Positions 1 to 41,028 of a stretch of DNA of 41,028 bases are shown piece by piece. The notes under the pieces were generated by a model. The model made no database searches and was not told the DNA's origin. It saw only the letters and a program-made list of their open reading frames with translations. The position numbers and the translations under genes are program-made. Source of the stretch: an uncultured Bacteroidales bacterium (lineage in GTDB: Bacteria; Bacteroidota; Bacteroidia; Bacteroidales; UBA932); NCBI GenBank assembly GCA_946187975.1, contig CAMHTE010000007.1, positions 1-41,028 on the forward strand, written 5' to 3'. Every line of letters begins with the position of its first letter. Position 1 is the first letter of the stretch.

Positions 1-612
1 GCAGAGCGCCACCGCCATGAACAACAGGGCGAATGCGAAGAACGGGTAGAAGCGTCCTATCACCTTATCGATAGGAAGCAGCGTAGCCACGAGGTAATAG
101 ACGAAGATGATGCCCACCCAGAGCATGATCGACGCGCGCGATCCGTCGCCGGCAAGGTCACCGAGGATAAGGGCGGGGCTGTAAACGAACACCGTACCCA
201 CCAGCAGCAGGAGCACGATGGAGAATACCAGCAGGACGCTGCTGGTTCCCTTTCCCAAATACCTCCGCACGATCTCCGGAAGGCCCGCTCCCCCGTTGCG
301 TATGGAGAGCATACCCGTGAAGTAATCGTGGACCGCACCCGCAAAAATGCATCCGAACACTATCCACAGGAAGCTGGAAGGGCCGAATTTGGCACCCATG
401 ATGGCTCCGAAAATGGGGCCGGTTCCCGCAATGTTCAGGAACTGTATCATATAGACCTTCCAGGCGGGCATGGGCACATAGTCCACTCCGTCGGCCTTCT
501 CAAGCGCCGGAGTCTTCCTTTGAGGATCTGGCCCGAAAACCTTTTCGACGAATCTTCCGTAAAGCAGGTAGCCCAGCACAAGCGCCGCCAGGCAGATAAG
601 GAACGAATACAT
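1..612 (-). CDS. cstA: CstA-family carbon starvation / peptide transporter, partial (N-terminal part, runs off the left edge)
   Basis: Reverse-strand reading from ATG at 612 gives MYSFLICLAALVLGYLLYGRFVEKVFGPDPQRKTPA...MPAWKVYMIQFLNIAGTGPIFGAIMGAKFGPSSFLWIVFGCIFAGAVHDYFTGMLSIRNGGAGLPEIV..., typical of CstA N-termini. It is open at the edge, so absent from the ORF track. Confidence 0.87.
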   Translation of the reverse strand, partial: MYSFLICLAALVLGYLLYGRFVEKVFGPDPQRKTPALEKADGVDYVPMPAWKVYMIQFLNIAGTGPIFGAIMGAKFGPSSFLWIVFGCIFAGAVHDYFTGMLSIRNGGAGLPEIVRRYLGKGTSSVLLVFSIVLLLLVGTVFVYSPALILGDLAGDGSRASIMLWVGIIFVYYLVATLLPIDKVIGRFYPFFAFALLFMAVALC

Positions 613-613
613 T

Positions 614-1159
614 TTATGTGGTTATTTTGTTTTCGAAGATAGAAAAATGAACGCGGCCGTAACTGCGCTCACGGACAAGGGCCGGATGTCCCGCGAAGGA
701 ATGCTCGTCGCCGTGCTCGAGCACGAACCACCCGCCCGGATGCAATATGCCTGCGGAGATAACCCTGTCCGGCAGAGTCTCCAGGCCTTCGAGGGCATAT
801 GGGGGATCAGCAAAAACAATGTCGAATTTCTGTGTGCATAGAGGCAGGAAGTCGAAGACATTGTCCCTCACCATAGTGACGTTGTCCAGTCCGAGACGGT
901 CGGCCTCCCGCTTTATGAAGGAGGCGTTTTCACGCGCCATCTCCACGCACCAGACGTGCCCGGCGCCGCGGGATGCAAACTCGAAACTTACCGCCCCGGT
1001 CCCCCCAAAGAGGTCCAGGACCATAAGTCCGTCGAATTCGTATGCGTTGTCCAGAATATTAAAGAGGCCCTCGCGGGCAAAGTCCGTAGTGGGCCTTGCG
1101 GCATACTTTGCGGGAAGCTCGATGACGCGTCCCTTCAGCCGGCCGCCGATTATCCTCAT
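614..1159 (-). CDS. rsmD: 16S rRNA (guanine(966)-N(2))-methyltransferase RsmD
   Basis: MRIIGGRLKGRVIELP..., SAM motif LDLFGGTGAVSFE, catalytic DPPY (FADPPY). Confidence 0.93.
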   Translation of the reverse strand: MRIIGGRLKGRVIELPAKYAARPTTDFAREGLFNILDNAYEFDGLMVLDLFGGTGAVSFEFASRGAGHVWCVEMARENASFIKREADRLGLDNVTMVRDNVFDFLPLCTQKFDIVFADPPYALEGLETLPDRVISAGILHPGGWFVLEHGDEHSFAGHPALVRERSYGRVHFSIFENKITT

Positions 1160-1644
1160 AGCTGCTCCACGTTCTTGAAGTAGCGGTACAGCGACAGCTC
1201 ATCCTCGGGTTCCACCAGGCTCAGAAAGCATATGGTAGAAAGCTCAGGATTAAGCTGTAACTGCTTGAGGGCAAGGAAGATATAATACTCTGCCGTGGTA
1301 AAGTCGACAGCGGGATATGCATTTGCAAGCTGGAGGCTTCCGCCCTGTGCTATAGCCAGGTAGAGCCAGCCGTCCTTGTAGGAAGCCAGTATCTTGTTAT
1401 ATTCCCGGCAGGAAGGAAGCTGACAGAGGATACGGTAGAGTTCCGGCTCTTCGGGCTGTTCCTTGGAGGAAAAGGCATAAACCAGCACCGCATCGTAGTG
1501 CGGTACCTCCAGATACCTGACCTCATCCGCATCCCCCAGAACAACGACTTCCCCAAGAATGTCTCTTGCGGAAGCCGGATCAAAGAAATGCGAAGGCACC
1601 AGGGTGCACTTGGGCGCAGGTATGGAATTACCTCCCACGGACAC
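1156..1644 (-). CDS. DUF3822-like family protein
   Basis: 162-aa ORF overlapping the rsmD start by 4 nt; DUF3822 proteins commonly precede rsmD in Bacteroidota. Family call from context and general resemblance. Confidence 0.6.
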   Translation of the reverse strand: MSVGGNSIPAPKCTLVPSHFFDPASARDILGEVVVLGDADEVRYLEVPHYDAVLVYAFSSKEQPEEPELYRILCQLPSCREYNKILASYKDGWLYLAIAQGGSLQLANAYPAVDFTTAEYYIFLALKQLQLNPELSTICFLSLVEPEDELSLYRYFKNVEQL

Positions 1645-2339
1645 TACTCCCAGTTGCCTGCGTTGTTGTTAGGCGCGGTGATGGAACCCACCTGAAGCCC
1701 CTCGTAACGGTTCTGGTCGCGCATCTGCGCGTCGAGGTTGATACGGAGCTGGTTGTCGAGCCCCTTGAGCAGAGCCTTGAACGGCATCTTGGCCTCGAAA
1801 AGAGGAACCGGCACGCCGGAAACCTGCTTGACGACGGCATCCATGATGACGGGCTGGCCTCCGGAGAAAGGAATGGTAAGGAGCGAATCCGCAATGAAGT
1901 CCTCGCGGCTCACGAAGAGGGTGTCACGCACGGGGATCTTTGTCTCCACGGAGAAAACCAGGTTATCGTCGCCGGCCTGGTAGAGTTTGAGGAAATCCTC
2001 TCCGGTCATCTTCTTACGGGCCTTACGCTTGACCTGCTCGGTGTGCATCACTGCAAGGGAGTCATCCAGGGAACCGACCTGCATGACAATCTCCATCTTT
2101 CCGTTGTTGTAGAAGTCCACGAGGGAATCGACGGTGGAGACAAAACGGCCGTTGACGCTCTTGAAAGCAACCTGCAGGGTGCGGATATCCTTGAGGCGCT
2201 GAATGGCGACACCCTTGCGGAACTCCGTCTGCTTGTTGAAGTTCACGGGCTTCATAATGCTCTTGACGATGGCTACGGTAAGCAGCACGATAAGCGCGAA
2301 CAGGGCCACTTCGATGAGGATCTTGATAGGTTTCTTCAT
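1644..2339 (-). CDS. single-pass membrane protein of unknown function
   Basis: N-terminal TM segment (ILIEVALFALIVLLTVAIVKSIM) and a soluble domain; operonic with the DUF3822-like gene and rsmD. Confidence 0.75.
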   Translation of the reverse strand: MKKPIKILIEVALFALIVLLTVAIVKSIMKPVNFNKQTEFRKGVAIQRLKDIRTLQVAFKSVNGRFVSTVDSLVDFYNNGKMEIVMQVGSLDDSLAVMHTEQVKRKARKKMTGEDFLKLYQAGDDNLVFSVETKIPVRDTLFVSREDFIADSLLTIPFSGGQPVIMDAVVKQVSGVPVPLFEAKMPFKALLKGLDNQLRINLDAQMRDQNRYEGLQVGSITAPNNNAGNWE

Positions 2340-2462
2340 ATCTGGTTCTATTATTTTTTCAATATCCTGACAAAGTTAGGAATTTCATTCCTTAAATACA
2401 AACATTACCTCTCATCTTTCGCAAGAAAAAAATGCTACCTTTGTAAGATATTCCGTTTGCCC

Positions 2463-3515
2463 ATGAAGAGCATTGACGAAGAGAAGACAGCCGCATTGGA
2501 GGCCCTGCTGAGCAAGGGAGGAAAGGCATGCATAGCAGTCCACACCCGTCCCGACGGCGACGCCCTCGGCAGCGGCATCGCGCTGAAACTCTACCTGCAG
2601 GAACGCAGGGGCATTCAGGCGAGCCTGATACTGCCCGATCCAGCCCCGGCTACCATGGCCTTCCTCTGCAAAGGCGTGGACATCATTGCGGCATCGGAGA
2701 ACCCCGCGGCAGCGAAGGCCGCCATCGACGGATGCAATCTTCTTTTCCTACTGGATGCCAACACTTTCACCCGCACCGAAGCCCTTGCGGACATGTTCCG
2801 CACGTCAAAGGCTACTAAGGTCATGGTGGACCATCACATCAACCCCGACGTTGCATCCTTCGACCTGTTGTTCTCGGACGAAGACATTTCGTCCACCTGC
2901 GAACTCCTCTACTGGCTTCTGCGCAAGCTGGAGCACGGCGACATCTCCGCCATCCCGGCAAGGAGCCTCTACTCCCTGATGACGGGAATGACCACCGACA
3001 CCAACAACTTCGCGAATTCAGTCTGCCCCACCACCCTGACCATGGCACGCGAACTGCTCGAGGCCGGAGTGGACAGGGAAGACATACTCCTGCATCTCTA
3101 CCAGGAAGGTACGGAAAACAGGCTGGTATCCTGGGCGGACATGCTCCGCCACCATCTCCATATACTTCCCAGCGGCATATCCTTCATGATTATGAACAAG
3201 GCCATGTCGGATGCCTACGGCATAGAGGAGGGCGACACCGAAGGACTCGTCAACGTTCCCCTCAGGGTGAGTAAGGTCAAGCTGAGCATATTCGTCAGGG
3301 AAGAGGGCGGATTTTTCCGCGTGAGCATACGCTGCAAGCGGGGATGGTCCGCCAACAAGATGGCGACCCAGTATTTCCACGGCGGCGGTCATGAACTGGC
3401 GGCGGGGGGAAAGATTTTCATTCCCGGCGACATTCCCGACGCCTCCGCAATGGAAGGATACCTGAAAGACATCGCGGCACGATTCCTGCAAAACCAAGGA
3501 CGCAATCAGTTATGA
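2463..3515 (+). CDS. DHH-family phosphoesterase (NrnA-like oligoribonuclease/pAp phosphatase)
   Basis: HTRPDGDALGSG, VDHHINPD (DHH), GGGHELAAG (DHHA1). The ORF track extends to 1566, but MKSIDEEK at 2463 follows a promoter-like sequence and is the likely start. Confidence 0.9.
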   Translation: MKSIDEEKTAALEALLSKGGKACIAVHTRPDGDALGSGIALKLYLQERRGIQASLILPDPAPATMAFLCKGVDIIAASENPAAAKAAIDGCNLLFLLDANTFTRTEALADMFRTSKATKVMVDHHINPDVASFDLLFSDEDISSTCELLYWLLRKLEHGDISAIPARSLYSLMTGMTTDTNNFANSVCPTTLTMARELLEAGVDREDILLHLYQEGTENRLVSWADMLRHHLHILPSGISFMIMNKAMSDAYGIEEGDTEGLVNVPLRVSKVKLSIFVREEGGFFRVSIRCKRGWSANKMATQYFHGGGHELAAGGKIFIPGDIPDASAMEGYLKDIAARFLQNQGRNQL

Positions 3516-4552
3516 AGACAAGATATATAGTTGCGGCGGTCCTGCTTTCCGCCCTTTTTTCCTGCGCCAAGGATCCCTCGACCGGTAAGAACGACAGCGC
3601 CAAGCGCGAGTTCGACGCCATCGTAAGCCAGCGCTATGCCACCATGCCCCAGACTCCCCTCGGATCGGTGATACTCCACCGTACCGACCTCGGAGGCGAA
3701 AAACCTGGCGACAACCGATACCTGAGGGCGAACATCACCTATTATACCCTCGACAACGAACTCGTTTATACCACCGACAGCAATATAGCCCGCAAGGCAA
3801 ACCAGTACGATGCAACCCGTTATTACGGACCCATCTTCTGCTACCGTGGCGAGAAAAAGGACAACCTCGGAGCCGGCCTCGAAGAAGCCTTCGCGATGAT
3901 GGGAGTGGGTGACAGCCTCCGCATACTCATCCCCGGATGGCTCTCCGAAGCGGAACGCTACTCCTCCAAGGAAGGATACCTGAAGCACTGCTCCGGAACG
4001 AATTACATCTACGACCTCAAGCTCGAGGAAGTTGTGGACTCGACGTCCAGATGGGAGAAGCAGCAGATAAAAGACTGGCTTGCAGTTAATTATCCGGATG
4101 CGGAAGAGAATATGGACATAAAGTACTACGACGGCACAACCCTTCCCGGAGGACTGTGGTACATACGCACCAAGGAAGGCCTGTCCGACAAGTCATTCCG
4201 CTCCGACAGCACCATTTATATCAACTACACCGGACGGCGCCTGGACGGCGTGGCTTTCGACACCACGATCGAGAATATTGCCATCGACAATTACATCTGG
4301 TCATCTTCCGCCACTTACGAACCCACACAGATAAACTGGAGCGAGGAATCCTACTCCAACATCACGATGGGATCCGACGAGAACTCCATCATTACCGGCT
4401 TTGCCTACGCCCTCAGCCTCATGCATCCGTACGAGTCGGGCATCGCCGTATTTATTTCCATCTACGGCTACAGTTCTTCCGGCAGCGGAGGAGCCATTCC
4501 TCCATACTGCCCTCTCTGCTTCGAAATCGAAATGACAGACGCACCGGAATAG
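3512..4552 (+). CDS. FKBP-type peptidyl-prolyl isomerase-like lipoprotein
   Basis: Lipoprotein signal (VLLSALFSC); Bacteroidota gliding/FKBP-like layout with INYTGRRLDGVAFDTT... Confidence 0.72.
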   Translation: MKTRYIVAAVLLSALFSCAKDPSTGKNDSAKREFDAIVSQRYATMPQTPLGSVILHRTDLGGEKPGDNRYLRANITYYTLDNELVYTTDSNIARKANQYDATRYYGPIFCYRGEKKDNLGAGLEEAFAMMGVGDSLRILIPGWLSEAERYSSKEGYLKHCSGTNYIYDLKLEEVVDSTSRWEKQQIKDWLAVNYPDAEENMDIKYYDGTTLPGGLWYIRTKEGLSDKSFRSDSTIYINYTGRRLDGVAFDTTIENIAIDNYIWSSSATYEPTQINWSEESYSNITMGSDENSIITGFAYALSLMHPYESGIAVFISIYGYSSSGSGGAIPPYCPLCFEIEMTDAPE

Positions 4553-4556
4553 CAAG

Positions 4557-5930
4557 ATGTCGGAAGCAGCGGTCACAAAAGCTCCGCTGGAGCTCGAAAC
4601 CAAGAAAATAAGCACCCTCCTGAAGGAATACGCGATCCCAGGCATCATCGCCATGACCGCAAGTTCACTGTACAACATGGTGGACAGCATCTACATCGGG
4701 CACATCCCCGACGTAGGCGCTCTCGCTATTTCGGGAGTAGCGGTCACCTTCCCTATCATGAACCTGGGGACGGCGATAGGCACGCTTGTAGGGGTCGGGG
4801 CATCCACCCTGGTTTCGATGCTTCTGGGTCAGAAGAACTATACCACCGCCAACAAGGTCCTGCCCAATGTGGTGACACTCAATGTGGTGCTCGGAGCCAT
4901 CTTCTCGGCCCTGGTGCTCCTGTTCCTGAAGCCCGTCCTCTTCTTTTTCGGGGCCGGCGAAGCCATCTACCCCTTCGCCAGGGACTACATGGTGATAATC
5001 CTGCTGGGATTCATAATATCGCACCTGTATTTCGGCCTCAACGGCATGATACGGGCGACCGGTAACCCAAAACTCGCCATGGGACTCACCCTGTTCACGG
5101 TGATTTCCAACGCCATACTCGATCCCATCTTCATATTCGTCCTCGGCATGGGCGTGCGCGGGGCCGCCATAGCGACCGTGCTCTGCCAGTTGATGTCGCT
5201 GTGCTACAGCCTCCACTATTTCAGTCGGAAAGACAGGGTTGTGCACTTCGGAAAGCGCATCTTCGGATTCAGCGCCAAGATAGCGCGCACCTCCATGGGA
5301 ATAGGCCTGGGGCCCTTCCTGATGAACAGCGCAGCATGCATAGTAACCATGTTCGTCAACCAGCAGCTGCGTTCCTACGGCGGAGACCTGGCCATCGGGG
5401 CCTACGGCATAATAGGACGCATCTCCTTCCTGTTCATCATGGTGGTGATGGGCATCAACCAGGGAATGCAGCCCATAGCAAGCTATAACTATGGTGCGGG
5501 CAACGGACTGAGAGTCAAACAGGTATACCGCCTCAGCGTGCTCTCGGCCAGTGCCGTCTGCATGTTCGGATTCATAATCTGCGAATTCTTCCCCCGGCCC
5601 GTGGTCGCCGCCTTCACCGACGACGCCACGCTGCGCGCCCTTGCTGTTCACGGCATGCGCATAATGAACTGCGCTTTCCCCATACTGGGCTTCCAGATTG
5701 TGAGCACGAACCTCTTCCAGTGCCTCGGTATGGTGCGGAAGAGCGTATTCCTCTCACTCAGCCGCCAGCTCATCTTCCTGCTTCCGGCACTGTACCTGCT
5801 CCCGCTTTCCTTCGGAATAGAAGGAGTATGGGCCAGCTATCCGGTTTCGGACATGGTTTCATTCATGTGTACCCTGTATCTGATCATACGCCTGATGCGT
5901 CAACTCGGTAAAACGGATGCGGCAGAATAA
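4557..5930 (+). CDS. MATE-family efflux transporter
   Basis: Polytopic; IPGIIAMTASSLYNMVDSIYIGHIPDVGALAISGVAVTFPIMNL...; MGINQGMQPIASYNYGAGN. Confidence 0.93.
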   Translation: MSEAAVTKAPLELETKKISTLLKEYAIPGIIAMTASSLYNMVDSIYIGHIPDVGALAISGVAVTFPIMNLGTAIGTLVGVGASTLVSMLLGQKNYTTANKVLPNVVTLNVVLGAIFSALVLLFLKPVLFFFGAGEAIYPFARDYMVIILLGFIISHLYFGLNGMIRATGNPKLAMGLTLFTVISNAILDPIFIFVLGMGVRGAAIATVLCQLMSLCYSLHYFSRKDRVVHFGKRIFGFSAKIARTSMGIGLGPFLMNSAACIVTMFVNQQLRSYGGDLAIGAYGIIGRISFLFIMVVMGINQGMQPIASYNYGAGNGLRVKQVYRLSVLSASAVCMFGFIICEFFPRPVVAAFTDDATLRALAVHGMRIMNCAFPILGFQIVSTNLFQCLGMVRKSVFLSLSRQLIFLLPALYLLPLSFGIEGVWASYPVSDMVSFMCTLYLIIRLMRQLGKTDAAE

Positions 5931-7206
5931 GAAATATATAATCTGTGCGGTTGCCGTCCTGGCTGTGGTGCTTTGCCTGATTGCGACACTGCCATGGGGC
6001 GGCGGCTCCTCACGGGCCAGACAAGGACGCGTAAGGGGAATAAACAGCGTTCTTGTGAACGGAATGTCCGACTCCCCCGGCCTCGATAAACTCGACAAGG
6101 ATATGCGCATCTTTGCCAAGAGATGGTGGATAAAGGGTCTGTCGCTTGCCATAATGCGCAACGATTCCCTGGTATACGCCAAGGGTTACGGATGGGCCGA
6201 CCAAGACCAGGGGGTCGAAATGGGCCCCGGCATTATAATGAGGGTGGCCTCGGTCAGTAAACTGATCACCGCCGCAGGTATAATGAAACTGGTGGAGGAC
6301 GGGAAGCTGCGCCTGGACGACAAGGTGTTCGGCCCCGAAGGCATTCTCAACGACGAGGAGTTTACAAACAGTATCAAGGACAAAGGATACTTCGGCATAA
6401 CAGTGGAGAACCTGCTCAGGCACGAAGGCGGTCTTTCCGTCCGCAGGGGCGACCCCATGTTCACCACCCGCGACATCATGACGGTCAACCGTCTGGACAA
6501 GGCTCCGGACCAGAACACCCTTACTCGAATAGCCGTAGGCAGGAGACTGGCGTTCCAGCCGGGCAAGGGGCACGAGTACTCCAATTTCGGATACCTACTG
6601 CTCAGCATGATCATTGAGAAGGTGACCGGCGAAGATTACGAGCAATGGATGCAGAAGAACGTGCTGGAGCCGGCCGGATGCCTGGATATGCACCTGGCAT
6701 ACAACTATTACGACCAGAAGTTCTCCAACGAAACACGTTACCACATGCAGGCCAACGATCCGAAGGTGCCGGAGTATACCGGAAGCGCCGATTCGGTCGT
6801 GCGCTGCTACGGCGGCAACGATATACGCGCCCTCAAGGGGGCCGGCGCATGGGTGTGCTCGGCGGCGGAACTGGCCCGCTTCGTCGCTTCGATCGACGGG
6901 CGTCCTGAGGTTTCCGACATCCTGTCCGCAAAGAGCGTCCGGGCCATGACCACGGACAGCGAAGAGCATAAATACGGCCTGGGCTGGAACAGCGTAAGTC
7001 CGTCAAAGGGATGGAAACGCACAGGCTCACTTTCCGGCACCAGCGCCTTCGTTATGTATTATCCAGACGGGGAATGCTGGATACTTATCAGCAATACCCA
7101 CATGTGGAAAGGGCCCCGGTTTGCCAGGACCCTCAACAATTTCGTAGCCCAGTGCCGGCAGCGCTACAGCGCCCATCTTCCGGCCAGGGATCTTTTCAAT
7201 CAGTAG
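5917..7206 (+). CDS. serine hydrolase (beta-lactamase/class C-like, membrane anchored)
   Basis: N-terminal TM; SxxK motif (ASVSKLITAAGIMKLVEDGKL), YSN motif (HEYSNFGYLLLSMIIEKVTG). Overlaps the MATE gene by 14 nt. Confidence 0.88.
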   Translation: MRQNKKYIICAVAVLAVVLCLIATLPWGGGSSRARQGRVRGINSVLVNGMSDSPGLDKLDKDMRIFAKRWWIKGLSLAIMRNDSLVYAKGYGWADQDQGVEMGPGIIMRVASVSKLITAAGIMKLVEDGKLRLDDKVFGPEGILNDEEFTNSIKDKGYFGITVENLLRHEGGLSVRRGDPMFTTRDIMTVNRLDKAPDQNTLTRIAVGRRLAFQPGKGHEYSNFGYLLLSMIIEKVTGEDYEQWMQKNVLEPAGCLDMHLAYNYYDQKFSNETRYHMQANDPKVPEYTGSADSVVRCYGGNDIRALKGAGAWVCSAAELARFVASIDGRPEVSDILSAKSVRAMTTDSEEHKYGLGWNSVSPSKGWKRTGSLSGTSAFVMYYPDGECWILISNTHMWKGPRFARTLNNFVAQCRQRYSAHLPARDLFNQ

Positions 7207-7211
7207 CCAGC

Positions 7212-9086
7212 CTACTTCAAGCTTTCGATTACCGCCCTGTTGGCAGCCGCAACGCGTTCGGGGACCATCTTGTCCACGGCACGGTCATAGGTCATCAGAC
7301 CGTTCAGTTCGCGCTCGACGTCAGTGGTCTGGGTGTAGACCGCCGCAGAGCAGCCTTCCTGAACCATAGGGATCAGCATACGGGCGTATTCCTCGTACTT
7401 GGCGGTCAGTTCCTCGAAGGAAGTAACCTCTATATAACCCCAGTTCTTCTCATCCAGCCAGGTATGGCCCTCGACGGGAAGACCCACTCCACCGTATTCG
7501 CCCAGCACGTTTACCATAGCCGGATCCGTTATGCGCAGTTTGGGATAGGGATAATGGTGTGAGTCCAGGATGTCCCCCACCCCGCCGGAGATCCAGTTTC
7601 CGCCGGATGCCATGTTAACCAGGCGATTGCCTCCCAGTTCCTTCGTCATGGCAACTACGGCTTCCGTCTCAAACTGTCCCCAGGCCTCGTTGAAAGGCAC
7701 CCACATGATTATGCAAGGGAACTTGTCCAGCTGGTTCATTATATCCTTCCATTCGGCGAGGAAGTTGGCACGCGCCTCAGGAGAGAGCTGGTCGGAGAAA
7801 CCGGCATCGTACACGTCGACTCCGTGCGCCCACCATTTACGGTCGTGATACATGGCACTGCATGGCATATCCTGCCACACCATCATGCCAAGCTGGTCGC
7901 AGCAGAGGAACCAGCGGAAAGGCTCTATCTTTATATGCTTGCGTATCATGTTGAAGCCGAACTCCTTTTCCCGGACGACGTCGTAGCGGAGGGCCTCGTC
8001 GGTGGGAGCGGTATAGAGTCCGTCCGGCCACCAGCCCTGGTCGAGCGGTCCGTAATTGAATATGGGCTTGCCGTTAAGGGCAATACGCCTGTGTCCTTCC
8101 GAGTCTTCCACTACCGACACCTCGCGCATTCCGGTGTAGCCGTAAACCTTATCCACAGCCTTTCCTCCCTGCATGAGGGTCATCTTTAAACCATAAAGAT
8201 AGGGATGCTCCGGCGACCAAAGATCAGCCTCCGCGGGTTTAAGAACGGCAGGTGTTTCAGCGGAAGCAACGGCACTGGCAAGGACATGGCGGGAAGGCTT
8301 CTCGGGGTCGTATCCTATGCCTCCTTCGAGCAATTCCACCAGAACCTCCCCTTCTCCATTGAACTGGGGAACCACGGTAACGCTTCCATCATGGATGTCC
8401 GACGATACCTTGTAGTCGGCAATGTATCCGCGACGGTCAACGGCCTCCATCCACACGCTCTGCCATATACCGGAAACTGCCGTGTACCAGATACGCCCGT
8501 TGAAAGTATCCAGCACCTGCTTGCCGCGGGGCTGCATGTCGTTGTCGGTAGCGTCAAGCACCTTCAGCACTACAGTCTGGGGTCCGCGTTTGAGATAAGG
8601 GCTGATATTGAAATCGAAGGCCGTGTAGCCTCCCTGATGCCGTCCCACGAAAGTGCCGTTGACCCAGACCTCGCAGGCCCAGTCCACGGCGTCGAAGTGC
8701 AGGAGTATGTCCTTGTTACGGCGCCAGCGGCACGGCACGCGGAATGTCCTGCGATACCAGAGGGCATCTTCCGCAGTCAGCCTCCCGGCAACCCCTCCCA
8801 GCGAGGATTCGAGGGCAAATGGTACCAGCAGCTGCCCGTCAGGGGAAGGCATTTCCTCCGCACCGGCGGGGCTTATTGCATAGTCCCACAGGCCGTTCAG
8901 GTTGCGGTAAGAGCTCCTAATTAGTTGGGGGCGGGGGTATTCCCTGTGCACGTTGCCGGGCTTCACTTCATCGGCCCAGCGGGTACGGATATGGTCCCCT
9001 GCAGGAGCCCACTTCGCCGCAAGCGGAAGGGCAAGCAGGAGTGCAAGCGTAAGCGAAAAATACTTCTTCATCTTATTTAATTTCAA
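7212..9086 (-). CDS. secreted glycoside hydrolase family 2 enzyme (beta-galactosidase/glucuronidase-like)
   Basis: Signal peptide; GH2 sandwich (WACEVWVNGTFVGRHQGGYTAFDFNIS), GH2 core with FNMIRKHIKIEPFRWFLCCDQLGMMVWQD and MWVPFNEAWGQ. Confidence 0.92.
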   Translation of the reverse strand: MKLNKMKKYFSLTLALLLALPLAAKWAPAGDHIRTRWADEVKPGNVHREYPRPQLIRSSYRNLNGLWDYAISPAGAEEMPSPDGQLLVPFALESSLGGVAGRLTAEDALWYRRTFRVPCRWRRNKDILLHFDAVDWACEVWVNGTFVGRHQGGYTAFDFNISPYLKRGPQTVVLKVLDATDNDMQPRGKQVLDTFNGRIWYTAVSGIWQSVWMEAVDRRGYIADYKVSSDIHDGSVTVVPQFNGEGEVLVELLEGGIGYDPEKPSRHVLASAVASAETPAVLKPAEADLWSPEHPYLYGLKMTLMQGGKAVDKVYGYTGMREVSVVEDSEGHRRIALNGKPIFNYGPLDQGWWPDGLYTAPTDEALRYDVVREKEFGFNMIRKHIKIEPFRWFLCCDQLGMMVWQDMPCSAMYHDRKWWAHGVDVYDAGFSDQLSPEARANFLAEWKDIMNQLDKFPCIIMWVPFNEAWGQFETEAVVAMTKELGGNRLVNMASGGNWISGGVGDILDSHHYPYPKLRITDPAMVNVLGEYGGVGLPVEGHTWLDEKNWGYIEVTSFEELTAKYEEYARMLIPMVQEGCSAAVYTQTTDVERELNGLMTYDRAVDKMVPERVAAANRAVIESLK

Positions 9087-11151
9087 TGGCCTGGCGGAGT
9101 TCTATCTGGCTGGAAGACTTTCCTACCTGTATCTCGAAGCTGCCGGAATCGATCTTCCATGCATGGTCGGGCGTACTGTAGTAACTGAATGCGGACCCGT
9201 CGAGATGGATCTTTACAACACGCGACTCACCTTTGGCGAGGCGCAGCTTTTCGAAGCCCTTGAGTTCCCTCGCGGGACGGAGTACGCCGGAATCGTGAGT
9301 GGGAGCCACATACACCTGGGCGACCTCGGCTCCGGCACGGCTGCCGGTATTGGTTACGGTAAACTCCACGTCGGCACCGTCGGCGGAAGGAGTCACGCTG
9401 AGACCTGAATATGCGAATTCCGTATAGCTCAGGCCGTAGCCAAACGGATACCTGGGCTCAACGCCGAAGTGTTCCACACCGCGATAGCCAAGGAATACAC
9501 CCTCGGCATACTCGGCATACTGATACCTGTCATGTGCTTCGCGCGGCTTTTTGTATCCCGCCTTGCGGAATGCCTGCGTCGGATGATAGTTACCAGCGGC
9601 AGGATTGGCGTTCAGGCTCCCCCACCAGGTAAAGGGAAGGCGTCCGGAGGGGTTAACGCGCCCGCTCAGGATACGGGCGATGGCCGTGCCTCCTGACTCT
9701 CCCGGATACCATGCCGCCAGAATGGCCTGCACACGGTCACCCCATTTGCCCAGATCCACCTCACCTCCGGAGAAGAGCACTACGATCACCTTGCTGTTAT
9801 GAGCAAGGGCGAAGTTTATAACATCTTCCTGCCCCTTCGGTAGAGTATAGCTGCGGTCCGCTCCTTCCTTTTCGGTAGCAAGGTCAAATCCAACGGCCAC
9901 CACTACTGCTGATGCCGCTTCGACGGTTTTGATATTGGCGGGAGTATCATAACGATCCCCTACAGGGATTACGACATCTACGGGATAATCCCTGCCAAGC
10001 GACTGAAGGCCCTGGGCCACGGAAATCCTATACTGGATGGGAGTATGGACATTACCGCTTCCGCCGCCACGGGGCATGTTGAATGCATCCGGACCAAGCA
10101 CGGCAATGCGGTTTTTGCGCCCGGGCTTGAGCGGCAGCACCCCCTCATTCTTCAGAAGGACGGGGGCCTCGACAGCAAGGCTCAGCGCGGCCTCATGCGA
10201 TTCAGCACGGTCTTCCGGAATGGAAGTATCCTTTACCGGACCGTCCAGGAAGCCGAATTCGATGAAAGTCTGAAGGATATGCCGCACCTTGAGATCGATG
10301 TCTTCCTCGGATACCACCCCGTTGTCGAGCAGGGGCTTTATCATCTTGTAGTTGAGCATGAAAGCCTGGGGCATCTCTAGGTCAAGCCCGCTCCTCATGC
10401 ATCCTAGGGTGGTATAGGTTGAACGCCAGTCGGACATGGTGATGCCCTTGAAGCCCCAGCTGTCCCTGAGAACCGTTTTGGTCAGCCATGGATCCTCCGC
10501 CGCATGTACCCCGTTGATGAGGTTGTAGCTGGTCATTACCGCTCCCACGCCGGCATCCTGCACGGCACGGCGGAATGCGGGGAAATAAATCTCGTTGATA
10601 GTCCGCTCGTCAGCGTTGGAACTCAGCCCGTGACGGTCGAACTCGGAATTATTGAGGGCAAAATGCTTGATGGTGGCGATTATACCCGTGGATTGCAGGC
10701 CCTTGATATACTCAACGGCAGTCTCGGAAGCAAGGAAAGGATCTTCGCCGTAATACTCGAAGTTGCGTCCGTTGAGAGGACTGCGGTAGATGTTGACGCC
10801 AGGGCCGAGCATGATACCCACACCGCGAGCTTTGGCATCCATGCCTATCCCCTCTCCCATTGCCCGCACTCCCTCGCGACTCCATGACGCCGCAGCGGCG
10901 ATTCCGCTGGGATATAGCGTGCTTTCGGTATCGTTGCGAACGCCCTGGGGGCCGTCAGCCATACGTATGGAAGGAATTCCCAGACGCTCGACAGGATAGG
11001 TATAGAAACCTCCGTTGCATCCGCCGAGGATAGATATCTTCTCCTCGAGGGTCATCTTTCCGACAAGTTCGACAGCCCGTCTGGCCGCATCCTGGGCCGA
11101 AAGGGCACTGGCAGCCAGAAGCGCCGCCAAAGCAAGCATTATCTTCCTCAT
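9073..11151 (-). CDS. secreted glycoside hydrolase family 3 beta-glucosidase-like enzyme
   Basis: Signal peptide; GH3 N-domain (MADGPQGVRND, GIIATIKHFALNNSE), nucleophile GITMSDW, C-domain and fibronectin-III-like tail. Confidence 0.95.
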   Translation of the reverse strand: MRKIMLALAALLAASALSAQDAARRAVELVGKMTLEEKISILGGCNGGFYTYPVERLGIPSIRMADGPQGVRNDTESTLYPSGIAAAASWSREGVRAMGEGIGMDAKARGVGIMLGPGVNIYRSPLNGRNFEYYGEDPFLASETAVEYIKGLQSTGIIATIKHFALNNSEFDRHGLSSNADERTINEIYFPAFRRAVQDAGVGAVMTSYNLINGVHAAEDPWLTKTVLRDSWGFKGITMSDWRSTYTTLGCMRSGLDLEMPQAFMLNYKMIKPLLDNGVVSEEDIDLKVRHILQTFIEFGFLDGPVKDTSIPEDRAESHEAALSLAVEAPVLLKNEGVLPLKPGRKNRIAVLGPDAFNMPRGGGSGNVHTPIQYRISVAQGLQSLGRDYPVDVVIPVGDRYDTPANIKTVEAASAVVVAVGFDLATEKEGADRSYTLPKGQEDVINFALAHNSKVIVVLFSGGEVDLGKWGDRVQAILAAWYPGESGGTAIARILSGRVNPSGRLPFTWWGSLNANPAAGNYHPTQAFRKAGYKKPREAHDRYQYAEYAEGVFLGYRGVEHFGVEPRYPFGYGLSYTEFAYSGLSVTPSADGADVEFTVTNTGSRAGAEVAQVYVAPTHDSGVLRPARELKGFEKLRLAKGESRVVKIHLDGSAFSYYSTPDHAWKIDSGSFEIQVGKSSSQIELRQAIEIK

Positions 11152-11993
11152 AACAGGAAACTAAGGATTTCAGGTGTTTTAGTGTAATCGTCTATCTGCA
11201 CGTAGTCCATACCGCCGAGACGGATATGGCTGTCACCGCCTCCGTCGCCGAAGTCGTCGCCGATGAACAGAAGCTGGTCCTTGGTGTATCCGAGGCCTTC
11301 GGCATAACGGATGCAGGCGTCGTACTTATTATACTTTTTGGGTGCGAAGTCAAAGGAGCTGCTGCCCCCGATGTAAACTGCATAGTCCTTGAAGAGTTTG
11401 AGCACCTCGGGATAGATGGCCCTGCGCTTCGCCCTGTCGGGATCGAATGCTATCTTGTCGGCCCTGTCGGCCTTAGTGCCGAGCAGCCCGAAAGTTACCA
11501 TACCGCTCGCATGGAATTCGATGGGATCCCCCTTGTATTCGGTGTAACCGTACTTTTCGCGTATGTATTCGCAGTTCTTGATGAAGAAGGCGGTGTCCGC
11601 CGGATGGGTATCTTCCCTTATTATTCGGAACTCCCCGTCCACTATCGCACTCTCCTGCATTCCGTAATTGCCTACTATGGCTATGGGATAATTCCCCATC
11701 TGGGCATAGATGCGGGGGCAGTTCCCGGCGCCCATCATCACGAGGTCGTAGAGTTTGCCGAGGGTGTCCAGAAGCTCACGGGCGGCGTCAGGCAGGGGTG
11801 AACGGTGCTGGGAAAGCGTGCCGTCGAGGTCGAAGCAGAGCAGTTTTTTCTGCGCCTTGATCGCTGGACCGCGTTCGGCGATGGCTAAGGAATCGATACG
11901 TGTAGCACCGGCTGCCCATTCCGCAGCCTGCTTCGAGGAGTTGCCACAGGAAAAAAGTATTCCCAGAGCAAGGAGGAAGCAGATTCTTTTCAT
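11148..11993 (-). CDS. HAD-superfamily (phosphomannomutase/Cof-like) phosphatase with lipoprotein signal
   Basis: MKRICFLLALGILFSCGNSSK (lipobox) followed by HAD motif I CFDLDGTLSQ and C-terminal FIGDDFGDGGGDS. Confidence 0.85.
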   Translation of the reverse strand: MKRICFLLALGILFSCGNSSKQAAEWAAGATRIDSLAIAERGPAIKAQKKLLCFDLDGTLSQHRSPLPDAARELLDTLGKLYDLVMMGAGNCPRIYAQMGNYPIAIVGNYGMQESAIVDGEFRIIREDTHPADTAFFIKNCEYIREKYGYTEYKGDPIEFHASGMVTFGLLGTKADRADKIAFDPDRAKRRAIYPEVLKLFKDYAVYIGGSSSFDFAPKKYNKYDACIRYAEGLGYTKDQLLFIGDDFGDGGGDSHIRLGGMDYVQIDDYTKTPEILSFLL

Positions 11994-12052
11994 TGTTTAG
12001 TTAGTGTTTATTTCATACAAAAATACAAATAATTTCGTACCTTTATACCTCG

Positions 12053-13204
12053 ATGAAACGGCTTGTCTCTTTTTTCTGTGCGATGGCGTTCGTATGCGCT
12101 GCCGCTTCCGCCCAAAGCGAAGCGCTGCCCGTACAGTCGGACGGGCATGACGGAGAATTCCGGGGAGCGTGGCTCGCCACCGTAGCCGGGCTGGACTGGC
12201 CCTCCTGCGACGAGGCTCCCATAGTCCAGCAACTGCACCTTATCGAAGCCATAAAAGGCCTCAGCGAAGCTGGATGCAACACGCTCATCTTCCAGGTCAT
12301 AAGTAATATGGACGCCCTCTACCCGTCGAAGTACCTGCCATGGAGCGCAGTGCTTACCGGAGAGGAGGGCAAACAACCATGGTACAATCCCCTGGACCTC
12401 GCAATTAAGGTCGCGCACGAGTGCGGAATGCAGATTCATGCCTGGATCAATCCTCTCCGCGTCTGCAGGAGCGACGACCAGCCCCATGCGCCGGGCCACG
12501 TTACCAACACGCATCCCGAATGGGTTCAGAATTATCATCACAAGCTGTTCCTGGACCCCGGCAATCCGGAAGTTGTCGAGTTCCTTGGCAAGATTGCGGA
12601 CGAAATCGTGTCCGGCTACGATGTGGACGGACTGCACATAGACGATTATTTCTATCCCGACGGCCTTCAGTCGGACGAAGGGCAGACCGAGTGGAACGAC
12701 TCGCTGTACGTCAAATACGGCAACGGTCTGTCCCTGCACGAATGGCGTTATGCCAACATAAACAATGTCGTGCGTGAACTCTTCGAGGCCACCCACCGTG
12801 CCAAGCCAAACGTTGTTTTCGGCGTTTCCCCCGCCGGAAGGCTGAGCAATACCAGGCACCTTTATGCAGACCCGGAACGCTGGGTCAACGAAGGTACCGT
12901 GGATTATCTTGCGCCCCAGATCTACTGGGCCATCGGACGCGGAGACGCCGCTGCCTTCGAAACGGTGCTGGACAGCTGGCGTTTCGTGGCCAAGGGCGTG
13001 CCCGTCTACGTGGGCATCGCCGCCTACAAGCACAACGACGCCTATTACCGCGGCAAAGACCTGCCGTACATGTCGATGAGCGAGTTCAAGCGCGAACTGG
13101 AGATGTGCAGGGGGACCTGGTACGTCAAGGGACATATCTGGTTCCGCACAAAGAACATCCTTGAAGACGAGTTCAAGGCGTATATTCTCTCCGAACTATA
13201 CTGA
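12053..13204 (+). CDS. GHL10/family-10-like glycosyl hydrolase (YngK-type), secreted
   Basis: Signal peptide; EFRGAWLATVAGLDWPS; NTLIFQVISNMDALYPSKYLPWS; GLHIDDYFYP. Confidence 0.9.
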   Translation: MKRLVSFFCAMAFVCAAASAQSEALPVQSDGHDGEFRGAWLATVAGLDWPSCDEAPIVQQLHLIEAIKGLSEAGCNTLIFQVISNMDALYPSKYLPWSAVLTGEEGKQPWYNPLDLAIKVAHECGMQIHAWINPLRVCRSDDQPHAPGHVTNTHPEWVQNYHHKLFLDPGNPEVVEFLGKIADEIVSGYDVDGLHIDDYFYPDGLQSDEGQTEWNDSLYVKYGNGLSLHEWRYANINNVVRELFEATHRAKPNVVFGVSPAGRLSNTRHLYADPERWVNEGTVDYLAPQIYWAIGRGDAAAFETVLDSWRFVAKGVPVYVGIAAYKHNDAYYRGKDLPYMSMSEFKRELEMCRGTWYVKGHIWFRTKNILEDEFKAYILSELY

Positions 13205-13213
13205 TTGCAAAAT

Positions 13214-13231
13214 CCGGGAACCTCCGGTTCC
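13214..13231 (-). terminator. weak hairpin at the convergent 3' ends of the GHL10 gene and pta
   Basis: GGAACC-TCC-GGTTCC (6-bp stem, 13217-13231); on the - strand followed by CGGATTTT. Confidence 0.4.
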
Positions 13232-14235
13232 TATGCGTCCATCGCCTGGCATGCGGTGATGGCGATCATCTTGTAAACATCGTCCACCGAGCAGCCGCGG
13301 CTGAGGTCGTTCACCGGCTTTGCGATACCCTGAAGGATGGGACCTATGGCGTCGGCGTGCCCTAGACGCTGGATGAGCTTGTAGGAGATGTTGCCCACCT
13401 CGAGGTTTGGGAACACCAGCACGTTGGCCTTTCCCGCGATTTCCGAACCGGGAGCCTTCCTTTCTCCCACAGAACGCACAAGGGCGGCATCCGCCTGAAG
13501 TTCACCGTCAATCTTGAGCGTGGGGTCAAGTTCCTTTGCGAGCCCTGTAGCTTCTATGACCTTGTCCACCACTTCGTGCTTCGCCGAACCCTTGGTGGAG
13601 AAGGAAAGCATCGCCACGCGCGGGTCGTCGAACCCGGCCACGCTGCGGGCGGTACGTGCAGTACAAACCGCAATCTGGGCAAGCTGGGAGGCATCGGGAG
13701 CAGGAGTTACCGCCACGTCGCCGATAACCAGCACGCCGTTCTCGCCATATTCGGGAGCCTGGGTAATCATGAGCATTGCGCCGCTGACGCAGGAAATGCC
13801 CGGGGAGCACTTGATAATCTGCAATGCAGGGCGAAGAGTTTCGCCGGTGGTGGAAAGCGCGCCGCTGATCTGTCCGTCGGCATCGCCGCTCTTGATAATC
13901 AGACATCCGAAGTACAGCGGATCCAGGACGGTTTTACGGGCCAGTTCGATGGTCATGCCCTTCTTCTGGCGAAGTTCGAACAGCAGCCGGGCATATTCCT
14001 CGGTCTTGGCGCTGGTGGCGGGATCTATGATGGTCGCCTGCCCGATATGCTTGAGCCCGAGTTTATCCGCGTATGCGAGGATCTCGTCGCGATTACCGAT
14101 AAGGATGATGTCGGCAAGGCCGTCGGCAATGGCGCGGTCCGCCGCCGTGATGGTGCGCTCTTCGAGCGATTCGGGAAGCACGATGCGCTGCCTGTTGGAT
14201 TTTGCGCGTGCTATGATACTTTCAATCAGGTCCAT
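13231..14235 (-). CDS. pta: phosphate acetyltransferase
   Basis: MDLIESIIARAKSNRQRIVLPESLEERTI...; GELQADAALV; PNLEVGNISYKLIQRL. Confidence 0.96.
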   Translation of the reverse strand: MDLIESIIARAKSNRQRIVLPESLEERTITAADRAIADGLADIILIGNRDEILAYADKLGLKHIGQATIIDPATSAKTEEYARLLFELRQKKGMTIELARKTVLDPLYFGCLIIKSGDADGQISGALSTTGETLRPALQIIKCSPGISCVSGAMLMITQAPEYGENGVLVIGDVAVTPAPDASQLAQIAVCTARTARSVAGFDDPRVAMLSFSTKGSAKHEVVDKVIEATGLAKELDPTLKIDGELQADAALVRSVGERKAPGSEIAGKANVLVFPNLEVGNISYKLIQRLGHADAIGPILQGIAKPVNDLSRGCSVDDVYKMIAITACQAMDA

Positions 14236-14238
14236 ATC

Positions 14239-15444
14239 TTACTTGTTTACTATGTGCATGGTATCGCGCGCGATCATGAGCTCCTCCTCCGTAGGGATGA
14301 GCGCGACCTTGACCTTGGAGGCGGGAGTCGAAAGCATGGTGTTGCCTTCGGCTGATGCGTTGGCAGCCTCGTCGATTTCGACTCCGAGGTAACCGAGTTT
14401 CTTGCAGATGTCGGCCCTGAGCCAGGGGTTGTGCTCCCCTATGCCGGCGGTGAAGACGATGAGGTCGACTCCGTTCAGGGCTGCTGTATAGGCACCTATA
14501 AGCTTGACTATGTCGTAGGTGAGTTTATTGCGGACAAGAATTGCGCGGGGATTGCCGGCGGCTGCGGCCTCGTTCATATCCCTGCAGTCGGAGCTGATAC
14601 CGGAAAGGCCGAGGAAACCGCTCTTCTTGTTCATGATGGTGGTCATCTCGTCGGGAGAGAGGCCCTCCTTCTTCATGATATAAGGTATCACGTTGCAGTC
14701 CACATTGCCGCAGCGCGTTCCCATTATCATTCCCTCCAGAGGGGTGAAACCCATCGAGGTATCGATGCACTTGCCGTCCTTGACCGCGGTAACCGAAGAA
14801 CCGTTGCCGATGTGGCAGGTGATTATGCGGGAGTGTGCGAGCTCGATTCCAGCGAACTCAGCACCCTTGCGGGACACGAACTGGTGCGAGGTTCCGTGGG
14901 CGCCATAACGGCGGACGTGATATTTGGTGTAATACTCGTAAGGCAGGGCATACATGTAGGCGTAGTCCGGCATGGTCTGATGGAAGGCGGTGTCGAACAC
15001 CACTACCTGGGGAGTTTTGGGGAGCACCTTGCTGATGGCATGGATTCCCAGGAGATGCGCCGGATTATGCAGGGGTGCGAAATCGCAGCAGATTTCGATC
15101 TTGCGCAACACCTCATCGTCCACAAGGCAGCTGCCGTCGAAGAAATCGGCACCCTGCACTATGCGGTGACCCACTGCCTCCACATCGTCGAAGGAGCGAA
15201 GCACCCCATACTTGGGATCCACCAGGGCATCCATCACGAGCTTCATTCCCACCGAATGGTCGGGAATGGGAATTTCCTTTACGAGTTTGTCCTTACCTGT
15301 AGGACGGTGCGTTATTATACCCGAAGGAAGGCCGATCTTTTCCACAAGACCCTTTGCCAGAACGGCAAAGTCGCGGTCGCCTTTCATGTCGTAGAGCTGG
15401 TACTTGATGGAAGAACTGCCGCAATTGATTACGAGAATTATCAT
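14239..15444 (-). CDS. ackA: acetate kinase
   Basis: MIILVINCGSSSIKYQLYDM...; ARRYGAHGTSHQFVS-type motif (VRRYGAHGTSHQFV); CHIGNGSSVTAV; MGFTPLEGMIMGTRCG. Confidence 0.97.
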   Translation of the reverse strand: MIILVINCGSSSIKYQLYDMKGDRDFAVLAKGLVEKIGLPSGIITHRPTGKDKLVKEIPIPDHSVGMKLVMDALVDPKYGVLRSFDDVEAVGHRIVQGADFFDGSCLVDDEVLRKIEICCDFAPLHNPAHLLGIHAISKVLPKTPQVVVFDTAFHQTMPDYAYMYALPYEYYTKYHVRRYGAHGTSHQFVSRKGAEFAGIELAHSRIITCHIGNGSSVTAVKDGKCIDTSMGFTPLEGMIMGTRCGNVDCNVIPYIMKKEGLSPDEMTTIMNKKSGFLGLSGISSDCRDMNEAAAAGNPRAILVRNKLTYDIVKLIGAYTAALNGVDLIVFTAGIGEHNPWLRADICKKLGYLGVEIDEAANASAEGNTMLSTPASKVKVALIPTEEELMIARDTMHIVNK

Positions 15445-15473
15445 TGTTCTGTCGATAAAAAACTGAATACTAC

Positions 15474-15495
15474 AAATGTAAGAAAAATGTAAGAA
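15474..15495. repeat. two perfect tandem copies of an 11-bp unit (AAATGTAAGAA) in the ackA / comEC-like divergent intergenic region
   Basis: Direct reading: AAATGTAAGAA|AAATGTAAGAA; the first copy overlaps CAAATGTA (TACATTTG on the - strand). Confidence 0.85.
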
Positions 15496-15524
15496 TAATT
15501 GCGTAATTTAGCGAGGTAAATGAG

Positions 15525-16583
15525 GTGCGTATGAGAGAGGCGCGTGATTTTGCAGGGCTTTCGTTCCCGTTTGCAGCTGGCGTTGCGGCGTCAGCCTTCC
15601 TTCCTCTGCATCTCTTCCCCTTTGCACTCCCCCTGCTCCCGGCACCCGTACTGCTGATGACAGACAGGCGCCTCCGGCGTTATTTCCGCATATCCGCCCC
15701 CATCGTATTCTTCCTTCTTGGAGTGCTCTGCTTCGCACTTTCGAATCTTCCGGGACCGGACATACCCGTCCCCGCCTTTGCCGGAAGGGCGATGGAATAC
15801 TTCGACTCCCTGATGGAGAAAAGCGGCTTCCGGGAGAATACTTCCGCTCTGCTGAGGGCGCTGCTTACGGGAAGGAGAGACGCCCTCTCCCCCGGGGTGG
15901 CCGCATCCTTCCGCGCCGCAGGTGCATCGCATATACTCGCCTTGAGCGGCCTCCACCTCGGTATTATCTATCTTATAATCAGTAAATTGCTTGCATTCCT
16001 GGGACGGAGCCGTCCGGCTGCGGTCCTGCGGAGCGTAGCGGTGGTGGCCGCCTGCGCCGGCTTCACCCTTGTTACCGGAGCATGCCCGTCAATGGTGAGG
16101 GCGCTCATTTTCATAGTTTTCGCCGAGCTGCTGAGGCACAATCCCGGAAGGAGCAGGGATCCCCTGCTGATATGGTGCGCCGCACTGATGATCCAGCTTG
16201 CCATAAATCCGCAAGTAATAGGATCCACCGGCTTCCAACTGAGTTACCTTGCAATGCTTGGAATAAGCCTGGTCTTTCCGGTTCTGGACGGATGGTACCC
16301 GCCTTCACGCGGACCCTTGAGGAAAATCTGGAGTTCCATGGCACTGAGCATATCGGCACAGGCATTCACCACTCCTCTGGTCTGGGTCAGGTTCGGCACT
16401 TTCCCAGTATATTTCCTTGTGACCAACCTGCTCGCCATGCCCCTCACTTCGGCCCTGATGGCATGTGCGATAGCATCGCTCGCCCTTTCAGCTTTCGGGC
16501 TGGACGCAAACATAGCCGCCCGTGCAACGGACGCCATTGCGGCGGCGCTGACGGGAACACTTGATATTATAGCAGGATTATAG
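15525..16583 (+). CDS. ComEC/Rec2-related membrane protein (competence domain only)
   Basis: Polytopic; LLTGRRDALSPGVAASFRAAGASHILALSGLHLGIIY...; CPSMVRALIF; TGFQLSYLAMLGI. Start may be GTG at 15525 or ATG at 15531. Confidence 0.88.
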   Translation: MRMREARDFAGLSFPFAAGVAASAFLPLHLFPFALPLLPAPVLLMTDRRLRRYFRISAPIVFFLLGVLCFALSNLPGPDIPVPAFAGRAMEYFDSLMEKSGFRENTSALLRALLTGRRDALSPGVAASFRAAGASHILALSGLHLGIIYLIISKLLAFLGRSRPAAVLRSVAVVAACAGFTLVTGACPSMVRALIFIVFAELLRHNPGRSRDPLLIWCAALMIQLAINPQVIGSTGFQLSYLAMLGISLVFPVLDGWYPPSRGPLRKIWSSMALSISAQAFTTPLVWVRFGTFPVYFLVTNLLAMPLTSALMACAIASLALSAFGLDANIAARATDAIAAALTGTLDIIAGL

Positions 16584-16585
16584 TA

Positions 16586-17599
16586 CTACCTGATGCAGCG
16601 GACCGAGGCGCAGAAGTCCTTGCGGCTCTGCTCACCCGTAAACACTGTGGGCTGGCCGGCTATCAGATAACGCGTGTAAGCCGTATTGGCATCCTTGGCG
16701 TCGGCAGTCCAGAACACTGCATAATCCAGCATGCCGTAGAAACGGTACTCCCCTTCCTCAACTATCGCATAACCACACGGTATCGCGGAGAATCCACTCA
16801 GGTTGCTGATCTTGACCTCCCTTGTATAGGGCCACATTTCGATTCCGTTGAAAGTGACATTCTCCATCATGGCACCGGCATCTCCCCCGGCAGCGGCTAT
16901 CATTGCATCGAATTCAGCACCGGAGGGAAGCCTCCATCCGGCCGGACATGCACTAAGGGCCTCGTCGTATGTATAATAATTGCCGAATATGGCTGCTACC
17001 GCAGGTTCATTCAGATAGGGCACTCCACCGTAAGCCATGTTCTGTAACAGAAGATCCACCCCGCCCACATTTTGTATGTAATAATACTCCCACAAATTAC
17101 GGCCGTCAACAAGATAGACTCCGGGCTGTATTTTGGTGTATCCGCGGAGAGAACCGGTATTGGGTTTGGGATCAACTATCGTAAACGCCCTGCTGACAAG
17201 TTTGCTGTAATAATCCGTGGCGGCTGCGGTCACCTTCATGGTAAAATCGCCAAGCGTATCGCGGTAGACCGTAAAATCGAAAGCCTTTCCAACGGTGTAG
17301 GGATCGGTTTCCTTGCGCAGGGTATCGGACTTATCCGTGAACGGATCGGTCCAAATCCATGTCAGGAGGGTGTCAGTTTTATCGGTGGCATCGGCACTGT
17401 TGGGCCTGTAGACACCCGTAGGTGAAATATGGATTACCTGTCCGTACTGAACGTAAGCCGGGAAATCGTACGCGAGCGTACCACCCAGATACATCTTGGT
17501 ATCGGTATCGTCGTCGTCGTCTTTTTTACAGGAAACGGCGGCCGCGAAAATGGCAAGGCCCGCCAGCAGGAAATATTTGGAGATTCTAGTTTTGATCAT
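16586..17599 (-). CDS. surface lipoprotein with FISUMP-type (Fibrobacter succinogenes major paralogous) domain
   Basis: Lipobox AAAVSC followed by KKDDDDD; C-terminal region with Y-N-Y-YTYDEALSACPAGWRLPSGAEFDAMI. Confidence 0.75.
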   Translation of the reverse strand: MIKTRISKYFLLAGLAIFAAAVSCKKDDDDDTDTKMYLGGTLAYDFPAYVQYGQVIHISPTGVYRPNSADATDKTDTLLTWIWTDPFTDKSDTLRKETDPYTVGKAFDFTVYRDTLGDFTMKVTAAATDYYSKLVSRAFTIVDPKPNTGSLRGYTKIQPGVYLVDGRNLWEYYYIQNVGGVDLLLQNMAYGGVPYLNEPAVAAIFGNYYTYDEALSACPAGWRLPSGAEFDAMIAAAGGDAGAMMENVTFNGIEMWPYTREVKISNLSGFSAIPCGYAIVEEGEYRFYGMLDYAVFWTADAKDANTAYTRYLIAGQPTVFTGEQSRKDFCASVRCIR

Positions 17600-17630
17600 T
17601 TCGAGCGCAATATAGCAAATTCCTTGCCTG

Positions 17631-19256
17631 TTACAATTTTAGTTCTGCATCGGCATAGGATGTAGCTGCCGGGCGATGGGTTATGCAGATGACAGTTTTG
17701 CGTCCGCGGTAGCGTCCGCTGATATTCTCCAGCACTTCCAGTTCGGTGGCTGCATCGAGTGCGGAAGTAGCCTCGTCCAGGACCAGTATGCCTCCCGGAC
17801 GGAGCAGTGCGCGGGCGATGGCTATACGCTGGGCCTGACCTTCGCTGAGACCGGCTCCGACCTCTGCGCAGTCGGTTTCCAGACCTGCGGGGAGATCGAA
17901 CACGAATCCTGCCGCGGCTGTAACCAGAGCCTCCTTCATTTCGTCCTCTGACGCGTCGGGATTGGCCAGCAGCAGGTTTGCCTTTATGGTCCCGCTCATC
18001 AGGCTATTACCCTGGGGAACGTACATGAAATTGCAGCGGGTGTCGGCGGAAGATTCCGTAGCCGGATCGTACAATTCCACGCTGCCGGCCGTAGGACGGA
18101 GCATGGCCATCATAACCTTTATGAGCGTACTCTTTCCGCTGCCGGTACTGCCGGTAATGGCGGTCACGCTGCCGGGAGCGAAATCGTAGTCAAGCCCTTC
18201 GAAAACAGGCTTTGCGGCATCCGGATAACTGAACGACAGTCCTTTGAGACGTACTCCGGGAGCTCCGGGGAGAAGTATGGCTCCCTTCTCTTCCTCCTGC
18301 TCCATCTCTTCCAGTTCCAGCAACCTCTCTTCCGAAGAAAGTGCCCTGATAAAGGCCGGAATCTGACGTGTGATATCCGCCACCGGCCTCTGCACCTGCC
18401 CCACAAGCTGGAGGAAGGCTGTCATGAGGCCGAAGGTGACGCTTCCGTCGCGAAGGCCGAGCACACTCCAGATAAAGGCTGCGGCATAACCGGCCACGAA
18501 ACCGGCCTGAAGGAAAGAACGGGATACCGCAGCGTAGTTGAGCCGCGTCACCGTAAGGTCGCGGACATCATCCTGCATATCGTCGAGATCGTCGAGGACC
18601 TCGTCGGTGCCTCCCATGGTACGCACCAGCATGCGGTGCTGGAGATTCTCCTGAATATGAGCCTGAACCCGGCTGTCTCCCCGGCGGATGTCGGTGGTCA
18701 GAGCCCTCATCTTACGGAAGAAAAGACGGCTCCCGAGCACTGCGGCCGGCATTATGAATATCAGAATCCAGGCAAGGTCGGAAGAAAGGGCGAAAAGGAA
18801 GATGGTAGCTGCAATCAACTGGCAGATGGTCACCACCACCTGCGGCAGCGACACCACCGTAAAGTCCACTACGACGCGTATGTCCTCTTCGAGACGGTTT
18901 ACCGTGTCGCCGCTGTGGAAACGTTCCTTGCCGGTCCACACGCTGCGCATTACCCTCCCGAAAACCTTCGAACGGGTATCGTTCCTGGCGGTCACCTCAA
19001 GCCAGCCTTCCCAATAACGGGCGCCCACGCGGACGGCAATCTGCGCCAGAAGTATGGAAGCGAACAGGATGATCCCCCGCATCAGGCCTCCGGCATCCTG
19101 TCCGGTGGCTATATCTACCAGGCGCTTGCTGTACCACACGAAGAGGAGGGCAAGCGCGACTTCCGCGAGTCCTAACAACACGCTCACACCCACCTTGAAG
19201 CGTAAGGGCTTCAGGGTGCGGAGCAATGCACGGAAGCAATCGCGGAATGGTTTCAT
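17631..19256 (-). CDS. ABC transporter, fused permease and ATP-binding protein
   Basis: TM domain then Walker A GSTGSGKST, signature LSEGQAQRIAIARALLR, Walker B ILVLDEATSALD, H-loop CITHR. No N-terminal C39 peptidase domain seen. Confidence 0.95.
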   Translation of the reverse strand: MKPFRDCFRALLRTLKPLRFKVGVSVLLGLAEVALALLFVWYSKRLVDIATGQDAGGLMRGIILFASILLAQIAVRVGARYWEGWLEVTARNDTRSKVFGRVMRSVWTGKERFHSGDTVNRLEEDIRVVVDFTVVSLPQVVVTICQLIAATIFLFALSSDLAWILIFIMPAAVLGSRLFFRKMRALTTDIRRGDSRVQAHIQENLQHRMLVRTMGGTDEVLDDLDDMQDDVRDLTVTRLNYAAVSRSFLQAGFVAGYAAAFIWSVLGLRDGSVTFGLMTAFLQLVGQVQRPVADITRQIPAFIRALSSEERLLELEEMEQEEEKGAILLPGAPGVRLKGLSFSYPDAAKPVFEGLDYDFAPGSVTAITGSTGSGKSTLIKVMMAMLRPTAGSVELYDPATESSADTRCNFMYVPQGNSLMSGTIKANLLLANPDASEDEMKEALVTAAAGFVFDLPAGLETDCAEVGAGLSEGQAQRIAIARALLRPGGILVLDEATSALDAATELEVLENISGRYRGRKTVICITHRPAATSYADAELKL

Positions 19257-19257
19257 G

Positions 19258-19530
19258 TCAGGCTTCCACTATGCCGACCTCAATCCACTTGTCGGCTATG
19301 GCGGCGGCGTCCTTTGCCGCAACTTCTTCCTCAACCTCGTACTCTGCGAGCAGGAGGTCGGTGAGGTCCTTCACGCTGAACGATTCCTTGTCGGAAACCG
19401 CCTTCCAGAGGTAGGCCGCCGACTCGTTGAGCGATATCATCTTGTTGAAGTTCACCTGCGCAAGGCCTTCACCCACGATGATGAACTCTCCGCAAATGCT
19501 GCGAAGTTTGAATCCCTGTTTAACTTTCAT
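19258..19530 (-). CDS. PqqD-family (RRE-like) peptide chaperone protein
   Basis: 90 aa: MKVKQGFKLRSICGEFIIVGEGLAQVNFNKMISLNESAAYLWKAVSDKESFSVKDLTDLLLAEYEVEEEVAAKDAAAIADKWIEVGIVEA, a typical PqqD fold pattern. Confidence 0.87.
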   Translation of the reverse strand: MKVKQGFKLRSICGEFIIVGEGLAQVNFNKMISLNESAAYLWKAVSDKESFSVKDLTDLLLAEYEVEEEVAAKDAAAIADKWIEVGIVEA

Positions 19531-19987
19531 ACCCTTTTCTGTAAAGATACCTTCTGGTAATACCTAAAATAATCCTGCGGATTAACCGCGGTGTCGCGTG
19601 CCACTGGCGCCACTTTTTGAGGGCTTCCGGGCTGAGGGGATCGGAAACCTTTCCTGAGGCGTGCTGGATTCCCACCACGGTACCCTGTATATCCGACAGC
19701 CGGCAGCGTTCCACTCCGGCGAGGTTGCCGTCGCCCTTGAGCCGTACGTCTTCCCCGTTAACACCGAGCACGCGGTGAAGGACGTAGCGCCCGTCGAATA
19801 TCTCGGCAAGGACTATGTCGCCCCTGTTTATGGAGCTGCGCTTCTCCAGCACTACGCTGTCGGATCCTCCCCTGATGAAGGGAATCATGCTGACGCCCTT
19901 GGTCATGATAATCACCTGCCTTCCCTCGGCAAGGAGTTGCGAGACCTCGCCGAGCATTATCTCATTCGGAAGAATAATCTTGTTCAT
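19520..19987 (-). CDS. S24/S26-family peptidase-like protein (signal-peptidase fold)
   Basis: GVSMIPFIRGG (catalytic Ser box), GDIVLAEIFDGRYVLHRVLGVNGEDVRLKGDGN (His-type box D and GD box). Confidence 0.85.
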   Translation of the reverse strand: MNKIILPNEIMLGEVSQLLAEGRQVIIMTKGVSMIPFIRGGSDSVVLEKRSSINRGDIVLAEIFDGRYVLHRVLGVNGEDVRLKGDGNLAGVERCRLSDIQGTVVGIQHASGKVSDPLSPEALKKWRQWHATPRLIRRIILGITRRYLYRKGYES

Positions 19988-20877
19988 TTTATCAATTCAG
20001 CCGAGCATACCCTGGCGGCATCGGCGTCTGGACGGCAGTCGAGAACGTAGCAGGGAGTACGGGAAATAATCTTTTCAAAAGTGGCGTTAAGACCGTCGGC
20101 CATAGCAGTGTCGGACTTGAACCCGGAACTGGACGAGTACAGCAGGGCGTACGATTCCAGCACCTTGAGCCTGGTGATGACGTTGTCCGGACTGCGGCGT
20201 ATCTGTACGAAAGCGCCGGCAGGATAATGTTCGTTGCGGTAGCAGGGGGTCTTGCCGCTCCAGGGGCTGCCGTAAACCTCCACCGTTCCGTCGTCAAGCA
20301 CGCGGACTATGGGATTGTCGTCGTTCAGGAGTCGGCTGCCGGGGATATTCTCGAGCCACATGCGGCTGTGGGTGCTCTTGCCAGTGCCGCTCTTCGCGAG
20401 CCACAGGAAAGCGCGTCCGCCGTTCACTATCACGGATGCATGCATCTCGAGGGTTCCAAGGCAGGCCGTACGGAAGGCGAACAGCAGCATGAGCGCGTTG
20501 TTAAGGCCGAAAAGGCCTTCCCCCGGCCTGAGTATCTGAAGGCGTCCGCGGGAGAAGGAGGAATCGGAATGCATGCGTGCGCAGACCGGCTTTCCCTTGC
20601 AGACGGCCATGTCGCAGACCCAGGTATCATCAGTCTTGGAGAGTTCGATTACGGGCTCGCCTTCCTCTTCGTATCCTCCATAAACCTTTTCCGCTTGGAT
20701 ATCCGGCAGGGACCCGACTATTTCCACGGTAAAAAGCGGCTCTCCGGCGTCATCGCCAACCTCGAACGGCCCGTACTGGGCCATCTTCCCCGCGAGGGGA
20801 TGGTCTTCGGGCATTATGACGCTGAAAAGGTGGCCTGCCACCCGGAATGTCCTGGTCATCGGTCTCTCTTTTTTCAA
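19984..20877 (-). CDS. HPr kinase/PEPCK-like P-loop protein
   Basis: MHASVIVNGGRAFLWLAKSGTGKSTHSRMWLENIPGSRLLNDDNPIVRV...GSPWSGKT, the HprK-like signature seen in RiPP-associated kinases. Confidence 0.83.
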   Translation of the reverse strand: MKKERPMTRTFRVAGHLFSVIMPEDHPLAGKMAQYGPFEVGDDAGEPLFTVEIVGSLPDIQAEKVYGGYEEEGEPVIELSKTDDTWVCDMAVCKGKPVCARMHSDSSFSRGRLQILRPGEGLFGLNNALMLLFAFRTACLGTLEMHASVIVNGGRAFLWLAKSGTGKSTHSRMWLENIPGSRLLNDDNPIVRVLDDGTVEVYGSPWSGKTPCYRNEHYPAGAFVQIRRSPDNVITRLKVLESYALLYSSSSGFKSDTAMADGLNATFEKIISRTPCYVLDCRPDADAARVCSAELIK

Positions 20878-20882
20878 TTATG

Positions 20883-20921
20883 CAAAGATAGTAAATTTTA
20901 TCGCTTTATTTGTTATATTTG
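20883..20921. promoter_or_regulatory. divergent Bacteroidota-type -7 elements for the HPrK-like operon (-) and the DUF4290 gene (+)
   Basis: CAAAGATA (20883-20890; - strand TATCTTTG) and TATATTTG (20914-20921), both matching TAnnTTTG. Confidence 0.55.
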
Positions 20922-20943
20922 CATACTTTGACACTCTCTATCT

Positions 20944-21606
20944 ATGACCGATACCGAATTCAACCTGGACTATAATACGGGGCGCGAGCGGCTCGCCATG
21001 CCCGAATACGGACGCAATGTGCTCAAGATGGTGGAACAGCTCCGCGAGATACCCGACCGCGACAAGCGCAGCGAGCAGGCACGCGCCGTCATCAAGACCA
21101 TGGAGATACTCAATCCCTCCGTCCGCAGTTTCGAAAACTGGGAGCATAAGCTGTGGGACCATCTCTACATGATCGCCGGTTTCGACCTCGACATCGATTC
21201 CCCGTATCCCTGCCCTGCAAAGGAAGAATTCGAGACGTCCCCGGTTCCCCTCCCGATGAAGGGCACCCGCATCCGCGCCACCCACTACGGCCGCAATATC
21301 GAAAAGATCATAGACCTGCTCTGCGAGGAGCCCGACGGCGAGGTCAAGACCGCGATGATACGCTCGCTCGCCATATACATGCGCCAGCAGTATCTTATCT
21401 GGAACAAAGACAGTGTTGCCGACGAGACCATCTTCGCCGACATCGAAAAACTCTCCGACTACAGGCTGAAGGTTCCCGCCGACATCTCCCTTGGCAAGGT
21501 ATCGCAGAACGCCAGCTTCTCCCGCCCTACCCTGGGCATCAACGTGGGCCAGCAGCCCGGCAAAAAGAACCGCAAGTGGAATAACCGCAAGGGAGGCAAG
21601 AGATGA
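20944..21606 (+). CDS. DUF4290 domain-containing protein
   Basis: DFNL-type N-terminus: FNLDYNTGRERLAMPEYGRNVLKMVEQLREIPDRDKRSEQARAVIKTMEILNP...; characteristic Bacteroidota DUF4290 sequence. Confidence 0.88.
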   Translation: MTDTEFNLDYNTGRERLAMPEYGRNVLKMVEQLREIPDRDKRSEQARAVIKTMEILNPSVRSFENWEHKLWDHLYMIAGFDLDIDSPYPCPAKEEFETSPVPLPMKGTRIRATHYGRNIEKIIDLLCEEPDGEVKTAMIRSLAIYMRQQYLIWNKDSVADETIFADIEKLSDYRLKVPADISLGKVSQNASFSRPTLGINVGQQPGKKNRKWNNRKGGKR

Positions 21607-24020
21607 GAAGGTTCTTCGACGCACTGGCATTCTGGCGCAGGTGGGACGAGCGCGAGCGCAGCATAGCCGCATGGCTTACAGGCTTCGCGGTGGCGGCTCT
21701 CGGACTGTTCGTCCTGATAGCATCGGTATCGTATCTTTTCCACTGGCAGCAGGACATGAGCCTCCTGAGCGATCCCTCGATGATGAATGGTGACGTAGCC
21801 GTGGGCAACGCCGCCGGCAAGATGGGATACAAGACCGGATACCTCCTTGTCTGCGAACTCTTCGGCCTGGGCAGTTTCGCCCTCCCGCTGATACTCTTTG
21901 CAATAAGCGCAAAGCTGATGAGCGGCAAATGGCGCTACTCGCTGATTAAAACTACCCTCATAGCAGCATCCGGCGCCCTTGTGGCGGCTATTCTCCTTGC
22001 CTTCGTAGGCAATCTCTTCGGTGAAAACCTGCAATATGCCTTCGGAGGAGGACTCGGAGGAGAATGCGGCAGCCGCATCGTAGCCTGGGGCGGCAACCTT
22101 TTCGGACCCGTCATCACCGGATTGCTCGTAATCCTGCTCGTCGGCCTTTGGCTCTTCCTCAGCAGCAGGCGTTTCATCGACTGGGCGTATGAACTGCTCC
22201 ATCGCGACGGCGACAGGCAGGAAGAGGAAGAGACCGTGGATGATTTCGAAGACACAGACGATGCCGGAGCGGAGGAAAAAGAGGGAGAGGAAGAAGAAGA
22301 GGAGGAAGAAGATAATGATGCCGGGGAAGAAGCCCCGGAGGAGAAGGAAGAGACCGAAGCAGCTGACGCAGAACCCGCCAAACCAGGCGAGGAGGGGCTG
22401 GAGGTTATCACAGACGAGAACAACACCCTCGACGTGGACCACTATGAAGAACTCCCTCCCATCGACAATAGGCTCGATCCGCCGGAAGGACTCCCCTCCT
22501 TCAAGTTCCCTTCGATCGACCTGCTCAAATCCTATGCATCCGACAGGCGTCAGGTTTCGATGGACGAGCTCCAGCGCAACAACAATAAGATCCGGGTCAC
22601 CCTCAGGAACTATCGCATCGAGGTTACCGACGTAAAGGCCCAGGTAGGGCCCACTGTCACCCTCTACAAGCTTACCCTGGCTCCCGGAGTGCGTATCCAG
22701 GAAGTCAAGCGCCTCCAGGACGACATCGCCCTTGCCCTCAACGCAAGGGGCGTCAGGGTCGTTACGCTGCAGGACTCCGTAGGTATAGAGGTAGCTAACG
22801 ACTACTCCTCCATAGTGCCCCTGAAGAGCCTGCTTAACAGCGAGGCCTTCCGCGAGAGCAAATACGAACTCCCCGTAGCGATAGGTTACACCATAACCCA
22901 GCACGTGAAGGTATTCGACCTCGCAGAAGCTCCGCACCTGCTGATTGCCGGTGCCACCAAGCAGGGTAAGTCCGTGGGACTCAACGTCATTATAGGATCG
23001 CTGCTGTACAGCAAGCATCCTTCTGAACTCAAGTTCGTATTCATCGATCCCAAGATGGTGGAATTCTCGGCCTACGGCAAACTGCTCAAGCATTACCTTG
23101 CCGTGCTTCCCACCGCGGGCGATGAGGAAGAAGAGCGCAACAAGGCCATAGTCAAGAACGCGAAGGACGCCGACAAGGTTCTCAAGAGCCTCTGCGTGGA
23201 GATGGACCAGCGCTACGAACTGCTCAGCAAGGCGGGTTGCAACAAAGTGACCCTGTACAACGAGCGCTTTAAGGCTCGCAAGCTCAATCCCAAGAACGGG
23301 CACCGCTACCTGCCTTATCTGGTTACCGTCGTTGACGAATACGCCGACCTTACAATGACTCTCGGCGCCAGCCCCGAAGTAAGGGCTTCGTCCAAGAGCA
23401 TTACCAACTCCATCATACGCCTTGCCCAGAAGGGCCGTGCGGCTGGAATCCACGTTATACTCGCGACCCAGCGTCCTTCGGTGGACGTCATCTCGGGTAT
23501 CATCAAGAGTAACTTCCCCATGCGTATCGCCTTCCGTGTGGCTTCCAGGACCGACTCCATGACCATACTCGACTCCACCGGAGCCGAAACGCTCATAGGC
23601 AAGGGCGACATGCTGCTGTCCGGAGGTATAGAGAACGAGCGCATCCAGTGCGGCTTCGTGAGCGGCGACGAGATCGACGACCTCACCTCCTTCATCGGCA
23701 AGCAGCAGGGGTACAACAAGAGCTACAACACCCCTTATTACCTGCCTGAGGTTCAGGAGGAAGGTTCGGGGTCCGGATCCGGCGGCGAACTTGGCGAACT
23801 CGACGAACGCTTCGAGGAAGCCGCCAAGATGGTGGTAACCACCAAGAGAGGCTCCACTTCCGATCTGCAAAGGCGTCTGGGCATGGGTTACGCCAAGGCC
23901 GGACGCGTAATGGACCAGCTGGAAAAAGCCGGCATTGTGGGCCCCCAGGAAGGAAGCAAGCCCCGCGCCGTGCTTGTCGACACGCTTGAAGAACTGCAAA
24001 CCATACTAGATACCCTGTAA
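21603..24020 (+). CDS. ftsK: FtsK/SpoIIIE-family DNA translocase
   Basis: N-terminal TM helices, acidic linker, Walker A GATKQGKSVG, ARLAQKGRAAGIHVILATQRPSVDVISG, C-terminal gamma winged helix (TSDLQRRLGMGYAKAGRVMDQLEKAGIVGP). Confidence 0.96.
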   Translation: MRRFFDALAFWRRWDERERSIAAWLTGFAVAALGLFVLIASVSYLFHWQQDMSLLSDPSMMNGDVAVGNAAGKMGYKTGYLLVCELFGLGSFALPLILFAISAKLMSGKWRYSLIKTTLIAASGALVAAILLAFVGNLFGENLQYAFGGGLGGECGSRIVAWGGNLFGPVITGLLVILLVGLWLFLSSRRFIDWAYELLHRDGDRQEEEETVDDFEDTDDAGAEEKEGEEEEEEEEDNDAGEEAPEEKEETEAADAEPAKPGEEGLEVITDENNTLDVDHYEELPPIDNRLDPPEGLPSFKFPSIDLLKSYASDRRQVSMDELQRNNNKIRVTLRNYRIEVTDVKAQVGPTVTLYKLTLAPGVRIQEVKRLQDDIALALNARGVRVVTLQDSVGIEVANDYSSIVPLKSLLNSEAFRESKYELPVAIGYTITQHVKVFDLAEAPHLLIAGATKQGKSVGLNVIIGSLLYSKHPSELKFVFIDPKMVEFSAYGKLLKHYLAVLPTAGDEEEERNKAIVKNAKDADKVLKSLCVEMDQRYELLSKAGCNKVTLYNERFKARKLNPKNGHRYLPYLVTVVDEYADLTMTLGASPEVRASSKSITNSIIRLAQKGRAAGIHVILATQRPSVDVISGIIKSNFPMRIAFRVASRTDSMTILDSTGAETLIGKGDMLLSGGIENERIQCGFVSGDEIDDLTSFIGKQQGYNKSYNTPYYLPEVQEEGSGSGSGGELGELDERFEEAAKMVVTTKRGSTSDLQRRLGMGYAKAGRVMDQLEKAGIVGPQEGSKPRAVLVDTLEELQTILDTL

Positions 24021-24535
24021 TGTCCGTCAAACGTCAACTCTGCCTTTTCGCGGCCCTTCTGCTGTGCGCCCTCGCCGGAGCGCAGGACGGTCCGCTGGCT
24101 AAGGTGGAGGCGCTGCTCGAAGGATCGAGGATAAGCTTCAACTACAGTTACGAGGTGCTCGAAGGCCTGCCTGTCAAGGGCAGCGGGGCAGCCGTGCTGC
24201 AGGGAAACAGCTATGTCCTTACCGAAGGCACCGCCGGGGTCTTTTGCAACGGCACCGACCGATGGACCGTTGATACGGCAAGCAAGGAGGTTTACATCGA
24301 GGCCGCAGGCGGCGAGAACGATATCTTCGGCAACGTATCCTCAATACTCCGCAAGTTCGAGGGTCTCCGCTTCGACGGCAAAACCCTTTCCGGCAAGGCC
24401 ACCCTTCCCGACGGGCGCCGCATATCATGCACCGCCACCATCCTGAAGCGCACTCCAGAGAGCGCCGACGGCAGTTTCTTCGTTTACGACACTTCCCGCC
24501 TGGATTCTTCCTGGGTTATAACCGACCTGCGATGA
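24020..24535 (+). CDS. LolA-like outer membrane lipoprotein carrier family protein
   Basis: Signal peptide; YEV...GSGAAVLQGNSYVLTEGTAGVFCNGTDRWTVDTASKEVYIE, LolA-like; position after ftsK is common in Bacteroidota. Confidence 0.7.
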   Translation: MSVKRQLCLFAALLLCALAGAQDGPLAKVEALLEGSRISFNYSYEVLEGLPVKGSGAAVLQGNSYVLTEGTAGVFCNGTDRWTVDTASKEVYIEAAGGENDIFGNVSSILRKFEGLRFDGKTLSGKATLPDGRRISCTATILKRTPESADGSFFVYDTSRLDSSWVITDLR

Positions 24536-27336
24536 CTCCTTTCCTGCAGCAGGTTGTAAGACACTATCATCCGGCAGGGTCTCCCGGCCGGATGTGTTTC
24601 ATATTCCCCAACAAGCGATCGGCATCGTTCTTCCGCAAATACCTCGGAGCGGAATGTGCCGCCGAAGGCAAGCCCATGATCGCACCGGCCTGCCTTACGA
24701 TGAACGACTTCTTCCGCACCCTCGACGGGAACGGCACCGCCGACCGCATTGACCAGCTTCTGATACTCTACGAGTGCTACAAGGAGCTGAAGCCTGACGC
24801 GGAACCGCTGGACGAGTTCCTGTTCTGGGGCGGCATACTGTTGAACGACTTCGGGGAGGTGGACAAATACCTTGTCGATGCCGGAAACATCTTCCGCAAC
24901 GTATCGGATTTCCGGCACATCCAGGATAGCTTCGATTATCTGGAGCCTCAGCAGAAGGCGGCTCTGGAACAGTTCCTGGGCCAGTTCCGCACCGAAGGCG
25001 AATACAAGGAACGTTTCCGCCGGATCTGGGACCTCCTGCTGCCGCTCTACCGCAGTTTCCGTTCCCGACTGGCGCAAAAGGGAATGGCGAGCGAAGGCAT
25101 GATGTACCGGGGGCTCGCCGACAGGCTCGACGCCGAGGCTGCCGTCGATATACTCGGGAAGCACTTCCCCGATGTGGAGAAGTTTGTGTTCGTTGGGCTC
25201 AACGCACTTAACGAATGCGAGAAGAAACTGCTCCGCAAGATGCGGGATGCAGGCGTGGCAGAGTTCTGCTGGGACTTCAGCAGCAAGGAGATACGCGACA
25301 CCGCCAATAAATCGGCGTTCTTCCTCACCCAGAATGTCAGCGAATTCCCGCAGTCCTTCAAACCCGACCCCGAAGGGCTGGGACGCCCCGTCGTAAATGT
25401 GGTCAGCGTTCCATCCTCAGTAGGACAAGTTAAGGTGGTGGCCGGCATATTGAGCGCTGCCCCTGCGGAGCCGGGGGCGGCTATGGCGTCCGCAGGCAGC
25501 CCCAGCTCTGCCGGAATCGAAACTGCCATTGTCCTTCCCGACGAAGGACTGTTGCTGTCGATGCTGAATTCCATTCCGGAGGAAATCCAGGACATCAACG
25601 TCACCATGGGCTACCCCATGAAGGGAGGCTCTTTCCATGCACTGATGCAGGACATCGCCGCCATGCAGCAGCATATCCGTGAGAAGGACGGATCTTTCAG
25701 CTTCTATCATAAACAGGTCTGGGGTATATTCTCCAACGGCATTTTCCGCAGCATACTAGACGAGGCCGGGACAGGGATCGTGACCGGAATACGCCAAAGG
25801 GCGATGTACTACGTGCCCCAGTCGGAATTTGCAGGGCATCCCCTTCTGGAACAGATATTCCATCCAGCAACGGACCCCGCCGCATACGAACTCGAACTCA
25901 CGAAAGCCATTGCCGTACTGATGAAGGCGAGGGGCGGTATGCAGATGGAACTCAACTTCGCCATGGCATGGTACAAGGCTGTGACACGCCTGCAGGAGCT
26001 CTCCCCCGCCGTCAGCCGCGATACATGGTTCCGCCTTCTGGACCAGCTGGTGACCGGCAGTGCGGTGCCCTTCGACGGCGAGCCGCTGAAAGGCCTGCAG
26101 ATCATGGGCCCCCTGGAAACCCGCGCCCTTGATTTCGAACGTCTTATCATACTCTCATGCAACGAGGGCATGTTTCCCAGACGCTCCGTCGGAGCCTCCT
26201 TCATCCCGGCCGAACTCCGGAAAGGATTCGGCCTTCCAACTTACGAATACCAGGATGCCGTGTGGGCATACTACTTCTACCGCGCCATCCAGCGTGCATC
26301 CGAGGTCTGGCTGCTCTACGACTCCCGTACCGAAGGCATACGCTCCGGCGAGGAGAGCCGCTACATACGCCAGCTGGAACTGCTTTACGGCTTCGACATC
26401 CGGAGATACGTCACACAGTCTCCCATTGTCTCCCCCACCGAAGAGGATGCCATAGAAAAGACGGACGAGCATATCGCAAGGATGCATGAACCCTACTTCG
26501 CCCTGTCTGCCACGCAGTTGCAGAATTACCTCGCCTGCCCCGCCAAGTTCTTCTACTCCAAGGTGGAAGGTCTCAGGCCCGCCGACGAAGTGGCCGAGGC
26601 GATGGACGGAGGCACGATAGGCAACGTGCTTCACGAGACCATGCAGAAGCTGTACTCGGGTCGCAGGAAGATCGACAGGGCCTATCTCGAGGGGCTGCTG
26701 AAGGATAGCAGGCGCGTCGAGGCGCTCGTGCGCGAAGGCATACTCTCCAAGACGCGCAGCGACGAGATTGTCGGTCGCAACCTCGTCTTCGAGGATATGA
26801 TATGCAAGTACGTCCGCGGCATTCTTTCGACAGACCTCAGGCTGCTTACCAACAGGGGCCTGGACAGTTTCGACATCCTCGGCCTGGAACTCAGGAAGAC
26901 CATGGACTTCGGCGGATTCCACTTCAAGGGGACCATCGATCGCATAGACAGTTTCGATTCGGGTACCATACGTGTCGTCGACTACAAGACCGGCAGCGTG
27001 GGAAAAGACGAGCTAAACCCCGACGTCGACAAGGTCTTCGGCGAAGACAATAAGAACCGGCCCAAGATTGCGCTGCAGCTTCTCATCTATGATATGCTGC
27101 TGGAAGGGTCCGCCATAGCCGGAGATAAACTGGTCCGAAACTGCATCTACCAGACTGCCAGCCTGTTCAAGGAAGACCCCGCCGAGGCACTGCGCGACGA
27201 AGAGTTCTGCAGCCAGGCGAAGGAACGTCTGGAAGAACTGCTGCGTGAGATTGACGACAAGAGCGTCCCCTGGACCAGGAAGGGCGACAAGGATACCTGC
27301 TCATACTGTGATTTCAAAGACCTTTGCGGAAGATGA
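24532..27336 (+). CDS. PD-(D/E)XK nuclease / AddB-like recombination protein
   Basis: MTPFLQQVVRHYHP...CFIFPNKRSASFFRKYL; nuclease motif GTIDRIDSF...RVVDYKTGS; cysteines YLACPAKFFY ... CSYCDFKDLC suggest a 4Fe-4S clasp. The ORF track start (24427) is upstream of the likely ATG. Confidence 0.88.
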   Translation: MTPFLQQVVRHYHPAGSPGRMCFIFPNKRSASFFRKYLGAECAAEGKPMIAPACLTMNDFFRTLDGNGTADRIDQLLILYECYKELKPDAEPLDEFLFWGGILLNDFGEVDKYLVDAGNIFRNVSDFRHIQDSFDYLEPQQKAALEQFLGQFRTEGEYKERFRRIWDLLLPLYRSFRSRLAQKGMASEGMMYRGLADRLDAEAAVDILGKHFPDVEKFVFVGLNALNECEKKLLRKMRDAGVAEFCWDFSSKEIRDTANKSAFFLTQNVSEFPQSFKPDPEGLGRPVVNVVSVPSSVGQVKVVAGILSAAPAEPGAAMASAGSPSSAGIETAIVLPDEGLLLSMLNSIPEEIQDINVTMGYPMKGGSFHALMQDIAAMQQHIREKDGSFSFYHKQVWGIFSNGIFRSILDEAGTGIVTGIRQRAMYYVPQSEFAGHPLLEQIFHPATDPAAYELELTKAIAVLMKARGGMQMELNFAMAWYKAVTRLQELSPAVSRDTWFRLLDQLVTGSAVPFDGEPLKGLQIMGPLETRALDFERLIILSCNEGMFPRRSVGASFIPAELRKGFGLPTYEYQDAVWAYYFYRAIQRASEVWLLYDSRTEGIRSGEESRYIRQLELLYGFDIRRYVTQSPIVSPTEEDAIEKTDEHIARMHEPYFALSATQLQNYLACPAKFFYSKVEGLRPADEVAEAMDGGTIGNVLHETMQKLYSGRRKIDRAYLEGLLKDSRRVEALVREGILSKTRSDEIVGRNLVFEDMICKYVRGILSTDLRLLTNRGLDSFDILGLELRKTMDFGGFHFKGTIDRIDSFDSGTIRVVDYKTGSVGKDELNPDVDKVFGEDNKNRPKIALQLLIYDMLLEGSAIAGDKLVRNCIYQTASLFKEDPAEALRDEEFCSQAKERLEELLREIDDKSVPWTRKGDKDTCSYCDFKDLCGR

Positions 27337-30164
27337 TACGGATAGTGAAAGCCTCCGCGGGGTCGGGCAAGACATACACCCTCGCACATAGTTACCTCAA
27401 GCTGCTGACGGAACGCTTCGCCTACCGTCACATACTCGCGGTGACCTTTACCAACAAGGCTACGGCCGAGATGAAGGGACGCATCCTGAAACTCCTCTCC
27501 GAGGACAATAGTGAGGACAAGCGCCGTATGCTAAGCGACATACTGCACGACTACAGCGCATTTTCCGTGAGCACCATCGATAAGTTCTTCCAGCAGGCGC
27601 TCAAGGCCTTTGCCAGGGAGATCGGGCAGATGGCCGATTACAGGATAGAACTCGACCGTGATTCGCTCATCATCGAGGCCATGGACCGCATCCTGGATTC
27701 GCTCACCGAAGAAAACACCGACGTTCTGGACTGGCTCAAGGAACAGGTGGCGGCCAAACTCGCCGAAGGGAAGAAGCCAGTACTGGAGGATTCTCTCTAC
27801 AGCGCCGGGAAGATGCTTATGTCGGAGGAGCAGCGCGAGCTCGCAGAGCGGTACGGCATCGACGTACGCGAGGCTTTCGGGAAAGAAAGGCTCGCCGCTG
27901 TGCGGAGCTGCTGCAGGAAGATAATCGAAGACTTTACCGAAAAGGTGAATTCCACCGCCAAGGATGTAGTGGTCAAGAACGGTAATTCGCAGAGAAGCCT
28001 GAAAAAGTATGTCGCGGGATTCAAGGCAGGAAGCAAGATTGACAAACCTCCGAAAACACTTGCCGAAGAAGCTGCCGGTACTCCATTCATGGAGCTTTTC
28101 AATGGCCCGGAATACATCTGGTTCAATACGGCACTGGAACTTCAGAAGAACCTTATGGACCTCGGCCTGGCGCGGGAATTCTACAACAGCTTCGATTCTC
28201 TCCTGAAGGAAAAGAACATCCTCTGCCTGGATGAGAGCAATACCATACTCAAGGATATCATCGCCGGCAGCGACGCCCCGTTCGTATACGAGAAACTTGG
28301 CGTGCGCTACGAGCACTTCCTGCTTGACGAGTTCCAGGATACTTCCAATATCCAGTGGGAGAATTTCCGTCCCCTGCTCAGGGAAAGCGACGCGTCGATG
28401 CGCGACAATCTCATAGTCGGGGACGTCAAGCAGAGCATCTACCGCTGGCGCCGCTCGGACTGGAGACTTCTCGCGGAGCGTGTGGGGGAAGAATTCCCCT
28501 CTTCCGAAACATCCGTGCTCGAAAACAACTGGCGCAGCCTTCCTGTCATAGTGGACTTCAACAACGGCTTCTTTGAATTTGCCGCTTCAGCCATACACAG
28601 GGAATCCCTTTATGCCGACGTACGGCAGGTGGCCCGCACCCGCGACACGCAGGAGGGCTTCGTAAGGGCCAGTTTTTGCGAGAAGGACGAGGTCATCGAC
28701 AGGATCCTGGAGTCTATTGACGATGCCCTGAAGGCCGGAGCCCGTTACGGCGACATTGCGATTCTTGTCCGCAGGAAATCCCCCGGAAGCGTCATTGCGG
28801 AAAGGCTTGTCGCGGAAGGAATCCCCGTTATTTCGGACGACTCCCTCGGAATAGACTCTTCGCTTACGGTGCGCAGGCTGGTAGGCCTTCTCGCCAACCA
28901 CGAGAATCCCGACGACAACATAAACGCCTACATGGCCAGGACGCGCAACGTTGAGTTCCCTTCCGAGTACCATTCCCTCGTTGACCTGTGCGAGAACCTG
29001 CTGCGGCAGTTGCGGGACGACAATCCAGAAGCCTTCGACGGCGACGCCCCCTTCATCCAGGCATTTATGGACAATCTCCGGGAATGGGTGGATTCCAACG
29101 GCAACGAACTGCGCTATTTCCTTCAGTACTGGAAGGAAAAACCGGGGACTATCAACTCTCCCGAGGATTCCGACGCAATCCGTATCATTACCGTACACAA
29201 GGCAAAAGGACTGGAATTCCCCTATTTGATCTTCCCTTATGCCGAGACAGTGGAGCGTTTCCACCACAGGGACATACACTGGTGCCATCTTAACACCGAA
29301 GGGACGCCGTTCTGCCCTGAAGCCGAAGGGTTATATCCGCTGGAATTCAACAACAGTCTCAACAACACCCTGTTTAAAGAAGACTTTCACCGTGAGGTGG
29401 AGATGCAGGACGTTGATAACCTCAACATCTTCTACGTAGCCATGACAAGGGCCGAGAAATGCCTTCATGTAATAGCGTCGAATTATGCCGGCAAGAACGA
29501 TACGCCCAAGGGACCTGACGATTTCAGCAACTTCGCACAACTGCTGTATACCTACTGCGGAGGAGTAAAGGAATACTCCTGCGGCAGCATGTACGATTTC
29601 TCCCTCATGAAACGTCGCCGGACGGATAAAACCACGCCCCTCACCTGCCCTTACGTCTCCATAGCCCTCGGCGACAGGCTCAAGGTATCTGCCGACGCAT
29701 CGGACTTCTTCGGAGAAGACGGCCTGACAGGCACTGCGGCTTCGCCCCGCAGGAACGGCATAGTCCTTCACGGCATACTCTCGGGAGTGCAGCAGGCAGG
29801 CGATCTGAGGCAGTCCGTCGACGCCGCCGTCCTGGACGGGCAACTGAGCGCCGCAGAGGGTGAAGATGCATTCCGCCTTCTTTCAGAAAGGATTGCATCC
29901 CATCCAGAATGGTTCCGCGACAGGGGCCTCAACGAGGTGTCGCTATTCGATGCAAACGGTTTGGAAAAACGCCCCGACAGGGTTGTAGTCCGGGACGGCA
30001 GGGCTCTGGTAATCGATTACAAGTTCGGCGTCCGTACTCCCGAAACCGACTCGAAATACCGCACGCAGGTGTCTTCATACATGCGTATTTTCCGCGAGCT
30101 GGGTTATTCCGACGTAAGCGGAGTGGTCTGGTACGTGCTTTCCGACTACACTTTGGCAGTTTAA
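27333..30164 (+). CDS. UvrD/REP-family helicase-nuclease, AddA-like (exodeoxyribonuclease V beta-like)
   Basis: KASAGSGKTYTLAHSYLKLL, LLDEFQDTSNIQWENFRPLL, VGDVKQSIYRWRRSDW, ITVHKAKGLEFPYLIFP, FYVAMTRAEKCLHVI, C-terminal VIDYKFG. Confidence 0.93.
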   Translation: MIRIVKASAGSGKTYTLAHSYLKLLTERFAYRHILAVTFTNKATAEMKGRILKLLSEDNSEDKRRMLSDILHDYSAFSVSTIDKFFQQALKAFAREIGQMADYRIELDRDSLIIEAMDRILDSLTEENTDVLDWLKEQVAAKLAEGKKPVLEDSLYSAGKMLMSEEQRELAERYGIDVREAFGKERLAAVRSCCRKIIEDFTEKVNSTAKDVVVKNGNSQRSLKKYVAGFKAGSKIDKPPKTLAEEAAGTPFMELFNGPEYIWFNTALELQKNLMDLGLAREFYNSFDSLLKEKNILCLDESNTILKDIIAGSDAPFVYEKLGVRYEHFLLDEFQDTSNIQWENFRPLLRESDASMRDNLIVGDVKQSIYRWRRSDWRLLAERVGEEFPSSETSVLENNWRSLPVIVDFNNGFFEFAASAIHRESLYADVRQVARTRDTQEGFVRASFCEKDEVIDRILESIDDALKAGARYGDIAILVRRKSPGSVIAERLVAEGIPVISDDSLGIDSSLTVRRLVGLLANHENPDDNINAYMARTRNVEFPSEYHSLVDLCENLLRQLRDDNPEAFDGDAPFIQAFMDNLREWVDSNGNELRYFLQYWKEKPGTINSPEDSDAIRIITVHKAKGLEFPYLIFPYAETVERFHHRDIHWCHLNTEGTPFCPEAEGLYPLEFNNSLNNTLFKEDFHREVEMQDVDNLNIFYVAMTRAEKCLHVIASNYAGKNDTPKGPDDFSNFAQLLYTYCGGVKEYSCGSMYDFSLMKRRRTDKTTPLTCPYVSIALGDRLKVSADASDFFGEDGLTGTAASPRRNGIVLHGILSGVQQAGDLRQSVDAAVLDGQLSAAEGEDAFRLLSERIASHPEWFRDRGLNEVSLFDANGLEKRPDRVVVRDGRALVIDYKFGVRTPETDSKYRTQVSSYMRIFRELGYSDVSGVVWYVLSDYTLAV

Positions 30165-30183
30165 TTGTTATCTTTGTGACCGG

Positions 30184-31296
30184 ATGTTCAACGAGAATGA
30201 CTTTTCGCGCCTGGAGCTGAAGCTGCCGAACTGCCTCGGCAACTATCGCTATTTCCGTTCCCTGCTGGAACCGGAAACGCGTATGCTGGTGCTGGTCAAG
30301 GCCAATGCGTACGGTCACGGAGCGGTGGAGTTCGCGGGAATGATGCAGGCCGCCGGAGCCGATTACCTGGCGGTTGCCCTTCCCATCGAGGGCATAGAAC
30401 TGCGCAAGGCCGGTATCTCGCTACCCATTCTGGTACTCACATCAGGTACTGACTTCTTCGAGGAGATGATAGAGTACAGGCTGGAACCCTCCATCCCTAA
30501 TCTCTACACACTCAAGGCCCTTCTGGAGGTGCTCGCGAAACGCGGAGTCAAGGACTTCCCCATCCACATAAAACTCGATACCGGCATGCACAGGCTGGGT
30601 TTCATGTCCCAGGAACTGCCCGCCCTCGTCGAATGCCTCAAAGGATGCGACGCCGTACATGTAAAGTCCATCTTCTCGCACCTTGCCGTGGCGGAAGACC
30701 CTTCGCAGGACGATTTTACCCTCGGCCAGATCGAGCTCTTCCGCGAAAATGCGCAGGAACTTACCGACTCCCTTGGATACAAGCCAATGTGGCACATCCT
30801 GAATTCGGCCGGAATCGAGCGCTTCCCGCAGTTCCAGTTCGACATGGTACGCCTCGGCATAGGCATCTACGGCATCAGCGCCCTTCCGGGCGTACGCCTC
30901 AAGCCAGTCGCCTCCCTAAAGGTTAAGATATTGCAAATTAAGCATTTAACCCCTTCCGACGGAACGATAGGCTATGGCCGTAAAGGTCTCATCGCAGCCG
31001 GAGGATCCACCATCGCCACCATCCCCTGCGGCTACGCCGACGGACTGGACCGCCACCTCGGGCGCGGCAACGCCTCTTTCGCGGTCAACGGGCACAGGGC
31101 ACCTACCATAGGCAATATCTGCATGGACATGTGCATGCTGGATGTTACGGGCATACCCTGCGAGGTCGGCGATACCGTAACGATTTTCGGCGAAGACCCC
31201 ACGGTAGAGGAACTCGCCGGCATCCTGGGGACCATTCCCTACGAGATTCTCACCTCGGTCCCCCGTCGCATCGAGCGGCTGATTATACGTAAATAG
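30184..31296 (+). CDS. alr: alanine racemase
   Basis: VLVKANAYGHGAVEFA (PLP Lys), HIKLDTGMHRLGF, ARLGIGIYGIS-type (VRLGIGIYGIS), IGNICMDMCMLDVT. Confidence 0.95.
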   Translation: MFNENDFSRLELKLPNCLGNYRYFRSLLEPETRMLVLVKANAYGHGAVEFAGMMQAAGADYLAVALPIEGIELRKAGISLPILVLTSGTDFFEEMIEYRLEPSIPNLYTLKALLEVLAKRGVKDFPIHIKLDTGMHRLGFMSQELPALVECLKGCDAVHVKSIFSHLAVAEDPSQDDFTLGQIELFRENAQELTDSLGYKPMWHILNSAGIERFPQFQFDMVRLGIGIYGISALPGVRLKPVASLKVKILQIKHLTPSDGTIGYGRKGLIAAGGSTIATIPCGYADGLDRHLGRGNASFAVNGHRAPTIGNICMDMCMLDVTGIPCEVGDTVTIFGEDPTVEELAGILGTIPYEILTSVPRRIERLIIRK

Positions 31297-31305
31297 TATT
31301 TCGGA

Positions 31306-32313
31306 CTACAGATACGAATCTTCCGGAGCCCGGTGTTCGACCAGAGTCTCCAGCAGGACCGTATTGTCTGCTGCCGGCAGAAGGAAGAAGTCGGCGCACT
31401 CGGCCGGAACCAGGACGGTTTCGCCCGCCCTGAGCCTGGCAACAGGGGTTTCTTCGTCAGGCTCCGCCACCCTCAGTTCGAAGGCGCCGTTGACGCAGGT
31501 ATAGGCTATGCAGGAGTCGAAATGCTCCGAGCCGATCTTCATCGCATCTGTAAGTTTCAGCAGGCTGACGCTGAACTGTGGCAGCTTCAGCAGGCGCGTT
31601 ACCTGTTCGGGTTCGTCCCCGGAACGCTTGCCCTCATCGGAGGAGCGTCCTTTCAGGAGTTCTCCCGGCAATTGCGCGAAGTTAATGAAATCCAGCGCCG
31701 CCGCAAGGTCAAGGGCCGGATCGAATTCTTCGGTAGAAACGGGCTGCCCCCAGTCGCACAGGCAATAATCCATGGCGGAGGATTCGCTGACCTCTATGAT
31801 ACTGACATCTCCCCAGGCACAGTGAGGGGTTCCCGGAGGAATACGGAAGTACTGGCCCGAACGGGGTTCGAGGATGTTGAGCATAGCATCCGCACCGCCA
31901 TCAGCACAGGCCTCGCAGAAATCTCCGGCATCCGTGTCGCGTTTGAAGCCCAGCAGCAGGCGCGATCCCTTGCCGGCGCTGACCACGTACCAGAATATTT
32001 CCTTCCCGAGGGCGTCGCAGCAGTTGCGGGCGTAGTCGTCGGGAGGGCTCACGCGAAGCGGCATCTTCCCCTTGACCTTCAACATCTTAAGCTGGAAAGG
32101 GAACTGACGGCCGTACCAGTCGAATACATCGTCGCCCACCATACGGTCGAGGTAGGTCTCCATAAGTTCTCCCATGGTGTTGCCAGCCAGCCAGCCTTCG
32201 TGAACGAGGGTATCGCGGTAGCCCAGATCCGCCAGAAGGAACTCTTCGCTGCCCCATGAGTATTCGTCCCGGATGCTGCAGAGACGGAAGGGATACAATT
32301 TCTTTTCTTCCAT
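31306..32313 (-). CDS. class I mannose-6-phosphate isomerase-like protein
   Basis: MEEKKLYPFRLCSIRDEYSWGSEEF...FPFQLKMLKVKGKMPLRVSPPDDYA; IPPGTPHCAWGDVSIIEVSESS. ORF track start at 32370 replaced by MEEKK at 32313. Confidence 0.82.
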   Translation of the reverse strand: MEEKKLYPFRLCSIRDEYSWGSEEFLLADLGYRDTLVHEGWLAGNTMGELMETYLDRMVGDDVFDWYGRQFPFQLKMLKVKGKMPLRVSPPDDYARNCCDALGKEIFWYVVSAGKGSRLLLGFKRDTDAGDFCEACADGGADAMLNILEPRSGQYFRIPPGTPHCAWGDVSIIEVSESSAMDYCLCDWGQPVSTEEFDPALDLAAALDFINFAQLPGELLKGRSSDEGKRSGDEPEQVTRLLKLPQFSVSLLKLTDAMKIGSEHFDSCIAYTCVNGAFELRVAEPDEETPVARLRAGETVLVPAECADFFLLPAADNTVLLETLVEHRAPEDSYL

Positions 32314-32359
32314 TAAAAGTGTTATCTTTACGCAATGCGAATATAAACATTTTTGCGAC

Positions 32360-32935
32360 ATGAAAGGCATTTACATTTTTCTGGCGGACGGCTTCGAGGA
32401 TGTCGAGGCCCTGGGAACCAACGACGTACTACGCCGTGCCGGACTCCGGAGCGAGCTCGTAGGCATACGCGAGGAACCGTTCGTACAATCGTCGCACCAT
32501 ATAACCGTGAGCGTGGACGACTGTCTTCCCTTCTTCAAATCGGAGCACGAAGGCACCACGGCGGAAGACGTGCTCATTTTCCCGGGAGGAATGCCCGGAA
32601 GCAAGAGCCTGGCTGCATGCAAACCGCTCATAAAATTCATGCAGGACCACTACGATGCCGGCGGAAGCGTGGCGGCCATTTGTGCGGCACCCGGGCTGGT
32701 ACTAAGCCAGCTTAAAGGAATAGCTGGGGCAACCGTGACCTGCTTTGACGGCTTTGAAGGGGCTCTGGAGGCAGCAGGAGCGAAGTTCGAACCCCGTCCT
32801 GCAATCACCTCCGGACGCATCATCACCGGGCGCAGCGCCGGGCACGCACTTGCCTTCGCCCTGGAAATCGTACGCAAGGTCCGCCCGGAGAAGTACGACG
32901 AAGTGAGTCACGCCCTCTATCTGGATACTCTTTAA
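32360..32935 (+). CDS. DJ-1/PfpI family protein
   Basis: MKGIYIFLADGFEDVEALGTNDVLRRAGL...; nucleophile elbow VAAICAAPGLVL. Confidence 0.93.
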   Translation: MKGIYIFLADGFEDVEALGTNDVLRRAGLRSELVGIREEPFVQSSHHITVSVDDCLPFFKSEHEGTTAEDVLIFPGGMPGSKSLAACKPLIKFMQDHYDAGGSVAAICAAPGLVLSQLKGIAGATVTCFDGFEGALEAAGAKFEPRPAITSGRIITGRSAGHALAFALEIVRKVRPEKYDEVSHALYLDTL

Positions 32936-33315
32936 TGGAAGCCAGGCTGGATAAATATCTCTGGTGTATCCGGGTATTCAAGACCCGCTCGGACGCCACC
33001 GACGCCTGCAAGGGAAACAAAGTGCAGGTTAACGGAAGCGTCGCCAAGCCCGCCAAGACCGTAAAGGAAGGCGACGAGCTGGTGATCCGTAAGGGCATCG
33101 TCCAGCTTACGTACAAGGTGACGGGCATCCCGCCTTCGCGCGTAGGCGCCGCCCTTGTGGAGAATTACGCCCTCAACCTCACCCCCGAGGCGGAACTCGA
33201 CAAACTGAAAGCCCCTGCCGAGACCTTCTTCGTCCGCAGGGACAAAGGGGCGGGAAGACCGACAAAAAAAGACAGGCGCACCCTCGACGCACTCTGGGAC
33301 GCCATAGAAGATTAG
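32935..33315 (+). CDS. S4-domain RNA-binding protein (Hsp15-like)
   Basis: EARLDKYLWCIRVFKTRSDATDACKGNKVQVNGSVAKPAKTVKEGDELVIRKG. Confidence 0.9.
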   Translation: MEARLDKYLWCIRVFKTRSDATDACKGNKVQVNGSVAKPAKTVKEGDELVIRKGIVQLTYKVTGIPPSRVGAALVENYALNLTPEAELDKLKAPAETFFVRRDKGAGRPTKKDRRTLDALWDAIED

Positions 33316-33318
33316 GAT

Positions 33319-33984
33319 ATGATTTACGTTATAATGATAGCTGTGATGGTGCTCTCGTTCATCGTCCAGCTTATGCTCAAGAGCAGATTCAACAAGTATT
33401 CAAAGGTGGAGATCCCCTACAGCGGGGCCGAGATAGCATCGCGCATGATGGCGCAGAACGGGATTAACGATGTGAAGATAACTTCGGTGGAAGGCAGTCT
33501 TACGGACCATTACAATCCTGAGAACCATACCATCAACCTGTCGGAATCGGTTTTCGACCAGCACAACATCGCAGCGGCGGCCGTGGCTGCGCATGAAACC
33601 GGCCACTGCATACAGCACGCAAAGGGTTACGGCCCTCTCCGTATGCGTAGCAGCCTGGTCCCCGTGGTCACCTTTGCAAACAGCGCGGTCAGCTGGGTAC
33701 TCGTAATAGGTATCCTTATTATAGAGATTACCCCCGTACTGCTGTGGGCGGGCATAGGACTCTTTGCCATGACCACCCTTTTCAGTTTCGTAACGCTGCC
33801 CGTCGAGATAGATGCCAGCCGCAGGGCTATACGCTGGCTGGAGAATTCCGGCATCGCCACCTACGAAACCCTCCCCATGGCCAAGGATGCCCTCAAATGG
33901 GCCGCATACACTTACGTGATAGCAGCGCTGGGCTCACTCGCCACCTTGGTTTATTATATAATGCTCGGGAACAGCAGGAGATAA
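33319..33984 (+). CDS. membrane zinc metallopeptidase (YugP-like)
   Basis: HETGH motif (AAAVAAHETGHCIQHAKGYGPLRMRSSLVPV) and TM segments. Confidence 0.92.
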   Translation: MIYVIMIAVMVLSFIVQLMLKSRFNKYSKVEIPYSGAEIASRMMAQNGINDVKITSVEGSLTDHYNPENHTINLSESVFDQHNIAAAAVAAHETGHCIQHAKGYGPLRMRSSLVPVVTFANSAVSWVLVIGILIIEITPVLLWAGIGLFAMTTLFSFVTLPVEIDASRRAIRWLENSGIATYETLPMAKDALKWAAYTYVIAALGSLATLVYYIMLGNSRR

Positions 33985-34012
33985 AAAAAGAGGTGCTCAG
34001 TCGAGCACCTCT
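33983..34012 (-). terminator. intrinsic terminator of rng, shared with the 3' end of the zinc metallopeptidase gene
   Basis: Perfect 10-bp stem AGAGGTGCTC-AGTC-GAGCACCTCT (33989-34012); on the - strand followed by a T-run (TTTTTTTA). Confidence 0.88.
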
Positions 34013-35562
34013 CCTTTTGCGTTCAGAAATTCATACTGCAGGATGCTGTGGTCCGTCTTTTCCTCGAGGGCCAGGCGGCACTTGTACTTGCGGCGCCATT
34101 TGGCGACGTAGGAGTTCAGGAAGCCGCGGCTGAGGTACGACCCGAGGATGGGACTCACGCGCAGCGTAAGCTTGCGTATGCCCTTGTCTTCCACATAGTA
34201 AGCGAGAGCGCGCTCCACCTGCTCGTCTATCACTACCGTCGAGGCTATCTTGCCCGTGCCATGGCAGAGGGGGCACTGCTCGGTGGTGTTGATTTCGGTG
34301 ACGGGGCGGATGCGCTGGCGGGTGATCTGCATCAGGCCGAACTTGGTAAGCGGAAGCACGTTGTGTTTGGCGCGGTCGGATGCCATCAGTTCCGTCATGT
34401 ACTTGAAAAGCTCATTGCGATGCTCCTGAGTGTCCATGTCGATGAAATCGACTATGACTATACCACCCATATCGCGCAGGCGTAGCTGCCTCGCGATTTC
34501 TTCGGCTGCCAGCTTATTGACCTCGAAGGTATTCTCCTCCTGGTCGGAAGTCTTGGCGCGTATGCCGCTGTTGACGTCTATGACGTTGAGCGCTTCGGTG
34601 CTCTCGATTACCAGATAGGCGCCCTGCTTCATGGGCACCACCTTTCCGAAGGAGCTCTTTATCTGCCGGGTGACCTCGAAATGGTCGAAGATCGGTTCCT
34701 TGCCGTCATAGAATTTGACAATCTTCTCCTGCTCAGGCGAAATGAGGGAGATGTAATTCCTGGTTTCCTCGTAAATCTTCTCGTCGTTGACGTAAATGCT
34801 CGTAAAAGAGTCGTTCAGAAGATCCCTGAGGACTGTGGTGGTTTTGGAGTATTCGGTAAAGAGGAGCTGCGTGCCCTTGTTGCGGGCCATCTTGTTCCAC
34901 GACGCCTCCCACTTGTCGAGCAGCGACTTCACCTCGGCCACCAGCACGCCGGCTTTCTTGCCTTCGGCTGCGGTGCGGATGATTGCGCCGTAATTCTTCG
35001 GGAGTATGCTCTTTACCAGAGTTTCGAGCCTTTTCTTTTCCTCCTTCGAGGAAATCTTTTGCGACACGCTCACCTTGTCTGCAAAAGGCAGCAATACTAT
35101 ATTGCGTCCTGCCAATGAAATTTCCGCAGTCAGACGCGATCCTTTGGTGGAAATGGGCTCCTTGACTATCTGCACCGCTATCATCTGGCCGGGCTTGAGA
35201 TGGTCTTCCACGCGTCCTTCCTTTTCGAGGGGCTGTCCCAGCTTGATGCCGGAATAGAGTTCCTTGAGGTCGCGGTTGGGATTGCTCTCGCGCACGAAAC
35301 GGTCGAAGGCGTTGAAATGGAAGCCGAGGTCGAGGTAGTGGATGAATCCTTCCTTGGAGTCGCCGATGTCCACGAAAGCCGCGTTCAGCGAAGGGAGAAG
35401 CTTACGGACCTTGCCGAGATACACATCCCCCACGGAGAAACTGTGACCGCCGGTAGGCTCACGGTTGAACTCCATCAGCCTGTGGTTCTCCATCAAGGCT
35501 ATGCGGACTTCCGAGGGGCCATGCTCAACGATCAGGTCTTTTTCGACTTTCTGTTCGTCCAT
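33997..35562 (-). CDS. rng: ribonuclease E/G family protein (RNase G)
   Basis: S1 domain GDVYLGKVRKLLPSLNAAFVDIGDSKEGFIHYLDLGF; GGIVIVDFIDM; Zn-link CPLCHGTGK. Confidence 0.95.
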   Translation of the reverse strand: MDEQKVEKDLIVEHGPSEVRIALMENHRLMEFNREPTGGHSFSVGDVYLGKVRKLLPSLNAAFVDIGDSKEGFIHYLDLGFHFNAFDRFVRESNPNRDLKELYSGIKLGQPLEKEGRVEDHLKPGQMIAVQIVKEPISTKGSRLTAEISLAGRNIVLLPFADKVSVSQKISSKEEKKRLETLVKSILPKNYGAIIRTAAEGKKAGVLVAEVKSLLDKWEASWNKMARNKGTQLLFTEYSKTTTVLRDLLNDSFTSIYVNDEKIYEETRNYISLISPEQEKIVKFYDGKEPIFDHFEVTRQIKSSFGKVVPMKQGAYLVIESTEALNVIDVNSGIRAKTSDQEENTFEVNKLAAEEIARQLRLRDMGGIVIVDFIDMDTQEHRNELFKYMTELMASDRAKHNVLPLTKFGLMQITRQRIRPVTEINTTEQCPLCHGTGKIASTVVIDEQVERALAYYVEDKGIRKLTLRVSPILGSYLSRGFLNSYVAKWRRKYKCRLALEEKTDHSILQYEFLNAKGEVLD

Positions 35563-35615
35563 TTGGAAATTGATTGGTTGGGGTTGCGGCCGGAGAATAC
35601 GGCCACATTTTAAAA

Positions 35616-35647
35616 TGAGGCCCGCCGGATCTCCCGTACGAGCCTCA
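35616..35647 (-). terminator. possible terminator/attenuator hairpin between the mini-protein gene and rng
   Basis: TGAGGC ... GCCTCA arms (35616-35621/35642-35647); on the - strand followed by TTTTAAAAT. Long loop, so uncertain. Confidence 0.4.
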
Positions 35648-35652
35648 CTCGA

Positions 35653-35742
35653 CTATTTCTTCTTGTGTCTGTTGAGGCGCAAGCGCTTTTTACGCTTGTG
35701 CGTCGCCATTTTATGTCTCTTTCTCTTTTTACCGCTAGGCAT
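35653..35742 (-). CDS. 29-aa highly basic protein, AURKAIP1/COX24-domain-like (mS38-like candidate ribosomal mini-protein)
   Basis: Reverse-strand ORF MPSGKKRKRHKMATHKRKKRLRLNRHKKK*, below the ORF-track length cutoff; located between HU and rng. Confidence 0.85.
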   Translation of the reverse strand: MPSGKKRKRHKMATHKRKKRLRLNRHKKK

Positions 35743-35756
35743 ATGCTACGTATTAA

Positions 35757-36032
35757 TTATTTCTTGAGAGCGGCAACAAACACCTTCGCGGGCTTGAAAG
35801 CGGGAATATCGTGCGCAGGGATGTTGATCGTGGTCTTCTTGGTGATGTTGCGAGCGGCCTTAGGGGCGCGGTGCTTGATGATGAAACTGCCGAATCCACG
35901 GAGGTATACGGGCTGACCCTTGGTGACGGAACCTTTAACGGTTTCCATGAATGCTTCTACCACTGCCAGCACCTGGATTTTCTCTATACCGGTGTTCTTG
36001 GCGATCTCGTTAACAATGTCTGCTTTAGTCAT
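35757..36032 (-). CDS. HU-family DNA-binding protein
   Basis: MTKADIVNEIAKNTGIEKIQVLAVVEAFMETVKGSVTKGQPVYLRGFGSFIIKHRAPKAARNI...IPAHDIPAFKPAKVF. Confidence 0.96.
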   Translation of the reverse strand: MTKADIVNEIAKNTGIEKIQVLAVVEAFMETVKGSVTKGQPVYLRGFGSFIIKHRAPKAARNITKKTTINIPAHDIPAFKPAKVFVAALKK

Positions 36033-36071
36033 ATCTCAGAAAAATATATGTTTGGTTTCAAAACCGGAGTG

Positions 36072-36137
36072 CAAAAATAATCCTATTTTTTTAATAATCA
36101 AAACTTTTTGCATTGGCACGGAGATTGACTATATTCG
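36072..36137. promoter_or_regulatory. divergent HU / lon promoters with back-to-back -33 boxes
   Basis: - strand: TTTG (36102-36099) N19 TATTTTTG (36079-36072). + strand: TTTG (36107-36110) N19 TATATTCG (36130-36137). Both fit the Bacteroidota TTTG-N19-TAnnTTTG layout. Confidence 0.7.
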
Positions 36138-36179
36138 CAGTACGGGGCATTGCGCCCCTTTACTGACAAATTGGCAATC

Positions 36180-38582
36180 ATGACGAAATTTAATACTGAA
36201 TTCGCACTTCCTGCCGGGGCCGAAGTGAGCATTATTCCCGTGATGCAGGGCGAAGGAATCCAGAAGATAGACGAGTCCACGCTGCCGGACATCCTTCCCG
36301 TCCTGGCACTGCGCAACGCGGTGCTCTTCCCGGGAACGGTTTTCCCCGTCACGATAGGGCGAGACAAGTCCATAAAGCTTGTAAAGGACGCCGAGCAGCG
36401 CGAGATGTTCATAGCCTGCGTCCCCCAGACCGACATGACCGTGGAGGAACCCAAGGAACAGGATCTCTATCAGTACGGTACCGTAGCCAAGATACTGAAG
36501 AGCATAGAGATGCCGGACGGCACCATCACCGTCATAGTGCAGGGCTTCAAGCGCCTCTCGCTCGACTCCATCATAGATTATGAGCCTTACCTGACCGGCC
36601 GGGTACACTACCTGGACGACTTCCTGCAGGACAAGGACGACACGGCCATCAAGGCCATCGCCGATTCCCTAAAGGAGCAGGCTTCGCAGATAATCCGCAA
36701 CTCTTCGATGATCTCCCGCGAAGCCATTGGAGCCATCCGCAGCATAGAGAACTTCCACTTCCTGGTCAATTTCATAGCCACCACCGTCGAGGTCGACGAG
36801 ATCCAGGACAAGATGGAACTCCTGCAGTACGATGACGTGAAGGTCCGTGCCATGAAGCTGCTCTCGATGCTCAACATGCAGATTGAGCTCACCAAGATCA
36901 AGCAGGACATCAACCAGAAGGTAAAATCCGAGATAGACCAGCAGCAGCGCGAGTATTACCTCAACAACCAGCTCCGCACCATCCAGGAAGAACTCGGAAT
37001 GGACGACAGCGAGGATCTGGACGGCCTGAAGGCCCGCGCCGACAAGAAGGACTGGCCCAAGGAAATAGCGGAAGCCTTCGACAAGGAACTCGGGAAGCTC
37101 GCGAAATACAACACCACCTCCCCCGAGTACAGCATACAGTACAACTATCTGGACTTTATGCTGAACCTCCCCTGGAACGAGGTCAGCAAGGACAATCTGG
37201 ACCTCAAACATGCGCAGAAGGTACTGGACAAGGACCATTACGGTCTGGAAACCGTGAAGGACCGCATAATCGAATACCTCGCGGTACTTAAGCTCCGCGG
37301 GAACATGAAGTCGCCCATACTCTGCCTCTACGGCCCTCCCGGCGTCGGAAAGACCAGCCTGGGCAAGAGCATAGCCAGGGCCCTCGGGCGCAAATACGTG
37401 CGCATCTCCCTGGGAGGCATGCACGACGAGGCCGAGATACGCGGACACCGCAAGACCTACGTAGGTGCCCTTCCCGGACGTATCCTCAACGGAATCTGCC
37501 GCGCCGGCACTTCCAACCCCGTAGTGGTGCTGGATGAGATCGATAAGCTTTCCGCCGACTTCAAGGGAGACCCCTCGTCCGCACTGCTGGAAGCCCTCGA
37601 TCCCGAGCAGAACACCACCTTCCACGACAACTACCTGGATCTGGACTACGACCTCTCGAAGGTTCTGTTCATAACCACGGCCAACACCATATCCCCCGTG
37701 CAGCCGGCCCTGCTCGACCGCATGGAGATAATCAACGTAACGGGCTATCTCGCCGAAGAGAAAATGCAGATAGCCAAGCACTTCCTCATTCCGAAGCAGC
37801 TCGGTGAGCACGGTCTCAAAAAAGGCGACCTCAAGATTGATTCTTCCGCCCTCCGCGAGATCATCGACCAGTACACCCACGAATCGGGCGTGCGCGGACT
37901 CGAGAAGCAAATCGCAAAGATCGCCCGTGTAACCGCAAAGAAGATAGCCCTGGAACAGGAGCGTCCCGACACCATAAAGAAGGAGCACCTCAAGGAATAC
38001 CTGGGGCTGCCCACCGCTTTCCACGATTCCCAGAAGGGTAACGAAGGCCCCGGAATAGTAACCGGACTCGCCTGGACCCAGATGGGCGGCGAAATCCTCT
38101 TCGTGGAGAGTTCCGTCAGCAACGGCAAGGGAGTCCTCACCATGACCGGAAGCCTCGGCGACGTGATGAAGGAATCCACCACCATCGCCTATCAGTACAT
38201 CAAGGCCCATCCCGAACTCGCACTGATGAATTCCGAGCAGTTCGCAGGCAAGGACATCCACGTCCACGTTCCCGAAGGGGCCGTTCCCAAGGACGGACCG
38301 TCGGCAGGCATCACCATGGTCTCTTCGATGATATCGGCGCTGCGTGGCAAAGGCATACGCAAGGGCGTGGCCATGACGGGAGAGATGACCCTCCGAGGAC
38401 GCGTCCTGCCGGTGGGCGGCATCAAGGAGAAGATACTCGCCGCCAAGCGTGCCGGAGTCCATACCATACTTCTCTCCGAGGAGAACCGCAAGGATATCGA
38501 GGAGATCAAGGAGGTTTACGTACGCGGACTCAAGTTCGTTTACGTCAAGACCATCAAGGACGTCATAGATTATATATTCTGA
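36180..38582 (+). CDS. lon: ATP-dependent Lon protease
   Basis: Walker [52 protein letters not shown]; catalytic [13 protein letters not shown] at 36180 preferred over the TTG at 36150 used by the track. Confidence 0.97.
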
Positions 38583-39250
38583 TGGAAGTCCGGATAGAAC
38601 AGTCCTGGAAGGAGGCCCTGCAGGAAGAATTCGACAAGCCCTATTTCGAGAGGCTGGTCGCCTACCTGCATGGAGAGAAGGCCTCCGGCCAGGTGGTCTA
38701 TCCCCCGGGAGGGCAGATCTTCCGGGCATTCGAACTCACTCCAGTAGATAAGGTCAAGGTTGTAATCCTCGGCCAGGATCCCTATCATGGGCCCGGTCAG
38801 GCCATGGGTCTGTCGTTCTCCGTCCCGGACGGCGTTCCGGCACCTCCCTCACTCAAGAACATTTTCAAAGAGATAGAGGACGACCTCGGCATACGCATGA
38901 GCGGCCGCCCCAATCTCGAATCATGGGCCCGTCAGGGAGTCCTTCTGCTCAACGCTGTACTGACGGTGCGCGGCGGACAGCCGGCATCGCACGGAGCCAT
39001 AGGTTGGCAGGAGTTCACCGACGCGGTCATCAAATACCTCTCGGCGCACGGCGAAGGAATAGTCTTCATGCTCTGGGGCAACTTCGCGCGCAGCAAGAGG
39101 GACCTCATAGACAGCAGCAGGCACCATATCCTCGAAGCCGCACATCCGAGTCCCCTCGCCCGGGGCGCCTTCTTCGGATGCAGGCATTTCTCACAGGCAA
39201 ACGCCCTGCTTGAACAAGAACATAAAACACCCATAAATTGGCAACTCTAG
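38582..39250 (+). CDS. ung: uracil-DNA glycosylase (family 1)
   Basis: VVILGQDPYHGPGQAMGLSFSV; GVLLLNAVLTVR; HPSPLARGAFFGCRHFSQAN. Confidence 0.96.
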   Translation: MEVRIEQSWKEALQEEFDKPYFERLVAYLHGEKASGQVVYPPGGQIFRAFELTPVDKVKVVILGQDPYHGPGQAMGLSFSVPDGVPAPPSLKNIFKEIEDDLGIRMSGRPNLESWARQGVLLLNAVLTVRGGQPASHGAIGWQEFTDAVIKYLSAHGEGIVFMLWGNFARSKRDLIDSSRHHILEAAHPSPLARGAFFGCRHFSQANALLEQEHKTPINWQL

Positions 39251-39705
39251 CATTATTCCCCGGGTCCTTCGACCCCTTCACCGCAGGTCACCTGAACATA
39301 CTCGGGAGGGCCCTCACAATGTTCGACGAAGTGGTCGTGGCCATAGGTGTAAACCAGGACAAGACCGGCTTCTTCAGCACGGAACAGAAAATCGACATTA
39401 TCCGTCAGGCCACGAAAGGCTTGAAAGGCATACGCGTCATCAACTACGACGGACTCACGGTTGACATCTGCAGACAGCTGGGTATCAAGCATATAGTCCG
39501 TGGCGTCCGTAACATGCTCGACTTCGAGAACGAACGCAGCATAGCCGACGCCAACCGCCGCCTCGCCCCGGAAATCGAGACCATCATCATCCCTACGGCG
39601 CAGGAATTCGCACACATCTCCTCGTCGGCGGTAAGGGACCTGCTCCGTCACAACGGCGACACCAGCCTCTTTATGCCGAAAGGCGTAAAACTCCCGAAGG
39701 TCTGA
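39238..39705 (+). CDS. coaD: pantetheine-phosphate adenylyltransferase
   Basis: ATLALFPGSFDPFTAGHLNILGRAL; VRGVRNMLDFENERSIADANRRL; FAHISSSAVRDL. Apparent TTG start inside the ung 3' end. Confidence 0.95.
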   Translation: MATLALFPGSFDPFTAGHLNILGRALTMFDEVVVAIGVNQDKTGFFSTEQKIDIIRQATKGLKGIRVINYDGLTVDICRQLGIKHIVRGVRNMLDFENERSIADANRRLAPEIETIIIPTAQEFAHISSSAVRDLLRHNGDTSLFMPKGVKLPKV

Positions 39706-39706
39706 C

Positions 39707-40525
39707 ATGCGGAGACTGCTTCTGATAACTGCCGGGCTTCTCGCCGGCATCGCCTTCACGGCCAGGGCCCAGACGGACACCGGTCACCTGTCGGTGCTCG
39801 ACAGCCTCATCAATTCGTACGTCACCGCAATCCAGCCCGCAGGCATCGAAGCTAAGCAGGCGGAATGCGACTTCCTGATAGGCAGCGTCCGCGACAGTTC
39901 CATCCGGCAGCACATAGCCCTCTCCCTTTTCGACTATTACAAGGAAGCCCCTGTAATGGGCGATGAGGCAGTAGCCATCTACCTGTACGACAAATACTTC
40001 GCCGACAGGACCATCGCCATGCGGAGCGAATTCGACATGCTCGATGCACAGCTTTTCGCCGACTTCAACCGAAGCAGCCTGATCGGAATGGACGCTCCCC
40101 TGCTGACGCTCTTCAAGCCCTGCCGCGGAAAACTCACAGTTCCGGAGAAAGGAGTCACGTCCGTCCTCTGGTTTTACGATACCTCGTGCAGCAAATGCGT
40201 TCTGGAAGCAAAGGTTCTGCCGCAGCTTCTGGAAGAGAACGTGCATTTCCCGCTCACTTTGTACGCTGTTTATTCCGGGCGCGACAAAAAGGCCTGGAAG
40301 GAATTCCGCCGCAGTTTCAAGGTAAAAGGAGGAAAAGTACGCGTTGTACATCTCTGGGATCCCGACAATACTTCCGACTACATACGCAAGTACGGGGTTA
40401 TCTCCACTCCCAGGATGTTCGCGGTCGCACCGTCGGGAGGTATCATCGGAAGGAGGCTCGAAGTCGAGTCCCTGCTGCAGCTCCTGCCTGTCGCCGAAGA
40501 GATTGACGGCATGCGAACATTTTGA
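39707..40525 (+). CDS. exported thioredoxin-fold protein (DUF5106/TlpA-like)
   Basis: Signal peptide (…FTARAQ); WFYDTSCSKCVLEAKVLPQLLEE; ...YGVISTPRMFAVAPSGGIIGRR (cis-Pro). Confidence 0.78.
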   Translation: MRRLLLITAGLLAGIAFTARAQTDTGHLSVLDSLINSYVTAIQPAGIEAKQAECDFLIGSVRDSSIRQHIALSLFDYYKEAPVMGDEAVAIYLYDKYFADRTIAMRSEFDMLDAQLFADFNRSSLIGMDAPLLTLFKPCRGKLTVPEKGVTSVLWFYDTSCSKCVLEAKVLPQLLEENVHFPLTLYAVYSGRDKKAWKEFRRSFKVKGGKVRVVHLWDPDNTSDYIRKYGVISTPRMFAVAPSGGIIGRRLEVESLLQLLPVAEEIDGMRTF

Positions 40526-40551
40526 TTATCAGAGAGAATTCTCTATATTTG
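40521..40551 (+). promoter_or_regulatory. Bacteroidota-type promoter for the 75-aa RHH-like gene
   Basis: TTTG (40521-40524) N19 TATATTTG (40544-40551); ATG at 40559. Confidence 0.7.
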
Positions 40552-40558
40552 CGAAGAT

Positions 40559-40786
40559 ATGGCACGTAAAAAGAACTCCGGAGTCGATCCGCGTTACCAG
40601 GACAAGGAACGCGCAGCTCTCATGCGCAGCTCCCGCAAATCCGTATTCTTCAACAAAAAGGAACTGGCAGCCATCAATGAATACTGCCGCCGCTTCGGCG
40701 TGCGCTCACGCAGCGCCCTCATCCGCCAGGCCACCATGGAGCATATCCTCCGCGAGCTCGACGAAAACCACCCTACGCTGTTCTAG
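40559..40786 (+). CDS. small ribbon-helix-helix-like protein of unknown function
   Basis: 75 aa, basic; KSVFFNKKELAAINEYCRRFGVRSRSALIRQATMEHIL resembles an RHH strand-helix-helix with a promoter upstream. Confidence 0.72.
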   Translation: MARKKNSGVDPRYQDKERAALMRSSRKSVFFNKKELAAINEYCRRFGVRSRSALIRQATMEHILRELDENHPTLF

Positions 40787-40800
40787 CTGCGGGTTTTCTG

Positions 40801-40849
40801 AATTATAGAATTTCTGTTATAGAATTTGTATAATACGATTTCTATAATT
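40801..40849. repeat. 10-bp inverted repeat AATTATAGAA/TTCTATAATT containing two direct TATAGAATTT copies
   Basis: AATTATAGAA 40801-40810 and TTCTATAATT 40840-40849; TATAGAATTT at 40804-40813 and 40819-40828. Confidence 0.85.
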
Positions 40850-40872
40850 GCAAAACTGGCTTCGCTGAAGTT

Positions 40873-40910
40873 TATCCGTTTGCAAAAAGAGGCTTATTTG
40901 CAAACGGATA
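40873..40910. repeat. 14-bp perfect inverted repeat with TTTGCAAA cores (palindrome 1)
   Basis: TATCCGTTTGCAAA (40873-40886) - AAGAGGCTTA - TTTGCAAACGGATA (40897-40910), followed by GCGTTTTTC. Confidence 0.93.
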
Positions 40911-40927
40911 GCGTTTTTCTCGAGGTT

Positions 40928-40957
40928 TGTTTGCAAAAACAGCCATTTTTGCAAACA
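40928..40957. repeat. 12-bp perfect inverted repeat with TTTGCAAA cores (palindrome 2)
   Basis: TGTTTGCAAAAA (40928-40939) - CAGCCA - TTTTTGCAAACA (40946-40957). Confidence 0.93.
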
Positions 40958-40990
40958 GAATCCCTTGAGTGAACTAATCGTAATAAGCCC

Positions 40991-41028
40991 ATGACCGATT
41001 TCGCAGCAATAGATTTCGAGACGGCGAA
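40991..41028 (+). CDS. DEDDh 3'-5' exonuclease-like protein (DnaQ-like), partial
   Basis: ATG at 40991: MTDFAAIDFETA..., exonuclease motif I (DFET); truncated by the right edge. Confidence 0.7.
   Translation, partial: MTDFAAIDFETA

Follow-up and report, generated by a model that had tools for sequence, protein, structure and literature searches.

Linear polyphosphorylated peptides (LPPs), which were described as "restricted to the Bacillota" (Popov et al., Nat Commun 2026, PMC13381572), are the closest characterised counterpart of the locus studied here. In these systems the SipW-like peptidase LppS requires the RRE LppB, the HprK-like kinase LppK adds several phosphates to Ser3 of the core, and an MsbA-like exporter and an NTP transferase also belong to the gene set (PMC13381572). 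One to three precursors with the leader YxxPxVLxHQxIxFETxxS are encoded inside each cluster, and Asp70 of LppB holds the leader Tyr, with Asn33 holding the Pro kink (PMC13381572). Leader binding, phosphorylation and cleavage have been shown experimentally for a Paenibacillus system, and the biological role of LPPs was called unknown in the same work (PMC13381572). Phosphorylated lasso peptides of the paeninodin type share with the locus described below an HprK-like kinase, a PqqD-like B1 protein binding [Y/W]xxP leaders, an ABC exporter and, in some relatives, a nucleotidyltransferase. A different precedent is set by the prochlorosins, where one maturation machine (LanM) serves numerous precursors scattered over the genome, whose leaders are conserved and whose cores diverge.

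In this study, we explored a window of 41,028 nt (the whole stretch of DNA analysed) from a gut or rumen Bacteroidales genome of the genus Candidatus Cryptobacteroides, a name also found among its named relatives. On its minus strand the window carries an operon of an HPrK-like kinase, an S26-type Ser/His peptidase, a PqqD-type RRE and an ABC exporter, in this order. This operon probably encodes RiPP maturation and export functions like those known from Bacillota LPPs, acting in trans on scattered precursors, a reading based on the observed genes, folds, recurrence, precursor family, co-occurrence and lipoprotein pairing. The four tightly packed genes had been described in a sequence-only reading of this DNA, and their positions, overlaps and single-nucleotide gap proved exact when the open reading frames were read from the sequence (Table 1). 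The kinase most likely starts at ATG 20859 rather than at the in-frame TTG 20877 further upstream, because conservation begins at MTRTFRVAGH. Just upstream of the operon, in the space separating it from the divergent DUF4290 gene, lies a perfect TAnnTTTG, which we take to be the consensus of the Bacteroidetes -7 motif and which marks a putative promoter.

Table 1. Features of the cassette, its surroundings and the precursors of the window genome (G000). C numbers denote contigs of this genome; other positions refer to the window.
Feature	Position	Strand	Basis or remark
HPrK-like open reading frame	19984-20877	-	full frame from the TTG; likely start 20859
HPrK-like peptide kinase (putative LppK analogue)	19984-20859	-	conserved motifs, predicted PEPCK/HprK fold
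S26/S24-fold Ser/His peptidase, putative leader peptidase (LppS analogue)	19520-19987	-	invariant Ser33/His71, fold; 4-nt overlap with kinase
PqqD-type RRE, putative leader-binding protein	19258-19530	-	PF05402 E=7e-15; 11-nt overlap with S26-like frame
ABC exporter, MsbA/CydCD-like, putative peptide exporter	17631-19256	-	PF00664 (ABC_membrane) and PF00005 (ABC_tran); 1-nt gap to PqqD
Putative -7 promoter motif of the operon, TATCTTTG	20883-20890 (20890-20883)	-	read directly from sequence
FISUMP-domain lipoprotein	16586-17599	-	Fib_succ_major E=5e-20; begins 31 nt after ABC gene
Precursor (approximate)	C22:15300-15467	+	leader profile
Precursor (approximate)	C23:7079-7225	+	leader profile
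Precursor (approximate)	C6:21531-21683	-	leader profile
Precursor (approximate)	C3:27459-27608	-	leader profile
Precursor (approximate)	C5:18850-18996	+	leader profile
Precursor (approximate)	C8:2335-2499	+	leader profile
Precursor	upstream of lipoprotein at C54:10691		lipoprotein-domain search
Precursor	upstream of lipoprotein at C27:14346		lipoprotein-domain search
Precursor	upstream of lipoprotein at C6:37176(-)		lipoprotein-domain search

The assignment of the kinase, as made in the sequence-only reading, rests on its fold and motifs. No Pfam or NCBIfam family profile was passed at its cut-off (HprK-related kinase A, E=3e-4), but the AlphaFold model (pLDDT 93) shows a PEPCK/HprK fold, and the catalytic motifs of this fold, a P-loop SGTGKSTHS, LNDDNP (NDD.P) and PWSGK, are conserved among relatives. 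The S26-like protein passes PF00717 only marginally, with 23.5 bits against a cut-off of 23.3, and its model (pLDDT 92) adopts the LexA/signal-peptidase I fold. Ser33 and His71 are invariant in 26 S26-like sequences and the catalytic Lys is absent, an arrangement as in SipW-type enzymes from which peptidase activity is inferred; no N-terminal membrane segment is apparent. A role of this protein as leader protease, suggested at the outset, gains support from LppS, which has been investigated experimentally in LPP clusters of Bacillota (PMC13381572).

The PqqD call held at profile level, scoring above the PF05402 cut-off. Compared with the PDB, the PqqD profile matched the lasso RRE TfuB1 (6jx3, E=1e-5) and retrieved lasso RREs only, LppB (9x8z) not being among the matches. 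The case for closeness to LPP therefore depends on the gene set, and common descent remains undecided. Asn35 and Asp74 are invariant in the PqqD proteins, with a spacing close to that of N33 and D70 in LppB. For the ABC exporter no C39 peptidase domain was found with Pfam, and its closest NCBIfam resemblances are CydC, CydD and MsbA, all below their own cut-offs.

The kinase gene is present in 29 of the 37 genomes of the genus. The order kinase, S26, PqqD, ABC recurs in most genus genomes whose flanks were read, in many species of Candidatus Cryptobacteroides, and at a large share of the 80 named Bacteroidales loci; since the same order is found in about 20 genus genomes with different flanks, the operon is not a chance arrangement. 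Paludibacteraceae and related loci show the order S26, PqqD, kinase, and some cassettes lack PqqD in place, with two genomes (G001 and G030) carrying it elsewhere. While the flanks vary, a single other neighbour recurs, a PF14907 nucleotidyltransferase at 16 loci, sister cassettes (L084, L089, L091 and others) among them. Inspection of the neighbourhood, where the sequence-only reading had proposed to look for recurrent nucleotidyltransferases or small open reading frames, returned this gene and, at several cassettes, short leader-bearing frames. No PF14907 protein above cut-off was found in the window genome, a MAG of 82% completeness in which the absence of a gene is not proof.

Paeninodin-type lasso clusters likewise contain HPrK-like kinases, PqqD RREs and PF14907 nucleotidyltransferases (PMC13381572), so that the operon could be the remnant of a lasso cluster which lost B2 and cyclase. 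The sequence-only reading had named B2/cyclase and precursor genes consistently near homologous loci as evidence that would overturn a non-lasso assignment. Of 37 genus genomes only G013 encodes B2 (PF13471), and it has neither cassette nor precursors; the window genome, 82% complete, shows no B2, and an Asn-synthetase-like cyclase was found neither in the operon nor in its immediate neighbours, to which this search was limited. Furthermore, the cassette frames are intact in many species, the cassette includes a peptidase of a kind proven to remove leaders, and the cores described below lack lasso features and are encoded in trans. We therefore reject decay from a lasso cluster, which we regard as highly improbable.

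The sequence-only reading had reported no visible precursor at the locus. Indeed, we found no precursor-like small open reading frame within the window; the operon interior has no room for one, the genes flanking the window cassette are not conserved in relatives, and inspection of the neighbours gave no local precursor. In relatives, short open reading frames with a common N-terminus lie beside several cassettes, e.g. MKKMNKTYEAPVAEVIEMQMPVVVMSPAGTGNEMQEETEEP at locus L091. It should be noted that the small-frame regular expression applied around cassettes gave mostly chance matches, and only frames sharing the leader were kept. With the resulting leader profile, multiple short frames were matched in most cassette genomes, scattered over the genomes of the genus, and among 24 genomes outside the family convincing matches appeared only in G054, the sole one with a full cassette. 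The window genome holds at least nine precursors with RRE-type YxxP leaders, none on the window contig (C7), and 16 matches were obtained in another genome (G143). A plain DNA pattern, YxxP..E[VI], gave no clear excess in the window genome (6 against 4 in a reversed control, one match being real), and no significant Pfam or NCBIfam family match was obtained for the members tested.

The leader reads Y-E-[AST]-P-x-x-E-[VL]-[IVL]-E-[LVMI]-x-x-E-[GSQK]-x-[LIFV]-[CALM]-x-S, or in short YE[AST]PxxEV[IV]ExxxEGx[LI]CxS. Tyr and Pro are invariant, position +5 is A, I, T, C or V in place of the L of the lasso-type YxxPxL leaders recognised by PqqD-like B1, and an additional Glu follows at +6. A Ser is placed at +18 to +20 relative to the Tyr in 82 of 91 precursors. 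The tails are variable and acidic, with a median of 18 residues and a net charge of -4, and 78 of the 91 carry an aromatic residue within the last eight positions. Leader identity averages 33% (ungapped), and similarity of the cores is barely above that of shuffled sequences. TAnnTTTG occurs within 120 nt upstream of 27% of precursors, compared to 4% of random positions.

A refined profile was run over 294 genomes of the order, counting short frames with E<0.02 as confident matches. Of the 20 genomes with a strong kinase match 11 had precursors, against 3 of the 274 remaining ones (Fisher p=2e-12); with G054 (the seed genome) and the window's genus left out, these numbers became 8 of 17 and 3 of 274 (p=3e-9). 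A column-reversed profile gave two matches below E=0.02, neither in a kinase genome. No confident precursor was obtained in 9 of the 20 kinase genomes. Of the three genomes with precursors but no strong kinase match, G074 carries a PqqD of the cassette type beside a 367-aa frame and an ABC gene, and the other two are G195 and G312, where neither kinase nor PqqD was found. Within the genus, where many genomes are incomplete MAGs, precursor presence follows kinase presence only loosely, and one genome (G032) has precursors and PqqD without the kinase. The proposal of the sequence-only reading, a non-lasso maturation and export module with a precursor encoded elsewhere, is thus borne out by leader-bearing frames elsewhere in the genome which track the cassette across the order.

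Most precursors are encoded next to a lipoprotein. A lipobox gene lies directly downstream on the same strand of 66 of the 90 precursors with enough downstream sequence, compared to 9% of background frames; several of the remaining partners are lipoproteins missed by the regular expression, and these adjacency counts are uncorrected for shared ancestry. The six precursors that the leader profile matched in the window genome are all paired in this way, with gaps of about 5-20 nt. The paired lipoproteins share an N-terminal domain, T[RK]T...W..GD.I.V...YP, and a profile built from 41 of them matched 65 of 81 at E<0.01 compared to 4 of 734 background frames, performing better than a strict W..GD expression (28 of 81). 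One of them matches PF13149 (Mfa_like_1, fimbrillin-like, E=1.5e-7), most pass no Pfam cut-off in this domain, and some carry BspA LRR, GLUG or InlB-type repeats further on. A search of the window genome with the domain profile returned 22 places, and upstream of these lay three precursors not recovered with the leader profile, MIKKQIFYNSPEVSETELEAKTVLCLSNYIPEAESEDLEDLDSFDALW, MKNNHYIAPDVELAAVFCPGQICKASYGVVTEVFEDPEEITGITWDD and MEKEYQKPVAKVVEISLDRSILESSLTGLRGDYEYSTGWED, which independently confirms the pairing.

Since the short frames sit a few nucleotides upstream of a lipoprotein start and their tails vary freely, they could in principle be regulatory uORFs that attenuate the lipoprotein genes or couple their translation, without any relation to the cassette. 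We consider this unlikely: what is conserved is an RRE-type YxxP peptide motif with invariant Tyr and Pro, the frames track the cassette across families even without the own genus, about one quarter of them are not beside a lipoprotein, and frames of the same family also adjoin cassettes.

The lipoproteins themselves could instead be the substrates, either the FISUMP lipoprotein downstream of the cassette, which the sequence-only reading had offered as an alternative, or the fimbrillin-like ones, with the short frames as adaptors or chaperones and not products. The FISUMP gene does begin shortly after the ABC gene in the window, and most precursors do have a lipoprotein partner. However, next to the cassette the FISUMP gene is missing or on the other strand in most relatives, and the domain shared by the N-termini of precursor-linked lipoproteins is missing from its product; it is probably a neighbour and not part of the system, and was rejected as a substrate. 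More generally, the lipoproteins bear Sec/SPII signals of their own and can do without an ABC exporter, an argument resting partly on general knowledge, and the RRE-type motif resides on the short peptide and not on the lipoprotein. Action on full-length proteins thus appears very unlikely.

We propose a model in which the cassette matures short precursors in trans, with RRE binding, phosphorylation, cleavage and export inferred from LPP and lasso biochemistry, none being available for this lineage. The PqqD-type RRE would bind the YxxPxxEV leader of precursors from many dispersed loci, and the HPrK-like kinase would phosphorylate these precursors, the conserved Ser about 19 residues past the Tyr being the likeliest site. 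Just before this Ser the S26-type peptidase may cut off the leader, and the ABC exporter would carry the linear, acidic phosphopeptide to the periplasm. For most precursors the gene forms a two-gene unit with that of a fimbrillin-like lipoprotein, which could be the partner of the peptide at the cell surface, a role inferred from gene order only.

The cassette shares with LPP systems a SipW-type Ser-His peptidase, a discrete RRE, an HprK-like kinase and an MsbA-like exporter without cyclase or B2, as well as short precursors with variable cores, whose leader starts with YxxP and whose Ser near the cleavage site lies at about Y+19 (Y+18 in LPP). It differs in being found in Bacteroidales and not Bacillota, in the leader consensus after YxxP, in an RRE whose profile matches TfuB1 more closely than any LPP entry, in a nucleotidyltransferase that is missing in the window genome though present in sister cassettes, and in precursors that are dispersed and mostly lipoprotein-paired instead of lying inside the cluster. 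Because the precursors are outside the cluster and the window genome has no NTP transferase, we do not count the cassette as an LPP member, although by analogy it would work like one. A single machine serving dispersed precursors resembles the prochlorosin case, which in contrast relies on lanthipeptide LanM chemistry and not on RRE, kinase and S26 peptidase, and has no lipoprotein pairing. The paired lipoproteins resemble the Mfa/FimA fimbrillin-like lipoproteins of Bacteroidales in their N-terminal domain, which does not imply pilin function, and differ by the repeats found in some.

No Bacteroidota version of an LPP-type system was found in the literature searched, from which subscription journals were mostly missing. 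The locus extends a RiPP gene set hitherto described as confined to Bacillota into gut and rumen Bacteroidales, in a form that cluster-based RiPP mining would miss, since the precursors lie outside the cluster. The pairing with fimbrillin-like lipoproteins provides a testable hint at the role of LPP-type peptides. More tentatively, and as a possibility we raise without yet favouring it, one cassette may mature a large dispersed repertoire of phosphopeptides, each acting with its own fimbrillin-like lipoprotein, which would be new to the phylum. If true, this would point to a role in surface display or adhesion, rather than as antibiotics, for RiPPs in gut Bacteroidales.

In the window's genome (G000), fimbrillin-like lipoprotein genes stand in tandem runs, with a precursor upstream of one run member. 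Opposite the FtsK-like gene of the window, the other strand has an open frame of 846 aa; in sequence this GC-rich it was judged almost certainly spurious, a judgement made without homologue search.

Coordinates of the features
Fimbrillin-like lipoprotein tandem run	G000 C27:8876-14666	precursor before one member
Fimbrillin-like lipoprotein tandem run	G000 C8:2699-8924	precursor before one member
Fimbrillin-like lipoprotein tandem run	G000 C5:19111-22056	precursor before one member
Antisense frame	window 21459-23999 (-)	846 aa
TruB-like/HPRK-like frame	L051 8595-10700 (G013:C3)	~686 aa
B2 adjoining PF14907 match	G013 C1:494.7-495.9 kb	
Solitary PqqD gene	G001, L290 5972-6313	not beside a cassette
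Solitary PqqD gene	G032:C21:144958-145221	not beside a cassette

Paludibacteraceae and related loci (L125, L126, L131, L138) carry the order S26-PQQD-HPRK without an adjacent ABC gene, followed by a gene whose product looks like a SpoU/TrmH-type RNA methyltransferase. In genome G013, a single open frame encodes a TruB-like (tRNA pseudouridine synthase) and then an HPRK-like domain, possibly a fusion, and the B2/PF14907 site is perhaps a true lasso locus. Solitary PqqD genes were observed in two genomes.

Precursors of the G143/G312 genus (L260-L266, L271-L273; 16 matches in G143), mostly without a following lipoprotein, tend toward a recurring C-terminal R...W-x-D/E motif (e.g. YRNSLWGDDE, SRGSDWIDFEQ), and they may represent a second precursor class.
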